From Ralstonia sp. SET104 (GTDB taxonomy: Bacteria > Pseudomonadota > Gammaproteobacteria > Burkholderiales > Burkholderiaceae), in assembly GCF_003851545.1 (NCBI RefSeq), contig NZ_BHVX01000008.1:124001-188000 (forward strand): DNA of 64,000 nt, read 5' to 3'. This document shows, piece by piece, positions 1 through 64,000 of the stretch (its first letter is position 1; each line of letters starts with the position of its first letter). The position numbers and the translations under genes are program-made. Under the pieces are notes generated by a model, which did no database searches, was not told where the DNA came from, and saw only the letters and a list, made by a program, of their open reading frames with translations.

Positions 1-810
1 GGCGAGGATGTCGTAGTCGGGCAGCGCGTAGTCATCCAGCACCGTCATCAGCGCGCCCGATTCCAGCTCGGGCTGGATCTCCCACGTTGAGCGCCAGCCA
101 AGACCCAAGCCTTCGCCCATCCAGCGGTGCAGCAGTTCGCCATCGTTGCAGTCGAGGTTGCCGTTCACCTTTACGGTGACGGCCTTGCCGTTGTGCTGAA
201 AATACCAGCCGCGCTGCTGGCCGCCCTGCAGGTTGAAGGCGAGGCAGTTGTGCTTTTCCAGATCATCCAACGTGCGCGGCACGCCGTGCTTGGCAAAGTA
301 CGCGGGCGTGCCGCACACCACGCGCTTGTTTGACGCCAGACGAATCGCCACGAAGTTCGGATCGATCGCCCCGCCAATGCGGATGCCCACGTCGTAACCC
401 TCGCGCACCAGATCAACCACGCGGTCGGTCAGGTTGAACGAGATGCGCACGTCCGGGTTGGCGCGCAGAAAGTCCGGCGCATGCGGCGCGACGTGCTTGC
501 GGCCGAACGCGGCCGGTGCCGAGACGATCAGGTGGCCGGTCGCCTTGTGGCGGCCTTCGGCAACCAGCAGTTCAGCGCGGTCCAGTTCGCCCAGTGCCTT
601 CTTGCACTGTTCCATGAACACCGCGCCCTGCTCCGTCACCGCAATGCGGCGCGTGGACCGATGCAGCAGCTTGACGCCCAGGCGAGCCTCCAGCGCATTG
701 ATGCGGCGGCCGATCATGACGGGCGTCACATCCTGCGTGAGTGCGGCGGCGGCCATGCTGCCGTGTTCCACCACGGCGATGAACGCTTCGATCTGCTTGA
801 GCTTGTCCAT
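1..810 (-). CDS. LysR-family transcriptional regulator (3' end beyond window)
   Basis: A LysR-type DNA-binding regulator, cut off by the left edge of the window after about 270 codons. Reading the minus strand from the ATG at 808-810 gives an N-terminal winged helix-turn-helix opening MDKLKQIEAFIAVVEHGSM. This is followed by the usual LysR linker and a periplasmic-binding-like effector domain (APAAFGRKHVAPHAPDFL at about residues 93-110). It is divergent from gcl, 346 bp away, so it is a candidate regulator of the glyoxylate genes or of itself. That link rests on position only; the effector is not predictable from sequence. Confidence 0.88.
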   Translation of the reverse strand, partial: MDKLKQIEAFIAVVEHGSMAAAALTQDVTPVMIGRRINALEARLGVKLLHRSTRRIAVTEQGAVFMEQCKKALGELDRAELLVAEGRHKATGHLIVSAPAAFGRKHVAPHAPDFLRANPDVRISFNLTDRVVDLVREGYDVGIRIGGAIDPNFVAIRLASNKRVVCGTPAYFAKHGVPRTLDDLEKHNCLAFNLQGGQQRGWYFQHNGKAVTVKVNGNLDCNDGELLHRWMGEGLGLGWRSTWEIQPELESGALMTVLDDYALPDYDILA

Positions 811-1156
811 TCCATCATTCCAGTTCGCAATGTCTGACCATTTTATGGAGGATTCCGTACGCGGATTGGCGCTATCCAGCGCATATCACCTGTGACGAAT
901 GACTGAAATGCGAAGCAGTGATGGGATCAATGCTCGCGCAAGGCGCTCGATTTTTGCGGCGCACAAAATCACGGGTAAATGGCATGGCTGCGGGCTTCTG
1001 CGGCGATCTTGTTGCCTCTGAATTGCTGCGGCACGAGAAAGCATTCGATATACATGGTTAGCAATCAACTGACGAAAACGCCGTTTATCGATATCGGTGT
1101 GCGGGAATAGGATCAGCTCCAACCCATTCCCACCTTCCCCTTCCCGGAGACACACC
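811..1156. promoter_or_regulatory. Divergent lysR / gcl control region
   Basis: 346 bp without a credible gene between two divergent start codons, so both promoters should lie here. A short dyad (GCGCT-ATCC-AGCGC, 869-882) sits about 60 bp upstream of the lysR start and has the size of a LysR-type operator, but it is only a 5-bp repeat and could be chance. No clear sigma-70 pair was recognised for gcl. Its ribosome site is GGAGA at 1146-1150. Confidence 0.3.
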
Positions 1157-2932
<1,776 letters not shown>

Positions 2933-2975
2933 AGACGGCGCGCTGTTCCCTCACCGTTCCGATAAAGGAGAAACC

Positions 2976-3758
2976 ATGACAAAGCTGGCAGCCAACCTGA
3001 CCATGCTCTTCAACGAGCAGGCGTTCCTCGACCGCTTCGAAGCCGCCGCGCGTGCGGGCTTTCGCGGCGTGGAGTTCCTGTTTCCCTACGCGTTTCATGC
3101 AGACCAGATTGCCGATCGCCTGAACCGCTTCCAGCTCGATCTGGTGCTGCACAACCTGCCGGCCGGCAACTGGGACGGCGGCGAGCGTGGCATCGCCGTG
3201 CTGCCGGATCGCGTGGGCGAGTTTCAGGAAGGCGTGGGCGAGGCGATCAAATACGCCAAGGTGCTCGGCGTAAAGCAACTCAACTGCCTGGTGGGGATTC
3301 GCCCCGAAGGCGTGAGCGAAGACGCTGCGCGCAAGACGCTGGTGGACAACCTGAAGTTTGCGGCCAAGGCACTGAAGGCCGAGAAGATTGATCTGCTGAT
3401 CGAGCCGATCAACACGTTTGATATTCCCGGCTTCTACCTGAACCGCACGCAGCAGGCGCTGGACCTGATCAACGACGTGGATGCGTCCAACCTGTATGTG
3501 CAGTACGACATCTATCACATGCAACGGATGGAAGGCGAAGTGGCGAACACGCTGAAGCGCCATCTGGACAAGATCAAGCATGTGCAATTGGCGGACAACC
3601 CTGGGCGTAATGAGCCGGGGACGGGTGAGATCAATTACCGGTTCTTGTTCAACTGGCTGGATGAGATTGGCTACAACGGCTGGATTGGGTGTGAGTACAA
3701 GCCTAAGGCTGGGACGGTTGAGGGCCTTGGCTGGCGCGCTGATCACAAGGTTGCTTGA
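2976..3758 (+). CDS. hyi: Hydroxypyruvate isomerase
   Basis: Interconverts hydroxypyruvate and tartronate semialdehyde next to Gcl. The protein has 260 residues and is a TIM-barrel of the xylose-isomerase-like superfamily. Metal and substrate motifs are visible at IEPINTFDIPGF (about 148-159), YDIYHMQ (about 176-182) and GCEYKP near the C-terminus. The ATG at 2976 has a strong AAAGGAG site 6 bp upstream; the open frame begins earlier, inside the end of gcl, without a ribosome site. The last ~150 bp use codons such as CCT, GGG, CGT and AAT that are scarce in the rest of the gene, just before the repeat element at 3785. Confidence 0.95.
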   Translation: MTKLAANLTMLFNEQAFLDRFEAAARAGFRGVEFLFPYAFHADQIADRLNRFQLDLVLHNLPAGNWDGGERGIAVLPDRVGEFQEGVGEAIKYAKVLGVKQLNCLVGIRPEGVSEDAARKTLVDNLKFAAKALKAEKIDLLIEPINTFDIPGFYLNRTQQALDLINDVDASNLYVQYDIYHMQRMEGEVANTLKRHLDKIKHVQLADNPGRNEPGTGEINYRFLFNWLDEIGYNGWIGCEYKPKAGTVEGLGWRADHKVA

Positions 3759-3784
3759 TTTGTTTTTTGCCTTGTTCCGGCGGG

Positions 3785-4334
3785 GGTGGTCCATCCCTTG
3801 TTTCATCCCCTGCCGGGGCTGACTCACTTTTCTTTGTCTTGCCAAAGAAAAGTAAGCAAAAGAAAGGCGCGCCCGAGATGGCGACTTCCCCTTGAATTTA
3901 TGTTGCAAGGAGGGGAAGGGGAAAACTCGCTGCGCTCAGACAGTTCCCCTTCCTTGATCCTCCTTGCAACAGAAATTCAAGGCGCCATCAAGGGCAGGAA
4001 CGTCAAAGGCCAAACCATCGACCACGAGTGCAGTGGGAACCAGCAACACAGCGCGAAGCAAAGCAAGCAAGAGCAACACAACCAAGAGCCGTCCAGGACA
4101 GCACACAGATTGTGTGGCCGTACCCTGCCCTAGATGGCGCCTTGAATTTGTGTAAGCGGGCGGAAAAAAGACGGGGAACTGTTTGAGCGAAGCGAGTTTT
4201 CCCCGTCTCCGCCCGGTTACACAAATTCAAGGGGGGTGTCGCCATCTTGGGCGCGCCTTTCTTTGCTTACTTTCTTTGGCAAGACAAAGAAAGTGAGTCG
4301 CCCCCGGCAGGGGGTGAAAGGGGGATGGACCACC
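3785..4334. repeat. 550-bp nested inverted-repeat element
   Basis: The hyi-glxR gap is filled by a composite palindrome. The ends are about 115-bp imperfect inverted repeats (3785-3899 and 4223-4334), starting GGTGGTCCATCCC on the left and its complement on the right. Inside lie two long hairpins: 3890-3913 against 3959-3982, and 4141-4155 against 4217-4231. Their loops carry related sequence (AACTGTTTGAGCGAAGCGAG and its near complement). A further pair, 3981-3998 against 4124-4141, differs by one base. There is no transposase gene and no protein-like frame. It resembles a MITE- or REP-like intergenic repeat; a trimmed relative lies at 6727-6844. The glxR ribosome site lies just outside its right end. 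Confidence 0.85.
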
Positions 4335-4389
4335 AAGGCCCAACCCAAAGACCAAACCACCAACACCCAAACCAAGGAGCTCCCTCACC

Positions 4390-5304
4390 ATGGCAACCAC
4401 AACTCTGAACCTCGGTTTCATCGGCCTCGGCATCATGGGCGCCCCCATGGCTGGCCATCTGCGTGCAGCAGGCCACACGCTGTTTGTGCACGACGTGAAC
4501 CCGGCCCCGGCCGCGCTGGTGGAAGCGGGGGCGACGGTCTGCACCAGCGCGGAAGAAGTCGCCAAGCGCGCCGACATCATCTTCATCATGGTGCCGGACA
4601 CGCCGCACGTAGAGGCGGTGCTGTTCAGCGAGAAGGGCGTCGCCAAGGCGCTGAAGGAGGCAGGCAAGGACGCCGCTGCGGGCAAGATCGTGGTCGACAT
4701 GAGCTCGATCTCGCCGATCGCGACGAAGGACTTCGCTGCCCGCATCAACAAGACCGGTGCGCAGTACCTGGACGCGCCGGTGTCGGGTGGCGAAGTGGGC
4801 GCGAAGGCGGCGTCGCTGACGATCATGGTGGGCGGTGAACAAGCTGCGTACGACCGCGTTGCACCGCTGTTCAACCTGATGGGCAAGAACGTGACGCTGG
4901 TCGGCGGCAACGGCGACGGCCAGACCACCAAGGTGGCCAACCAGATCATCGTGGCGCTGAACATCCAGGCGGTGTCGGAAGCGCTGCTGTTCGCATCGAA
5001 GGCGGGCGCAGACCCGGCAAAGGTACGTCAGGCGCTGATGGGCGGCTTTGCGGCGTCGCGCATTCTGGAAGTGCACGGCGAGCGCATGGTCAAGCGCACG
5101 TTTGATCCGGGCTTCCGCATCGAGCTGCACCAGAAGGATCTGAACCTCGCCCTGCAAGGCGCCAAGACGCTGGGCGTGGCCCTGCCCAACACCGCCACCG
5201 CGCAAGAGCTCTTCAACACCTGCGCCGCCAACGGCATGGGCAAGCAAGATCATTCGGCACTGTGCCGCGCGATCGAGATCATGTCGAACCACGACATTGC
5301 CTAA
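4390..5304 (+). CDS. glxR: 2-hydroxy-3-oxopropionate reductase (tartronate semialdehyde reductase)
   Basis: Reduces tartronate semialdehyde to D-glycerate with NAD(P)H. The 304-residue length is typical for the beta-hydroxyacid dehydrogenase family. Visible motifs are the N-terminal Rossmann signature GFIGLGIMGAPMAGHL (about 9-24), the substrate-binding stretch DAPVSGGEVGAKAAS (about 123-137), and the catalytic lysine in TTKVANQI (about 178-185). The ATG at 4390 has AAGGAG 10 bp upstream (4374-4379), just outside the repeat element. Third step of the gcl-hyi-glxR pathway. garR is an equally possible name by family. Confidence 0.95.
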   Translation: MATTTLNLGFIGLGIMGAPMAGHLRAAGHTLFVHDVNPAPAALVEAGATVCTSAEEVAKRADIIFIMVPDTPHVEAVLFSEKGVAKALKEAGKDAAAGKIVVDMSSISPIATKDFAARINKTGAQYLDAPVSGGEVGAKAASLTIMVGGEQAAYDRVAPLFNLMGKNVTLVGGNGDGQTTKVANQIIVALNIQAVSEALLFASKAGADPAKVRQALMGGFAASRILEVHGERMVKRTFDPGFRIELHQKDLNLALQGAKTLGVALPNTATAQELFNTCAANGMGKQDHSALCRAIEIMSNHDIA

Positions 5305-5319
5305 GCGCTGAGCCGCACC

Positions 5320-5353
5320 CTGCCGTCGCCTTCGGGTGCCGGCAGTTTCGTTT
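5320..5353 (+). terminator. Rho-independent-like terminator after glxR
   Basis: An 11-bp stem with one mismatch (5320-5330 against 5335-5345), a TTCG tetraloop and a following TTTCGTTT. It sits between glxR and the glycerate kinase gene and could attenuate transcription into the latter. Confidence 0.6.
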
Positions 5354-5376
5354 GAGCTGTCCCCACGTTTTTCGCC

Positions 5377-6696
5377 ATGCACAACGACCCCTCCGCCCAG
5401 GCCGCCTTGCGCGCCGCTTTGCCCAATCCGTCGCCGCGCGCGTTGCTGCACGGCTTGTTTGATACCGCCGTGGCCGCGGTCAGCGCGTCGCAGTGTCTGC
5501 CGGGCTTTCTGCCTGCGCCGCCACGTGGTCGCACGGTTGTGATTGGCGCAGGCAAAGGCGCTGCGGCGATGGCCGAAGCGGTTGAGCAGCACTGGAAGGG
5601 CGAGCTGTCTGGCCTGGTGGTCACGCGTTACGAGCATGGTCGCGCGCCGGGCACGAGCGGCCGTATCGAAGTCGTGGAGGCTTCGCACCCGGTTCCCGAC
5701 GAGGCCGGTCAGCGTGCTGCGCAACGCATGGTTGGCTTGCTGGAAGGTCTGACAGAAGACGACCTCGTGCTGTGCCTGATTTCCGGCGGTGGCTCGGCCC
5801 TGCTGGCGGCACCGGCCGAAGGGCTGACGCTGGCCGACAAGCAGGCCGTCAACCGCGCGCTGCTCAAGAGCGGCGCGAGCATCGGCGAGATGAACTGCGT
5901 GCGCAAGCACCTGTCGTCGATCAAGGGCGGGCGCCTGGCACTGGCCTGCGCACCGGCGCGTGTGGAGACGCTGCTCATCTCCGACATTCCCGGCGATGAC
6001 CCAACGCTCATCGCCAGCGGCCCGACGCTGCCCGACGCGACCACCTGCGCAGATGCCCTGGCCGTGATCAACAAATACGGCATCGACGTGCCCGAAGCCG
6101 TGCGCCGTCATCTGGAAACCGGCGCGGGTGAAACGCCCAAGCCCGGCGATGCACGCTTCGAAGGCCACCGCAGTCACGTCATCGCCACGGCGCAACACGC
6201 GCTGGAAGCCGCTGCAGCACAGGCCCGTGCACTCGGTTATGAGGCGCACATCCTGTCGGACAGCATCGAAGGCGAAGCGCGCGATGTGGCCGAAGTGCAT
6301 GCTGGCATCGTGCGGCAGATCGTGGCGCGCAATCAGCCGTTCAACAAGCCGTGCGTGATTCTGTCCGGCGGTGAGACGACCGTTACCGTGCGTGGCAATG
6401 GGCGTGGTGGCCGCAATGCCGAGTTCCTGCTCGCGCTGGGCGTGGCGCTGGATGGCTTGCCGGGCGTGCATGCGATTGCCTGCGATACCGATGGCATCGA
6501 TGGCTCGGAAGACAACGCTGGCGCGCTTCTGACGCCGGACAGTCTTGCCCGTGCCGAGGCACTCGGCTTGAAGCCGAAGCAACTGCTCGACAACAACGAT
6601 GGGTATGGGTTTTTTGATGCGCTCGGCGATCTGATCGTTACCGGGCCGACTCGGACTAACGTGAATGACTTTCGGGCGATTTTGATTACTGGGTGA
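5377..6696 (+). CDS. ttuD: Glycerate 2-kinase (MOFRL family, TtuD/GckA type)
   Basis: Phosphorylates D-glycerate to 2-phosphoglycerate, feeding enolase and then pyruvate kinase. The 439-residue length fits the DUF4147/MOFRL family. An N-terminal nucleotide-fold region (VVIGAGKGAAAMAEAVEQ, about 51-68), a Gly/Ser segment CLISGGGSALL (about 131-141) and the C-terminal MOFRL motif with GNGRGGRNAEFLLAL (about 341-355) are visible. The start ATG at 5377 lacks a strong ribosome site. As in hyi, the last ~100 bp shift to G/T-ending codons just before a repeat element. Some authors call this enzyme hydroxypyruvate reductase; kinase is the better-supported reading for this family. Confidence 0.92.
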   Translation: MHNDPSAQAALRAALPNPSPRALLHGLFDTAVAAVSASQCLPGFLPAPPRGRTVVIGAGKGAAAMAEAVEQHWKGELSGLVVTRYEHGRAPGTSGRIEVVEASHPVPDEAGQRAAQRMVGLLEGLTEDDLVLCLISGGGSALLAAPAEGLTLADKQAVNRALLKSGASIGEMNCVRKHLSSIKGGRLALACAPARVETLLISDIPGDDPTLIASGPTLPDATTCADALAVINKYGIDVPEAVRRHLETGAGETPKPGDARFEGHRSHVIATAQHALEAAAAQARALGYEAHILSDSIEGEARDVAEVHAGIVRQIVARNQPFNKPCVILSGGETTVTVRGNGRGGRNAEFLLALGVALDGLPGVHAIACDTDGIDGSEDNAGALLTPDSLARAEALGLKPKQLLDNNDGYGFFDALGDLIVTGPTRTNVNDFRAILITG

Positions 6697-6726
6697 GGTT
6701 CGATGTGGGATGGTTTTTTTTTGTTT

Positions 6727-6844
6727 GTGGTCCATCCCTTGTTTCATCCCCTGCCGGGGCTGACTCACTTTCTTTGCTTACTTTCTTTGGCAAGACAAAG
6801 AAAGTGAGTCGCCCCCGGCAGGGGGTGAAAGGGAGTGGACCACC
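6727..6844. repeat. 118-bp palindromic repeat, trimmed relative of the 3785-4334 element
   Basis: Both ends match the outer ends of the 550-bp element (GTGGTCCATCCC on the left, GTGGACCACC on the right), but the internal hairpins are missing and the two terminal repeats are joined almost directly. The core is a 15-bp perfect stem (GACTCACTTTCTTTG and its complement) around a 20-nt loop. It lies between the glycerate kinase and pyruvate kinase genes. Confidence 0.85.
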
Positions 6845-6879
6845 AAGGCCCAAACAGCAACACACCGGAACAACACATC

Positions 6880-8358
6880 ATGCGCCGCTTCCGCAACACC
6901 AAAATCCTCGCCACCCTCGGCCCCGCCAGCAGCGACAAGGACACCATCCGCGCCCTCTTCGATGCGGGCGCAGACGTCTTCCGCCTGAACTTCAGCCACG
7001 GTTCGCACGAAGACCACCGCAAGCGCTACGACACCGTGCGCGCAGTAGAAGCCGAGACCGGCCGCCCCATTGGCATCCTGGCCGACATGCAAGGTCCGAA
7101 GCTGCGCATCGGTACGTTTGCCGAAGGCCGCGTCGTGCTCAAGAACGGGGAGCGCTTTGTGCTCGACCGCGACCCGACGCCGGGTGATGTCACCCGTGTG
7201 CATCTGCCGCACGCCGAGCTGTACGCAGCCGCTGCGCCGGGCCAATCGCTGCTGCTGGACGACGGCAAGATCCGCCTGGCCGTGGAGGCTGTAGACCCGA
7301 CGGCCATCATCACCCGCGTGGTCGACGGCGGCCCGCTGTCGGACCGCAAGGGCGTGAATGTGCCGGACGCCGTGATCCCCATCCCCGCCCTCACTGAGAA
7401 AGACTTGCGCGACCTCGATTTCGCCCTGTCGCTGGGTGTGGATTGGATTGCGCTGTCGTTCGTGCAGCGCGCCGAAGACGTGATCGCCGCGCGCGAGATC
7501 ATCGGCGACCGCGCTGGCCTGCTCTCCAAGATCGAGAAGCCCGCCGCGCTGCTGCATCTGGAAGACATCGTGCAGGCCTCTGACGCGCTGATGGTGGCGC
7601 GTGGCGACCTTGGCGTGGAGCTGCCGCCCGAGCGCGTACCCGGTGTGCAGAAGCGCATCTTGCGCATCGCGCGCCAGCACGGCAAGCCGGTGGTGGTGGC
7701 CACGCAGATGCTGGAATCGATGATCGAAGCGCCGGTGCCCACGCGCGCCGAAGCGTCCGACGTGGCCACCGCCGTGTACGACGGCACCGATGCGGTGATG
7801 CTCTCGGCCGAATCGGCCAGCGGCAAGCATCCGGTGGCGGCGGTCAGCATCATGAACCGCATCATTGCCGAGACCGAGCGCGACCCGCTGTACCGCAACC
7901 TGATCGATGCACAACATCAACCACCGCTGCCGACGCGCCAGGACGCCATTTGCGCGGCGCTGCGCGACGTGACACACATCCTGGGCGCGGTGGCCACCGT
8001 CACCTACACCTCCAGCGGCAAGACCAGCCTGCGTGCCGCACGCGAGCGCCCATTGGCGCCCATTGTGAGCATCACGCCGCGTCTGGATACGGCGCGCCGT
8101 CTGGCAATCGCCTGGGGCGTGCACAGCACGGTCAGCCCGGACGTGAGCAACGTGGATGAGATGGTGGATGCAGCGTGCCGCGCCGCCGCGCGTGAAGGCT
8201 TTGCCGTGTCGGGCGATCAGATTGCCATCACGGCGGGCATGCCGTTCGGTCAGGCGGGTTCGACCAACCTGCTGCGCCTGGCTGAAATCTGGCCGCAGAC
8301 GCTGGTGACCGCGCAGACGGAAACCAACGCGCTGCAGCCCGAACCGGCAACGGTCTGA
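6880..8358 (+). CDS. pyk: Pyruvate kinase
   Basis: Converts phosphoenolpyruvate and ADP to pyruvate and ATP, completing the route from glyoxylate after enolase. The protein has 492 residues. Motifs seen are TKILATLGPASSDKD at the N-terminus, the substrate-loop signature with LLSKIEKPAAL (about 213-223), ARGDLGVELPPE (about 240-251) and VATQMLESM (about 271-279). The C-terminal domain (TYTSSGKTSLRAARERP, about 376-392) is the allosteric-site fold. The frame extends 45 bp further upstream into the repeat, but the ATG at 6880 fits the family start. No good ribosome site is seen, probably because the repeat abuts the gene. Confidence 0.95.
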   Translation: MRRFRNTKILATLGPASSDKDTIRALFDAGADVFRLNFSHGSHEDHRKRYDTVRAVEAETGRPIGILADMQGPKLRIGTFAEGRVVLKNGERFVLDRDPTPGDVTRVHLPHAELYAAAAPGQSLLLDDGKIRLAVEAVDPTAIITRVVDGGPLSDRKGVNVPDAVIPIPALTEKDLRDLDFALSLGVDWIALSFVQRAEDVIAAREIIGDRAGLLSKIEKPAALLHLEDIVQASDALMVARGDLGVELPPERVPGVQKRILRIARQHGKPVVVATQMLESMIEAPVPTRAEASDVATAVYDGTDAVMLSAESASGKHPVAAVSIMNRIIAETERDPLYRNLIDAQHQPPLPTRQDAICAALRDVTHILGAVATVTYTSSGKTSLRAARERPLAPIVSITPRLDTARRLAIAWGVHSTVSPDVSNVDEMVDAACRAAAREGFAVSGDQIAITAGMPFGQAGSTNLLRLAEIWPQTLVTAQTETNALQPEPATV

Positions 8359-8380
8359 CGCCGCCCGGGATCAGCAGGTC

Positions 8381-9865
8381 TCAGACCACTTTGGAGTAGC
8401 GCGGGACGAAGGTGACGGGCTTGCCCTCCGCCTCGACCGCGCGCTCGGTGCCAGCGGCGCGCAGATGCGCATCAAACACCATGGCGATGCGCCGCACCAG
8501 CAGCCGCCCCTGCGGTGTGATGAGAATGCGCTCGTCGCCCACCTGCAGCAGCCCCGCTTCTTCCAGCGGCTGCAGCGCCTGAAGCTCTTCAGCAAAGCTG
8601 CGCTTGAAATCCAGCCCATGGCGCGCGCCGAATGCGCGCATGTCCAATTCAAAGCCGCACATCAGCTCGCTGATCAGCGCGCGGCGCACGTGGTCGTCCG
8701 GCGTGAGCGACATGCCGCGCAGCACGGCCAGCTCGCCGGCGTCGATGCGGGCGTAATACGCGTCGAGATCTTTCTCGTTCTGTGCATACACATCGCCCAC
8801 GCGGCTGATGGCGGACACGCCAAAGGCCAGCAGATCGCAATCGGCGTGCGTGGAATAGCCCTGGAAATTGCGCTGCAGCCGCCCTTCGCGCTGCGCGATG
8901 GCGAGCGCATCGTCGGGGCGTGCGAAGTGGTCCATGCCGATGTACACGTAGCCTTCCGCGACCAGGCGTTCGACGGTCATTGCCAGCAGATCGAGCTTTT
9001 CGTCAGCGCTGGGCAGCGTGAGCGCGTCGATGCGGCGCTGCGCCTTGAACAGGTGCGGCAGATGCGCGTAGCTGTAGACGGAGAGCCGATCGGGCGCCAT
9101 CTCCAGTACGCGGTCCAGCGTGGCGTTGAAGGTCTCGGTGCGCTGATACGGCAGGCCGTAGATCAGATCGAAGCTGATCGACTCAAAACCCAGGCGCCGC
9201 GCCGTGTCGACCACGCGCCGCGTCTGTTCCACGCTCTGGATGCGGTGGACGGCGCGTTGCACGTCGGGGTCAAAGTCTTGAATGCCCAGGCTCGCGCGGT
9301 TGAAACCGATCTCGGCCAGCACTTCGAGCGTGGCGTCATCGGCGTGGCGCGGGTCGAGCTCGACGGAGATCTCGCCGTCGCGGGCCAGGTCGAAATGCTC
9401 GCGCGTGGCGGCCATTACGGCACGCATCTCGTCGTGTGCAAGGAACGTGGGCGTGCCGCCGCCCCAGTGCAACTGTGTCACGCGACGCAGCGGGCCAATC
9501 TGCCCGGCCACCATCGCCATCTCGCGCGCGAGGGTTTCAACGTAGCGTGCGCTGCGCGAGTGGTCTTTTGTGATGACCTTGTTGCAGCCGCAGTAGTAGC
9601 AAAGGTTCGCGCAGAACGGCAGATGCATGTACAGCGACAGCGGCGCATGCAGCGCGGGCGCAATCGCGGCGCGGCGGTGCAAGGCGTCGAGGTAGTCGGC
9701 GTTACCGAACTTGTTGTGAAAGCGGTCTGCCGTCGGGTACGAGGTATAGCGCGGGCCGTGCGTGTCAAAGCGCTGCGCGAGCGCGCGCACCTGCGGCGCC
9801 GACCAGCGGAAGGCGGTGTCGTTTGCGGCGGACGGATCGTCGGCCGGCTTGGCAAAGGGGAACAT
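8381..9865 (-). CDS. hemN: Oxygen-independent coproporphyrinogen III oxidase
   Basis: A radical-SAM enzyme that decarboxylates coproporphyrinogen III to protoporphyrinogen IX without oxygen, for haem synthesis. The ATG at 9863-9865 gives 494 residues, slightly above the E. coli length. The N-terminal [10 protein letters not shown] precedes the iron-sulfur cluster motif [14 protein letters not shown] (about 86-99, CX3CX2C plus the extra Cys of HemN), and [11 protein letters not shown] (about 137-147) binds SAM. The open frame runs 27 codons further, but that stretch includes the FNR-like box and is unlikely to be coding. It is convergent with pyk, with a 22-bp gap. Confidence 0.95.
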
Positions 9866-9922
9866 GGGGGCGGTTGTAGCGAGGGCGATGATGCATCGTA
9901 GAGCGATGGAATCTGCGCCGCG

Positions 9923-9936
9923 TTGACGTGTGTCAA
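9923..9936. promoter_or_regulatory. FNR/Anr-like box upstream of hemN
   Basis: TTGACGTGTGTCAA is a perfect 5+5 dyad with a 4-bp spacer, one step per half from the FNR consensus TTGAT-N4-ATCAA. It lies about 58 bp upstream of the hemN start codon, a position compatible with activation under low oxygen, the condition in which HemN is needed. It also faces the divergent binding-protein gene at 10120. Identified by eye only. Confidence 0.55.
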
Positions 9937-10119
9937 CGCCCGTCAACGTGGGTTCAAACGCGTCGATCCCTCCGTCAGTAGGGGGCTAACTTCACCGATC
10001 TGTCATGTTCCGCCCTCTAACATCGATGATCGGCGTCGTGGCCCTGTTGCTCACCATGCTTGGGCCGTCAGAACAACACAACAGCGCACGCCATCGATTC
10101 GCCTTTTGGGGGAAGCACC

Positions 10120-11217
10120 ATGTGGCAGACACTGGCACGCCGCTGCGCGTGTGCATGTGCACTGGCGTGCGCGGCCGCTGTGACGCTGACGGCGCATGCG
10201 CAAGGCACGTCGTTCGTCGTCGGACAACTGATCGAGCGCGGCGGGGACCAAGCCGACTACGCACGCGACTTCATGGCCGGCGCCAAAGTCGCGTTCGATG
10301 CCGCCAACCAGAGCGGCGGCATCAAGGGCCGGCCCATCAGCCTGGTCCGGCGTGAAGTTGCGCAGAACGAGGCCGTACCGCAGGCCATCGACATGATCGA
10401 GCGCGACCGCGTGGAGGTGCTCTTCGGTGTAAGTGAGCGCCTGCTGCCCGCGCTGGCCGCGTCACCGGACATCGCACGGCGCAATGTGCCGCTGCTCGCA
10501 CCGCTTTCGGGCGCGACGTCTGCCTCTGACAACGTCTTGTTCATCCGCCCCGACTACGACCATGAAATCGTTGCCGCGCATCTCAGGCTGCGGCAGTTCG
10601 GTATGCGGCGGATCGCGCTGGTTACCGCTGCGGGCTTTGATCCGCAGCTTGGTGCGCGGCTGCGCAGCACGCTGGCCAAGGGTGCGGCGACGGAAACGCT
10701 GGACCTCTACACACTCGCCGGCGATGCGGGCGCGCTTGCCGCGCGCATTGCGCCAACCAAACCCACGGCAGTCATCGTTGCTGGCGACACCCTCACCTAC
10801 GCCACCGTCGGGCGCGCGCTGGCGCAGCAGGGTTGGTACGGCTTTCTGGTCGGGCTGTCGTCGGTCAACCCGCAGGTCGCGCGGGAGATTCTGGGCACGG
10901 GGTACAGCGGTGGGTTGCTGCTCGCGCAGACGGTGCCGAACCCGGCCAGCGGCAACACCAAGGTTGCGCGCGAGCATATGGCGCGGATGAAGCAGTTTCT
11001 GGATGAGCCCCCCTCTGCCGCGACGCTGTCAGGGTATATCGCCGCGACGTATTTGATTCAGGCGATCAATACGGCTGGAGGGAGGGTGGCAGGGGCTGAA
11101 CTGCGGCGGGCGTTGCAGACGCGGATGGATGTGGGTGGATTCACGTTGGACTTCACACGCGGGAATCGCGGTAGTGAATTTGTGGATCTGACCTACATCC
11201 AGGGGGTGAGGGATTGA
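10120..11217 (+). CDS. ABC-type branched-chain amino-acid-like periplasmic binding protein
   Basis: A 365-residue secreted protein of the type I periplasmic-binding family (LivJ/K-like). It has a signal peptide (MWQTLARRCACACALACAAA, cleavage near AHAQG at about residue 30). The mature part begins FVVGQLIERGGDQADYA and contains GAKVAFDAANQSGGIKGR, the classic ligand-lobe motif. The ATG at 10120 has GGGGAAGC upstream and opens the signal peptide; the upstream extension is not signal-like. No permease or ATPase genes lie nearby, so it may serve a distant transporter or act as a sensor. The ligand is unknown. The last ~120 bp shift to G-ending codons. Confidence 0.85.
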   Translation: MWQTLARRCACACALACAAAVTLTAHAQGTSFVVGQLIERGGDQADYARDFMAGAKVAFDAANQSGGIKGRPISLVRREVAQNEAVPQAIDMIERDRVEVLFGVSERLLPALAASPDIARRNVPLLAPLSGATSASDNVLFIRPDYDHEIVAAHLRLRQFGMRRIALVTAAGFDPQLGARLRSTLAKGAATETLDLYTLAGDAGALAARIAPTKPTAVIVAGDTLTYATVGRALAQQGWYGFLVGLSSVNPQVAREILGTGYSGGLLLAQTVPNPASGNTKVAREHMARMKQFLDEPPSAATLSGYIAATYLIQAINTAGGRVAGAELRRALQTRMDVGGFTLDFTRGNRGSEFVDLTYIQGVRD

Positions 11218-11295
11218 TTGGGGCGCTGCGGTTTTCCGCCTGTTCGTCGCCGGCAGAGGTACGAAATTACTGACAGGCCCCAGGGCCCCAACGGT

Positions 11296-12444
11296 TCAAC
11301 TCGCCGCTGGCTTTTCCCCAGTCAGCAAGTAATGCATCAATTCCCGCACGGGCCGAATCGCCTGACCAAACGGCAACTTCCCGGCGCCGCGGAAGAACAA
11401 GCCACGTTCAACATCTCCCCGCAGCGCCTGGGCCAGTTTCAAATCAATACAAAACTGCCCCACCTTTCCAATCCCATCCCGTAGTCCGCAGGTTTGCAGG
11501 CAGTCGAACCCCTGCAGGCAATCCCGCACCTTGGCCTTGGCCTGCAAGGCACTCTCCCGCGACAGATAGCGCGACAACCAGGGTGTCATGACCGCGCGTG
11601 CGGGTAAGCCCGCCACGCTGACGAACTCGCCGATATCCCCCTGTTCTGCGCCGGTCAGCACCCGCTTGAAGCGCACGTGCGCATCGCCCTCTTCCGTCAC
11701 TGCAAACGCGGTGCCGAGCTGCACGGCGGCTGCGCCCTTGTCGAGCCAGTGCTTCACCTTCGCATGCGAATCAATGCCACCCGCCAGGATGATCGGAATC
11801 TGCTCGGCGGCCAGCCCCAGCTTGACGAACAGTTCACGGCATTCATCCAGCACGCGCGCAAACGAGAACCGCTCGTCGCGCAAATCCTCAATGCGCGCCG
11901 CACCCAGGTGCCCACCGGCGTGGGTCGGGTGCTCGATCACCACCGCATCGGGCAACCGCGCCTTCTTCATCCATCGTTTGAGCACCACGCCCACGCCGCG
12001 CGAGTCGGAAAGAATCGGAATGAGTGCCACCTTCGGATGCTCCGCCGTCATCTCCGGCAGATCGAGCGGCAATCCCGCGCCCATGACGATCGCATCGGCG
12101 CCGCTCTCGCACGCCTGCCGCACCAGCGCCGCGTGTGATTCCACCGCCTTCATCACATTTACGGCAATCATGCCGTTGCCCTGGCTGCCTTCACGCGCGG
12201 CGCGGATTTCGCGGTCCAGCGCGACGAGGTTGGCGGCGTTGATGGCGTCTTTGTCGCGCGACTTTTCAGTGGCGGCCAGCAGGTCTGCATGGTGATGCCG
12301 CAAATCGATACTGGCGATAGTGCCGACGCCGCCCTCGCGCGCCACGGCGCCGGCCAGCCGGTGCGCCGAAATACCCACGCCCATCCCGCCCTGCACGATG
12401 GGCACGAGGCTGCGCCCCGCGAGTGTGAACCGACGCTCCAGCAT
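11296..12444 (-). CDS. NAD(P)H-dependent flavin oxidoreductase / nitronate monooxygenase family
   Basis: A 382-residue FMN-dependent TIM-barrel enzyme of the nitronate monooxygenase (2-nitropropane dioxygenase) family. Near the start, VPIVQGGMGVGISAHRLAGA carries the family's phosphate/flavin motif. VVIEHPTHAGGHLGA (about 155-169) holds the conserved His/Gly segment, and IPIILAGGIDSHAKV (about 212-226) is the C-terminal FMN-phosphate loop. The ATG at 12442-12444 has a GAGGGAG site; the open frame continues 80 codons upstream without motifs. The physiological substrate is unknown: the family includes nitronate detoxifiers and FabK-like reductases. It is convergent with the binding-protein gene. 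Confidence 0.85.
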   Translation of the reverse strand: MLERRFTLAGRSLVPIVQGGMGVGISAHRLAGAVAREGGVGTIASIDLRHHHADLLAATEKSRDKDAINAANLVALDREIRAAREGSQGNGMIAVNVMKAVESHAALVRQACESGADAIVMGAGLPLDLPEMTAEHPKVALIPILSDSRGVGVVLKRWMKKARLPDAVVIEHPTHAGGHLGAARIEDLRDERFSFARVLDECRELFVKLGLAAEQIPIILAGGIDSHAKVKHWLDKGAAAVQLGTAFAVTEEGDAHVRFKRVLTGAEQGDIGEFVSVAGLPARAVMTPWLSRYLSRESALQAKAKVRDCLQGFDCLQTCGLRDGIGKVGQFCIDLKLAQALRGDVERGLFFRGAGKLPFGQAIRPVRELMHYLLTGEKPAAS

Positions 12445-12742
12445 GACAACTCCCTCAGCGGCTTTACCGCAACGCAATAGAAAATGGGTTCGAGCGTCGC
12501 ATAAGTGAAACGCGGCCGCGTTGCGCCAGATCAAGGCCGGGGATATCGGTGCACATCGCTGCACATGCGCCACGTGCGCAGTTGATATTTTTTCAGCGAT
12601 TTGAGGGGGTGTAGGAATCACAAAGGCCGGCAATCTGTCTCTTCTTGTCAGAAGTTCAGCTTGATTCTTGAACCCAGAGGGCATGAACTCTAACGTGAAA
12701 AAGCACCCATTCCGGTGCGATTAAAACTTCTTGGAGAGGCTT
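12445..12742. other. Divergent intergenic region with a short hairpin
   Basis: 298 bp between the flavoenzyme start and the peptide/ABC cassette. It holds both promoters and a hairpin at 12698-12718 (GCACC / GGTGC, 6-nt loop) flanked by AAAAA, which would read as a small terminator on the minus strand. No gene ends there, so its role is unclear. GC content drops from here into the cassette. Confidence 0.35.
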
Positions 12743-12838
12743 ATGAAATCGATTGAAATCGACGCCGTCGTTAAAAAGGCAGTGGAGAAGATCAAGGATA
12801 CTTATTCACGAATTTACGCATCATGCAATGTTCCTTGA
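12743..12838 (+). CDS. Possible 31-residue peptide, or 5' piece of a frameshifted gene
   Basis: The ATG at 12743 has a strong GGAGAGG site and encodes MKSIEIDAVVKKAVEKIKDT followed by YSRIYASCNVP, then TGA at 12836-12838. The first two thirds look like a charged amphipathic helix and the end carries one Cys, a shape seen in peptide precursors. Alternatively a one-base indel around 12800-12825 would join this start to the frame that continues to 13229, since that frame has no ribosome site of its own at its TTG start. The sequence alone does not decide. It belongs to the lower-GC cassette with the ABC gene at 13231. Confidence 0.45.
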   Translation: MKSIEIDAVVKKAVEKIKDTYSRIYASCNVP

Positions 12839-13229
12839 TGAGTTGCGGTATGGGCACTACGCATATGCGGAAATTCTGAAGCGCTCCACATGGGCCCGTT
12901 CGGCCATCCTGAACGTTGATCGCCCACTGGATAAGGTTTTGCATAGCACTGTTGTTGCTGTGGAAGTGTTGCTATGGAGGAATGCGCATCTCGGTCATCC
13001 CGTTCAGTCTCGCGTTCATCCTCCGACGGATGTTCTTATCGAGCAAGTGAGTTCCTCCATTGCCTCTATGGAGGCGTCCGTTCAGCAGAATCAGGCGGTC
13101 TTTCAGCCGCGAGCCCTTGCATTGCTTGCCAACGCGAAGCGGGTGATGGCCAATGTTTTCGGTCGCCCATCGACCGAAGCGACACATCGGCATGAGGGCG
13201 CGATGCCCCTCCCTGCGAGCACCCTCTAA
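12828..13229 (+). CDS. Unrecognised protein upstream of ABC exporter
   Basis: From the ATG at 12828 this encodes 133 residues (MFLDELRYGHYAYAEILK...). The frame is open from 12753. It looks mostly helical (VLHSTVVAVEVLLWRNAH, then QVSSSIASMEASVQQNQA), with no signal peptide and no motif I recognise. Its stop codon is 1 bp before the ATG of the ABC gene, so it is very likely a real gene translated with it. It overlaps the end of the 31-residue ORF by 11 bp. Either it starts internally, or it is the body of a gene whose 5' part (12743 on) has been shifted out of frame. Confidence 0.5.
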   Translation: MFLDELRYGHYAYAEILKRSTWARSAILNVDRPLDKVLHSTVVAVEVLLWRNAHLGHPVQSRVHPPTDVLIEQVSSSIASMEASVQQNQAVFQPRALALLANAKRVMANVFGRPSTEATHRHEGAMPLPASTL

Positions 13230-13230
13230 C

Positions 13231-14664
13231 ATGGAAAATGTGTTAACACGCGAAACGTCCACTGAGCCTACGTCTGTGTGCGGTGCCGCAAGCGCACGCT
13301 CAGGGGACTCGAAAACACGCATTGTTCTTTTCCACGCCTCCGCTTATGTCGCGCTTGCCCTTGTTGTTCTGCATCAGGGCGTCGTGGCTAGTTCAACCAT
13401 CTTCCTAACAAGGGTCATCGAGCAATTCCAATCGGGCCATCCATACGCGACGAGTCTCGCACTTTATCTTGCAGCAATGGCATTCCCTTACTTGCCGGGA
13501 TGTGCGTCATTTTTGTTCCTGCAGCGATGGATTAACAATGCCCATCAAGATTTTGTTGCGCTTGTAGTTCGCAGAATGAAGGACAGTACCGGCCAGTATC
13601 GACACGAGAAAGTGCGTGAGCGCGTGACTGCCATCTTGGCGCGTAATGCATTTCCCGTTTTGAAGGACTACATTTCATTCATCCATGACCTGGCAAGTTT
13701 CACGCTCAACAGTGTACTGAGCATATCCGTGATCAGTTTCCTGCTGCCGACCGATCTCTTGGTCGGATACGGGGTGAGCCTCGCTCTATGCTTTGTCATC
13801 ATCGCTGCGTTGCGCGGAACAGTTTCGCGAGCGTCATCGGCGTATGAAAACCGGTACCTGGACTACTCCACCGTGCTAGATGTGGGATGGCAAAACCTGA
13901 CGATTGGAAACCGGCATAACGCTGCTGTATGGCAAAACAGAAGAGAAGATGCTGGGCAATCGTTCTATGCTTCCGCCAACAGTTTGGAGGCAAGGAAACA
14001 AATTAGTAATGTGCTGCTGGCTGCGACGTCGTTGGCGCCGACCATCTACCTCGTATTGGCGATTGTGCGTGATAACGCTGCAAGTCCGCCGGTGATTGCG
14101 GCAGTTATTGTTAGCTTGACGAGAATATTTCTGATAATTAATTCCTTAAGCGCGCTTGTTCACAAGGCTTTGGATTTGTCGGCTGTGCAGTCTCGGCTTA
14201 ATGTTTTATTCTCCGTGAGGGATAGTATTTCTGAAGAGGCCCTTCTTGATCCTGGAACTATCGGGCAGATCAATGTAAATGGGGTGGCGATTTCAGGGAA
14301 GACCGATCTGCTTGATTATTTCTCTGCAGTTGCGAATGGAAGGTATCGAATTACAGGGCCCAACGGCAGCGGTAAATCGACGGCACTTATGGCGCTTAAA
14401 CAGGAGTACGGGACTCAGTGCGTCATGTTGCCGGCCAATCTTACGGGCTTGATGTGGCTCGCGGACGGCAAGAATTTGTCTACCGGGCAGCGAACAGTGA
14501 CGTGTCTCCAAGAAATTCTCCAACAAGATGATGTGAAGTACGTCCTGCTCGATGAGTGGGACGCAAACCTCGATTCGAATAACGCGTCGGCGGTCGATGC
14601 CATGTTGGACGGGATTGCAGAGCATAAGGTGATCGTCGAAGTTCGACATATAAGGAGGGACTGA
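13231..14664 (+). CDS. ABC transporter, fused membrane and ATPase domains (YojI/PvdE/SyrD-like peptide exporter)
   Basis: A 477-residue half-transporter. The N-terminal half has about five to six hydrophobic segments (for example YVALALVVLHQGVVASSTIF, about 34-53). The C-terminal ATPase has Walker A GPNGSGKST (about 376-384), a signature LSTGQR (about 420-425), Walker B with YVLLDEWDANLD (about 440-451) and a late His in VEVRH. The LSTGQR signature and the DEW after Walker B are typical of the cyclic-peptide/microcin exporter clade (YojI, PvdE, SyrD), which suggests export of a small peptide. That is inference from motifs. The ATPase is shorter than usual. Codon use and GC are lower than in the neighbours, suggesting transfer. 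Confidence 0.75.
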   Translation: MENVLTRETSTEPTSVCGAASARSGDSKTRIVLFHASAYVALALVVLHQGVVASSTIFLTRVIEQFQSGHPYATSLALYLAAMAFPYLPGCASFLFLQRWINNAHQDFVALVVRRMKDSTGQYRHEKVRERVTAILARNAFPVLKDYISFIHDLASFTLNSVLSISVISFLLPTDLLVGYGVSLALCFVIIAALRGTVSRASSAYENRYLDYSTVLDVGWQNLTIGNRHNAAVWQNRREDAGQSFYASANSLEARKQISNVLLAATSLAPTIYLVLAIVRDNAASPPVIAAVIVSLTRIFLIINSLSALVHKALDLSAVQSRLNVLFSVRDSISEEALLDPGTIGQINVNGVAISGKTDLLDYFSAVANGRYRITGPNGSGKSTALMALKQEYGTQCVMLPANLTGLMWLADGKNLSTGQRTVTCLQEILQQDDVKYVLLDEWDANLDSNNASAVDAMLDGIAEHKVIVEVRHIRRD

Positions 14665-14810
14665 TGAACGGAAACGAGCTGGCCGAAGCACTGTTGCCCG
14701 AGGCGGATGGGATCACGTTGCCCCCATCCTCCAGAGCCTGCTGGACAAGGGACTGGTTGGAAAGGCTTCATGTGACGTTCGGGTCTCTGCCAAGGCTGGC
14801 TCAGGCGTGA
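14664..14810 (+). CDS. Small ORF coupled to the ABC gene; possibly frameshifted
   Basis: The ATG at 14664 overlaps the ABC stop codon and has AAGGAGGG 9 bp upstream, so translation is very likely. The reading frame gives 48 residues starting MNGNELAEALLPEADGITLP and ends at 14810. After the CCCCC run at 14721-14725 another frame reads more like protein (ILQSLLDKGLVGKASCDVRV, ending GSGVIP before TGA at 14816-14818). This suggests a one-base indel in the C run, real or from sequencing. No family is recognised. It is the last gene of the cassette. Confidence 0.5.
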   Translation: MNGNELAEALLPEADGITLPPSSRACWTRDWLERLHVTFGSLPRLAQA

Positions 14811-14971
14811 TCCCGTGAGATGAACAGCTAGATTAAGGGGCGTTTCTGGTGCGCAATCCTGCACATTGCATGCGGGTTCCGACTGAAATGACCGCTTGGC
14901 CCCGTCACCTGTCGGGTTTTCCTGCTGGCAACGCTGGCAGCCCTGTGCTTAAATTCAGCCTCGTTGGATGA

Positions 14972-17068
<2,097 letters not shown>

Positions 17069-17082
17069 CCTCAACCGGTGCA

Positions 17083-18240
17083 ATGTCAACTTCAACGGCT
17101 TTTGATGTAACGATCCTCGGTGGCGGCCTTGCTGGCCGCCTGTGTGCCTGGCAACTCGCGCAGACGGGGGTACCGCCCGCGCGCATTGCCGTGGTGGAGC
17201 GCGGCGCGCGCGATGGCAGCGGTGCTGCTGCGTACGTGGCAGCGGCCATGCTCGCCCCGCTGGCCGAAGCCGCCGTGGCGGATCGTTTCGTCGTCGACTT
17301 GGGGTTGGCAAGTCTGGCACTGTGGCGCGATTGGCTGCCCCGGCTGCGCACGCCGGTGTTCTTCCAGGAAGCCGGCACGCTGGTGGTGTGGCATGCGGCA
17401 GACCGCGGCGAGGCATCGCTGTTTGCCAACCACGTGCGAGCCGCCGCGCCCGCCGAGCGCGTTGCCGCCGATTTGCGCGCGGTAGACGCCGCTGGCATCG
17501 CCGCGCTGGAGCCGCTGCTCGCGCAGCGCTTCACGCAGGGCCTGTATCTGGCGGGCGAAGCTCAGCTCGACCCGCGCACTTTGCTCGATGCGCTGGCGAC
17601 GGAACTGGAAATGCTCGGCGTGCAGTTGCGCTGGAACACGGAGGTCACCGATCCGAGCCCCGATGCACTCGCGGCCAATGGCCTGGGCGCGCGTCTCGTG
17701 CTCGATTGCCGTGGGCTGGGCGCCAAACCGCAATGGCCGCGTCTGCGTGGCCTGCGTGGCGAGGTGGTGCGCATCCATGCGCCCGATGTATCGCTCACGC
17801 GGCCCGTTCGCATGCTGCATCCGCGCTATCCGCTGTACATCGCGCCCAAGCCAGGCAACGTCTACGTGATCGGCGCGACGGAAATCGAATCCGACGACAT
17901 GTCGCCCGCCAGTGTGCGCTCCACGCTGGAGCTGTTGTCTGCTGCCTATGCTGTGCACCCCGCCTTTGGTGAGGCGCGTGTGCTGGAGCTGAACACGCAG
18001 TGCCGCCCAACGCTGCCCGACCACCGCCCCGCTATCCGTTGGGATGGTGCGAGCACGCTGTCGGTCAACGGTCTGTACCGGCACGGCTACATGATCGCGC
18101 CCGCCGTCACGCAAGCGGCGGTGGCGGTTGCGCGTGAACTGTTGGATGGCCGTGCCATGGATGCGAACAACGACGCATGGCCCGAACTGTTCGCTGCGAG
18201 CCGCATGTCGCCAAACCGGCCCGAACCTGTTTTGTCATGA
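17083..18240 (+). CDS. thiO: FAD-dependent glycine oxidase, thiamin type
   Basis: Oxidises glycine to dehydroglycine for the thiazole half of thiamin. A 385-residue DAO-family flavoprotein: the N-terminal FAD motif is FDVTILGGGLAGRLCAWQ (about 6-23), VIGATEIESDDMS (about 262-274) is the conserved DAO segment, and NGLYRHGYMIAPAV near the C-terminus is the flavin-contacting loop. The ATG at 17083 lies 14 bp after the thiC stop. Its own TGA overlaps the thiS ATG (ATGA), so translation is coupled. The position in the operon supports the ThiO role over a general amino-acid oxidase. Confidence 0.93.
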   Translation: MSTSTAFDVTILGGGLAGRLCAWQLAQTGVPPARIAVVERGARDGSGAAAYVAAAMLAPLAEAAVADRFVVDLGLASLALWRDWLPRLRTPVFFQEAGTLVVWHAADRGEASLFANHVRAAAPAERVAADLRAVDAAGIAALEPLLAQRFTQGLYLAGEAQLDPRTLLDALATELEMLGVQLRWNTEVTDPSPDALAANGLGARLVLDCRGLGAKPQWPRLRGLRGEVVRIHAPDVSLTRPVRMLHPRYPLYIAPKPGNVYVIGATEIESDDMSPASVRSTLELLSAAYAVHPAFGEARVLELNTQCRPTLPDHRPAIRWDGASTLSVNGLYRHGYMIAPAVTQAAVAVARELLDGRAMDANNDAWPELFAASRMSPNRPEPVLS

Positions 18241-18464
18241 CGCTGAACGTCACCCTCAACGATCTGTCGCTCGCGCTGCCCGCTGGTAGCACGCTGGCGG
18301 ATGCCATCGCTTTCGTCACCCAGGCGGGCGCACCGCAACTGCAGATCGCGCCGCCGTTTGCTGCCTCCGTGAACGGTGACTTCGTGCCCAAGACGCGCCA
18401 CGCGCAGCATGCGCTCAACACAGGCGACCGCATTGCGCTGGTGCAGCCTGTCGTGGGCGGCTAG
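18237..18464 (+). CDS. thiS: Sulfur carrier protein ThiS
   Basis: A 75-residue ubiquitin-like carrier that brings sulfur, as a C-terminal thiocarboxylate, to ThiG. The essential C-terminal Gly-Gly is present (ending VQPVVGG), and the rest fits a beta-grasp fold (VTLNDLSLALPAGSTLADAI). The ATG overlaps the thiO stop. An upstream in-frame extension of 20 codons lies inside thiO and is rejected. A TAGGAG site for thiG overlaps the stop region. Confidence 0.94.
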   Translation: MTLNVTLNDLSLALPAGSTLADAIAFVTQAGAPQLQIAPPFAASVNGDFVPKTRHAQHALNTGDRIALVQPVVGG

Positions 18465-18473
18465 GAGTTTTTG

Positions 18474-19301
18474 ATGACCACTACGAATCTTTCCGCGCTC
18501 GCTGACCCGCTGCGCCTGTACGGCGAAACCTTCGCCTCGCGCCTGCTGCTCGGCACGGCGCGCTATCCGTCGCCGCAATCGCTGGAGGATGCGGTGCGCG
18601 TGTCCAACCCGGCCATGCTGACTGTCGCGCTGCGCCGCCAGAGCGCGGGCTCGCCCGAAGGCGGCGCGGGCTTCTGGAAGATGCTGCGCGAGCTGGGCGT
18701 GCCCGTGCTGCCCAACACCGCCGGCTGCTATTCCGCCGACGAGGCTTATACCCTCGCGCAGATGTCACGCGAAGTGTTCGAGACCGACTGGATCAAGCTC
18801 GAAGTCATCGGCGACGACTACACGCTGCAGCCCGACACACTCGCACTGCCTGCCGCTGCCGAACGCCTGATCCGCGATGGCTTCAAGGTGCTGCCGTATT
18901 GCACCGAAGACCTCGTGCTGTGCCGCCGCCTGCTCGACGTCGGCTGCCAGGCGCTGATGCCGTGGGCCGCGCCCATCGGCACCGGCCGCGGGCCCACCAA
19001 CCCGTATGGCCTGCGCTTGCTGCGCGAGCGTCTGCCCAATGTGCCGCTCATCGTTGACGCAGGCTTGGGCGTGCCGTCGCACGCCACGCAGGTGATGGAA
19101 TGGGGCTACGACGCCGTGCTGCTCAACACCGCCGTCGCACAGGCGGGTGACCCTGTGGCAATGGCGCAGGCGTTTGCGATGGCCACGCAGGCCGGCCGCC
19201 TTGCGCGCTTGTCCGGCCCGATGCCCGAGCGTGATGTTGCACAGGCCAGCACGCCCGTTGTCGGGCTCCCGTTCTGGCATGCCGAGGAGAAGCAGGCATG
19301 A
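18474..19301 (+). CDS. thiG: Thiazole synthase
   Basis: Builds the thiazole phosphate ring from deoxyxylulose phosphate, dehydroglycine and ThiS thiocarboxylate. The 275-residue length and TIM-barrel pattern fit. The Schiff-base lysine lies in [11 protein letters not shown] (about 103-113), and the phosphate-binding C-terminal part has [18 protein letters not shown] (about 189-206). The ATG at 18474 follows TAGGAG; the TTG 3 bp earlier is less likely. The stop overlaps the thiE ATG. Confidence 0.96.
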
Positions 19302-20452
19302 GCATGTCTGCGTTGCGGTTCTCTGCCGCGTGGCCCGAGGCGGCTGCCCTTGCCGCGCAGGTCATTGATCGTCACGCCGAAGCCTTCGGCCGCGCGCCGC
19401 ACGCCTGGAGCGTGACTGACCGCGCCGATGAGGCGACCACCGCCACCACCGTTCTACTGACCGCCGACGCCACACAAGCCGACCGCGCCCGCACGGCTGG
19501 CGCCGCTGTCGTGCTCGCCGCAACGGAAGGCGACCAGCGCATCGACACCGTGCACGACCGCCTCGGCACGTATCGCTTCACTTCCGCTGCCCAAGGCGAT
19601 GCGCTCGGCGCCCGCTTTGTCGCCATCTTCGGCGCGGCGCTGGCGCTGGCCTTTGAGCCGCGCGATGCGCTGTGCGTGGCGCGTGCCTGGGTCGCCGAGG
19701 CCAATGCAGACGGGCTGACGTGGCCTACGTGCTTTGATGCCCTGCCGCGCGTGCTGGAACCGGCGTTGCCCTGTCCGGTGGCGGCGGATCTCGCCTTCGC
19801 ACCGTGCCCGACGCAACTCGGCATCTACGCCGTCGTGCCGGATGCCGAATGGGTGGCACGCCTTGTCGCGCTCAAGGTGCCGACAGTGCAATTGCGCTTC
19901 AAATCCGACGACGTGCAAGCCGTGGCAGACCAGGTGCGCCGCGCAGAAGCCGCCGCACGCGGCAGCAGCACGCGCCTGTTCATCAACGACCACTGGCGGG
20001 TGGCGCTGGACGTGCATGCAAGCGTGCTCAACAGCGGCATCTACGGCATCCATCTCGGACAAGAAGACATCGACGATGCCGACCTGAGGGCGATCCGCTT
20101 GGCAGGTTTGCGTCTGGGCATCAGCACGCACGGCTACGCCGAAATGCTGCGCGTCGCCCCGCTCAACCCGAGCTACCTTGCGCTGGGCGCCGTGTTTGCC
20201 ACGCCCACCAAGACCATGCCAACCGTGCCGCAGGGCCTGGGCCGGCTGTTTGCCTATGCGGCCGCCATGCGCACGCGCGTGCCGGCGCCGCCGCTGGTGG
20301 CCATCGGCGGGATTGATCTGGCGGCGATGCCGCGCGTGCTGGAATCGGGCGTCGGCTGCGTAGCCGTGGTACGTGCCATCACCCAGGCGGAGGATGTGCA
20401 AGCCGCCGTCGACACGCTGCAAGCGACGTTCGCGGCGCACGTGCGCGGCTGA
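19298..20452 (+). CDS. thiE: Thiamine-phosphate synthase with extra N-terminal domain
   Basis: Joins HMP pyrophosphate and thiazole phosphate into thiamin phosphate. The protein has 384 residues against about 210 for a plain ThiE. The ThiE barrel occupies residues ~170-384, with [41 protein letters not shown] and VAIGGI in the expected order. Residues 1-170 are Ala-rich. They loosely recall the C-terminal half of ThiD ([18 protein letters not shown]), but the kinase GTGC motif is missing, so this part is probably not a working kinase. A separate intact thiD lies at 21482. The gene overlaps thiG by 4 bp. Confidence 0.93.
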
Positions 20453-20545
20453 CACGCGAGCCCGATCGGGCTGACCTATCCTGTTCGTGCACCGCTGCGG
20501 CCTTTGCTGTGGCGGTACCCCACACCACGCAGCAGGAGAGAAGAC

Positions 20546-21025
20546 ATGGCGGTCAAGCCCATCCCCGAGGGTTACCACAGCGTCACCCCGTACCTGAGCA
20601 TCAAAGGCGCCGCACGCGCGATCGACTTCTACAAGCAAGCCTTCGGCGCCACCGAAATCATGCGCATGCCCGGCCCCAATGGCACCATCGCGCATGCTGA
20701 AATCCGCATCGGCAATTCGCCCATCATGCTGGCCGATGAATTTCCCAACATGGCCTGCGCCAGCCCCGACACGTTGCAGAGCACGTCGGTCGGGATGATG
20801 ATCTACGTGCCCAACGTCGATACCGTGTTTGCCAACGCGCTCAAGGCCGGCGGCACGGAGGTCCGCCCGGTGGTGGACCAGTTCTACGGAGATCGCTCCG
20901 GCACGCTCAAAGACCCGTTCGGCCATGTGTGGACCGTATCCACGCATGTGGAAGACGTCGCGCCGCAGGAGATGGCCCAGCGCATGGAGAAGTGGACGAA
21001 GGAACAGGCTGGCAGTGCGGCTTGA
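20546..21025 (+). CDS. VOC-superfamily (glyoxalase/PhnB-like) protein
   Basis: A 159-residue vicinal-oxygen-chelate protein. It opens with the PhnB-like pattern YHSVTPYLSIKGAARAIDFY (about 9-28) and contains GPNGTIAHAEIRIGNSPIML and the second module's DPFGHVWTVSTHVED. Metal-ligand-type residues (His, Glu) sit at the usual places, but the substrate cannot be inferred. The ATG at 20546 has CAGGAGAG upstream. It stands alone between the thi operon and a terminator at 21044. Confidence 0.88.
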   Translation: MAVKPIPEGYHSVTPYLSIKGAARAIDFYKQAFGATEIMRMPGPNGTIAHAEIRIGNSPIMLADEFPNMACASPDTLQSTSVGMMIYVPNVDTVFANALKAGGTEVRPVVDQFYGDRSGTLKDPFGHVWTVSTHVEDVAPQEMAQRMEKWTKEQAGSAA

Positions 21026-21043
21026 ACCTGTTTGCCCAAAAGG

Positions 21044-21075
21044 AAAGCGCGGACCGAGATCCGCGCTTTTTGCTT
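21044..21075 (+). terminator. Rho-independent terminator
   Basis: A 10-bp perfect stem (AAAGCGCGGA at 21044-21053 and its complement at 21060-21069) with a 6-nt loop, followed by TTTTGCTTT. It ends the VOC gene. The A-rich left arm means it may also work for the convergent lipoprotein gene. Confidence 0.8.
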
Positions 21076-21095
21076 TCCATACCAGCGTTGCATGC

Positions 21096-21455
21096 CTAAC
21101 GCGGCTGGCAGGTCACCTGCACGTTGTTGATGTCGCCGTCGACCGTGCCGCTGCCGTTGGCCACCGTGCAGTTGGCCGACGCCGGCTGCGCGCTGATCGT
21201 CACCAGATAGCTGCCGTTGAACGGCACCAGCCCCCCAAACACAAACGCGCCGTTGGCGGCCAGCGTGAGCGAATCGCGGCCGTTGTTGAGCAGCACGATG
21301 GACTGACCGCCCGGCAACCCGCTCAACGTGCCGCCAATCGAGAAGGCGCTGCCGATGGGGGAGCCGATACCGACGTACCCGTTGCAGGCACTCAGCAACG
21401 CACACAGCGCGGCGACCGGAAGGTGGCGGACCAGCATGGTTGGCAGACGTTTCAT
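21096..21455 (-). CDS. Small putative lipoprotein
   Basis: 119 residues with a lipoprotein signal: a positively charged start (MKRLPTMLVRH), a hydrophobic core and lipobox LLSAC (Cys at about residue 24). The remainder is a beta-rich domain (GGTLSGLPGGQSIVLLNNG, then LVTISAQPASANCTV) with two further Cys that may form a disulfide. The start has AAGGAG 7 bp upstream. No function is recognised; it recalls short Ig-like repeats in beta-proteobacterial outer-membrane lipoproteins. It is transcribed after thiD (26-bp gap). Confidence 0.75.
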   Translation of the reverse strand: MKRLPTMLVRHLPVAALCALLSACNGYVGIGSPIGSAFSIGGTLSGLPGGQSIVLLNNGRDSLTLAANGAFVFGGLVPFNGSYLVTISAQPASANCTVANGSGTVDGDINNVQVTCQPR

Positions 21456-21481
21456 GGCGGCAGCTCCTTGGGTGGCGCAGT

Positions 21482-22393
21482 TCAGTCTTCTTCGATATCC
21501 ACTTCCAGCGCACGCGGTGCGGCCAGCGGGCGCGGCGCAAAGCCGTGGTTCAGCGGGCCGGCCCCGCGCCCGAGCGCCAGGTGGCGGCCGGCGCCGATGG
21601 CGTGCAGCAGGTAATCGAGCGATGCTTCGATGGCCGCTTCCAGCGCGTCGCCGCGCGCCAGGTGCGCGGCAATGGCGGCAGACAGCGTGCAGCCCGTGCC
21701 GTGCGTGTGCGGCGTGTCGATATAGGTGTGGACGTAGACGCGCTCGGCCCCATTGGCGGTGACGAGCACGTCCTGCAATACGTCGTCTTCCCCCGCCGGG
21801 GATACGCTGGCCAGATGACCACCCTTGAGCAGCACCGCGCGCGGACCCAGCGCGAGCAGATCATGCGCGGCGGGCAGCATGTCGTCTGCCGTGCGCACCT
21901 CGCGGCCGAGCAGCGCGCTGGCTTCCGGCAGGTTGGGCGTGACGAGCAGCGCGCGCGGAAACAACCACTTCGCCATGGCCTGGGCTGTGGCATCGCTGCC
22001 AAGCGGTGCGCCGCTGGTGCTGACCATGACCGGGTCGACGACCAAGTTGGCGATCGGGTGGCGGTCTAGCGCCGAGAGGATGGCCTCCACCACCTGCGGC
22101 GTGCCGAGCATGCCGGTCTTGGCGGCGTCCACGCCAATGTCGCCTGCCACGGCATCGATCTGCGCGGCGACGATATCCGGTGTGAGCGATTCCACCGCCG
22201 TCACGCCCAGCGTGTTCTGCGCGGTGATGGCTGTGATGGCCGACATGCCGTAGCAGCCGAGCGCGGCAAACGTCTTCAGGTCGGCCTGGATGCCCGCCCC
22301 GCCGCCACTGTCTGAACCGGCAATAGTGAGCACGCGCGGCACGTGCGAGGCGGGAGCAGCAAACGCAGCGAGGGTCGGATCGGTGATCGTCAT
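21482..22393 (-). CDS. thiD: Hydroxymethylpyrimidine / phosphomethylpyrimidine kinase
   Basis: Phosphorylates HMP and HMP-P to the pyrophosphate used by ThiE. A 303-residue ribokinase-family protein: substrate-binding VLTIAGSDSGGGAGIQADLK (about 21-40) and the catalytic anion-hole motif HGTGCTLSAAIAAHLARG (about 232-249). The ATG at 22391-22393 is the family-like start. The open frame runs far upstream through the 21-bp repeats and is not coding there. The C-terminus has about 20 extra residues (LAAPRALEVDIEED). It is unlinked to the thi operon by strand but only 1 kb from its end. Confidence 0.94.
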   Translation of the reverse strand: MTITDPTLAAFAAPASHVPRVLTIAGSDSGGGAGIQADLKTFAALGCYGMSAITAITAQNTLGVTAVESLTPDIVAAQIDAVAGDIGVDAAKTGMLGTPQVVEAILSALDRHPIANLVVDPVMVSTSGAPLGSDATAQAMAKWLFPRALLVTPNLPEASALLGREVRTADDMLPAAHDLLALGPRAVLLKGGHLASVSPAGEDDVLQDVLVTANGAERVYVHTYIDTPHTHGTGCTLSAAIAAHLARGDALEAAIEASLDYLLHAIGAGRHLALGRGAGPLNHGFAPRPLAAPRALEVDIEED

Positions 22394-22479
22394 GACGGGT
22401 GCGAGCGTTGAGGGGAGTGTTCGCACTATAGCGCCATCGGGGGCCGCCGGATGGTGCGGGGCCGTGCACACAGAACGCG

Positions 22480-22668
22480 GCGTTCCGAACCCCGAATGTG
22501 AAGTCCGGCACGCCAAGGTCGCGGTCTGGAACGTGGAGGGCGAGGTCCGGAACCCCACGCGTGAGGCACCGAACCCGGCAGTCGAGGTTCGGAACCCCGA
22601 ACGTGAGGCCCGGAACCCGGAGCGCGAGGCTCGGTGCTCCGAGCGCGGGGTTCTGAACGCCGCGCGCT
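22480..22668. repeat. 21-bp degenerate tandem repeat, 9 units
   Basis: Nine consecutive units of 21 bp (the last one 20 bp) between the secreted-protein gene and thiD, with a consensus close to AGGTCCGGAACCCCGAGCGTG. Units 6 and 7 (22585-22626) are the closest to each other. Because 21 is divisible by 3, frames on both strands stay open through it and read as seven-residue repeats (EVRNPER-like on plus, FRTSRSG-like on minus). No ribosome site or family match supports a protein. It looks like a VNTR-type intergenic repeat. Confidence 0.85.
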
Positions 22669-23373
22669 TCAATCCATCAAGTCGGTGTAGTCCGCCGCGG
22701 TATAGCGCTGGGCGCGCACCCACGGCGCGGCGGCCGGTGCGGGCAGCGCCGTTACGCGCGTGAGCTTGCGCTGCGAGCCGCTGGCGTTGCGCGATTCCAC
22801 GCGGCGCGGGTATTGGCCAGCCACATCCCAGTCCACCGTGACGGTACGCTCGCCCTGGTTGGCACGATAGGTTTGCACGCCATTGCGCACGGGGCCGTCG
22901 GCGCGCATGCCTTTGAGCGCGGCGGGGTCGAGCAGGTGATAGGCCGTGGCCCACGAGCCGTCGAAGCCGATATTGGAATACTCGGCGGGTTCTACGGCGT
23001 AGTTCTTTTGCTGCGACTCGCTGACCACGCGCACGGTCAGCGCGCCCTTGGCGTCGCGCTCGATCCAGCGCGGGGCGGTGTCGGTGTCGGCGTGCTTGTG
23101 GCCGGCGTGGGCGTTGGTATGGTCGTGCTCTGCATGAGCGGAGGCGGGCGGCAGTTCGCGCGCGATCCACACGCGCTCGCCCTGGCGGTAGACGCGCTCG
23201 GCAAAGCGCATGTCGCGCTGGATGCCGTCGGTGCCAAGCGACGACATCTGGTGTTCGACGCGCAGGGCGGTGAGCGCGCTAGATGCGGTATTGGATGCGG
23301 GGGCGGCGGCCTGTGCCGTGGCAGCCAGCGCGCAGACGGCAAAGGGCAGCAAAAAGCGGGCAGATCGGATCAT
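22669..23373 (-). CDS. Putative secreted protein of unknown function
   Basis: 234 residues from the ATG at 23371-23373, with a clear signal peptide (MIRSARFLLPFAVCALAATA, cleavage near AQAAAP). The mature part has a His-rich stretch (AHAEHDHTNAHAGHKH, about 79-94) that could bind metal and a C-terminal region with VTVDWDVAGQYPRRVESRN. I do not recognise a family. It is downstream of and co-directional with two alkaline phosphatases (81-bp gap), so it may share their phosphate control. A TTG four codons upstream is a less likely start. Confidence 0.72.
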   Translation of the reverse strand: MIRSARFLLPFAVCALAATAQAAAPASNTASSALTALRVEHQMSSLGTDGIQRDMRFAERVYRQGERVWIARELPPASAHAEHDHTNAHAGHKHADTDTAPRWIERDAKGALTVRVVSESQQKNYAVEPAEYSNIGFDGSWATAYHLLDPAALKGMRADGPVRNGVQTYRANQGERTVTVDWDVAGQYPRRVESRNASGSQRKLTRVTALPAPAAAPWVRAQRYTAADYTDLMD

Positions 23374-23454
23374 GCGAATGTGCAATCGGGAAAGCTGAAA
23401 CGAAAAAAGCGCATGCCGATTGCCTCGGCATGCGCGTGAATGGAAACGCCGGAA

Positions 23455-24852
23455 TCAGAGGCCCATGGCCGTCTTGACCACGCCGAACACTTTCGTGTTG
23501 TCCAGCGTGCCCTTCAGCGGTGTGCTGCCCGGACCAGAGGAGAACAGCATGACATCACCGCCGCCGTGCGTTTCCGAACCAGGCGTGCCGAGCTGCACCC
23601 CCACTTCCTGCAGATAGTCGTCTGCCGTCGTATCGACTGCTGCCACGTTGTCGCGCGTCGCCTTGCGCGGCGTGCCGCCGTTGCCGAACACCAGCGTGGT
23701 GTACGGCAGGCCGTCGGCGGCCAGTTGCGGCTGACCGGTCTTGATGTCGTTCGACACGCCCAGGATCGGGTTGCCCTTGCGCGGGTAACCGTTGATCGTC
23801 ATCGTGTGGTCGTGATCGGCCGTCACCACAATCAGCGTGTTCGACAGATCGGCCGTGCCCAGTGCACGCTTGATGGCCTCATCAAACGCACCGGCGTCTT
23901 CCAGCGCGCGCTTGGCGTTGGTGCCGTGCAGCGCGTGGTCGATGCGGCCGCCTTCCACCATCAGGAAGTAACCCTTGCCGTTCTTCTGCAGCACGCGGAT
24001 GGCTTTCTCCGTCATGTCGGCCAGACTGGGCTCGTCCACATTGTTCTTCTTGCGGTCCAGCTCGTAGTTCATGTGGTCGAGGTTGAACAGGCCGAGCAGC
24101 TTGTTGGTGCTCGTCGGGTCCACGGCGGCGAGTTGCGTGCCGGTCGACACATACGTGTAGTTGGCGGCCGTGAACTGGCCGATCAGGTCCGTCGTGTCGG
24201 TGCGCTTGCTGCCGGTGGTGCCTTGCGGCAGGTAGTGGCGGCGGCCGCCGCCCAGCAGCACGTCTACGCCGTCCTTCAGCGCGGCGTTGTACAGCGCGTT
24301 GCCCGGAGCGCCTTGTGCGGCGATCTGGTTCTCGCCGTCGCGGTGGCAGATGTGCGCGTACGTGGCCGCTGGCGTGGCGTGCGTCACGCGCGTGGTGGTG
24401 ACGGCGCCCACCGATTTGCCAGCCGCCTTGGCCAGCTCCAGCAGCGTGACGGCCGGCGTGCCATTGCCCGTGGCGGGGCACGTGCTGTCAGAGCCCGTCA
24501 CATAACCCTTGCCGGTGCTGTCGCTGGCCTTGGTGTCCTGCGACATGGAGATGACTTCGTTGTTCATCTTCACGCCGGTCATGTAGGCCGACATCGACGG
24601 GGCGCTGTCGGTGGTCTGCGCATCGTTGGAGTACGTCTTGATGCGCGCCGTGCGCTTGAGCGATTCCATCGTCAGCTTGCCAGCCTCGCCCACCTTGTAG
24701 ATGCGCGTGGCCGTGACGGTGGTCGGGCCCATGCCGTCGCCCAGGAAGAAGATCACGTTTTTGGCTTCACCGGCGGCGTGCGCTTGGGCACATGCAGCGG
24801 CGGCCAGCGCCAACACCGTGGCGCGGACAATGCGATTCGATTGCGTGTTCAT
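23455..24852 (-). CDS. Alkaline phosphatase, periplasmic (second of a tandem pair)
   Basis: A 465-residue secreted phosphomonoesterase of the alkaline phosphatase superfamily. It has a signal peptide (about residues 1-27, ending AQAHA) and the metal motif NVIFFLGDGMGPTTVTATRI (about 32-51). The nucleophile serine is in TDSAPSMSAYMTGVKMNN, with EGGRIDHALH and ADHDHTMTINGYPRKGNP further on and GSETHGGGDV near the end. The start has AGAGGGAGAGGG upstream. It closely resembles the next gene at the motif level, pointing to tandem duplication, and lies 16 bp downstream of it in the same transcript. Confidence 0.93.
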   Translation of the reverse strand: MNTQSNRIVRATVLALAAAACAQAHAAGEAKNVIFFLGDGMGPTTVTATRIYKVGEAGKLTMESLKRTARIKTYSNDAQTTDSAPSMSAYMTGVKMNNEVISMSQDTKASDSTGKGYVTGSDSTCPATGNGTPAVTLLELAKAAGKSVGAVTTTRVTHATPAATYAHICHRDGENQIAAQGAPGNALYNAALKDGVDVLLGGGRRHYLPQGTTGSKRTDTTDLIGQFTAANYTYVSTGTQLAAVDPTSTNKLLGLFNLDHMNYELDRKKNNVDEPSLADMTEKAIRVLQKNGKGYFLMVEGGRIDHALHGTNAKRALEDAGAFDEAIKRALGTADLSNTLIVVTADHDHTMTINGYPRKGNPILGVSNDIKTGQPQLAADGLPYTTLVFGNGGTPRKATRDNVAAVDTTADDYLQEVGVQLGTPGSETHGGGDVMLFSSGPGSTPLKGTLDNTKVFGVVKTAMGL

Positions 24853-24868
24853 GATTGCCCTCTCCCTC

Positions 24869-26329
24869 TTACAGACCCACGGCCTGCTTGATGAGGCCGA
24901 AGACCTCGGTGTTGTCCATCGTGCCGGTAAAGCGCTCGGCACCCAGGCCGCGCGCGCCGATAAAGACATCGGTGCCGCCGTGCGTTTCGCCGCCCGGTGC
25001 AACCGGGATGGCAGCTTCCTGGTGGTAGGTCTTGTCGTACACGGCGGCATCTGTCAGTGCGCCGCGCGTGGCCGGGCGGTTCTCACCCGTGCCGAAGCCG
25101 ATGATGGTGAACGGGTTGCCCGCCGTGTCGGTGGCGTTGTTGCCGCTCGCGTAGCTCTTGAGCAGGCCCAGCACGCCGGGGCTGGTGTCGCTGGTCGGGC
25201 CCGTGCGCTTGGCGTAACCGTTGAGCACCAGCGTGTGGTCGTGGTCAGCCGTGACGACGATCAGCGTGTTCTTCAGGCCCGGATCGATCGTGTTGAGCTT
25301 GTCGATTGCGCCACGGATGGCCGAATCAAACGCCACGGTGTCCTGCAGTGCCTTGCGGGCGGTGGTCTCGTGCAGCGCGTGGTCGATACGGCCGCCTTCC
25401 ACCATCAGGAAAAAGCCCTTCTTCTTGGCGGCGAGCACGTCGATGGCCTTGTTGGTCATCTCGCCCAGGCTCGGTTCCTTGGTCGGGTCGCGGTCCAGGT
25501 CGTACGACATGTGGCTGCTGGTGAACAGGCCCACGACCTTGTTGTCGGTGGCGGCCAGCGTGTCGAACTCGGCCTTGTTGCTGGCGTAGCGGTAGCCGCC
25601 CGCCTTGAGTTCAGCGATCAGGTCGCGGCCGTCGGTGCGTGCGCCGCCCGCGGTGGTCGGCAAGAAGTGCTTGCGGCCGCCGCCGAAGACGACGTCCACA
25701 CCATCGCCCAGCGCAGCGTTGAAGCTCTTGCCGGCCGGCGTGAGTTGCGCGGCGATGGTGTTCTCGCCATCACGGTGGCAGATGTGCGCGTACGTGGCTG
25801 CCGGCGTGGCGTGCGTGATACGCGTGGTGGTGACCACGCCCGTGCCGTAGCCTGCGGCCTTCATCAGCTCAAGCAGCGTGGTGACGGGCTTGCCGTTGCC
25901 GGTCGACGGGCAAGTGCTGTCGGCGCCCGAGATGTAATCCTTGCCGCCCGCGTCATAGGCGCTGGTGTCCGCCGACATGGAGATGACCTCGTTGTTCATC
26001 TTCACGCCGGTCATGTAGGCCGACATCGACGGCGCCGAGTCGGTCACCTGTGCATTGTTCGAGAAGGTGCGCACGAAGCCGGTTTCCGGCAGCGTGTCCA
26101 TGGTCAGCTCGCCGTCTTCGCCCACCTTGTAGATGCGCGCGGCGGTCATGGTGGTCAGGCCCATGCCATCGCCCAGGAAGAACACGACGTTCTTGGCGGG
26201 GGTGGTGGAGGGCGTGCCGGCATCCGGCGTGGCGCCGCCGGGGGTCGACGTGCCGTCGGTGCCGCATGCCGCCATGGCGATTGCGGCCGCAATGGCGGCG
26301 GCGTATTTCGTGAGTTTATGGTTGTGCAT
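24869..26329 (-). CDS. Alkaline phosphatase, lipoprotein form (first of a tandem pair)
   Basis: 486 residues with the same architecture as its downstream paralogue: NVVFFLGDGMGLTTMTAARI, TDSAPSMSAYMTGVKMNN, EGGRIDHALHETT, ADHDHTLVLNGYAKR and GGETHGGTDVFIG. The N-terminus differs: a lipobox-like AMAAC (Cys near residue 22) followed by a Thr/Pro/Gly-rich linker suggests membrane anchoring instead of free secretion. The start has GGGAG upstream. First gene of the minus-strand operon behind a Pho box, so it is probably induced by phosphate starvation through PhoB. Confidence 0.93.
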   Translation of the reverse strand: MHNHKLTKYAAAIAAAIAMAACGTDGTSTPGGATPDAGTPSTTPAKNVVFFLGDGMGLTTMTAARIYKVGEDGELTMDTLPETGFVRTFSNNAQVTDSAPSMSAYMTGVKMNNEVISMSADTSAYDAGGKDYISGADSTCPSTGNGKPVTTLLELMKAAGYGTGVVTTTRITHATPAATYAHICHRDGENTIAAQLTPAGKSFNAALGDGVDVVFGGGRKHFLPTTAGGARTDGRDLIAELKAGGYRYASNKAEFDTLAATDNKVVGLFTSSHMSYDLDRDPTKEPSLGEMTNKAIDVLAAKKKGFFLMVEGGRIDHALHETTARKALQDTVAFDSAIRGAIDKLNTIDPGLKNTLIVVTADHDHTLVLNGYAKRTGPTSDTSPGVLGLLKSYASGNNATDTAGNPFTIIGFGTGENRPATRGALTDAAVYDKTYHQEAAIPVAPGGETHGGTDVFIGARGLGAERFTGTMDNTEVFGLIKQAVGL

Positions 26330-26427
26330 CGTTGGCTCCCTGAACGATGCCCGGCACTTTGGTGGCTACGTGTTGCAGTGGCGTGATGCGGAGGCGCCAC
26401 TTGCTAACCGGATCACAAGGTTGGAAT

Positions 26428-26445
26428 GTGACAGCGCATTGACAC
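26428..26445 (-). promoter_or_regulatory. Pho box upstream of the alkaline phosphatases
   Basis: On the minus strand GTGTCAA-TGCG-CTGTCAC gives two 7-bp direct repeats with 11-bp periodicity, close to the PhoB consensus CTGTCAT-N4-CTGTCAT. It ends about 100 bp before the start codon of the first phosphatase. The spacing and the regulated function agree. Found by eye. Confidence 0.65.
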
Positions 26446-26542
26446 CGCCGTGTGGCAAGCGCTAGAGCCGCGCCGTTGTCTGAGCAGTCAGTCAAAAGCG
26501 TGGCGCGATACGATGCGGCCTCTCTTATTGCCACGCGCTGCC

Positions 26543-27268
26543 ATGCTCACCCGCCAATTCGTCAGCCATGTCACGCTGCGGCGCGACACCGTTACCGCGT
26601 TCGATGCGTATCCGTTCAGCCTGGCCGCCGTGCGCGCGCTCGACACGCTAGAGCTGCATCCCAAGGTCACGTTCCTCGTTGGCGAAAACGGCTCGGGCAA
26701 ATCCACGCTCATGGAGGCGATTGCCGTGGCGCTTGGCTTCAACGCCGAGGGCGGCTCGCGCAATTTCAACTTCAGCACCCACGCATCGCACTCCGAGCTG
26801 CACGCGCATTTGCGCATTGCCAGGGGCTTTCGCAAGCCGCGTACTGGATTCTTCTTGCGTGCAGAGAGCTTCTATAACGTTGCTAGCGAGATCGAACGGT
26901 TGGATGTCGGCCATTACTACGGCGACAAGTCGCTGCATGCGCAATCGCATGGGGAATCGTTTCTTGCGTTGCTGATGCAACGCTTCGGCGATAACGGCCT
27001 CTACCTGCTCGACGAACCCGAAGCCGCGCTCTCGCCGCAGCGGCAACTGGCGGTGCTCACGCGCCTGCATGACCTGGTGCAGGCGGAAAGCCAGTTTTTG
27101 ATTGCCACGCATTCGCCCATCCTGATGGCGTATCCCGATGCGTGGATCTACCAGTGCGATGGGGGCGGCATCCGGCGCATCGCCTATGAAGAGACCGCGC
27201 ACTTTCAGGTGACGCGCGATTTTCTGGCGAATCCGCAGCGGATGCTCAATATGCTGCTTGAAGCGTGA
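26543..27268 (+). CDS. AAA (ABC-like) ATPase of the AAA_21/RecF-like type
   Basis: A 241-residue soluble ATPase without membrane segments. Walker A is GENGSGKSTLMEAIAVALGF (about 50-69), Walker B is LYLLDEPEAALSPQRQL (about 154-170), and a switch His is in IATHSPILMAYPDAW (about 190-204). The middle has NFNFSTHASHSELHAH, typical of this small family of predicted ATPases found beside diverse genes. Biological role unknown. The ATG at 26543 fits the usual start; another in-frame ATG lies at 26513. It is divergent from the phosphatases. Confidence 0.8.
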   Translation: MLTRQFVSHVTLRRDTVTAFDAYPFSLAAVRALDTLELHPKVTFLVGENGSGKSTLMEAIAVALGFNAEGGSRNFNFSTHASHSELHAHLRIARGFRKPRTGFFLRAESFYNVASEIERLDVGHYYGDKSLHAQSHGESFLALLMQRFGDNGLYLLDEPEAALSPQRQLAVLTRLHDLVQAESQFLIATHSPILMAYPDAWIYQCDGGGIRRIAYEETAHFQVTRDFLANPQRMLNMLLEA

Positions 27269-27269
27269 A

Positions 27270-27294
27270 GTATCTCCGCCCGTCTCGGAGATAC
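27270..27294 (+). terminator. Hairpin after the ATPase gene
   Basis: A 9-bp perfect stem (GTATCTCCG / CGGAGATAC) with a 7-nt loop immediately after the stop codon, followed by pyrimidine-rich GTCCTTCTT instead of a clean T run. A probable terminator. Confidence 0.5.
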
Positions 27295-27390
27295 GTCCTT
27301 CTTATCGTTATTGGCGCTCGCCAGCCCCAAAGGTCTCACCGCCCGGCCCGCCATAAAAAGCATAGGCGTGCGCAAGCATCGGACATGAAA

Positions 27391-27462
27391 ACGCCGCGCA
27401 AAAGGCGGCTGTCCATCTGAGGTAGATGGGCTGCTAAACCCGGTCACTGCCGAGGCGGTGAC
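27391..27462. other. Three consecutive stem-loops, possible structured RNA
   Basis: Three hairpins in 72 bp: 27393-27397 with 27405-27409 (5 bp), 27413-27418 with 27424-27429 (6 bp), and 27443-27451 with 27454-27462 (9 bp, one G-T pair). They lie ~100 bp upstream of the toxin gene. No known RNA family is recognised and the transcribed strand is unclear; a minus-strand frame across it is open but without support. Confidence 0.35.
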
Positions 27463-27559
27463 ACGTGGATGATAGCGATCGTGCATATGTGCTGTGTGGG
27501 GTGCCTGCCATTATCAATTTCGATTACAGGAGCGCTACATATCCGCATGTCTAACTAGC

Positions 27560-28426
27560 ATGCGGCTTCCTGGTTATCCAATGGAGCCGTATCCAACGTC
27601 GCAAGCCGATCAAGATGGTGTTCGTGTTGCCCTCTCTCCGGTGCAGTTGGCTGCTGTGCTGGCTGGGGAGTCGTTGAGCCAAGAAGCCACGTTGTCCAAC
27701 CGCCTGTGGGGTGGCCTGGCCGTTGTCGGTGGTGTGCTGGAAATGACGGGCGCTGCAGCACTGTGCGTGATGCCCGAACCCACGATGGCGAGCAAGGTGG
27801 GTTGCATCGCGTTTGGGCTACATGGCTCGGACGTAGCAGGCACAGGCCTGAAGCAAGTGTGGACGGGACAAGACACGCGCACGCTGGTCCAACAAGGCAC
27901 AACGAAGCTTGCCGACGCGATGAGGGTAGCCCCCGATCTGGCGGACAACATCGGGCTGTCGCTGGATATTGCAGTGCCGTTCGGAATTTCTGGGATGTTG
28001 GGCGCTGTGCGGGCCAGTAGCATCCAGATGGGGCGGATCAATCTGGCGATGCATGAGGCGAAACCGGGTTCCCGGCTTGGCGGGCATACGCTTCTGAAAC
28101 ACGTTGGTAAGACTGAGGCGGAGTTGCGGGCGCGGCTTGCGGCGGAGCCCGGCAGGCTACGCGTGTCCACATTTACCAATCAACGACTGGCGGAACGGGC
28201 GATTTCCGAGGTGATGCGAGCGAATGCTACACAGATTGCCCGCTGGGCGAGCACAAAGCCTTCCACTCCCAAAGCGTTTTCTACGCGCATTGTATTGAGT
28301 GCTGGGATTGTATTGGATCGAGGTGCGAAGGCATCCGTTCCAGGTAGAACAATTTTCGTAATGCTGAAGTGCAAAATTTATAATGGCACGCCGTACTACA
28401 TTCTTACGGCATTTTTGGAACCTTGA
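27560..28426 (+). CDS. Polymorphic toxin with C-terminal RNase A-like (CdiA-CT type) domain
   Basis: From the ATG at 27560 the protein has 288 residues. Residues ~20-160 form a Gly/Ala-rich region with hydrophobic segments (RLWGGLAVVGGVLEMTGAAA, then IAVPFGISGMLGAVRA). I recall such a region from Pseudomonas/Burkholderia-type effectors of this kind, where it may help membrane translocation. The C-terminal ~110 residues match the bacterial RNase A-like toxin fold: GGHTLLKHVGKTEAELRARL (about 173-192), STFTNQRLAERAISEVM and a terminal YYILTAF. It should cleave RNA in target cells. No VgrG, CdiB or Rhs partner is in the window. The frame is open to 27494; an AGGAG at 27529-27533 sits before an in-frame ATA, so the start is uncertain. 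Confidence 0.8.
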   Translation: MRLPGYPMEPYPTSQADQDGVRVALSPVQLAAVLAGESLSQEATLSNRLWGGLAVVGGVLEMTGAAALCVMPEPTMASKVGCIAFGLHGSDVAGTGLKQVWTGQDTRTLVQQGTTKLADAMRVAPDLADNIGLSLDIAVPFGISGMLGAVRASSIQMGRINLAMHEAKPGSRLGGHTLLKHVGKTEAELRARLAAEPGRLRVSTFTNQRLAERAISEVMRANATQIARWASTKPSTPKAFSTRIVLSAGIVLDRGAKASVPGRTIFVMLKCKIYNGTPYYILTAFLEP

Positions 28427-28438
28427 GTGAGGTTTTTT

Positions 28439-28732
28439 ATGGACGAGAGTCGCTATCCTGAGTTATGGCAGCTTATTGTTTGCTATTTTCATGAGGATTA
28501 CGATTTGTTTGGTGAAACCATGGAGGAGATTGTTTCGTCATTCAATGCCGATGCGGACGATGATCTGCGGATGGAGGTTGTGTCTCAGATTGACGCGTTC
28601 AAGATTGAGAACGATAAAAATATCGATGCCGCTTTTGTCGAAATATTCGGTGAACTTGGGCATATTGATATGTGGGGACAAAAAAAAGTGGTTCCATTTC
28701 TCGATGAGCTAAAGCGGCTCCTGCAGAAATAG
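28439..28732 (+). CDS. Immunity protein for the RNase A-like toxin (CdiI-like)
   Basis: A 97-residue acidic protein, 12 bp after the toxin stop. It opens MDESRYPELWQLIVCYFHED, the pattern of contact-dependent-inhibition immunity proteins that pair with RNase toxins, and ends VPFLDELKRLLQK. The ATG at 28439 has GTGAGG upstream. It should bind and block the toxin's active site in the producing cell. AT-rich codons (ATT, GTT, AAA) set it apart from the neighbours and suggest recent transfer of the toxin/immunity pair. Confidence 0.8.
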   Translation: MDESRYPELWQLIVCYFHEDYDLFGETMEEIVSSFNADADDDLRMEVVSQIDAFKIENDKNIDAAFVEIFGELGHIDMWGQKKVVPFLDELKRLLQK

Positions 28733-29099
28733 CGAATTCATCTGCATCGAACAGCCTGGGACTGAGGTCTTTCATATGTCTCTCAGTACGGCTCACGTCG
28801 ACGGGTGCTGTGCTTGTCGTAGGGAGACGTGTACGGTTGGTACGAAATTGCCACCAATGTCATGCTCGGACTTAGTCAGGAGGGGGGCTCAGGCAGTTTC
28901 GCTTGAGTGGCCTAAGCGTGCCGGAGCGTGAGCGCCGTTCTGACGTGTCCTCGCCCAATTGTCTGGAGAAGATTCGTCACGCATTCAAGCCGCATTGACA
29001 CTGCAGAGCGTTTGGGGTGGCTGATGCGTTACATGGTTTGAGCAAAGTCCCCTCTTGTTGCCCGCGCAGCCCCTTCAGAATCCGCTACAATCCAGCCCA
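28733..29099. other. Intergenic region with no recognised gene
   Basis: 367 bp between the immunity gene and the SAH riboswitch. A short frame at about 28830-28907 reads VYGWYEIATNVMLGLSQEGG and then stops. It could be the remnant of another gene end, but it has no start site. TACAAT at 29086-29091 is a likely -10 element for the riboswitch-ahcY transcript; a matching -35 is not clear. Confidence 0.35.
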
Positions 29100-29167
29100 T
29101 TCCGAGGAGCGTTGCAACGGTCGGCACAGCCCAACCGCCAGGCTCGGAAGTTCAAACGGCGCTCGCA
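29100..29167 (+). promoter_or_regulatory. SAH riboswitch upstream of ahcY
   Basis: TTCCGAGGAGCGTTGCAACG (29100-29119), a C/A-rich middle and CGCCAGGCTCGGAAG (29137-29151) followed by GGCGCTC match the S-adenosylhomocysteine aptamer. The arms TTCCGAG / CTCGGAA and GAGCG / CGCTC pair as a pseudoknotted fold. It is an ON switch: SAH raises ahcY expression. About 100 bp separate it from the ahcY start. Confidence 0.9.
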
Positions 29168-29266
29168 GTATCGTGGCTGACACGATGGCGAGAACGCATC
29201 TACCCCAAGGCGCATGGCCTTGGCACTCCCCAGCGTGCAGTCACCCCAATTTTCCGGAGTGATCCA

Positions 29267-30691
<1,425 letters not shown>

Positions 30692-30709
30692 TCTGCTGTA
30701 AGCCGTAAC

Positions 30710-30736
30710 TGCCGGCGGCATTTCCTGCCGCCGGCA
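30710..30736 (+). terminator. Strong hairpin after ahcY
   Basis: An 11-bp perfect stem (TGCCGGCGGCA / TGCCGCCGGCA) with a 5-nt loop, 19 bp after the ahcY stop. There is no T run, so it may slow decay of the ahcY message or attenuate instead of fully terminating before the membrane-protein gene. Confidence 0.5.
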
Positions 30737-30755
30737 TTCAACCCGAGGACTTCCC

Positions 30756-31100
30756 ATGAGACTGCTTGCTGTCTGGGTCATCAACGCGCTGGCCTTGCTC
30801 CTTGTCGCCTATCTGCTCAAAGGCATTCACGTCAACGGCTTTGGCTCTGCGCTGATCGCGGCGCTGGTGCTGGGTCTCGTCAATACGCTGATCCGTCCGA
30901 TTCTGGTGATCCTCACCCTGCCGGTGACGCTGCTCACGCTCGGGCTGTTCATCTTCATCATCAACGCGCTGCTGTTCCTGTTCGTCGGCAACCTGCTGGC
31001 GGGCTTTCAGGTGGCCAGCTTTGGCGCGGCGCTGCTGGGCTCCATCCTGTACAGCGTGATCTCGTGGCTGCTCTCGAGCTTGCTGCTGCGCGAGGCTTAA
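30756..31100 (+). CDS. Small membrane protein, phage-holin-4 (DUF360) family
   Basis: A 114-residue, almost entirely hydrophobic protein with about four transmembrane segments (LAVWVINALALLLVAYLL, ALIAALVLGLVNTLIRPILV, LGLFIFIINALLFLFVGNLL, ALLGSILYSVISWLLSSLLL). The central NTLIRPI motif is characteristic of this family. Despite the family name it is a common chromosomal protein, not evidence for a prophage. It lies between ahcY and metF, 10 bp before the latter, so it is probably in the same transcript. Function unknown. Confidence 0.85.
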   Translation: MRLLAVWVINALALLLVAYLLKGIHVNGFGSALIAALVLGLVNTLIRPILVILTLPVTLLTLGLFIFIINALLFLFVGNLLAGFQVASFGAALLGSILYSVISWLLSSLLLREA

Positions 31101-31110
31101 GGTTTCTGTC

Positions 31111-31941
31111 ATGCAAGACCGTCAATTCAGTTTCGAATTCTTCCCGCCCAAGACGGCGGAAGGCGCTGAGAAGCTGCGCAATACGCGCGCGCAGCTCTCG
31201 CCGCTCAAGCCGCGCTTTATTTCCGTGACCTTCGGGGCGGGCGGCACCACGCAACAGGGCACGCTCGACGCCGTGGTGGAAATCCAGCGCGAAGGCATCG
31301 AGGCCGCGCCGCATCTGTCGTGCGTGGGCTCGTCGCGCGAGAGCATCCGCGGCATTCTCAACACGTATCGCGATCACGGCATCCGTCGCATCGTCGCGCT
31401 GCGCGGCGACATGCCTTCGGGCATGGGCGAGATCGGTGAATTCCGTTTTGCCAACGAGCTGGTCGAGTTCATCCGCCAGGAAACTGGCGAGGCCTTCCAC
31501 ATTGAAGTGGCGGCGTATCCGGAATACCACCCGCAGTCGCGCTCGCCCAAGCACGATCTGGACAACTTCGCCCGCAAGGTGAAGGCTGGTGCTGATTCCG
31601 CCATCACGCAGTACTTCTTCAATGCGGATGCGTACTTCCAGTTCGTTGACGACGCACGCAAGCTCGGCGTGGACGTGCCCATCGTGCCGGGCATCATGCC
31701 GATCACGAATTCGTCGCAGCTCATGCGCTTTTCTGAGATGTGCGGTGCAGAAGTGCCGCGCTGGATCGCCAAGCGCCTGGAGAGCTTTGGCGACGACCGC
31801 GAATCGATCCGCGCCTTCGGCCTGGATGTGGTGACAGCGATGTGCGACCGCCTGCTGCAAGGTGGCGCACCGGGCCTGCACTTCTATACGCTCAACGCGG
31901 CCGGCTCCACGCGCGCGATCTGGCAGCGCTTGGGTCTGTAA
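31111..31941 (+). CDS. metF: 5,10-methylenetetrahydrofolate reductase
   Basis: A flavoenzyme that reduces methylene-THF to methyl-THF, the methyl donor for methionine synthesis from homocysteine (the product of AhcY). The 276-residue length is normal for the bacterial form. The N-terminal FSFEFFPPKTAEGAEKL (about 5-21) carries the catalytic Glu region, PRFISVTFGAGGTT (about 31-44) the FAD/folate site, and DNFARKVKAGADSAITQYFF (about 151-170) the barrel core. The ATG at 31111 is 10 bp after the holin-family gene. Grouping with ahcY completes a methyl-cycle cluster. Confidence 0.96.
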   Translation: MQDRQFSFEFFPPKTAEGAEKLRNTRAQLSPLKPRFISVTFGAGGTTQQGTLDAVVEIQREGIEAAPHLSCVGSSRESIRGILNTYRDHGIRRIVALRGDMPSGMGEIGEFRFANELVEFIRQETGEAFHIEVAAYPEYHPQSRSPKHDLDNFARKVKAGADSAITQYFFNADAYFQFVDDARKLGVDVPIVPGIMPITNSSQLMRFSEMCGAEVPRWIAKRLESFGDDRESIRAFGLDVVTAMCDRLLQGGAPGLHFYTLNAAGSTRAIWQRLGL

Positions 31942-31967
31942 AGGCAAACAAGAAGAAGGAGATCGTC

Positions 31968-32423
31968 ATGGCCGCCGCACCCGATCCGCTGATCGTCTGG
32001 TTGCTTGACGAACTCCAGCCGCTTGCCGCGCAGATCGGCCCGATCCGCGCGCGCCGCATGTTTGGCGGTGCGGCGCTGTATTACGACGACATCGTCTTTG
32101 CGCTGGTGCTGCGTGGCACGTGCTACCTGCGCGTGGACGATTCCACGCGCGGGCGCTTTGTCGCCGAGAAATCCGTACCGTTCAGCTACGATCGCAACGG
32201 CCGCACCATCAGCATGACGGGCTACCTGAGCATGCCAGCGGAGGCGCTCGACGGCGGCCAACCATTGCGCGACTGGGTGCGGCTGGCGATTGAAGCCGCG
32301 TTGCGCGATGCGAATGCCAAGGCGGCCGCGCCCAAGCGCGTCGCAGCAAAGGCAGCAAAGACAACGGCGACCAAGAAGGCCGCCGCGCAAAAAACCACCA
32401 AGAAAGTCACCACCAAGCGCTGA
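31968..32423 (+). CDS. TfoX N-terminal-domain protein with Lys/Ala-rich tail
   Basis: 151 residues. Residues 1-115 match the TfoX/Sxy N-terminal domain (GPIRARRMFGGAALYYDD, CYLRVDDSTRGRF, DWVRLAIEAALRDAN). The last ~35 residues are a basic Ala/Lys/Thr tail (AAKAAKTTATKKAAAQKTTK), resembling histone-H1-like tails and probably disordered. In gamma-proteobacteria TfoX regulates competence; here it is only a domain match and the role is unknown. The ATG at 31968 has AGAAGGAG upstream. It is convergent with the next gene, 4 bp apart. Confidence 0.85.
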   Translation: MAAAPDPLIVWLLDELQPLAAQIGPIRARRMFGGAALYYDDIVFALVLRGTCYLRVDDSTRGRFVAEKSVPFSYDRNGRTISMTGYLSMPAEALDGGQPLRDWVRLAIEAALRDANAKAAAPKRVAAKAAKTTATKKAAAQKTTKKVTTKR

Positions 32424-32427
32424 GCGT

Positions 32428-33042
32428 TCAGTACAGCGTTGCCTTCAACCGCTCCGGCAGCTCACGGTCGTAAGCGTCGCCATCGAACGCGCCGCCGCTG
32501 ATGTGCTGCAGGATCTTGCCTGCGGTGGGCACGGCTGGCTTCGCCTCTTGCGCGCCGCGCTCCCAAAGCTTCGAGCGCACCAGCGCCTTCGAGCAGTGGA
32601 AGTACACCGTCTGCACCTTTACGAGGATCACGCTGCGCGGCGGCTTGCCTTGCACCGCAAATGACGCGAGCCATTCCGGATCGGCCGTGATGGTGGCCGT
32701 GCCGTTCACGCGCAGCGTTTCACCCACACCCGGCACGATGAAGAGCACCGACACGCGCCCGTCTTCCACGATGTTGCGCAGGTTGTCGATGCGGTTGTTG
32801 CCGGGCCGGTCGGGAATCGCCAGCAGGCGCTCGTTGAGGATGCGCACGAAGCCCGGCGCATCGCCCTTGGGCGAGGCGTCCGTGCCCGCCGCGCCCACCG
32901 ACGACAGCACGATAAACGGCGACGCTTCGACGAACGCGCGGTAGTCCTCGTTCAGGTGGTCGATCTCCTTGAGCAGCGAGCGCGGGTTCGGGGCGCCGTA
33001 CACGGTTTCGAGGTCGGCAACGGTTTTCAGCGTGTAGGGCAT
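32428..33042 (-). CDS. Pyridoxamine 5'-phosphate oxidase-like FMN-binding protein
   Basis: A 204-residue split-barrel flavoprotein of the PNPOx-like family (the MSMEG_1061-type clade is my best guess). The flavin-binding core shows FIVLSSVGAAGTDASPKGDA (about 43-62), FVRILNERLLAIPDRPGNNR and VSVLFIVPGVGETLRVNG (about 97-114). The C-terminal AKPAVPTAGKILQHIS is typical of this subgroup. The ATG is at 33040-33042. It is unlikely to be the pyridoxine biosynthetic enzyme itself; the substrate is unknown. It lies 19 bp downstream of the 5-FTHF cyclo-ligase gene and is probably co-transcribed. Confidence 0.85.
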   Translation of the reverse strand: MPYTLKTVADLETVYGAPNPRSLLKEIDHLNEDYRAFVEASPFIVLSSVGAAGTDASPKGDAPGFVRILNERLLAIPDRPGNNRIDNLRNIVEDGRVSVLFIVPGVGETLRVNGTATITADPEWLASFAVQGKPPRSVILVKVQTVYFHCSKALVRSKLWERGAQEAKPAVPTAGKILQHISGGAFDGDAYDRELPERLKATLY

Positions 33043-33061
33043 GTGGAGGTTCTGAACCGGC

Positions 33062-33664
33062 TTAAAACACGCCGCATTCGGTGACGATGCAGTCGAGTGC
33101 GATGTCGTGCGATTGCGGTGCGATGGATTCCACCCGGTTCACTTCGTACGCCACGCCAATCGTGCGCGGGCGGTGGCCAGCGGTATGCAGCGCGGCGAGT
33201 GTGCGGTCGTAGAAGCCGCCACCGTAGCCAATGCGATAGCGCTGCGCGTCAAAACCCACGCATGGGATCAGCAAGGCATCGGGTGTTTCCATCTCACCCG
33301 AGCGGGGGATGGGGATGTTGTACGCGCCCGGCGTCATTTCACAATCGGGCGTCCAGCGCCGAAACTGCAGGGGCGAAAACTTGTCTGTCACTACGGGCAG
33401 CAGCGCGTGGCGCGTGCGGGTGGTTGAACCGGCCGCCAGCCAATGCCGCAGCACGGTCAACGCATCGAATTCCCCCTGCGTTGGCCAGTAGGCGGCCAGA
33501 CGCTTGATGGGCAGTGCGCCCAGCAACTCGGCAAGGTGATGCGCCAGTGCAGCATCGTGTGCGACGCGATCGGACAGTCCGGCCCGCGCATCGAGCAGCA
33601 TGGTGCGCAGCGTGCGCCGCGATTCGATTGGCGTGGTGGGGTGCGCCGGATCGTGCGCGCTCAT
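33062..33664 (-). CDS. 5-formyltetrahydrofolate cyclo-ligase
   Basis: Converts 5-formyl-THF to 5,10-methenyl-THF with ATP, rescuing folate. The 200-residue length is normal. The hallmark C-terminal phosphate/folate loop IGYGGGFYDRTLA (about 146-158) follows PDALLIPCVGFDAQRYR. A central LPVVTDKFSPLQFRRW region aligns with the ATP site. ygfA or fau would be the usual symbol. The start ATG at 33662-33664 is divergent from slt. Confidence 0.92.
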   Translation of the reverse strand: MSAHDPAHPTTPIESRRTLRTMLLDARAGLSDRVAHDAALAHHLAELLGALPIKRLAAYWPTQGEFDALTVLRHWLAAGSTTRTRHALLPVVTDKFSPLQFRRWTPDCEMTPGAYNIPIPRSGEMETPDALLIPCVGFDAQRYRIGYGGGFYDRTLAALHTAGHRPRTIGVAYEVNRVESIAPQSHDIALDCIVTECGVF

Positions 33665-33845
33665 TGGATGTGGCCCCTCGCCGGTTCACGATTCGTGGCG
33701 AGCGGCCCGAGGTTGGTGCGAGGCACGCAGCCGTACACGTGCAGTAGGGCGAGCATCGCAGTGCCAAGATCGGGGCGCGCGGCAGGATCGTGAATTGGCG
33801 CTAAGGCTGACATGGGATAATTCGGGACCTAACAGTGATGATCGG

Positions 33846-35819
33846 ATGGGGCAGGAGATGACATTGAAGGCCAAGGCAGTATATCGCGCGGTAGCGCTGG
33901 CTTTTGCGGGCATGGTGGGCATGAGCGTGGTGGGCCCGCTGAGTCCCATTTCGCTGGCGGTGGCCGCCAAACGCCAGGCGCCGCAAGGCATTCCGGCCAA
34001 TCCGGACGATGCGTTTGTTGAGCTGCGCAATGCGGCGCGCCGCAACGATGTTGCGCGCAGTTGGGAGTTGGCCGACAGCCTCTCCGATTACCCCATCCAG
34101 TCTTATGTGCAGTATTTCCGCATCAAGCCGCAGCTGTTTGATGCCAGCGGCTATGCGCGCACGGATGCACCGGAAGACGATATCCGCGCGTTCCTGCAAC
34201 GCTACAAGGGCGAAGCGATTGCCGACCGTTTGCGCAACGACTGGCTGCTCGTGCTCGGCAAGAAGCGCGACTGGGCCACCTTCGATGCGGAGTACCCCAA
34301 CTTCGTGCTGAAGGACGACACGCAAGTCGAGTGCTACGCCCTGCTCTCGCGCGCGATGAAGGGGCAGAACGTGGTTGCCGATGCACGCGCCACGCTGCTC
34401 GATCCGAAGGGCTATGGCGAAGGCTGTATCGACCTGATCGGTTACCTCGCGCAATCGCAGCAGTTCACCCGGGCGGACGTGGCTTTTGCCGCGCGGCTGT
34501 CGCTGGAGCAGAACCTCGTTACGCAGGCATCGCGCATTGCGGCCGTGCTGCCCGAGGGCGACCGTGTAGACAACGACACGCCGGCCAACGTGACGCGCAT
34601 GGCGCGCAATGACCCATCGCAGGCGACGGCGTATCTGCTGGCGCAAAGCGGCGGCTTGTCGCGCGAAGAGCAAGGTGCGGGCTGGGGCGTGATCGGCCAG
34701 TACGCGGCCAAGAAGCAGACGCCCGATGCGCTGGATGCCTACCGCCGCCAGATGACGCTCGGCGGCGATGCCTATCTCTCGGACGATTCGCAGGAATGGC
34801 GCGTGCGCACCGCCCTGCGCGCGGGTGACTGGAAGATGGTGCGCCAGGCCATCGAGGCCATGCGCCCGACACTGCGCAGCCGCGATCCGGCCTGGACATA
34901 CTGGTACGGCCGCGCGCTCAAGGCCGACAACCGTAACGACGAGGCCAAGCAGCAGTTCCAGTCGATCGCCGGGCAGTTCAACTTCTACGGCCAACTGGCG
35001 CTGGAGGATCTGGGCCAGCGCATCACCGTGCCGGCCAAGACCACGGTGACGGATGCCGAGATCGACCCGATGGGACGCAACCACCCAGGCTTCGCGCGCG
35101 CCAAGAAGCTGTACGACCTGAACCTGCGTTTTGAGGGCAACCGCGAGTGGAACTGGGAGCTGCGCAACATGAGCGACCGCGAGCTGATTGCGGCGGCAGA
35201 ATACGGCCGCAAGCTCGGCTTGCTCGACCGCGCTGTCAATTCGGCCGACAAGACCAAGACCGAGCATGACTTCTCACTTCGCTTCCCGACACCGTTCCTT
35301 AATGTGGTCCAGCGCAATGCCGATGCCGTGGGCCTGGACATTGCCTGGGCGTACGGTCTGATCCGTCAGGAGTCGCGCTTCATCATGGACGCGCGTTCAT
35401 CGGTGGGGGCGTCGGGCCTGATGCAGGTGATGCCGGAAACCGCCAAGCGCGTGGCCAAGAAGATCGGCCTACCGGGTTTCCGCCCCTCGCAGATGAGCGA
35501 CATCGATACCAACGTACTGCTCGGCACGAGCTACCTGTCGATGATCCTGACCGATCTCGATAGCTCCATGACCTTGGCTACCGCCGGCTACAACGCCGGC
35601 CCGGGCCGGCCGAAGCGCTGGCGCTCGACGCTCACGCGCCCTGTGGAAGGCGCGATCTTCGCCGAGACGATTCCGTTCAACGAGACGCGCACGTATGTGA
35701 AAAACGTGCTGTCGAACGCGACGTACTACAGCGCGCTGCTCAGCGGTCGTCCGCAATCGCTGAAGGATCGCCTGGGCAAGGTCGGGCCGGAGCCGGTGAC
35801 GCCGGACGATCTGCCGTAA
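33846..35819 (+). CDS. slt: Soluble lytic murein transglycosylase (Slt70 type)
   Basis: Cleaves peptidoglycan glycan strands in the periplasm with formation of anhydro-muropeptides. The protein is about 657 residues: a signal peptide (hydrophobic core AVALAFAGMVGMSVVGPL), a long helical superhelix domain, and a C-terminal SLT domain with the catalytic Glu in YGLIRQESRFIMDARSSVGA and then SGLMQVMPETAKRVA and TAGYNAGPGRPKRW. Start: two in-frame ATGs, 33846 and 33858; AGGAG directly abuts the second, so the exact choice is open, but both give the signal peptide. The frame extends upstream, but those codons are not signal-like. Confidence 0.94.
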   Translation: MGQEMTLKAKAVYRAVALAFAGMVGMSVVGPLSPISLAVAAKRQAPQGIPANPDDAFVELRNAARRNDVARSWELADSLSDYPIQSYVQYFRIKPQLFDASGYARTDAPEDDIRAFLQRYKGEAIADRLRNDWLLVLGKKRDWATFDAEYPNFVLKDDTQVECYALLSRAMKGQNVVADARATLLDPKGYGEGCIDLIGYLAQSQQFTRADVAFAARLSLEQNLVTQASRIAAVLPEGDRVDNDTPANVTRMARNDPSQATAYLLAQSGGLSREEQGAGWGVIGQYAAKKQTPDALDAYRRQMTLGGDAYLSDDSQEWRVRTALRAGDWKMVRQAIEAMRPTLRSRDPAWTYWYGRALKADNRNDEAKQQFQSIAGQFNFYGQLALEDLGQRITVPAKTTVTDAEIDPMGRNHPGFARAKKLYDLNLRFEGNREWNWELRNMSDRELIAAAEYGRKLGLLDRAVNSADKTKTEHDFSLRFPTPFLNVVQRNADAVGLDIAWAYGLIRQESRFIMDARSSVGASGLMQVMPETAKRVAKKIGLPGFRPSQMSDIDTNVLLGTSYLSMILTDLDSSMTLATAGYNAGPGRPKRWRSTLTRPVEGAIFAETIPFNETRTYVKNVLSNATYYSALLSGRPQSLKDRLGKVGPEPVTPDDLP

Positions 35820-35850
35820 GAGACGAGCGTCATCGCCTCGTCCCACAATA

Positions 35851-35874
35851 CGCCCGCTGCAACGCGGGCGTTTC
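35851..35874 (+). terminator. Rho-independent terminator after slt
   Basis: A 7-bp stem CGCCCGC / GCGGGCG with a 6-nt loop followed by TTTCT, 32 bp after the stop codon. Confidence 0.7.
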
Positions 35875-36014
35875 TCATGGGCGCATGCGCCTGTCGAATC
35901 ACAACAGTGCGGACTTCGATACACCGGCAGCATGGCGTGTCGACGCCCCTTGGGGGCGATCACGTTCGGGATATATTGTGAGTGTTGCCCCCCACCCGTC
36001 CTGGAGATGCCTCC

Positions 36015-37019
36015 ATGCAGCCCTCCAATCTGCTTGTTTTTGGCGGTACCGGTTTTATCGGTTCGCAGCTGCTGTCGCGGCTGGTGACGGAGACCTTCTC
36101 CGCACCCGGCCTTCCGGAGGGCCGGGTGATCGTGCCCACACGCGATCCTGAATCGTCCCGCGCGCACAATCTCACGCTGCTGCCACGCGTGGATGTGATG
36201 GACGCCGACATTTACGCTGACGATGCCCTCGACGCGCTGTTCCTGGCGCTCACCGAGCGCGGCGGCGAGCACTGCGCCGTCATCAACCTCGTCGGCGTGT
36301 TGCAGGATGCGCGCGAGATGCCGTACGGCCCGAACTTCCAGCGTGTGCATGTCGATCTGCCGCGCCGTATCGTTGCCGCCTGCCGGCGCCACGGCGTGAA
36401 CCGGCTGCTGCACATGAGCGCTCTGGGCGCTGATCCCGCCGGCCCGTCGATGTACCTGCGCAGCAAGGGCGACGGCGAACGCGTCGTCATGAACAGCGAA
36501 CTGGACTGGACCGTGTTTCGCCCGTCGGTCGTGTTCGGCCCGCAGGATCATTTCCTGAATCTGTTTGCAAGCATGCAGCGCATGGCGCCGTTCGTGCCAC
36601 TGGCGTGTGCCGATGCGCGCTTCCAGCCCGTCTATGTGGACGACGTGGCCGCCGCATTCATCAACGCACTCAAGAAGCCGGCCACGATCCGGCACGCCTA
36701 TCCGCTGGTCGGGCCGCGCATCTACACCCTGGCGGAGCTGATGCGCTTTGCTGGGCGTGCCAGCGGCCATCCGCGCTGGATCGTGCCGCTGCCCGAAGGT
36801 CTGGGCCGCATGCAGGCAGCGTTGCTGGAGCGTTTGCCGGGTGCGCCCATTTCGCGGGACAACCTCGACTCCATGCGCGTGGACAACGTCAGCATGGAGC
36901 CGGTCGCACCGGAACTGGGTATCCGCCCGCTTGGCATGGAGGCGGTGATGCTGCCCGCGCTGGCTGGCCTAGGGCCGGACCGCGGATTGCGTGCTGCACG
37001 GACGCGGGTCCATCGCTAG
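36015..37019 (+). CDS. NAD(P)-binding protein of the complex I NDUFA9-like family
   Basis: A 334-residue atypical short-chain dehydrogenase. The Rossmann motif LLVFGGTGFIGSQLLSRL lies at about 6-23, and the segment LLHMSALGADPAGPSMYLRS followed by KGDGE carries the modified Tyr/Lys pair. FRPSVVFGPQDHFLNLFASM (about 173-192) is characteristic of the NDUFA9 / YwnB-like branch. It probably binds a nucleotide and a lipid-like or quinone-related ligand; the function in bacteria is unclear. The ATG at 36015 has TGGAG upstream; an earlier in-frame ATG at 35982 lacks a site. Confidence 0.87.
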   Translation: MQPSNLLVFGGTGFIGSQLLSRLVTETFSAPGLPEGRVIVPTRDPESSRAHNLTLLPRVDVMDADIYADDALDALFLALTERGGEHCAVINLVGVLQDAREMPYGPNFQRVHVDLPRRIVAACRRHGVNRLLHMSALGADPAGPSMYLRSKGDGERVVMNSELDWTVFRPSVVFGPQDHFLNLFASMQRMAPFVPLACADARFQPVYVDDVAAAFINALKKPATIRHAYPLVGPRIYTLAELMRFAGRASGHPRWIVPLPEGLGRMQAALLERLPGAPISRDNLDSMRVDNVSMEPVAPELGIRPLGMEAVMLPALAGLGPDRGLRAARTRVHR

Positions 37020-37090
37020 CGGCTACGGAAACCCGGAGCGTTCACGCCGTTTGTGAATCAGCTTCACAACGGTGGCCAATCCGTTTCATT

Positions 37091-37118
37091 TTGTGGCGGT
37101 GCAGCGCGAGGCTAGAAT
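37091..37118 (+). promoter_or_regulatory. Putative sigma-70 promoter for the GST-cca genes
   Basis: TTGTGG (37091-37096), a 16-bp spacer and TAGAAT (37113-37118), about 130 bp before the GST start codon. The -10 is good, the -35 moderate. Read by eye. Confidence 0.35.
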
Positions 37119-37246
37119 GATTCGCTCGCCTTCGCGCTGCCGCCCGCCGCTTCCGATACAACAAGACTAGAGCGCCCCGGCATTCCTGCGCGATGCAGGC
37201 GGGCTCCCACAACACAATTGCTGTGCACTCTCCAAGGACGGGAATC

Positions 37247-37948
37247 ATGAAACTGGTCATCGGCAACAAGAACTATTCGTCGTGGTCGCTACGCCCGTGG
37301 CTGCTGGCCAAGCAGGCCGGCATTCCGTTCGAAGAGATTCGCGTGCGCTTGCTGAGCGAGACCTTTGCGGCCGACGTGGCGCGCCATTCCCCGGCCGGCC
37401 GCGTGCCTGTGCTGGTGGACGGTGACATGAACGTGTGGGATTCGCTCGCCATCTGCGAGACGCTGGCCGAGCGCTTTCCGCGCGCGCAACTGTGGCCGGC
37501 AGACCCGAAGAGCCGCGCACACGCCCGCTCGATCTGCGCTGAAATGCACTCCGGTTTCGGCAACCTGCGCAACAACATGCCCATGAACGTGACAGCCGTG
37601 CTGCCCGGCATGGGCTGGAACGTGGCTGTGCAGCGTGACATCGACCGCATTGCCGGCATGTGGACCGAGTTGCGCCAGAAGTACGCGTCGGCGGGCCCGT
37701 TCCTGTTTGGCCACTTCACGGTGGCCGATGCGTTCTACGCGCCGGTGGTCAGCCGCTTCGCCACCTATGGCGTGCGTCTGCCCGAAGTTGCCAAGGCCTA
37801 CGCCGATCACATCCTCAACCTGCCCGCCATGCAGGAGTGGATTGACGGTGCACGCGCCGAGCACGACTTCCTCGCCGACGATGAGCCCTATCGCACCGCG
37901 CCGGACGAAGACACGCTTGTTGTTACCGACCATGCCGCCAATCAATGA
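37247..37948 (+). CDS. Glutathione S-transferase family protein
   Basis: 233 residues. The thioredoxin-like N-terminal domain starts MKLVIGNKNYSSWSLRPWLL, where Ser in YSSWS is the likely glutathione-activating residue, and SPAGRVPVLVDGD with the cis-Pro follows at about 49-61. The helical C-terminal domain has FLFGHFTVADAFYAPVVSRF (about 152-171), the N-capping motif of GSTs. The substrate is unknown. The ATG at 37247 has AAGGAC upstream. Its stop overlaps the start of cca (ATGA), so the two are coupled. Confidence 0.92.
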   Translation: MKLVIGNKNYSSWSLRPWLLAKQAGIPFEEIRVRLLSETFAADVARHSPAGRVPVLVDGDMNVWDSLAICETLAERFPRAQLWPADPKSRAHARSICAEMHSGFGNLRNNMPMNVTAVLPGMGWNVAVQRDIDRIAGMWTELRQKYASAGPFLFGHFTVADAFYAPVVSRFATYGVRLPEVAKAYADHILNLPAMQEWIDGARAEHDFLADDEPYRTAPDEDTLVVTDHAANQ

Positions 37949-39231
37949 CGGAACGCGCAGCGAAGGCTGAGGCCATTGTCGATCCGGCCACGCACGGGCT
38001 GGAAGTGTATGCCGTGGGTGGCGCCATTCGTGATGCGCTGCTCGGGCTGCCGGTGCAGGACCGGGATTACGTCGTGGTCGGTGCCACGCCGGAAGGCATG
38101 GAAGCGCGCGGCTTTCGTGCCGTTGGCAAAGACTTCCCGGTCTTTCTGCACCCGGTCACGCGTGCCGAATATGCACTCGCGCGTACCGAACGCAAGACGG
38201 CTGCCGGCTACAAGGGTTTCTCGGTCTATTACGCGCCCGACGTCACGCTCGAAGACGACCTCATCCGCCGCGACCTGACCATCAACGCGATGGCGCAGCG
38301 CGTGGCGGAAGACGGCGCGCTGGTCGGACCCGTCATCGATCCATATGGCGGACAGGCCGATGTCGCATCGCGCACGTTCCGGCATGTGTCCGACGCGTTC
38401 ATGGAAGACCCGGTGCGCATCCTGCGCCTGGCGCGCTTTGCCGCGCGCTTTGCAGACTTTCATGTCGCGCCCGAAACCAACACGCTGATGCAGCGCATGG
38501 TGCAGGCCGGTGAGGTCGATGCGCTGGTGGCCGAGCGTATGTGGCAGGAAATCGCCCGCGGGCTGATGGAGGCGCACCCGCAGCGCATGTTTGCCGTGCT
38601 GCGCGACTGCGGCGCACTGGTGCGCCTGCTGCCCGAACTCGACCGCCTGTGGGGCGTACCGCAGCGGGCCGATTATCACCCCGAAGTCGACACCGGCGTG
38701 CACACGATGATGGTGATCGAAACGGCTGCCGCAATGGGAGCATCGTTGCCCGTGCGCTTTGCCGCGCTGGTGCACGACCTTGGCAAGGGCACCACGCCCG
38801 AAGAGGTTCTGCCGCGCCACATCGGCCATGAACAACGCAGCGTGCCGATGATCGAAGCGATCTGTCTGCGCCTGCGCGTGCCGACCGACTGCCGCGAACT
38901 GGCGCTCGTGGTCGCGCGCGAGCACGGCAATATCCACCGCTGCGATGGCTTTGACGCCGCTGCACTGGTGCGCTTGCTCGAACGCTGCGATGCGCTGCGC
39001 AAGCCCGATCGTTTCCGTCAGGCGCTGCAGGCGTGCGAGGCTGATGCGCGTGGGCGCCTCGGGTTTGAAGACCGCGCTTATCCGCAAACGGAGCGCCTGC
39101 TGCGCGCGCTGGCGGCCGCCTCGTCGATCGATGCGGGCGCGGTCGCCAAACGCTATGCCGAGAACCCGGCACACATCAAACAAGCCGTGCATCAGGCCCG
39201 CATCGAGGCTGTCGCGCACGCCGGCATCTAA
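37945..39231 (+). CDS. cca: CCA-adding tRNA nucleotidyltransferase, multifunctional (HD domain)
   Basis: Adds or repairs the CCA end of tRNAs without a template; the HD domain gives phosphohydrolase activity. 428 residues. The nucleotidyltransferase signature VYAVGGAIRDALLGLPVQDR (about 21-40) with the DRDYVVVG acidic motif comes first, then RRDLTINAMAQR (about 110-121) and ARFAARFADFHVAPETN. The HD pair lies in ALVHDLGKGTT (about 273-283). From the ATG at 37945 the protein carries about 20 residues more than the usual start; a GTG at the VYAVGG position is an alternative. Overlaps the GST gene by 4 bp. Confidence 0.95.
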   Translation: MTERAAKAEAIVDPATHGLEVYAVGGAIRDALLGLPVQDRDYVVVGATPEGMEARGFRAVGKDFPVFLHPVTRAEYALARTERKTAAGYKGFSVYYAPDVTLEDDLIRRDLTINAMAQRVAEDGALVGPVIDPYGGQADVASRTFRHVSDAFMEDPVRILRLARFAARFADFHVAPETNTLMQRMVQAGEVDALVAERMWQEIARGLMEAHPQRMFAVLRDCGALVRLLPELDRLWGVPQRADYHPEVDTGVHTMMVIETAAAMGASLPVRFAALVHDLGKGTTPEEVLPRHIGHEQRSVPMIEAICLRLRVPTDCRELALVVAREHGNIHRCDGFDAAALVRLLERCDALRKPDRFRQALQACEADARGRLGFEDRAYPQTERLLRALAAASSIDAGAVAKRYAENPAHIKQAVHQARIEAVAHAGI

Positions 39232-39253
39232 GCCGGCCTGGACTCGGACTGGC

Positions 39254-40159
39254 TTACTCGAACGGCGTATCGCTCGGGTTGGCGTACAGCGCCTTCAACT
39301 GATCGTTCATCGGGAAGTTGAAGTTCAGGTTCTTGGGCGGCACCGGCTTTTCGAACCACTTGGCGTAGAGCGTCTTGATCTCGCCGCTCTTCATCACGCC
39401 GATCATCGTGTCGTCAACCAGCTTCTTGAACTGCGGATCGTCACGGCGCAGCATGAAGCCGTAGGCCTCGAACGACTGCGGCGTGCCGGTCACGACCCAG
39501 TCGTCGGGCTTCTGCGCCAGGGTGCGCGCGCCAGCCAGCAGCACGTCGTCCATCATGAACGCCGCGACGCGGCCGCTTTGCAGCGTGAGGAACGATTCAC
39601 CGTAGTCCTTGCCGCTGACGACGTTCATGTTCATCTTCTTCTCGTCGTTCATCTTGCGCAGGATGCGTTCCGACGTGGTGCCAGCGTTGGTGATGACCGA
39701 CTTGCCAGCGAGATCGGGGAAATCTTTCACGCCCGATTTCACGCCGGTCAGCAGGCGCGTGCCCGCAATGAAGAAGGTGGTGGAGAACGCCGTCTGCTGC
39801 TCGCGTGACTTCAGGTGCGTGGTCACGCCGCACTCCAGGTCCACCGAGCCGTTCTGTACCAGCGACGTCCGGTTTTGCGATGTCACCGGAATCTGCTGAA
39901 TCTGCAGGTTGGGTTTGCCGGTCTTCTGCTTGACCGCGTCGATCACGCGCGAGCACAGGTCGGCCGAGAAACCGATGATCTGATTCTTGCTGTCGCGGTA
40001 CGAGAACGGGATCGACGATTCGCGCACGCCGATGAGGATCGTGTTGCTGTCCTGGATTTTCTTGAGCGTGCCGTCGAGGGCCTGCGCGTGCGCGCTGATC
40101 GCGAGCAGGCCGGTCAGCGCCAGCGGGATGGATCGGATACAGCGGGTGGTCAAACGCAT
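39254..40159 (-). CDS. Amino-acid ABC transporter substrate-binding protein (GltI-like)
   Basis: A 301-residue periplasmic binding protein of family 3. It has a signal peptide (MRLTTRCIRSIPLALTGLLA, cleavage near SAHAQA). The mature protein opens with the family pattern TILIGVRESSIPFSY, followed by FSADLCSRVIDAVKQK, SGVKDFPDLAGKSVITNAGT and a C-terminal lobe. It resembles glutamate/aspartate binding proteins, but the ligand may differ. An ideal TAGGAGGA site precedes the ATG at 40157-40159. No permease or ATPase lies nearby. Last gene of an RpiR-led operon, so it may take up the compound that the operon degrades. Confidence 0.9.
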   Translation of the reverse strand: MRLTTRCIRSIPLALTGLLAISAHAQALDGTLKKIQDSNTILIGVRESSIPFSYRDSKNQIIGFSADLCSRVIDAVKQKTGKPNLQIQQIPVTSQNRTSLVQNGSVDLECGVTTHLKSREQQTAFSTTFFIAGTRLLTGVKSGVKDFPDLAGKSVITNAGTTSERILRKMNDEKKMNMNVVSGKDYGESFLTLQSGRVAAFMMDDVLLAGARTLAQKPDDWVVTGTPQSFEAYGFMLRRDDPQFKKLVDDTMIGVMKSGEIKTLYAKWFEKPVPPKNLNFNFPMNDQLKALYANPSDTPFE

Positions 40160-40253
40160 ACTTCCTCCTATGGTTGTGGTGCGCGGCCTGTTGTGTTGCG
40201 GCCGTCTGTGCTTTGGCTTCGTGGTGATGAGTGTGGAGCGCTGAGTGGTCAAC

Positions 40254-41090
40254 CTAGCGGTGGAACCAGCTACGCAAATCTGCGGCGCTGGCCAGTGGCC
40301 GATGCAGCGCGTCGAGATGCCGCCGCAGGTTGGTGACGAGCGCTGCGTTGTCGGGCGCGGTGCTGCCGTCGGGCAGGGCCATGTTGTTCTCGAACCCCAG
40401 GCGCGCATGGCCACCGAGTAGCGCGGCGCTGAGCGCGCATTCGGCTTCACGCGGGCCGAACGCGCACATCGCCCAGGGCACGCTGGCCGTCAGCTCGCCG
40501 CCATCGGACCACGCTTGCAGGAAGGGCAGCAGGTCGGACGGATCGGAGCGCTGGCCGGCGCTGTAGCGGCCGAGCACAAACAGAACCCAGTGCGGCGTGT
40601 CAGGCAACACACCGCGTGCGCGCAGGTCGCGGTAGCGCACCACGTCGTCGGCGGAATAGAGGATGTATTGGATGGCCGTGCGCGCCGCAGCAAGCTCGCC
40701 GAAGAAGCGCGCGGCTTGCGCCTCGTGCGCCGCATCGGGTGCCAGCTCGCGCAACGCGGCGGAGATCGCCTCCGGCTGCAGCGCGCGCACCGATGCCATC
40801 TGTTGTTCGGGCGTGTAGATGCCGACGGCCTCGGTGGTGATCTGAATCACCAGCGCATCGCCCACGGCTTGCTGCACGGCGGTGATGGCCGGGCGGTAAT
40901 CGTCCGGCTCCAGGCTGTGCGTGCCATCGGGGCGGCGTACATGCAGGTGCAGCATCGCCGCACCCGCGTCAACGCATTGGCGCGCGCAGGCGGCCAGTTC
41001 ATTGGGCGTGATTGGCAGCGCGGGGTGGTCAGCGTGCGTCTTGCGCGCGCCATTGGGCGCAACAGCGATGGCAATGGGTTGCGTTACCAC
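40254..41090 (-). CDS. BKACE-family beta-keto acid cleavage enzyme (DUF849)
   Basis: A 278-residue TIM-barrel of the BKACE family (3-keto-5-aminohexanoate cleavage enzyme relatives), which condense a beta-keto acid with acetyl-CoA and split it into acetoacetate and a CoA ester, using zinc. GAAMLHLHVRRPDGTHSLEP (about 43-62) holds the metal His pair, VIQITTEAVGIYTPEQQ (about 81-97) the active-site strand, and RLGFENNMALPDGSTAPDNA (about 229-248) the C-terminal loop. The GTG start at 41088-41090 overlaps the aminotransferase stop. It probably cleaves the keto acid made by the neighbouring aminotransferase; the actual substrate is unknown. Confidence 0.88.
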   Translation of the reverse strand: MVTQPIAIAVAPNGARKTHADHPALPITPNELAACARQCVDAGAAMLHLHVRRPDGTHSLEPDDYRPAITAVQQAVGDALVIQITTEAVGIYTPEQQMASVRALQPEAISAALRELAPDAAHEAQAARFFGELAAARTAIQYILYSADDVVRYRDLRARGVLPDTPHWVLFVLGRYSAGQRSDPSDLLPFLQAWSDGGELTASVPWAMCAFGPREAECALSAALLGGHARLGFENNMALPDGSTAPDNAALVTNLRRHLDALHRPLASAADLRSWFHR

Positions 41091-42439
41091 GCGGCCTCCA
41101 GTGCGTCGGCCGTGGCGGCGTCAACAGCATCGCCCAGGCGCTCGACGATGGCATCAATGTCTTGTGCGGTGGCGATGAACGGCGGCGCGAGCAGGATGTG
41201 GTCGCCGCGCTGGCCATCGATCGTGCCGCCCATCGGATAGACCATCAGGCCGCGCAGCATGGCTTCGGTCTTCACACGTGCGTGCGTCTTGCGTGCGGGG
41301 GGCAGCGGCGCCTTGGTCGCGCGATCGGCGACCAGTTCCACGCCGACGAACAGCCCGCGTCCGCGCACATCGCCCACGTACGCATGGTCGGTAAAGCGCG
41401 CACGCAGCGCGGTACGCAGTTGTTCGCCACGCGCCTGTACGTTGGCGAGCAGGTTTTCTTCGGCAATCACCTTCTGCACTTCCAGTGCCGCCGCGCATGC
41501 CGTGGCGTGACCGATATAGGTGTGGCCATGCTGGAAGAAGCCGCTGCCGCGCGTGATGGCGTCGTAGATGCGATGGCTCACCAGCGTCGCGCCGATCGGC
41601 TGATATCCGCCGCCCAACCCCTTGGCGATGGCGATCAGGTCGGGCACCACGCCGTCTTCCTCGCAGGCGAACAGGTGGCCGGTGCGGCCCATGCCGGACA
41701 TCACCTCATCGAGCAGCAACAGCACGCCGTGGCGATCGCACACCGCGCGGATCTTGCGGAAGTAGTCGCCCACCGGCGGCACCGCACCCGCTGTGGCGCC
41801 CACCACCGTCTCGGCCACGAAGGCGGCGACGTTGTCTGCGCCAAGCTCGACGATCTTCGCGTCCAGCTCGTCGGCCAGGCGCTGCACGTATTGCGCGTCG
41901 CTCTCGCCATCCAGGCGCTCGCGATACGCATAGCACGGCGATACATGATGCGCGGGCACCAGCAGCGGCAGGAAGGGCTCACGGCGCCACGCGTTGCCGC
42001 CAATCGCCAGGGCGCCCAGGGTGTTGCCGTGATAGCTCTGACGACGCGCGATGAAGTAGTGGCGCTGCGGCTGGCCGATTTCGACGAAGTATTGGCGCGC
42101 GAGCTTCAGCGCCGCTTCGATCGCTTCCGAACCGCCGCTGACGAAGTACACATGATCCAGATCGCCCGGCGCAGCAGCGGTCAGGCGTGCAGCCAGTTCT
42201 TCCGCCACATCGGTCGTGAAGAACGACGTGTGCGCATAGGCTAGTGCACGCACCTGCTTGCAGATGGCGTCTACCACGCGCGGGTGGCCGTGGCCCAGGC
42301 ACGAGACGGCGGCACCGCCGCAGGCATCGAGGTAGCGCTTGCCGTCGGCGTCAATGAGGGTCATGCCGGCACCGCTGACAGCGGTGGGCAGTGTCTTGCG
42401 CGGGTCGCGGTGGAAGACGGATGTCGTGGGTGGCGTCAT
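41084..42439 (-). CDS. Class III PLP-dependent aminotransferase
   Basis: A 451-residue aminotransferase of the ornithine/omega-amino-acid type. RYLDACGGAAVSCLGHGHPR (about 35-54) starts the fold, YFVSGGSEAIEAALKLARQY (about 97-116) forms the PLP phosphate cup, and LLLLDEVMSGMGRTG (about 239-253) has the pyridine-binding Asp. The Schiff-base lysine is in PDLIAIAKGLGGGYQPIGA (about 266-284). It probably removes the amino group of an omega- or beta-amino acid. It lies 15 bp after rpiR and overlaps the BKACE gene, so the genes form one unit; transamination before beta-keto cleavage is a sensible order. Confidence 0.92.
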   Translation of the reverse strand: MTPPTTSVFHRDPRKTLPTAVSGAGMTLIDADGKRYLDACGGAAVSCLGHGHPRVVDAICKQVRALAYAHTSFFTTDVAEELAARLTAAAPGDLDHVYFVSGGSEAIEAALKLARQYFVEIGQPQRHYFIARRQSYHGNTLGALAIGGNAWRREPFLPLLVPAHHVSPCYAYRERLDGESDAQYVQRLADELDAKIVELGADNVAAFVAETVVGATAGAVPPVGDYFRKIRAVCDRHGVLLLLDEVMSGMGRTGHLFACEEDGVVPDLIAIAKGLGGGYQPIGATLVSHRIYDAITRGSGFFQHGHTYIGHATACAAALEVQKVIAEENLLANVQARGEQLRTALRARFTDHAYVGDVRGRGLFVGVELVADRATKAPLPPARKTHARVKTEAMLRGLMVYPMGGTIDGQRGDHILLAPPFIATAQDIDAIVERLGDAVDAATADALEAAW

Positions 42440-42454
42440 GGTTGGTCGGGAGGA

Positions 42455-43363
42455 TCAGCGTTGTGTAGGTGGCACGGCGACGGCCGCTTCACTGCGGCGG
42501 GTGCTGCGCACGTAGGCGGCTTGTTGCTTGAGTTGGGCATCGCTGTCGGCCAAGTGGGCCAGCGCCGCCGGGCCGGCGTGGCGGAACCACGTCATCAGGA
42601 GCGCGTCGAGCAGCGCCAGTGGTGCGGCCAGCGAATGGAAGAATGATGGGATCGTCACCGGCGCAACGAGTTGCTGCCACGCCAGTTCAGCGCCGGGGGC
42701 GATGGCGCTGTCGGTCACATAGACGAGGCGTGCGCCACGTGCATGCGCGTACTGCATCGCCTCGATAACCTCGCGCGTGTACGGATCGAACGTGACGGCG
42801 ACCACGATGTCGCCTTCACCACAAAAGCGCAGCGGGTCGGCCAGCGTGTTGCCGCTGCCAGCGCACAGCACGACCTTGTCGTCGAACAATTGCGCGGCAT
42901 AGCCGAACGCGTGCGTGAGCGCCAGGCAACTGCGCGCGCCGAGCAGATAAATACGGTGCGCCTTGCACAGCGCTGCGGCCACCGTGTCCAATGCCGCCAG
43001 GTTGGCGGGCGAAAACGCCGACTGCACATGCGCGCCAATGGCAATGCCGATGCGTTCGGCGTCGGACGTCCCCGCAGCCTCGTCGCCCTGTAGCGCGCTG
43101 GCGCGGCCGGCAAAGCCATCAGCCTGCTGGCGCAGGTGATTCACGCAGATGTCGCGCAGTGCGGCAAAGTCGTCAAAGCCGAGCGCGCGTGCCAGGCGCG
43201 AGAACGTAGCCGGGGGCAGGTCGCAGCGGCGCGCCAGATCGCGCATGGAGAGCAAAGCGATGTCGCTCTGGTGCGTTTCAAGCAACATGGCGGCGCGCTG
43301 CAATTGCGGAGACAGATCGCCGGCGCGGTCGCGCAGCGTCTGCATAAGCCCATCGAACGTCAT
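42455..43363 (-). CDS. MurR/RpiR-family transcriptional regulator
   Basis: 302 residues. The N-terminal RpiR helix-turn-helix reads LSMRDLARRCDLPPATFSRL (about 38-57) and ARALGFDDFAALRDICV. The C-terminal SIS domain, which normally binds a phosphosugar or small ligand, contains LCKAHRIYLLGARSCLAL and SGNTLADPLRFCGEGD, then VVAVTFDPYTREVIEAM (about 187-203). It is the first gene of the minus-strand operon, with an inverted repeat over its own promoter, so autoregulation and control of the aminotransferase operon are likely. The ATG at 43361-43363 is preferred over a TTG seven codons upstream. Confidence 0.9.
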   Translation of the reverse strand: MTFDGLMQTLRDRAGDLSPQLQRAAMLLETHQSDIALLSMRDLARRCDLPPATFSRLARALGFDDFAALRDICVNHLRQQADGFAGRASALQGDEAAGTSDAERIGIAIGAHVQSAFSPANLAALDTVAAALCKAHRIYLLGARSCLALTHAFGYAAQLFDDKVVLCAGSGNTLADPLRFCGEGDIVVAVTFDPYTREVIEAMQYAHARGARLVYVTDSAIAPGAELAWQQLVAPVTIPSFFHSLAAPLALLDALLMTWFRHAGPAALAHLADSDAQLKQQAAYVRSTRRSEAAVAVPPTQR

Positions 43364-43380
43364 GAGGTGATTGCGATGAT

Positions 43381-43422
43381 TCAATTGTTTCGTAAACTAC
43401 TTAACTGAAACAGTTGAGTCAA
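43381..43422 (-). promoter_or_regulatory. Promoter and inverted-repeat operator of the rpiR operon
   Basis: An 11-bp inverted repeat, TCAATTGTTTC (43381-43391) and GAAACAGTTGA (43407-43417), with one mismatch and a 15-bp spacer. On the minus strand a -35 TTGACT (43417-43422), a 17-bp spacer and a -10 TAGTTT (43394-43399) overlap it. A repressor bound here would cover the promoter. It lies 18 bp upstream of the rpiR ATG. Confidence 0.6.
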
Positions 43423-43495
43423 TAGCGAATTCACCCGGCGCTGTGCGCAAGCAAAACGGCCCCATCCAAGAGGAATGCGGCCGTGGCGGGCAAAC

Positions 43496-43520
43496 AAAAA
43501 CGGAGGCCGAAGCCTCCGTT
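43496..43520 (-). terminator. Terminator of the 43549-43854 membrane-protein gene
   Basis: A 9-bp perfect stem AACGGAGGC / GCCTCCGTT with a TTCG loop on the minus strand, followed by TTTTT, 29 bp past the stop codon. Confidence 0.82.
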
Positions 43521-43548
43521 GATCAGATGTAGATGTGGCGTATGTATA

Positions 43549-43854
43549 TCAGGTTGCTGGCGCGTCCAGCTGTTCCATGCGGAACTGGAAGAACCCGGCA
43601 GCGATCAGGCCGAGCAGGCTCAACGCCATGCACGTGCAGGCCAGAATCATGACTGCGCCCAGCGATGAAATCCCGCTCATGAGCGGCGTATGCATCAGTG
43701 CCGACAGATTGCCGCCAACCCACATGGCCGCGATGAGGGCCATCAAACACGTCAGCGCCGCGGCGTTGCGCAACCACGTCAACCGCGTCTTGCGGCCGAT
43801 GCCGTCGAAAGCGTGGAAATGAAAGTGGTGGTGACCGGTGCCAACGAGTGCCAT
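43549..43854 (-). CDS. Small membrane protein with His-rich N-terminus
   Basis: 101 residues. The start MALVGTGHHHFHFHAFDGIG is followed by about two transmembrane helices (WLRNAAALTCLMALIAAMWV and VMILACTCMALSLLGLIAAG). AAGGAG lies 7 bp before the ATG at 43852-43854. The frame continues 14 codons upstream, but without a site. No family is recognised; the HHHFHFH run might bind metal. Monocistronic with its own terminator. Confidence 0.7.
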   Translation of the reverse strand: MALVGTGHHHFHFHAFDGIGRKTRLTWLRNAAALTCLMALIAAMWVGGNLSALMHTPLMSGISSLGAVMILACTCMALSLLGLIAAGFFQFRMEQLDAPAT

Positions 43855-44070
43855 GGAGAATCTCCTTGTGCTTGCCGCCTGATAGCGTTGAGTCACTATA
43901 CCGAGACCTGCGACAGTTTGGCGCAGTTTGCGCCGCTAGGTATACCCTGAGCTGCGCTGCGTCAAGAGGCTTGGATGCATTTTTTGTGACTGCGACACTG
44001 CGCCGCAGATTGGCGACTGGCGCGGCAAACAAGGAGATGGCGGGCGCGTGCGAAGTGCGGCGCAGAAATG

Positions 44071-44099
44071 AAAAAAGACCTCGCGAGGAGGTCTTTTTT
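44071..44099. terminator. Bidirectional terminator-like hairpin
   Basis: AAAAAAGACCTC (44071-44082) and its complement ending in TTTTTT (to 44099) form a stem with a short loop and a T run on both strands. On the minus strand it would end the tRNA-Phe transcript. Confidence 0.7.
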
Positions 44100-44141
44100 G
44101 TTGCCCTGCAAAATCGATTGATCTTGAAGGGCGAAGAATTT

Positions 44142-44217
44142 TGGTGGCCTGGGGCGGAATCGAACCACCGACACGCGGATTTTCAATCCGCTGCTCTACC
44201 AACTGAGCTACCGGGCC
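44142..44217 (-). tRNA. tRNA-Phe (anticodon GAA)
   Basis: 76 nt on the minus strand including the encoded CCA. Starts GGCCCGGTAGCTCAGTTGGT, with anticodon stem-loop GGATTGAAAATCC (anticodon GAA, loop TTGAAAA) and T-loop GGTTCGATTCC. The acceptor stem pairs GGCCCGG with CCAGGCC, which leaves a C-A mismatch at pair 5-68 where a C-G pair would be expected. This may be a sequence variant or an error. Downstream lies the hairpin at 44071-44099. Confidence 0.95.
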
Positions 44218-44285
44218 AAGCAAAGAAAGGCAAGTATGACAGGGTTTGCGCACTGCCGTCAAGCGTCTGTGCGCACTTTTGATGA

Positions 44286-44999
44286 TCAGGCGGCCGGCTC
44301 GCCCTTGTTGCGCGAGAGTTCGACGCCCAATTGCTTGAGCTTGCGATACAGGTGGGTACGCTCCAGGCCGGTCTTTTCGGCCACGCGGGTCATGCTGCCC
44401 CCCTCGCGCTGCAGGTGGTATTCGAAGTAGGCGCGCTCGAACAGATCGCGTGCTTCGCGCAGCGGCATGTCGAACGAGAACTGCATGCCGCCGCCTTCGG
44501 CTGCCCGGGTTGGTACGCCGTTGATGTCAGCGCCACCGAGCGCGGCTGGTGCACCTGCTGCTGCGGCGTTAGGCGCGGCGCCTGCGAGACCTGCCGCTGG
44601 TGCGGCAGCCGGTGCCACCGAGCGCGGCTTTTCCTTGCTGCGCGACAGGCCCTGTTCCACCGCTGTCAGCAGCTTTTGCAGTGCGATGGGCTTCTCAAGG
44701 AAATTCAGCGCGCCGATTTTGGTTGCCTCGACGGCGGTGTCGATGGTGGCGTGGCCCGACATCATGATGACGGGCATGGTCAACAGACCCTGTGACGCCC
44801 ACTCCTTGAGCAGCGTCACACCGTCGGTATCCGGCATCCAGATATCGAGCAGGACGAGGTCGGGCATTGCGTTCGCGCGATATTCGCGCGCGCGTTGCGC
44901 GTTCTCGGCGACTTCAACAACGTGCCCTTCGTCTCCGAGGATTTCGGAGAGCAACTCCCGGATACCCATTTCGTCGTCGACAACGAGGATGGTGGCCAT
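44286..44999 (-). CDS. NtrX-like response regulator without AAA+ domain
   Basis: 237 residues. A receiver domain comes first (ILVVDDEMGIRELLSEILGD; phospho-Asp in LVLLDIWMPDTDG, about 48-60; VIMMSGHATIDTAVEATK), then an Ala/Pro/Gly-rich linker and a Fis-type helix-turn-helix at the end (SMTRVAEKTGLERTHLYRKL). It lacks the central sigma-54-activating ATPase of true NtrX, so it cannot remodel sigma-54 polymerase and probably acts as a simple DNA-binding regulator. Paired with the NtrY-like kinase 36 bp upstream. Either a natural beta-proteobacterial variant or a reduced NtrX. Confidence 0.88.
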   Translation of the reverse strand: MATILVVDDEMGIRELLSEILGDEGHVVEVAENAQRAREYRANAMPDLVLLDIWMPDTDGVTLLKEWASQGLLTMPVIMMSGHATIDTAVEATKIGALNFLEKPIALQKLLTAVEQGLSRSKEKPRSVAPAAAPAAGLAGAAPNAAAAGAPAALGGADINGVPTRAAEGGGMQFSFDMPLREARDLFERAYFEYHLQREGGSMTRVAEKTGLERTHLYRKLKQLGVELSRNKGEPAA

Positions 45000-45035
45000 G
45001 CTTTTCCTCTATGTGCGGCGGGATTGCCGTCCGCG

Positions 45036-47507
45036 CTACGCGAGTTTTACGAACAGTATGGAAACCTGGGCGCCGACGGTGTCGGTACCCGATGTGCCCG
45101 ATGTTGTGTCGGATTGGCGGTTGCGCAATTCGATACGCGCCCCGTGCTCATCCATGATTTTCTTCACCATGGCCAAGCCCAATCCTGTGCCTTTGGCTTT
45201 GGTCGTGACGTACGGCTCGAAAGCGCGGTTGAGGATGCGGGAGGGAAATCCGCCGCCGTTATCCGCGATCGCAAGCCGCACGGCTTGCCGCCGCGCGCCC
45301 GAGGCGTCGTCGTATTCTACCGTGTCAGTTTGCAACATGACATGTGGAGCGGCTCGCCCGGCCGCTTCATTCTCGGCCACAGCATCCTGTGCGTTCTGCA
45401 GCAGGTTGTGGATGACCTGGCGCAACTGTGTCGGGTCACCCTTGATGAGCGGCAGATTGGCGCCCAGCTTGGCCTCGATGACAGGATGATCGCGACGGTC
45501 GGGGTGATCGATGCCGTACAGGTGCAGCACCTCGGCGGCGAGCGCGTTGAGGTCCAGCTCCTGCAGCATGGCCGGCGGCGTGCGGGCGTAATCGCGGAAG
45601 TCATCGACCATGCGCTTCATCGCAGCCACCTGGTTGACGATGGTGGTGGCGCCGCGCCGCAGCACATCGGCGTCCGTATCCGACAGCTTGGGCGAGAGCT
45701 TCATCTCCAGCCGTTCGGCGGAGAGCTGGATGGGCGTGAGCGGATTTTTGATCTCGTGCGCGAGGCGCCGCGCGACCTCGCCCCACGCCACCGAGCGCTG
45801 CGCCGAGATGACGTCCGAAATATCGTCGAACACCACGACGTAGCCGCGCTCGGTGCCGTGCGCGCCGACCGACGGGCCGGGCAGGCGCGTGCCGCGCACC
45901 AGCAGCGTGAGGGGTTCGTCTTCGTCTTCGAGCGGAATCTCGACCTGTTTCTGCCAGTGGGCTACCGCGCCGCCGGCAGCAGTGCTCGCATCCTGCTCGG
46001 CAAAGGCCTGTTCGACGACGGGGGCGAACGCCGCCACCGGTGTAATGCTGGACAGCCCCTGGCCGACCCACGCGCCGAAGGGCTGTTTGAAGATGCGCTC
46101 GGCACCGGGATTAGCGGTCAGCAGCACGAAGCGATGGTCGAACACGAACACGCCTGCGGTCAGGTTTGTCAGCACGCTCTCAAGATAGGCTTTCGATTGC
46201 TCGAGTGCCGCGCGGTTCTGCTCCACGGCGCGGCGCGCATCGGCCAACTGGCGCGTCATCTGGTTGAACTGCTGGGTGAGCACACCCAGTTCGTCACGCG
46301 TATGCAGTTCCCGCTTGGGCGAGAGATCACCCTCAGCCACTTCGCGCGTGCCTTGGAGCAGCATCAGCAGCGGCCGTGCCAGCTGCGCGCCCAGCAGCAG
46401 CGCGAGCATCACGGCAATGAACACCGCCAGGAACAGCGTGAGCGTGAGCGTGCCGATGTACATCTTGCGCAAGCCGGTGCGGCCGAGCGCTTTCTCCTGG
46501 TATTCCTGATAGGCGCGCTGGACAGCGTCGGCATTGCGGGCGAGCGCCTGCGGCACCGGTTGCACGAGCTGCAGGAAGCGTTCGTCGCGGCCGCTGTCGC
46601 CGATCAGGCCGAAGCCGCGCGAGGTGCTGCTGCCATCTTCCGGCCGACGATCGGCGAGCAGGCCGGTGCCGGCCCATTTGCGCGCCGGCGTGTTCAGCCC
46701 CAGGCCTGGCTCTTCGCGGGATGAGGTGCCCAGCGCCACCACCACGTGCAGTTGGTACAGATCGCTGCGGCGGCCGTTGTTGCGCGCAGCAGGCGCCGAT
46801 GCGGCCGGCGTGGAGGCGCCATCGGTTTCGGTATCGCCGCCGCCTTCCAGGCTGGCATAGCCGCCCGGTGCGCGCGCCTGCTCGAGCACGGCCTGATCGG
46901 GCAGGGCGGGCACGAGCGTGTCGTAGGTGTTCGACGCGGTGGCGATCACGCGGCCGCTGGCGGTGAAGATGGTGGCCTCTTGCACGCCGAATTGCTCGCG
47001 CAAGCGGTTGAGCGTGATGGCTGTGGCCGAGGCGGATCCATCGCCTACCTGCTCGGCGATCAATCTGCCCTTGTTCTGCAGATCGGCCAGCGCGGTGTCC
47101 ATGGTGGAGCGCCCCAGGTTCAGGCCGGCCTCCAGCGCAGATTCGACCTTTACGTCGAACCACGACTCGATGCTGCGCGATACAAACTGCAGCGACACCA
47201 GATAGATCAGCACCCCCGGCAGCACGCCCACCACGCCAAAGAACACCGCCAGCTTGGTCATCAGCCGTGTGCCGAACTTGCCGCGCCGCGCACGCAGCGC
47301 CAGCGCCAGCATCAGCCCGCCGATGATCACTACCAGCAGCACCCCGATGACGAGATTGACCTTGTAGAGCAGCGTGAAATACCGGTCGAAGAACTCGGTG
47401 TTGGCTGATGCCGCGGCCAGCAGCCCCACCAGCACGATCGCCAGAAAGACAATGGTGCCAGCCACCACCTGATAGAGCAGCCGTTTGTAGCTGCGATCGA
47501 AGATCAT
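45036..47507 (-). CDS. NtrY-like membrane sensor histidine kinase
   Basis: 823 residues. Three to four transmembrane helices come first (VVAGTIVFLAIVLVGLLAAA, NLVIGVLLVVIIGGLMLALA, LAVFFGVVGVLPGVLIYLVS), then an extracytoplasmic sensor and a helix near residue 410. A HAMP region (ALLLGAQLARPLLMLLQGTR), a PAS domain (VFDHRFVLLTANPGAERIFK), the H-box RRLAHEIKNPLTPIQLSAER (His near 601) and the ATPase boxes (IADNGGGFPSRI, GTGLGLAMVKKIMDEHG) follow. The ATG at 47505-47507 overlaps the DUF4390 stop (ATGA). It phosphorylates the adjacent receiver protein; in relatives NtrY/NtrX respond to nitrogen or redox state. Confidence 0.93.
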   Translation of the reverse strand: MIFDRSYKRLLYQVVAGTIVFLAIVLVGLLAAASANTEFFDRYFTLLYKVNLVIGVLLVVIIGGLMLALALRARRGKFGTRLMTKLAVFFGVVGVLPGVLIYLVSLQFVSRSIESWFDVKVESALEAGLNLGRSTMDTALADLQNKGRLIAEQVGDGSASATAITLNRLREQFGVQEATIFTASGRVIATASNTYDTLVPALPDQAVLEQARAPGGYASLEGGGDTETDGASTPAASAPAARNNGRRSDLYQLHVVVALGTSSREEPGLGLNTPARKWAGTGLLADRRPEDGSSTSRGFGLIGDSGRDERFLQLVQPVPQALARNADAVQRAYQEYQEKALGRTGLRKMYIGTLTLTLFLAVFIAVMLALLLGAQLARPLLMLLQGTREVAEGDLSPKRELHTRDELGVLTQQFNQMTRQLADARRAVEQNRAALEQSKAYLESVLTNLTAGVFVFDHRFVLLTANPGAERIFKQPFGAWVGQGLSSITPVAAFAPVVEQAFAEQDASTAAGGAVAHWQKQVEIPLEDEDEPLTLLVRGTRLPGPSVGAHGTERGYVVVFDDISDVISAQRSVAWGEVARRLAHEIKNPLTPIQLSAERLEMKLSPKLSDTDADVLRRGATTIVNQVAAMKRMVDDFRDYARTPPAMLQELDLNALAAEVLHLYGIDHPDRRDHPVIEAKLGANLPLIKGDPTQLRQVIHNLLQNAQDAVAENEAAGRAAPHVMLQTDTVEYDDASGARRQAVRLAIADNGGGFPSRILNRAFEPYVTTKAKGTGLGLAMVKKIMDEHGARIELRNRQSDTTSGTSGTDTVGAQVSILFVKLA

Positions 47508-48268
47508 TTGGCGGGCGCCAGCAGCGAGCCTGCGCTGGAGGGGCCAGCGCTCATGCCCCAGCCCGGATTGGGCGACAGGCCCAATGAGCCGGATGCCGGT
47601 GGCGAAGATGCCGGCGTGCTGGCCGGCGGCGCAGCAGGGGCGGGCGCCGGAGCCGGCGGCGGCTCGTTCGGCACCTGCAGGCTGAAGTGTTTCCACTCGG
47701 AACTGAGATTCCAGTCGCGCGTGTTGACGGCGTTGATCTGGAACGGCTTGGGCAACTGCGTGACGTCCAGGCGCATGCGCACTTCGGCCTGCACGGTTTC
47801 GCCGGTCTTGACGGCGCGCTGCTCGAACACGCGCCAGCCACGTACGTGCTGCATGAAGTCGACGGCATCTTTCAGCCGCGAGAACGGGACTTGAAGGCCC
47901 CCGGTCGACACGCGGTACTGGCGCGTGAGCGGGTGGTACGACAGCCGCACCACGCGCGTGGCGCTGATGGCGTGGTCGTCAAACCAATACCAGCGTGGGC
48001 GGATCAACTCGAACTCGACGAGGAAGTAGAGCGCGATGCCCTTGTTGACCGCATCTTCGAGGTTGCTGGGCAGATCGAAATCAAAATCGGCGGAGAGGTT
48101 CCAGCCGCCGTCGGCATACTCGAGCTGAGCGCGGTTGATTTCGATGGACTGAGCGGGCGCCATGACCGGCCACCACAGGAACAGCATGCCCAATACGACC
48201 AGCCGTTGCAGAATCTGCCGGAACCGCGATTGCAGCAGCCGGATCGATGGGCGAAGGATGACAGTCAC
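47504..48268 (-). CDS. DUF4390 protein, membrane-anchored
   Basis: About 254 residues from a GTG at 48266-48268, chosen because it lies 13 bp after the rsmB stop and opens an N-terminal anchor (LQRLVVLGMLFLWWPVMAPA). The middle is the DUF4390 domain (GIALYFLVEFELIRPRWYWF, RVVRLSYHPLTRQYRVSTGG, VRGWRVFEQRAVKTGETV). The C-terminus is a Pro/Ala/Ser-rich low-complexity tail. The gene consistently precedes ntrY in beta-proteobacteria, suggesting a link to that sensor. Function unknown. The frame extends further into rsmB but is not coding there. Confidence 0.78.
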   Translation of the reverse strand: MTVILRPSIRLLQSRFRQILQRLVVLGMLFLWWPVMAPAQSIEINRAQLEYADGGWNLSADFDFDLPSNLEDAVNKGIALYFLVEFELIRPRWYWFDDHAISATRVVRLSYHPLTRQYRVSTGGLQVPFSRLKDAVDFMQHVRGWRVFEQRAVKTGETVQAEVRMRLDVTQLPKPFQINAVNTRDWNLSSEWKHFSLQVPNEPPPAPAPAPAAPPASTPASSPPASGSLGLSPNPGWGMSAGPSSAGSLLAPAK

Positions 48269-48281
48269 AACGGTCGGTGCA

Positions 48282-49625
48282 TCAGGGCCGTTTCTGGAAA
48301 ACCGCGTAAAAGAAGCCGTCGTGATCGAGCGGCAAGAGCGAGGTGCCGGGGATGAAGCCGCTGGCCGGCGCCGCGTCGGGCGCAACGGGCGACAACTCGG
48401 GCAGCAGCTGGCCGGGCGCTTGCAATCGTATCGCATCTTCCAGATGGCGTTCAAACCATCGGGCCTGGTCTTCACCTTCCGTCGGGAAAATCGAACAGGT
48501 GACATAAACCAACTTGCCTCCGGGCTTCAGGCATGCCCAGAGGGCGCGCACGATGTCCCGCTGCAGCGCAGCCAGCGCTTTGAGGTCGTCCTGGCGGCGC
48601 AGCCAGCGGATGTCCGGATGGCGCCGCACGATACCGGCGGCCGAGCATGGCACATCGGCCAGGATGCGATCAAACGGGCGGCCGTCCCACCAGGCGTCGG
48701 GTTTGGCTGCGTCGCCCACGCAGATGGTGGCGGTCTGGTTCAGGCGCGCAAGGTTCTCGTTGATACGCACCGCGCGCACGGCATCCGATTCAAGCGCCGT
48801 CACATTCAGGCCGTCAGCCAACTCCAGCAGATGGCCGGTCTTGCCGCCGGGCGCGGCGCAGGCATCGAGCACGCGCTGGCCGGGCGCCACATCGAGCAGC
48901 GTTGCAGCCAGTTGCGCACCGGCGTCCTGCACGGAGACATCGCCCTCGGCAAAACCCGGTAGCTCGGAAACGGGGACGGCGCGTGCAAGGCGCACGGCCT
49001 GTTCGCCGATGCGCTTGGCGTCGATGCCGGCTTCAGCCAGGCGTGTGAGGTACGCATCGACGGCAATGCGGCGTGGGTTCACGCGCAGCACCATCGGCGG
49101 GCGGCGGTTGCCAGCGGCCAGGATGGCCTGCCATGTGTCGGGATATGCACTGCGGACGGCGTCGATCCACCAGGCCGGATAGTTGGTGGTGGCCACCGCA
49201 TCGGACTGCATGCTTGCGAGGAGTTCGCCCTGCTCGCGCAGGAAGCACCGCAGCACACCGTTGACCATGCCCTTGCTGTGCGAAAGCTTCGGGTCGGCCG
49301 AGGCGGCACTTACGGTCTGGTCGACCACGGTGAAGGATGCGTACGGCAGCGGGTCGTCCAGCAATTGTGCGAGTGCGACGCGCAGCAGGTTGGCGGCGCC
49401 TTCGGCGGGCGGGCGCGGAATCAGCGTGCGGATCAGCCAGTCGGTGCTGCCCAACCAGCGCGTGGCGCGGTAGGCGAGATCCTGCACGGCGCCGCGCACG
49501 GGGGCCGGTTGCCCCTGGCAGACGGCATCAATGGCCTGAGGCAATGCCGTGCCCTGCCGCAGCTTGCCCAGCGCAACGGCAGCAAGCGACAAGGCGTGGG
49601 CGAGGGAATCGGGCGGCAGGCGCAT
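48282..49625 (-). CDS. rsmB: 16S rRNA (cytosine-967 C5)-methyltransferase
   Basis: Methylates C967 of 16S rRNA with SAM. 447 residues: an N-terminal NusB-like RNA-binding domain (LAHALSLAAVALGKLRQG, then VRGAVQDLAYRATRWLG) and a C-terminal Rossmann methyltransferase. SAM motif I is VLDACAAPGGKTGHLLELAD (about 255-274), and the catalytic Cys pair is in ILADVPCSAAGIVRRHPDI (about 320-338) and VYVTCSIFPTEGEDQ (about 375-389). The ATG at 49623-49625 is the first in frame. It lies upstream of DUF4390-ntrY-ntrX and is probably co-transcribed. Confidence 0.95.
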   Translation of the reverse strand: MRLPPDSLAHALSLAAVALGKLRQGTALPQAIDAVCQGQPAPVRGAVQDLAYRATRWLGSTDWLIRTLIPRPPAEGAANLLRVALAQLLDDPLPYASFTVVDQTVSAASADPKLSHSKGMVNGVLRCFLREQGELLASMQSDAVATTNYPAWWIDAVRSAYPDTWQAILAAGNRRPPMVLRVNPRRIAVDAYLTRLAEAGIDAKRIGEQAVRLARAVPVSELPGFAEGDVSVQDAGAQLAATLLDVAPGQRVLDACAAPGGKTGHLLELADGLNVTALESDAVRAVRINENLARLNQTATICVGDAAKPDAWWDGRPFDRILADVPCSAAGIVRRHPDIRWLRRQDDLKALAALQRDIVRALWACLKPGGKLVYVTCSIFPTEGEDQARWFERHLEDAIRLQAPGQLLPELSPVAPDAAPASGFIPGTSLLPLDHDGFFYAVFQKRP

Positions 49626-49650
49626 CGGAGCAGCAGGGAATCAGGCAGAG

Positions 49651-49683
49651 GAAAAGCAACGAGCCCGCGGTGGGCGGGCTCGT
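49651..49683 (-). terminator. Terminator of htpX
   Basis: On the minus strand ACGAGCCCGC / GCGGGCTCGT (10-bp stem, 5-nt loop) is followed by TGCTTTTC, 67 bp past the htpX stop and just before rsmB. It separates the two transcription units. Confidence 0.65.
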
Positions 49684-49749
49684 GCGGACTGCGAAAGTAT
49701 AAAGGAAGCGCCCAATTGACCCAATCGGCCCAATCGACGGCCGCCGCTT

Positions 49750-50610
49750 TTACGACGGATACTGGCCGGTCTGCGCCATCTGCATTAGGCGCGCGATGCG
49801 CTCTTCCGTGGCCGGGTGCGTGCTGAACAGGTTGGCCAGACCGCCGCCGTGCAGCGGGTTCATGATCATCATCTGTGCGGTGGCCGGGTGGGCCTCGGCC
49901 GCGGCAAACGGGATGCCCGCGGCGTGGCGATGGATCTTGTCCAGCGCGGACGCCAATGCCTGCGGGTCGCCGCTGATCGTGGCGCCACCTCGGTCGGCCT
50001 CAAACTCACGCGCGCGGGAAATCGCCATCTGAATCATCGCTGCAGCCAGTGGTGCAAGGATCGCTACCGCGATCCCGGCGATCGGGTTGGCCGGACGGCC
50101 TTCGCTGTCGCGCCCGCCGAAGAACACTGCAAAGTTGGCCAGCGCCGAGATCGCACCGGCCATGGTGGCCGAGATCGTGGAGATCAGGATGTCGCGGTGC
50201 TGCACGTGCGCCAACTCGTGCGCCATCACGCCACGCAATTCGCGCTCCGAGAGGATGTTGAGGATGCCGGTGGTGGCCGCAACTGCAGCGTGTTCCGGGT
50301 TGCGGCCGGTGGCGAAGGCGTTGGGCTGGTCTTCCTGGATCAGGTAGACGCGTGGCATCGGCAGGCCGGCGCGGCCGGCAAGCTCCTGCACCATCCGGTA
50401 GAACTGCGGCGCGCTGCTCTCGTTGACTTCCTGCGCGTTGTACATGCGCAGGACCATCTTGTCGGAGAACCAGTATGAGAAGACATTCATGCCCAGCGCG
50501 AACAGCAGCGCCAGCATCATCCCGCTGCGTCCGCCGATCATGCCGCCGATGACAATGAACAGCGCGGTAATCGCTGCCATCAGCATGAAGGTCTTGATCC
50601 AGTTGAACAT
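49750..50610 (-). CDS. htpX: Zinc metalloprotease HtpX (M48)
   Basis: A 286-residue inner-membrane protease for membrane-protein quality control. N-terminal helices ([40 protein letters not shown]) precede the zinc site [10 protein letters not shown] (about 130-139, HExxH), and two more hydrophobic segments follow. The third ligand Glu is in [13 protein letters not shown] (about 201-213). The C-terminal [21 protein letters not shown] is typical of HtpX. The ATG is at 50608-50610, and the gene has its own terminator. Confidence 0.95.
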
Positions 50611-50730
50611 GGGGGCGTGGCTCCTGTGGGTCTAGGGTTTTGCGAGTCTCTTAGATCGCGATAATCGGCGGAAATTCAAGGATTTGGGCGGTACTTGCGC
50701 GATATTTCGCCGCAGATAACGCTTGACCCA

Positions 50731-51396
50731 TCAACGGGTGGCGAACGCCAGCCGCGCACCCAGCCCAATGAACGCCGTGCCGACCACACGATCGAGCCAG
50801 CGCTTGATGCCCGGTTTGCCCGCCACGCTGCGCGTGACGCTGGCGGCGACCCACGCCACCAGGCTGTTCCACACCGTCGACATGAGGATGAACACCGCGC
50901 CCAGCATCAGGAACGCCACCGCCTTGTGACTGGCGTGCGGATCGACGAACTGCGGGAAGAACGACAGGAAGAACAGCACCACCTTCGGGTTCAGCACGTT
51001 GGTGAGAAAACCCTGCATAAACAGCGATTTGAGCGGGCGCGGTCGTTTGGCGGCGGCGGTCTGCCCGGCGGTTTCGGCGTCATCGGCAGCATCGTCGCGC
51101 TCGGGTGGCGCCAGCAGCATGCGGCCGCCCAGATAGACCAGGTAGGCCGCGCCCACCACCTTGATGACCGTGAACGCCACGGTGGATGCCGCCAGCAGGG
51201 CCGTCAGCCCGAAGGCCACCGCCAGCACGTGTACGCAGCAACCGGCCGACACGCCCAGCGCAGACAGCAACCCAGCCGCGCGCCCCTGCGAGACGCTGCG
51301 CCCAACGATGTACGCCGTATCCGGCCCTGGCGTCACATTCAGCAGGAACACGGCCAGCATGAAGAGCGGCAGATTGACGATGCCCAGCGCGGTCAT
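50731..51396 (-). CDS. LysE/RhtB-family amino-acid exporter
   Basis: 221 residues, about six transmembrane helices. The family start PLFMLAVFLLNVTPGPDTAY (about 10-29) carries the NxTPGPD motif, and GRAAGLLSALGVSAGCCVHV (about 38-57) and the LNPKVVLFFLSFFPQFVDP signature (about 134-152) follow. A hydrophilic loop of ~30 residues (ERDDAADDAETAGQ) lies between helices 3 and 4. The ATG at 51394-51396 has AGAGGG upstream; the frame extends further upstream into fmt. Exports amino acids such as Lys, Thr or homoserine lactone; the exact substrate is unknown. Confidence 0.93.
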   Translation of the reverse strand: MTALGIVNLPLFMLAVFLLNVTPGPDTAYIVGRSVSQGRAAGLLSALGVSAGCCVHVLAVAFGLTALLAASTVAFTVIKVVGAAYLVYLGGRMLLAPPERDDAADDAETAGQTAAAKRPRPLKSLFMQGFLTNVLNPKVVLFFLSFFPQFVDPHASHKAVAFLMLGAVFILMSTVWNSLVAWVAASVTRSVAGKPGIKRWLDRVVGTAFIGLGARLAFATR

Positions 51397-51443
51397 GGTG
51401 AAACCCTCTTCTATATAGATGTTGGATGTCGAGATCGCTTTAG

Positions 51444-52430
51444 TCAGCCGCGCGAGGCGAAGCGCTGGCCGGGCTGGACGGCCAGGCCCTGCAGGAATTC
51501 GCGCGCAGGCAGGCGTTTGCCGCCTGGCTTCTGTAACTGGGTCACACGCAGCGCGCCAGCACCGCAGGCGATGGTGACGCCATCGGCGTTGGCGGCGAGC
51601 ACCGTGCCGGGTTCGGCGCCCGCCGGGCGGTCGGCCAGCGCTTGCGCTTGCCAGAACTTGATCGCCACGCCATCGAGCGTAGCGCATGCCCCCGGAAATG
51701 GATTGAACGCATGCACCTGGCGCAGCAGGGCGGCGGACTGGCGCGACCAGTCGAGTACCGCCTCGTCCTTGGCGATCTTCTCGGCGTAGGTGATGCCTTC
51801 GGCCGGCTGCGGCGTGGCGGGCAGCTTGCTGTCTTGCGCCGCCAGCTTGGTGAGCGCTTCCACCACCATGCGCCCGCCAAGCGCGGCCAGCGTGTCGTGC
51901 AGCGTGCCAGTCGTGTCGGTCAGGCCGATGGGCACGCGCTCCATGGCAACCATGTCGCCGGTATCGAGGCCTGCATCCATCTGCATGAGCGTGATGCCCG
52001 ATTCGGCGTCACCCGCTTCAATGGCTCGGTGGATGGGGGCAGCGCCACGCCAGCGCGGCAGCAGCGAGGCGTGGATATTGATGCAGCCAAAGCGCGGCAG
52101 GTCGAGCACTTCCTGTGGCAGGATCAGGCCGTAGGCGGCTACGACCATCACGTCGGGGCGCTGGGCGGCCAGCGTATCAATGGCTTCGGCGGCTTCTTGC
52201 GGATACTTGCCCGTGCGGCGCAGCGACGGCGGCTGAATGATCGGTCCGAACCCGTGTGTCATTGCGTACTGCTTGACGGGGCTCGCCTGCAATTGCATGC
52301 CACGCCCGGCCGGGCGATCCGGCTGGCTCAGTACGGCAACGACGGGAAAGCCGGCTTGATGAATCGCCGCCAGGGCGATCTGCGCAAATTCAGGCGTGCC
52401 GGCAAACGCTACGCGAAGGGTGGACGTCAT
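51444..52430 (-). CDS. fmt: Methionyl-tRNA formyltransferase
   Basis: Formylates initiator Met-tRNA using 10-formyl-THF. The 328-residue length is slightly above average. [20 protein letters not shown] starts the Rossmann domain, and the catalytic signature [20 protein letters not shown] (about 111-130) and [18 protein letters not shown]-type region follow. The C-terminal OB-fold is present ([20 protein letters not shown]). It groups with def nearby; a glycosyltransferase gene separates the two. The ATG is at 52428-52430. Confidence 0.96.
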
Positions 52431-52486
52431 GGATGGGAAACCAAAACAAGGGAAGACGCGCTACACGACAGCGTAGCGCATCGGGC

Positions 52487-54505
52487 TTAACGGCGGCTGC
52501 GATGCGGGGTGTCGGTCAGCGGCATGATCGGCTCGGGCGATGGCAGCGCCTCGGACACGCCATTGCCGCGCCGCTGGAACAGCGAGAAGGTTTCGTTGGT
52601 ATCGCCGGGGCGGCTGCCACGCCACACCATTTCCCAGTTGTTGCCGTGCGGACGGCGTCGGGCGTGTTCCGGCCGTTTTTCGAGCACCAGCATCAGATCG
52701 CAGGTGCGCGCGGTCGGGTTGGGGCGGTGGTCGTCGCCCGCGCCGCTGTGGCCCAGCAGCCATTTGACGGGGCGTACGCCGGTTTCGTAGTGCATCAGCG
52801 CGCGCTCGCTTTCGCCCATGCCGCGCGTGGCCACGCAGATCTGCGCCGATTCGAGCACCGGCTTGATCGCCTGGAACAACGGGCGGTAGCTGCGGGCGTC
52901 ATCCACCCATGGCATCAGCAGGGTGCCGAGCAGGCCCCACACCATGCCCAGGCCTGCCGTCCACGCCACCACGCCCGAACGCGCCGGCCGCAGCCATACG
53001 CAGATCGCCCAGAGCACGGTGATGCTCCCTGCCGCCAATACGGCGACCGGGTGAATCAGCATGTCATACGGCAACGGCAACACGCGGCCCAGCATCTTGG
53101 CAAGCCAGCCCGGCAGCAACTGCCCGGCACTGGTAACGAGCGCGCCCCATACGGCCCAGACCACCAGCCCCAGCACGCCAAACAGCGCCACCGCCGCGCC
53201 CCATGCGCGCGCGCGCCATGCGGGCGGAATCAGCAGCAGCATTGGCGCACCCAGTACCGCCAGCGCGGGCTGCAGCGGCATGAGATACACATCGCGCAGC
53301 ACGGCCGAACGCAGCACTACGGCAATCGTCACCAGCACGAACAACGCAACGACAAGGTGCCCCTGATACGGCAGCAGCCACGCCGTGCGCGCGCCGCGTC
53401 CGCGTTGCCGCACGAGTTTGTAGAGCGACACGCCCAGCACCGCCACCGCCGGCCACACGGCAGGCGTGCCGGTCAGGAAGATTGACCGGATGGTTGTTGC
53501 CAGCGATCCCTTCTCGCCGCCCAGGTGCGAGAAGCCGAAGAAGCGGCCCAGGTTGTTGACCCAGAGCCATTCGATGAACAAATCCGGCGATTCGTGCCAG
53601 AAGATGGCCGGCCAGACCACCAGCCATGGCAGCGCCACCAGCAGCGAGAGGCTATAGAAGCGCCACGCCTGGCGGTTGCGGAAATCCGGCAGCAGCGCAA
53701 TTGCCGCCAGCAGGGTGAGCGCGAACAGCCCCGGCACCAGTACGCCCTTGCCCAGGAATGCCACACCGATGCCCGTGCCGAACCACAGCGCGGGGCGCAG
53801 CACGTCAACGCCTGCGGTGCCGCCGGCTTCGCTCTCTTTGGCGAAGCGCGCGAGGCCATACAGCGCCATCGCCGTGCCGGCCAACTGGGGGACGTCGGCA
53901 ATGAACTTGTGGACGTGCTCCACCAGCCCGATGCAGCCGGCAAACAGCAGCAGTGCGCCTAGCGCATAGTCGCGCAGCGTGGCACCGCCAGCGTCGAGAC
54001 TGGCGGCGCGGCGTGCCGCGAGCGTCAGCCCGGGCCGTCCGCGCGCGAGGTCGGCGCCGACGCGCATGCGCCAGTCGCGCGCTTCGCCGCGCAGCAGGCG
54101 CGCCGTACGCCAGACCGCCCAGCACGTCAGCGCCATCCAGAACAGCACGGCCACGCGCACCGCTTCGTGCGGCGGCATGTCGGGTAGCGCCAGCGCGGCC
54201 AGCGCCCCGGTCCAGTACATCAGCGGGGGTTTTTCAACGAACGGCTCGAAGGCGACATTGGGGACGATCCAGTCGCCGCGCTCGATGATGTTGATAACGA
54301 TGCCGAACGAATACGGCTCGTCGGCCTTCCACGGTGCGCGCCAGAACGTGCCGGCGACGAAATACGCGCACAGCATCAGCATGACAACAGCCCGCCAGCG
54401 CCGCACCAGCAGCGCCAACAGACGGCGCGGGCCGGCGTTCGTGCCTGCGTCAGCGGGAGTGATCGACATCAGCGGGATGGGGTGCGCGTCGGCGTCGGCA
54501 GGCAT
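52487..54505 (-). CDS. ArnT-like membrane glycosyltransferase (PMT family)
   Basis: 672 residues with roughly 10-12 transmembrane helices. The first periplasmic loop carries the acidic motif WKADEPYSF (about 55-63), and FVEKPPLMYWTGALAALALP (about 84-103) matches the ArnT/PMT signature. These enzymes move a sugar from undecaprenyl- or dolichyl-phosphate to lipid A or protein. The C-terminal part is a soluble domain (PIMPLTDTPHRSRR at the end). The sugar and acceptor are unknown. The ATG at 54503-54505 lies 10 bp after def; another in-frame ATG at 54467-54469 is possible. Confidence 0.87.
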   Translation of the reverse strand: MPADADAHPIPLMSITPADAGTNAGPRRLLALLVRRWRAVVMLMLCAYFVAGTFWRAPWKADEPYSFGIVINIIERGDWIVPNVAFEPFVEKPPLMYWTGALAALALPDMPPHEAVRVAVLFWMALTCWAVWRTARLLRGEARDWRMRVGADLARGRPGLTLAARRAASLDAGGATLRDYALGALLLFAGCIGLVEHVHKFIADVPQLAGTAMALYGLARFAKESEAGGTAGVDVLRPALWFGTGIGVAFLGKGVLVPGLFALTLLAAIALLPDFRNRQAWRFYSLSLLVALPWLVVWPAIFWHESPDLFIEWLWVNNLGRFFGFSHLGGEKGSLATTIRSIFLTGTPAVWPAVAVLGVSLYKLVRQRGRGARTAWLLPYQGHLVVALFVLVTIAVVLRSAVLRDVYLMPLQPALAVLGAPMLLLIPPAWRARAWGAAVALFGVLGLVVWAVWGALVTSAGQLLPGWLAKMLGRVLPLPYDMLIHPVAVLAAGSITVLWAICVWLRPARSGVVAWTAGLGMVWGLLGTLLMPWVDDARSYRPLFQAIKPVLESAQICVATRGMGESERALMHYETGVRPVKWLLGHSGAGDDHRPNPTARTCDLMLVLEKRPEHARRRPHGNNWEMVWRGSRPGDTNETFSLFQRRGNGVSEALPSPEPIMPLTDTPHRSRR

Positions 54506-54515
54506 GAAAACGCGT

Positions 54516-55031
54516 TCAACGCTGGGGCGCCGTGTCGCGCTGATGCTTCTTGAGCTTGGAGCGGATGCGCGTCTGCTTGAGCGGCGAGAGGTATTCGACA
54601 AACACCTTGCCCATCAGATGATCCATCTCGTGCTGGATGCACACCGCCAGCAGGTCGTCGGCCTCCAGCTCGAAGGTTTCGCCCTTTTCGTTGAGTGCGC
54701 GCACGCGCACGCGGGCCGGCCGTTCCACCTTGTCATAGATATCGGGCACCGACAGGCAGCCTTCGTCCCAGACCTTGTGCGCGTCACTTGCCCAGATGAT
54801 CTCGGGGTTGATGAACACGCGCAGTTCGTCGCGAGACTCCGACACGTCGATGGTGATCACGCGCTCATGCACGTCGACCTGCGTGGCGGCCAGGCCAACG
54901 CCCGGCGCCTCGTACATGGTCTCGGCCATGTCGGCCACCAGTTTGCGGATGCGGTCATCCACAACAGCGACCGGTTTGGCGACTTTATGCAGCCGCGGAT
55001 CAGGGTATTGCAGGATATTCAGTAGGGCCAT
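54516..55031 (-). CDS. def: Peptide deformylase
   Basis: Removes the formyl group from new proteins; a metal (Fe/Zn) hydrolase of 171 residues. All three motifs are present: [10 protein letters not shown] (about 45-54), EGCLSVP (about 88-94) and the metal site with [10 protein letters not shown] (about 132-141). The ATG at 55029-55031 gives [20 protein letters not shown], the normal start; a TTG five codons upstream is less likely. First gene of the long minus-strand block, divergent from the LysM gene. Confidence 0.97.
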
Positions 55032-55313
55032 GATGCTTGGCAACAACGGTTGCAGAAGGCCACGCTAACGAGGGGTTGCCTTCAATTGCGATCGCTTGGA
55101 ATGTCATGCAGAATCGGGGGCGCTATCCGCCACATGGCTTAGGAAAAAGCCTGACGAATGTTGGATGCCATACCCCTCTTGCTGCAGCGCAAAACCGCGT
55201 ACAGCTGCGGCGGTGAGGCGTCGAACAGGCACGCGGACCACTCGCCGATTCTTCATAGAATAATGCGCCATCGTAACACACCGATGCTCTCTCAGCCCGC
55301 CATGCAATCTGCC

Positions 55314-56471
55314 ATGAAAGCGCGCCAGTCTTACGTTTGCGCCCTGTCGGCGGTTGCCGCGGCAGTGCTTTTCTGCGTGGGCGCCGCGCACGCCGTCGAG
55401 CGTACTGTGACGCCGGCACAACAAGCCCAGGCCGCGACCGCTGCCCAAGCGGGTATTCCCGAGTCCGAACTGTCCACCAGCGCGCCGGCGCAGTACACCG
55501 TGCGCCGTGGCGATACGCTGTGGGCAATCTCGGGCAAGTATCTCAAGCGGCCGTATCGCTGGCCGGAGCTGTGGGGCATGAACCGCCAGCAGATCCGCAA
55601 TCCGCACCTGATCTATCCGGGCCAGATTCTGTATCTCCATCACGCCAACGGCCGCGCTTGGCTGTCGACCTCACCCGCCTCGGCGGATGGCAGCACGGTG
55701 CGCCTGTCGCCGCACACCCGTGTGTCGGGGCAGGATGGTGATGCCATCTCCAGCATCCCCGCCGCCGCCATCGAACCGTTCCTGACGCAGCCGATCGTGG
55801 TGGATGAAGAAACGCTGGCCACGCCGGCGCGCATCTTCTCGCTGCCCGAGGGCCGCGTTTATCTGGGCAAGGGCGAAAATGCCTACGCCCGCGGCCTGCC
55901 GGCTGGCGAAAGCGGCCGGGCTGGCGCCGAATGGCAGGCATATCGCCCGGTGCGGCCGCTCAAGGATCCGATGACCGGCAGCGTGCTCGGTTATGAAGCG
56001 GACTTCCTGGGCACGCTGCGCGTGGTGCGCGCGGCAACCGGCCCGCAGGCGGTGACCAAGATGGAAGTGCTGTCGTCCAAGGAGGAAATGGGCGTCGGCT
56101 CGCAACTGATGCCGCTGCCGCCTCGCGTGCCGGTGCGCTATGTGCCGCATGCGCCCGAAGGCGATGTGCATGGCGTGATTGCCAAGGTAACGGGTGGCGT
56201 GCGCTTTGGCGGCACCGACCAAGTGGTCGTGCTGAACATCGGCAGCCAGCAGGGGCTTGAGCCGGGGCATGTGCTGTCGCTGGCGCGCGCTGGGGTGGCC
56301 GTGAAAGACGCGACTGCCGGCAACGAGACCGTGCAGTTGCCGGAAGAGCGTTACGGTCTGGCCTTCGTGTTCCGCGTGTTCCCGCACGTGGCCTATGCGC
56401 TGGTGACGGACGCCTCCAATACTGTGGAAGTGGGCGACAGCGTCAGCAACCCGATGTCGCCGCGCCCCTGA
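55314..56471 (+). CDS. LysM-domain cell-wall-binding protein
   Basis: 385 residues from the ATG at 55314, whose signal peptide (MKARQSYVCALSAVAAAVLF, cleavage near GAAHA) fits best. In-frame ATGs also occur at 55263, 55284 and 55302. The LysM repeat at about 60-107 (QYTVRRGDTLWAISGKYLKR, then NRQQIRNPHLIYPGQILYL) binds peptidoglycan. The C-terminal ~200 residues (GDVHGVIAKVTGGVRFGGTD, ending SVSNPMSPRP) are of unknown role. It stands upstream of dprA in many beta-proteobacteria. The stop codon lies inside a 35-bp tandem duplication. Confidence 0.88.
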   Translation: MKARQSYVCALSAVAAAVLFCVGAAHAVERTVTPAQQAQAATAAQAGIPESELSTSAPAQYTVRRGDTLWAISGKYLKRPYRWPELWGMNRQQIRNPHLIYPGQILYLHHANGRAWLSTSPASADGSTVRLSPHTRVSGQDGDAISSIPAAAIEPFLTQPIVVDEETLATPARIFSLPEGRVYLGKGENAYARGLPAGESGRAGAEWQAYRPVRPLKDPMTGSVLGYEADFLGTLRVVRAATGPQAVTKMEVLSSKEEMGVGSQLMPLPPRVPVRYVPHAPEGDVHGVIAKVTGGVRFGGTDQVVVLNIGSQQGLEPGHVLSLARAGVAVKDATAGNETVQLPEERYGLAFVFRVFPHVAYALVTDASNTVEVGDSVSNPMSPRP

Positions 56472-56530
56472 ACTACGCGCTACCCGCACGCCTTGCGCGC
56501 CCCTGAACTACGCGCTACCCGCACGCCTTG
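56461..56530. repeat. Perfect 35-bp tandem duplication at the lysM stop / dprA start
   Basis: 56461-56495 is repeated exactly at 56496-56530. The unit begins CGCGCCCCTGAACTACGCGC and contains the lysM stop codon, so the second copy carries a duplicate stop. The dprA start follows 2 bp later. A recent duplication event that changes the spacing between the two genes. Confidence 0.93.
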
Positions 56531-56532
56531 AT

Positions 56533-57741
56533 TTGACCGATGCATCCCAGGTCGCGGCGCCCGCTGCGACCGACTCCACCGATTCCCTCTCCTGCACGCG
56601 CGACCCGGCCGAACTGGCCGCGTGGCTGCGTCTGACTGAAACGCCCGGTGTCGGGCCTGTCGCAGCGCGGCAGTTGTTGACGGCCTTCGGGTTGCCGCAA
56701 GACATCTTCGCCCAGTCGTACGCATCCCTCACCAAGGTGCTGCCGGAGCGGCAGGCGCGCGCGGTGCTCGCCGAGCCAGACGCAGCGCTTGCGGCGCTTA
56801 TCGAGCGCACTGTCGCTTGGGTAAACGAGCCGGGCAACGCCGTCTTCACCCTGGCCGACCGCGGCTATCCACCCCGCCTGCTTGAACTGCCAGACCCACC
56901 GACCCTGCTGTATACCAAGGGCAACGCCTCCTTGTTGCGCGCGGCAGCGGTGGGCGTGGTGGGCGCACGTAGCGCCACGGCGGCCGGCATCGACAATGCG
57001 CGGGCGTTTTCCCAGGCGCTGTCGGCGGCGAGCGTGACGATCGTGTCAGGTCTGGCACTTGGCATTGACGCGGCTGCGCATGATGGTGCGCTGGCCGGGC
57101 CCGGCAGCACGATAGCCGTCGTCGGTACGGGGCTCGATATTGTTTACCCGGCGCGCAACCGGGCGCTGGCGCATCGCATTGCCGAGGCGGGCGTGATCGT
57201 CTCCGAATACCCGCTGGGCATGGGGGCGCGCGCTGAGAACTTCCCGCGCCGCAATCGCGTGATCTCGGGTTTGGCGCGCGGGCTGCTGGTGGTGGAGGCG
57301 GCTGCGCAATCAGGCTCGCTCATCACAGCGCGGCTGGCCGCCGAACAGGGGCGCGACGTGTTTGCGATACCCGGGTCGATCCATTCGCCACTGGCCAAGG
57401 GCTGCCATCTGCTGATCAAGCAAGGTGCCAAGCTGGTGGAAACCGCCGCCGATATCCTTGACGAACTCGGCTGGGGGCGCGCCGCCGCGCCGGCCAGACG
57501 TGCGACGCGGGCGGCCATGGCGGAGGGAGCTTCCGCCGCGCCTGCCCTTGCCGATCGGCCCGCGCCTGGCGCTGCCGAAACCACGTTGCTCGATGCGCTC
57601 GGTTTTGATCCGGTCGATCTGGACACCTTGTGTGAGCGTACGGGCCAAGCGGCTGCCGCGCTGTCCGCGCAGCTCCTTGCGTTGGAACTGGACGGCCGCG
57701 TCGAGCGGCAGCCAGGCGGGCGCTTCCTGCGGCTTCCGTGA
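56533..57741 (+). CDS. dprA: DNA-processing protein DprA
   Basis: Loads RecA on single-stranded DNA during natural transformation. 402 residues: an N-terminal SAM-like region (AWLRLTETPGVGPVAARQLL, about 31-50), then the Rossmann (smf) domain with VVGARSATAAGIDN (about 142-155), SGLALGIDAAAHDGALAGPG (about 172-191), VVGTGLDIVYPARNRALA (about 196-213) and FPRRNRVISGLARGLLVVEA (about 237-256). A C-terminal winged helix follows (DLDTLCERTGQAAAALSAQL). The only in-frame start is a TTG at 56533 without a clear ribosome site; the adjacent 35-bp duplication may have displaced the original signal. Confidence 0.93.
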   Translation: MTDASQVAAPAATDSTDSLSCTRDPAELAAWLRLTETPGVGPVAARQLLTAFGLPQDIFAQSYASLTKVLPERQARAVLAEPDAALAALIERTVAWVNEPGNAVFTLADRGYPPRLLELPDPPTLLYTKGNASLLRAAAVGVVGARSATAAGIDNARAFSQALSAASVTIVSGLALGIDAAAHDGALAGPGSTIAVVGTGLDIVYPARNRALAHRIAEAGVIVSEYPLGMGARAENFPRRNRVISGLARGLLVVEAAAQSGSLITARLAAEQGRDVFAIPGSIHSPLAKGCHLLIKQGAKLVETAADILDELGWGRAAAPARRATRAAMAEGASAAPALADRPAPGAAETTLLDALGFDPVDLDTLCERTGQAAAALSAQLLALELDGRVERQPGGRFLRLP

Positions 57742-57803
57742 AAGCGTGACTACAATAGGCGCGATCCGTTCGTCACCCAGCAGATCGCTCAGTCCAGTTT
57801 TTC

Positions 57804-58184
57804 ATGCCCCTGTTCTCGCCCAACATCGACGCCGCCATGCTGCATGCGCGCATCCGCGCCGGGCAACTGCTGGTCGCGTGCCTGTGCGCGGAATGGTGTG
57901 GCACATGCCGCAGCTATCGCACGACCTTCACGGAGTTGGCGGCACGGCATCCGGAATGCTGCTTTGTCTGGGTCGATGTGGAAGACCATGCCGATGCGCT
58001 GGGCGATTTCGACGTTGAAAACTTCCCGACCCTGCTGGTGCAGCGTGGGAGCGATGTGTTGTTTTTCGGCCCAGTCTTGCCGCACGCGGGCGTTGTTGAT
58101 GGATTGCTTTCGCGTGATCTGAGCGCCACTACCGCAGTGGTCGCAGCCCCGGACTTGCGAGGCTGGCTGCTGGAATCGGCGTGA
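57804..58184 (+). CDS. Thioredoxin-like protein
   Basis: 126 residues with a thioredoxin fold. The redox motif is AEWCGTCRSYRTTF (about 29-42; CGTC instead of CGPC), followed by VWVDVEDHADAL and the cis-Pro loop VENFPTLLVQRG (about 71-82). There is no signal peptide, so it is cytoplasmic. It follows dprA by 62 bp. The CGTC site suggests a different redox potential from classic thioredoxin; partners are unknown. Confidence 0.88.
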   Translation: MPLFSPNIDAAMLHARIRAGQLLVACLCAEWCGTCRSYRTTFTELAARHPECCFVWVDVEDHADALGDFDVENFPTLLVQRGSDVLFFGPVLPHAGVVDGLLSRDLSATTAVVAAPDLRGWLLESA

Positions 58185-58423
58185 TCGCAGGCCTTGACAA
58201 TGCCATGCGATGCATGCGCCACTCTATTGCGCCTGAAAAGGAACCGCGCTTATGATTGGCGGCCAAATTTTGGGCGCACTGCTCCGATGTGCGCTCTGAC
58301 GGGCGCCCGCGGCACTTGAAGTCGGCAGGCGTTGCCATAAGACTCTACAAAAACCACGCGAACGGTCGCTATAAATAAGCGCCCCTTTTTACCGATCACT
58401 TGCGATCGCCAGGATCCGCTCAC

Positions 58424-61066
58424 ATGTCCAAGGCTCTCATCATTGCCGAAAAACCGTCGGTCGCCGCTGATATCGCGCGCGCGCTGGGTGGCTTCACCAA
58501 GCACGACGAGTACTTTGAGAGCGACGAATACGTCCTCTCGTCGGCGGTTGGCCACCTGGTCGAGATTGCCGCGCCGGATGAATATGAAGTCAAGCGCGGC
58601 AAATGGAGCTTTGCTCACCTGCCGGTGATCCCGCCGCACTTTGATCTGCGCCCGATCGCCAAATCCGAATCGCGCCTGAAGGTGCTCACGCGCCTGATCA
58701 AGCGCAAGGACGTGACCGGCCTGATCAACGCCTGTGACGCGGGGCGTGAGGGTGAACTGATCTTCCGCCTGATCGCGCAGCACGCGAATACCAAGCTGCC
58801 CGTGCGGCGGTTGTGGCTGCAATCGATGACGCCGCAGTCCATCCGCGATGGTTTTGGCAAGCTGCGCAGCAACGAAGACATGATGCCGCTGGCCGACGCC
58901 GCCCGTTGCCGCTCCGAAGCCGACTGGCTGGTCGGCATCAACGGCACGCGCGCCATGACCGCCTTCAACAGCAAGGGCGGCGGTTTCTTCCTGACCACCG
59001 TGGGCCGCGTGCAGACGCCCACATTGTCGATCGTGGTGGAGCGCGAGGAGAAGATCAAACGCTTCGTGCCGCGCGATTACTGGGAAGTGCGTGCCGAGTT
59101 CATCGCCGCAGCCGGTCTGTACGAAGGCCGCTGGTTCGACCCCAAGTTCAAGAAGAACGAGTTCGACCCCGAGCAGCGCGACTCGCGCCTGTGGAGCGAA
59201 GCCGAGGCCAAGAGCATTGTGGCCGCATGCCGCGACAAGCCGGGCACGGTCACCGAAGAATCGAAGCCGTCGACGCAGATGTCACCGGCGCTGTTCGACC
59301 TGACCAGCCTGCAGCGCGAGGCCAACGGCCGCTTTGGCTTCTCGGCCAAGAACACGCTGGGCTTGGCGCAGGCGCTGTATGAAAAGCATAAGGTGCTGAC
59401 CTACCCGCGTACCGATTCGCGCGCGCTGCCCGAAGACTACATAGGCACGGTCAAGCAGACGCTGGACATGCTAAGCGAGAGCTCGCATAACTATCTGCCG
59501 CACGCGAAGAAGATCCTCGCCAACCAGTGGGTCAAGCCAAACAAGCGGATCTTCGACAACAGCAAGATCAGCGATCACTTCGCCATCATCCCAACGCTGC
59601 AGGCACCGAAGAACCTGTCGGAGCCGGAGCAGAAGCTGTACGACCTGGTGGTGCGCCGCTTCCTGGCAGTGTTCTTTCCGGCGGCCGAATATCAGGTCAC
59701 CACGCGTATTACCGAAGTGGCAGGGCATCACTTCAAGACTGAAGGCAAGGTGCTGGTGAATCCGGGCTGGCTTGCGGTGTACGGCCGTGAGGCGCAGGGC
59801 AAGGATGACAACGACAGCGCCAACCTCGTACCGATCGCCAAGGACGAAAAGGTCAAGACCGACAAGGTCGAGCCGGTGGGCCTGACCACCAAGCCGCCCG
59901 CGCGCTACAACGAAGCGACGCTGCTCTCGGCCATGGAAGGCGCAGGCAAGCTGGTCGACGACGACGCGCTGCGCGAAGCCATGGCCGGCAAGGGCCTGGG
60001 CACACCAGCCACGCGTGCGGCCATCATTGAAGGGCTGCTGACGGAAAAGTACCTCGTGCGCGAAGGCCGCGAGCTGATCCCGACCGCCAAGGCATTCCAG
60101 TTGATGACGCTGCTGCGCGGCCTGGGCGTGGAAGAGCTCACGCAAGCCGAGTTGACCGGAGGCTGGGAGCACAAGCTCTCGCTCATCGAGCGCGGCCAGC
60201 TTGAGCGCGACGAATTCATGCGCGAGATCGCGCAGATGACGCAGCAGATCGTCAAGCGCGCCAAAGAATACGATAGCGACACCATCCCCGGCGACTACGC
60301 GACGCTGGCCACGCCATGCCCGCAGTGCGGCCACGTGGTCAAGGAAAACTACCGCCGCTTCGCCTGCAGCCACTGCGACTTCTCGATCAGCAAGATTCCG
60401 GGCGGCCGGCAGTTCGAACTGAATGAAGTGGAAGAGCTGCTGATCAACAAGACCATCGGCCCGCTGCAGGGCTTCCGCAGCAAGATGGGCCGGCCGTTTG
60501 CAGCCATCCTCAAGCTGGCGCAGGAAGACGGCCACTGGAAGATGGAGTTCGACTTCGGCCAGAACGACGAGGACGACGGCGAACCGGTGGATTTCTCCGG
60601 CCAGGAAAGCGTCGGCCATTGCCCGAAGTGTAACGGCAGCGTCTACGAGCACGGCCTGAAATACGTGTGCGAGAACGCCGTGGCGCAGCCCAAGACCTGC
60701 GACTTCACTACGGGCAAGATCATCCTGCAGCAGGAGATCAGCCGCGAGCAGTTGGCCAAGCTGCTGACCGAAGGCAAGACCGATCTGCTGACCGGTTTCA
60801 AGTCGGCGCGCACCGGTCGCAACTTCAAGGCATTCCTGGTGAAGCAGCCGGACGGCAAGATCGGCTTCGAGTTCGAGCCGCGCGGCGAAGGCAAGGGCAA
60901 GCCCGCTGCGAAGACGGCCGCGAAGAAGGCAACGGCCGCAGCCAAGACACCGGCTGCCAAGAAGGCTCCGGCCAAGACCGCAAGCAAGACCGCCGCCAAG
61001 AAAGCGCCGGCACGCAAGAAAGCGGCCCAAGCCGAGACCGACGAGGAAAGCACCAGCGAAACCTGA
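58424..61066 (+). CDS. topB: DNA topoisomerase III (type IA) with basic C-terminal tail
   Basis: 880 residues. The TOPRIM domain starts KALIIAEKPSVAADIARALG and holds the acidic DAGREGELIFRLIAQHA (about 105-121). The active-site Tyr is in KVLTYPRTDSRALPEDYIGT (about 324-343). Two C-terminal zinc-finger-like modules follow: CPQCGHVVKENYRRFACSHC (about 631-650) and CPKCNGSVYEHGLKYVCENA (about 733-752). The last ~55 residues are a Lys/Ala tail (AAKTAAKKATAAAKTPAAKK) that should bind DNA non-specifically. The ATG at 58424 follows CAGGA. Relaxes and decatenates single-stranded-containing DNA. Confidence 0.95.
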   Translation: MSKALIIAEKPSVAADIARALGGFTKHDEYFESDEYVLSSAVGHLVEIAAPDEYEVKRGKWSFAHLPVIPPHFDLRPIAKSESRLKVLTRLIKRKDVTGLINACDAGREGELIFRLIAQHANTKLPVRRLWLQSMTPQSIRDGFGKLRSNEDMMPLADAARCRSEADWLVGINGTRAMTAFNSKGGGFFLTTVGRVQTPTLSIVVEREEKIKRFVPRDYWEVRAEFIAAAGLYEGRWFDPKFKKNEFDPEQRDSRLWSEAEAKSIVAACRDKPGTVTEESKPSTQMSPALFDLTSLQREANGRFGFSAKNTLGLAQALYEKHKVLTYPRTDSRALPEDYIGTVKQTLDMLSESSHNYLPHAKKILANQWVKPNKRIFDNSKISDHFAIIPTLQAPKNLSEPEQKLYDLVVRRFLAVFFPAAEYQVTTRITEVAGHHFKTEGKVLVNPGWLAVYGREAQGKDDNDSANLVPIAKDEKVKTDKVEPVGLTTKPPARYNEATLLSAMEGAGKLVDDDALREAMAGKGLGTPATRAAIIEGLLTEKYLVREGRELIPTAKAFQLMTLLRGLGVEELTQAELTGGWEHKLSLIERGQLERDEFMREIAQMTQQIVKRAKEYDSDTIPGDYATLATPCPQCGHVVKENYRRFACSHCDFSISKIPGGRQFELNEVEELLINKTIGPLQGFRSKMGRPFAAILKLAQEDGHWKMEFDFGQNDEDDGEPVDFSGQESVGHCPKCNGSVYEHGLKYVCENAVAQPKTCDFTTGKIILQQEISREQLAKLLTEGKTDLLTGFKSARTGRNFKAFLVKQPDGKIGFEFEPRGEGKGKPAAKTAAKKATAAAKTPAAKKAPAKTASKTAAKKAPARKKAAQAETDEESTSET

Positions 61067-61090
61067 TCACGCTTTCGCAAGCGCCAATGC

Positions 61091-61121
61091 AAACGGGAGG
61101 ACAGTGTCCTCCCGTTTTGTT
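61091..61121 (+). terminator. Rho-independent terminator after topB
   Basis: A 12-bp perfect stem (AAACGGGAGGAC / GTCCTCCCGTTT) with a 3-nt loop followed by TGTTTT. The A-rich left arm lets it also serve the convergent lysR gene. Confidence 0.88.
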
Positions 61122-61140
61122 TTGGCGACGCGGTTTGCGC

Positions 61141-62079
61141 TTATGCAGCTTCGCTCAGGCCCCGGCCAGCGCGCGCCTCGCTGTGCTTGACCTCCATCGC
61201 CTGGGCCAGCATGTAGTCGATAAAGGTACGCACCTTGGTTGGCAGAAACTTGCGGCTCGGATACACCAGCGACAGCGACCGGTGCGGCAGCTTGTACTGC
61301 GGCAACACGCGCACCAGCCGTCCGGATTCCAGATCCGGACGCGCCATGTACGACGACAGAATCGCGATACCCATATCAGCCAGCACCGCGCGGTGCATCA
61401 GCTCCGCGTTGCTGGTGACGAGCGAGGGCTGCACCGGCACCGAAATCGATTGGCCGTCCGCCGTGCTCATCTCCCACTCGTGACGCAGTTGCGGGTGCCA
61501 CATGGCAATCACGCGGTGCTCGGCAATGTCTTCGGCGCGCTGCGGGGTGGAATGCTGGCGCAGGTAGGCGGGCGTGGCAGCCATCACCATCTCGGCCGAG
61601 ATCATGCGGCGCGCCACCAAGTGCGAGCCGAGGCCGAGTTCCGAGACCATGATGCCGACGTCGCGGCCGTCTTCAACGATGTCGATGGGGCGATCCGACA
61701 GCGCCACGTCAAACGTCACTTCGGGATAGAGCTGTTGGAAGCGCGCCAGCAGCATCGGTAGCACGTGCAGCCCGAACATCACCGGTGCGACGATCCGCAG
61801 GCCGCCGACCAGCGCCTGGCTGCGCGACGTGGCCAGCGACTCTGCTTCGTCAATGTCGAGCAGGATCTGCGCACAGCGCTGCAGGTAGGTTTCGCCCACG
61901 TCGGTCAGCGACAGGCTGCGCGTGGTGCGGTTGAGCAGGCGCGTGCCCAGATGCGCCTCCAGATCGGCCACGTAGCGCGTGACTACGGCATTGCTCATTG
62001 ACAGATGCTGGGCCGCCCGGGCGAAGCTGCCGAGCTCCACCACCTTGGAAAACACCCGCATCGACTGCAAACGATCCAT
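61141..62079 (-). CDS. LysR-family transcriptional regulator
   Basis: 312 residues. The winged HTH occupies the N-terminus (MDRLQSMRVFSKVVELGSFA; recognition helix around HLSMSNAVVTRYVADLEAHL), and the effector domain begins GGLRIVAPVMFGLHVLPML (about 92-110). The C-terminal segment SLVYPSRKFLPTKVRTFIDY is typical of the CrgA/PecT-like branch. The ATG at 62077-62079 is divergent from the acyl/aryl-CoA ligase gene, 453 bp away, and may control it; the effector is unknown. Confidence 0.93.
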   Translation of the reverse strand: MDRLQSMRVFSKVVELGSFARAAQHLSMSNAVVTRYVADLEAHLGTRLLNRTTRSLSLTDVGETYLQRCAQILLDIDEAESLATSRSQALVGGLRIVAPVMFGLHVLPMLLARFQQLYPEVTFDVALSDRPIDIVEDGRDVGIMVSELGLGSHLVARRMISAEMVMAATPAYLRQHSTPQRAEDIAEHRVIAMWHPQLRHEWEMSTADGQSISVPVQPSLVTSNAELMHRAVLADMGIAILSSYMARPDLESGRLVRVLPQYKLPHRSLSLVYPSRKFLPTKVRTFIDYMLAQAMEVKHSEARAGRGLSEAA

Positions 62080-62532
62080 TCCAGCCTCTCACATGATTTG
62101 TTGTCAAAAATAGAACAAATCTGTTATGACAGCAAATGTTTAATAGTGGCTCGCGCAATTTACTGCCTAGGGACAATTATTAAATGTGAGCGCCCGCTCA
62201 TGCGGGAAAATCCACCACAGTTGCATTTGCGATGTTTTATTGCCGAGGCTGCGTATCCGACTTCTCACCGATTGACGCAACAGCAGATTTGCGCCGAGAC
62301 TCTATACCGAACGGTAGATTTTTTGTGGGATTCGCCTTGTACGAGGTCACGCTTGCTCCAGATCATGGGTGGAACGCGATCTTGCGCAAATCGGTGCGGC
62401 GGTGGCCAGGCGGCTTCGCCATACTCGAATAATGGATGCCACGAACCCTGACCAGCATGAGCGCCCCGCGATGAGGGCGGCCATCACGGCCGATGTATCG
62501 CTCTGCGATGCCGGCGGCCGAGGAGACACCAC
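62080..62532. promoter_or_regulatory. Divergent lysR / ligase control region with TACCGAACGGTA dyad
   Basis: 453 bp without a supported gene. TACCG-AA-CGGTA at 62305-62316 is a perfect 5+5 dyad of the kind bound by TetR/AcrR-type repressors, 217 bp upstream of the ligase start. TTGACG at 62273 could be a -35. The AT-rich stretch at 62095-62135, just upstream of lysR, is the likely lysR promoter area. AGGAG at 62521-62525 is the ligase ribosome site. Short frames in the region are not credible. Confidence 0.3.
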
Positions 62533-64000
62533 ATGACCATCCAGAACCGCGAACCGGTCAACTATCTGGCGGGCGAGATGCCGCTGCACCGGTATTGCGC
62601 CCACCATGCGCAGCAGACGCCCGAGCGTATCGCCCTGCTGTGGTACGGCCGCACGATCTGCTGGCGCGAGCTGGATCAGGCCTCGACGCGGCTGGCGGTG
62701 CAGTTGCAGCGGCTGGGCGTGGCGCGCGGTGACCGCGTTGCGCTGTTCCTGCACAACTGTCCGCAAGCGATCGTGGCGCATCTGGCCACGGCCAAGCTGG
62801 GCGGCATTGTCGTGCCGTGCGGGCCGCTGTCGCGCCAGCACGAGCTGCGCGACCAACTGGCCGATTCCGGCGCCAGGATTCTGGTGGCGGCGGCAGACCT
62901 GATGCCGATTGTCGAGGCCGCGCGGCCCGGCACGTCGATCACGACCGTCATCACAACCCGCTATGCCGATCTGCAGCCGTCGCAGCCTGCGTGCCGCAAG
63001 GCGCTGGCCGTGCCGCCCGAACTGATTGCGGCGGATGCCTCGTCTGCGCCACCGCTCAAGAACAAGCCGGGCGCCGCGCAGCTCGATCTGATGCAACTGA
63101 TGGCCGAACCCGTGGATGTGGCCGAACGCGATGCCGTGGCCGCCATCCAGGTGGATCTGGATGAAGTGGCGCTGATGGTCTACACCTCTGGCACCACCGG
63201 CCGCCCGAAGGGCGCCATGCTCACGCACCGCAATGCGCTGTACAAGACCGCCGTGACAGTACAGGTGGGCGGCATCCACGCGGCCGACGTGCTGCTGGCG
63301 GTAGCGCCGCTGTCGCACATCGCCGGCATGCTGATGGGCATGAACGTGATGCTGTATTCCGGCGCGCCCACCATCCTGCTTTACCGTTTCGACCCGCTGG
63401 CCGTGCTTCAGGCCATCGACCGTTACCGCGTCACGTGGTGGTACAGCATGACGCCGATGAACCTTGCGGTGATGGCGCACCCCGATGCAGCGCAATACCG
63501 CATGGAATCGCTCGTGACCAATCCGTGCACGAGTTTTGGCGTGACACTCACCGAGGCGATTGCCGAGCAGTGGCGTGCCTTCGCCGGGCCGCAGTGCCGC
63601 ACGTACGAAGCCGCGTACGGCCTGTCGGAAACGCACACCTGTGACGCCATCACTCCTGCTGATGCCCCGCGCTGGGGGTGGCACGGCAAGATCGTCCCGC
63701 AGACCGAGGTACGCATCGCCGACCCGCTCACCGGCGCTGAACTGCCGCCCGGCCAGCCCGGCGAGATCACCATCCGCAGCCCCGGCGTGTTCCGCGGTTA
63801 CTGGCAGCGCGACGAGGCCACACGTGCCGTCCTGCACAACGGCTTTCTGCGCACGGGTGACATCGGCCAGGTCTCGCCCGACGGCTATCTGCAATGGCAG
63901 GGCCGCATCAAGGAGATGATCAAGGTATCGGGCTACAGCGTGTTTCCGGAAGAAGTCGAGGCACTGTTGTCGCGCCATCCGGGCATCCGGCAGGTGGCCG
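62533..64000 (+). CDS. AMP-dependent acyl/aryl-CoA synthetase (3' end beyond window)
   Basis: 489 codons visible before the right edge cuts the gene. An ANL-superfamily enzyme that adenylates a carboxylic acid and makes its CoA thioester. The P-loop-like motif VALMVYTSGTTGRPKGAMLT (about 214-233), the A5 region YEAAYGLSETHTCDA (about 358-372) and the hinge GFLRTGDIGQVSPDGYLQWQ with GRIKEMIKVSGYSVFPEEVE (about 437-476) are clear. AGGAG lies 8 bp before the ATG at 62533. The chain length or aromatic nature of the substrate cannot be told. Confidence 0.92.
   Translation, partial: MTIQNREPVNYLAGEMPLHRYCAHHAQQTPERIALLWYGRTICWRELDQASTRLAVQLQRLGVARGDRVALFLHNCPQAIVAHLATAKLGGIVVPCGPLSRQHELRDQLADSGARILVAAADLMPIVEAARPGTSITTVITTRYADLQPSQPACRKALAVPPELIAADASSAPPLKNKPGAAQLDLMQLMAEPVDVAERDAVAAIQVDLDEVALMVYTSGTTGRPKGAMLTHRNALYKTAVTVQVGGIHAADVLLAVAPLSHIAGMLMGMNVMLYSGAPTILLYRFDPLAVLQAIDRYRVTWWYSMTPMNLAVMAHPDAAQYRMESLVTNPCTSFGVTLTEAIAEQWRAFAGPQCRTYEAAYGLSETHTCDAITPADAPRWGWHGKIVPQTEVRIADPLTGAELPPGQPGEITIRSPGVFRGYWQRDEATRAVLHNGFLRTGDIGQVSPDGYLQWQGRIKEMIKVSGYSVFPEEVEALLSRHPGIRQVA

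What the first reader, a model, noticed from the sequence alone, without database searches (positions are those of the whole stretch)
12743..14810. Lower-GC cassette: possible small peptide plus cyclic-peptide-type ABC exporter
Four tightly packed ORFs lie between ordinary housekeeping genes: a 31-residue peptide with a strong ribosome site, a 133-residue helical unknown ending 1 bp before the next ATG, a fused membrane/ATPase protein, and a translationally coupled small ORF. The ATPase has LSTGQR and a DEW after Walker B, as known for the YojI/PvdE/SyrD peptide exporters. GC and codons differ from the flanks. A peptide antibiotic or signal with its own exporter is a plausible, undescribed system. 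The peptide role is inference.
Basis: partly seen in the sequence, partly recalled or inferred. Interest (0 to 1): 0.7.

Follow-up and report, generated by a model that had tools for sequence, protein, structure and literature searches.

The report
Twice-deleted remnant of peptide-making genes
The cassette is an inserted gene cluster for a secreted, enzymatically modified peptide in which two internal deletions have destroyed the peptide gene and both modifying enzymes while leaving the exporter intact; its intact relatives point to a peptide family for which we found no published description.

Summary
The four ORFs exist as described, but three are deletion scars. Intact relatives (Cupriavidus, Herbaspirillum) read: 53-aa precursor ending NMIAYEDQ plus one residue; ~300-aa alpha-ketoglutarate-HExxH peptide hydroxylase; one-chain ABC exporter; JmjC oxygenase. 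In the window, ORF1 is 19 codons of precursor leader plus an out-of-frame tail; ORF2 is the C-terminal ~45% of the HExxH enzyme; ORF4 is the JmjC start read out of frame into its end. Only the exporter (ORF3) is whole. The cassette is an insertion of about 2.3 kb: 15 of 15 other genus genomes lack it.

The parts
12541..14860 (.). Inserted segment (about 2.3 kb, lower GC) between the nitronate-monooxygenase-like gene and the TPP riboswitch/thiC region
   Evidence: Flank matches in the 15 other genus genomes stop at 12537-12570 and resume at 14860-14942 (14861 in 12 of 15); 14 of 15 empty sites are printed in register
12548..12566 (+). Left copy of a 19-nt imperfect direct repeat (79%) flanking the insert
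   Evidence: family D1; a third copy at 12538-12556 overlaps it, so a chance match is possible
14848..14866 (+). Right copy of the flanking direct repeat
   Evidence: a similar single-copy stretch is visible in the empty sites (by eye)
12743..12799 (+). Leader remnant of the precursor peptide gene (first 19 codons, MKSIEIDAVVKKAVEKIKD)
   Evidence: Precursor HMM: best of 1,407 six-frame segments, E 0.025, model positions 1-19; score 44 against the Herbaspirillum CF444 precursor, 0 of 1000 shuffles as high
12743..12838 (+). ORF1 as listed: leader remnant plus 12 residues of out-of-frame reading of the HExxH gene
12798..13229 (+). C-terminal part of the aKG-HExxH enzyme gene (from residue ~165 of ~297), including HEFTHH at 12807-12824
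   Evidence: HMM E 2.2e-52, model 165-284 of 298; NCBIfam TIGR04267 E 4.1e-6, 26.9 bits for ORF2, below its cutoff of 40
12828..13229 (+). ORF2 as listed (starts at an internal Met of the enzyme fragment)
13231..14664 (+). Intact ABC exporter, membrane domain fused to ATPase (477 aa)
   Evidence: Full-length match of the exporter HMM (E 1.8e-232; ORF3 was one of the five rows of that HMM); 39-50% identity to four relatives; the A5 profile matches BmrA/MsbA-type exporters in the PDB
14356..14382 (+). Walker A (GPNGSGKST) of the exporter
   Evidence: invariant columns
14479..14493 (+). Signature motif STGQR; Walker B LLDEW follows at 14545-14559
14664..14696 (+). 5' remnant of the JmjC oxygenase gene (MNGNELAEALL)
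   Evidence: Against the Herbaspirillum CF444 JmjC N-terminus 0 of 1000 shuffles as high; against the Cupriavidus one 18 of 1000
14696..14818 (+). 3' remnant of the JmjC gene in another frame (...WDHVAPILQSLLDKGLVGK...)
   Evidence: JmjC HMM: best of 1,407 segments, E 0.0035, model 364-387 of 391
14664..14810 (+). ORF4 as listed: JmjC start read out of frame into the JmjC end
14965..15066 (+). Flanking TPP riboswitch (not part of the cassette)
   Evidence: Rfam RF00059, 66.7 bits

Best explanation
The cassette is an inserted, probably horizontally acquired cluster for a ribosomally made, post-translationally modified peptide (RiPP) that has suffered two internal deletions. Relative to Herbaspirillum CF444, about 650 nt are missing from inside the precursor gene to codon ~165 of the HExxH gene, and about 1,070 nt from inside the JmjC gene (shown by sequence comparison). 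In intact relatives the likely pathway is as follows (inferred). The 53-aa precursor binds its HExxH enzyme through its N-terminal part. The Fe(II)/alpha-ketoglutarate HExxH enzyme beta-hydroxylates one or more residues of the C-terminal NMIAYEDQ-type core. The JmjC_2 oxygenase (seen here only in Burkholderiales loci) adds a second oxidation. The ABC exporter, in which no peptidase domain was found, moves the product out. In the window no product can be made; the complete exporter is either an unused leftover or is kept because it expels the same or a related peptide made by neighbours.
Against: The leader (E 0.025) and JmjC-end (E 0.0035) remnants are individually weak; position, order and shuffles carry them. 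One Cupriavidus precursor shows no significant match to ORF1 (493 of 1000 shuffles as high). The remaining enzyme fragment keeps 27 of the 28 residues invariant in the C-terminal part of four intact relatives, so the deletion may be recent, and the exporter's intactness then says nothing about selection. Hydroxylation, the modified residue, export and bioactivity are untested. In G1071 both exporter copies are broken, so retention is not universal. Two relatives (Rhizobium, Acidimicrobiales) have the HExxH gene but no exporter of this family at E <= 1e-20. JmjC is missing from two same-order loci, L010 and L082.
Confidence: 0.88

Rival explanations
1. A functional four-gene peptide antibiotic or signal cassette: a 31-aa peptide, two small accessory proteins and an exporter.
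For: Good ribosome site, tight packing, complete exporter.
Against: ORF1 lacks the conserved core and ends in out-of-frame enzyme sequence; ORF2 and ORF4 are fragments of much longer conserved genes.
Confidence: 0.04
2. The exporter is kept as an orphan immunity gene: it pumps out a toxic peptide made by related producers.
For: Enzyme lost or broken and exporter whole in the window, G1059, G1202 and five genomes of the genus of Moraxella bovoculi; orphan trio dN/dS 0.19-0.26 over 440 codons. Exporter gene without a HExxH neighbour on Psychrobacter plasmid pA11BP3, 418 aa as annotated and matching ORF3 only from residue 48, so possibly short at its start.
Against: No toxicity of any product is known; selection on the window's own exporter cannot be tested, as no close relative is held; orphans may have unrecognised partners; both exporter copies are broken in G1071.
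Confidence: 0.35
3. Plain decay: both deletions are recent and the exporter has simply not yet degraded.
For: The HExxH fragment is still well conserved (27 of 28 invariant residues).
Against: Loss of the enzyme with a whole exporter in other lineages.
Confidence: 0.5
4. Assembly or sequencing error: the genome really carries a complete cluster.
For: Draft assembly of 58 contigs.
Against: Two separate long deletions inside one 256-kb contig; no other HExxH or exporter copy found in the genome.
Confidence: 0.03
5. The HExxH protein of the intact relatives is a peptidase that matures the precursor, not a hydroxylase.
For: HExxH is a protease motif; PflC cleaves its substrate hydrolytically without the leader (PMC12636437, abstract and discussion read).
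Against: TIGR04267 match and closest solved fold ChlB HExxH, titled an alpha-ketoglutarate-dependent oxygenase.
Confidence: 0.12

Closest known systems
PflC/PosC aKG-HExxH enzymes of the pfl/pos RiPP clusters (PMC12636437)
   Same: Stand-alone HExxH enzyme of the aKG-HExxH family acting on a small precursor
   Different: Those clusters have an MNIO-nitroreductase fusion, a GNAT, a nitrile-hydratase-like leader and an ARMD C-terminus; here a ~53-aa precursor ends in NMIAYEDQ-type sequence and is followed by a partner one-chain ABC exporter
Biphenomycin clusters (PMC12257519, PMC12707348): BpmG/BipG JmjC plus BpmH/BipH HExxH
   Same: JmjC and aKG-HExxH hydroxylases working on one precursor
   Different: Those clusters also encode an MNIO, a B12 radical SAM enzyme, an arginase-type enzyme, a TldD-type protease and an MFS transporter; the four adjacent genes seen here include none of these
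ChlB HExxH domain (PDB 8s5f; Morishita et al. 2024 seen only in the reference list of PMC12452194)
   Different: 13% identity; [quoted passage not shown]
Nitrilobacillin pes cluster (PMC13060819)
   Same: aKG-HExxH hydroxylase (PesO) in a RiPP cluster
   Different: MNIO and nitrile synthetase partners, C-terminal R(V/T)DN motif, Bacillus-related hosts
BmrA/MsbA-type ABC exporters
   Same: The exporter profile matches their membrane-plus-ATPase architecture
   Different: Low similarity; conserved DEWDA after Walker B and, in most relatives read, a partner HExxH gene

Membership tests
aKG-HExxH peptide beta-hydroxylase (TIGR04267) | Profile score above the curated cutoff | tested here: met
   Intact relative in L009 (the only intact one scanned): 60.6 bits against a cutoff of 40
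aKG-HExxH peptide beta-hydroxylase (TIGR04267) | Same, for the window's ORF2 | tested here: not met
   26.9 bits against a cutoff of 40; it is a fragment
aKG-HExxH peptide beta-hydroxylase (TIGR04267) | HExxH motif in the enzyme | tested here: met
   H168, E169, H172 (first-sequence numbering) invariant in 15 rows
aKG-HExxH peptide beta-hydroxylase (TIGR04267) | Fold of the ChlB HExxH domain | tested here: met
aKG-HExxH peptide beta-hydroxylase (TIGR04267) | Fe(II)/alpha-ketoglutarate-dependent hydroxylation of a precursor | not testable with these tools
   Needs enzymology
RiPP cluster | Short precursor gene with conserved core next to its modifying enzyme (intact relatives) | tested here: met
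   Motif in 16 of 19 loci; background 3 of 5,348 segments
RiPP cluster | Same, in the window | tested here: not met
   Only 19 leader codons remain; no precursor match in the genome (which has no positive control)
JmjC_2 oxygenase (PF08007) | Pfam gathering score (intact relative) | tested here: met
   79.8 bits against 22 for the L009 protein
JmjC_2 oxygenase (PF08007) | Same, for the window's ORF4 | tested here: not met
   No Pfam match; only the two ends of the gene remain
ABC exporter (membrane domain fused to ATPase) | Walker A, signature, Walker B, H-loop histidine and N-terminal membrane domain | tested here: met
   Motif columns invariant or nearly so; ABC_tran 25.9 bits against 25; profile match to BmrA/MsbA; membrane helices were not predicted with a tool
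Cyclic-peptide exporter YojI/PvdE/SyrD | Match to its NCBIfam model (TIGR01194, number recalled) | tested here: inconclusive
   Not among the 25 best of 38 families shown for ORF3
Bacteriocin immunity exporter | Protects cells from the peptide | not testable with these tools
   Only indirect: orphan exporters with dN/dS 0.19-0.26

The most novel reading that the evidence does not exclude
The intact relatives define an undescribed, sparsely distributed RiPP family (Burkholderiales, Enterobacterales, Moraxellales, Rhizobiales, Bdellovibrio-like bacteria): a tiny precursor with a C-terminal M[IV]A[YF]-acidic core, oxidised by a stand-alone aKG-HExxH enzyme and exported by a partner ABC transporter that is sometimes fused to the enzyme. 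The peptides are toxic to competitors, and the exporter is also the self-protection, so it is repeatedly kept as an orphan immunity gene after production is lost, as in this window.
Probability: 0.35. Interest if true: 0.7.

Novelty: new variant of a known kind. Interest (0 to 1): 0.5.

Why it matters
The window itself is a pseudogenised cluster and should make no peptide. It leads to a compact pathway (precursor, one or two Fe/alpha-ketoglutarate oxygenases, exporter) with a precursor motif that our searches did not find in the held literature. With four genes or fewer it is easy to test in E. coli. The recurrent orphan exporters give a direct, testable prediction that the exporter is an immunity gene.

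Tried and rejected
Rejected: ORF1 as a complete bioactive peptide; ORF2 as AllG-like (Pfam E 0.0055, below cutoff) or as a new helical protein; ORF4 as a coupled small gene; a frameshift-fused working enzyme (about 165 N-terminal residues are absent altogether). An RNA element inside the cassette: over 10000-18000 only the flanking TPP riboswitch reached its threshold. No tRNA near the insert; the only one in the window is at 44142-44217. Plasmid searches gave few relatives (5, 6, 5 and 7 records). Phages, viral and metagenome contigs were not searched. PDB sequence searches found no HExxH relative; the fold comparison did. A search for orphan-exporter immunity papers listed two papers, neither opened.

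Dropped or qualified before counting: in the motif count the 19 loci include close relatives (L017, L018 and L024 are one genus) and broken loci (L015, L016, L024, L082); in L016 the motif lies in a different frame from the precursor's start. The three misses are L010 (variant MIAH), L082 (MISYDD, my reading of the sequence printed) and L022 (no motif). Of the three groups, 'Moraxella others' is saturated or nearly so, and the Photorhabdus pairs (0.11-0.17) include time before the loss, so only the trio bears on orphans; its counts are small and its three members share ancestry. L075 lies at a contig edge, so its upstream side is not seen. The named scan goes by two short peptide patterns (82 stretches, 14 confirmed), so 14 is a lower bound. 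One search (phylum, 398 genomes) found only the own genome and (order, 399) two others; both scored only four candidates a genome, and eight. One search's second hit (L049) has no HExxH gene in the 4.2 kb held and was not studied. One search has no positive control. Absences in the fold list are not used as evidence. A structure of the exporter was not obtained.

Full report
Observation. The ORFs, spacing, motifs and low GC are as stated. The region is an insertion: in the 15 other genomes of the genus the left flank matches up to window 12537-12570 and the right flank resumes at 14860-14942, at 14861 in 12 of 15. The empty sites, printed in register for 14 of the 15, show a short stretch in place of the insert. 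The exporter has no match at E <= 0.001 in any of the 15. Imperfect 19-nt direct repeats lie at the two ends.

What ORF2 is. NCBIfam gave a sub-threshold match to the aKG-HExxH peptide beta-hydroxylase, starting in the second half of the ORF2-length model (position 78 of 177). Of 298 other genomes of the family four have a relative of ORF2, each inside an open frame of 304-358 residues. The same frame in the window runs upstream of the ORF2 Met through LIHEFTHHAMFLDEL, with HEFTHH at 12807. A profile of the intact relatives matches window segment 12747-13229 from model position 165 onward (E 2.2e-52; next segment E 4). So the N-terminal ~165 residues are missing.

What ORF1 is. Upstream of the intact enzymes lies a small gene. 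Six Burkholderiales versions are 53 aa with a variable leader (e.g. MSKINLDSIVKSTAEKITRED...) and all six contain LNMIAYEDQ at the end, four of them WNMNQPLNMIAYEDQ. ORF1 begins MKSIEIDAVVKKAVEKIKD, aligns to leader positions 1-19 and is the best of 1,407 window segments (E 0.025; next 1.1). Against six precursors, shuffles scored as high in 0, 0, 2, 9, 17 and 493 of 1000. Its last 12 residues are the HExxH stretch read in another frame. Hence the deletion joins the precursor leader to the enzyme's second half; about 650 nt are missing relative to Herbaspirillum CF444.

What ORF4 is. In five of the 14 named loci, and in G1168, the gene after the exporter is a JmjC-type oxygenase (PF08007, 79.8 bits for the L009 protein). 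ORF4's first 11 residues match the CF444 JmjC start (MNGSNFAQLLL; 0 of 1000 shuffles as high, but 18 of 1000 for the Cupriavidus protein), while the JmjC C-terminus lies in a different frame below it (E 0.0035; next 0.55). About 1,070 nt are missing.

The exporter. ORF3 is complete and 39-50% identical to four relatives, with the ATPase motif columns shared. A profile of 15 exporters matches one-chain ABC exporters such as BmrA and MsbA. No peptidase domain appears in the Pfam scan; the best NCBIfam match, a peptidase-containing ABC transporter, aligns only outside the first 148 of its 673 positions.

Losing the enzyme, keeping the exporter. Besides the window, the HExxH gene is broken beside a whole exporter in G1059 (P. 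tasmaniensis) and split in G1202; the Paraburkholderia MAG has an early frame break. In the genus of M. bovoculi the exporter occurs in 7 of 22 genomes. M. bovoculi itself has the HExxH gene; the other six have none at E <= 1e-5. Five of the six keep a whole exporter, and G1071 has two broken copies. Three orphan copies differ by 16-18 synonymous and 12-14 nonsynonymous changes, dN/dS 0.19-0.26. A Psychrobacter plasmid carries the exporter gene without a HExxH neighbour. This fits an export or immunity role independent of production, but does not prove it; the window's own exporter could not be tested for selection.

Mechanism. Shown: gene content, predicted fold, conservation, deletions. Inferred: leader binding, beta-hydroxylation of core residues, second oxidation by JmjC, export, and the peptide's role. 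Published HExxH enzymes hydroxylate Gln, Asp, His, Phe or Pro and can cleave backbones (PMC12636437: abstract, introduction, genome-mining and discussion sections and passages read; PMC13060819: passages read). Biphenomycin clusters pair JmjC and HExxH hydroxylases (PMC12257519 and PMC12707348: passages read). Searches for the family names, the motif strings and organism combinations found no paper describing this peptide family; the library holds open-licence papers only, and supplements were not read.

Verdict. The window locus is a deletion-scarred relic. The exporter is whole; its use is open. The intact family is a new variant of aKG-HExxH RiPP pathways.

Noticed in passing
L045 4115-6306 and L046 3087-5300 (plasmids of Moraxella osloensis and Methylophaga thalassica): The same exporter family follows a DUF6875 protein (annotated in both; PF21780, 86.3 bits in L046) in place of the HExxH enzyme; the small ORF before it ends in Trp-containing sequence (PWRW; GWGGGWSW). 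This looks like a second peptide-modification class.
   Followed up: partly
L048 / L052 4413-6677 (G981): HExxH enzyme and ABC exporter fused in one open frame (779 aa stop to stop, 754 aa from the first Met).
   Followed up: yes
L016 5752-5917 (Moraxella bovoculi): The precursor is in two frames around a run of A; could be phase variation or a sequence error. Left as it is.
   Followed up: no
L051 5679-9035 (S. aureus plasmid pPH1-1) and L050 4425-6768 (S. warneri plasmid): HExxH genes (two in tandem in pPH1-1) with a small ORF before them ending QNMQIHDEE or PLRMQIHTKEK and an MFS transporter nearby: a possible Gram-positive counterpart.
   Followed up: partly
L017 6873-7751 and L022 6674-7522: Methyltransferase-like genes directly follow the HExxH gene (PF13649 below cutoff in L017; PF08241 above cutoff in L022), suggesting further tailoring in other lineages.
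   Followed up: partly
L020 6856-7953 and L021 6803-7915: Similar-looking ~370-aa proteins with an HDHDF motif and no Pfam match at E 0.001 follow the HExxH gene: a possible new partner enzyme.
   Followed up: no
L085 4457-5794 (G1058): A second, diverged exporter copy without HExxH neighbour in the Bdellovibrio-like MAG.
   Followed up: no
window 12538-12566 and 14848-14866: Imperfect direct repeats at the insert ends; I recognised no transposase or integrase among the cassette ORFs, so the insertion mechanism is unexplained.
   Followed up: partly
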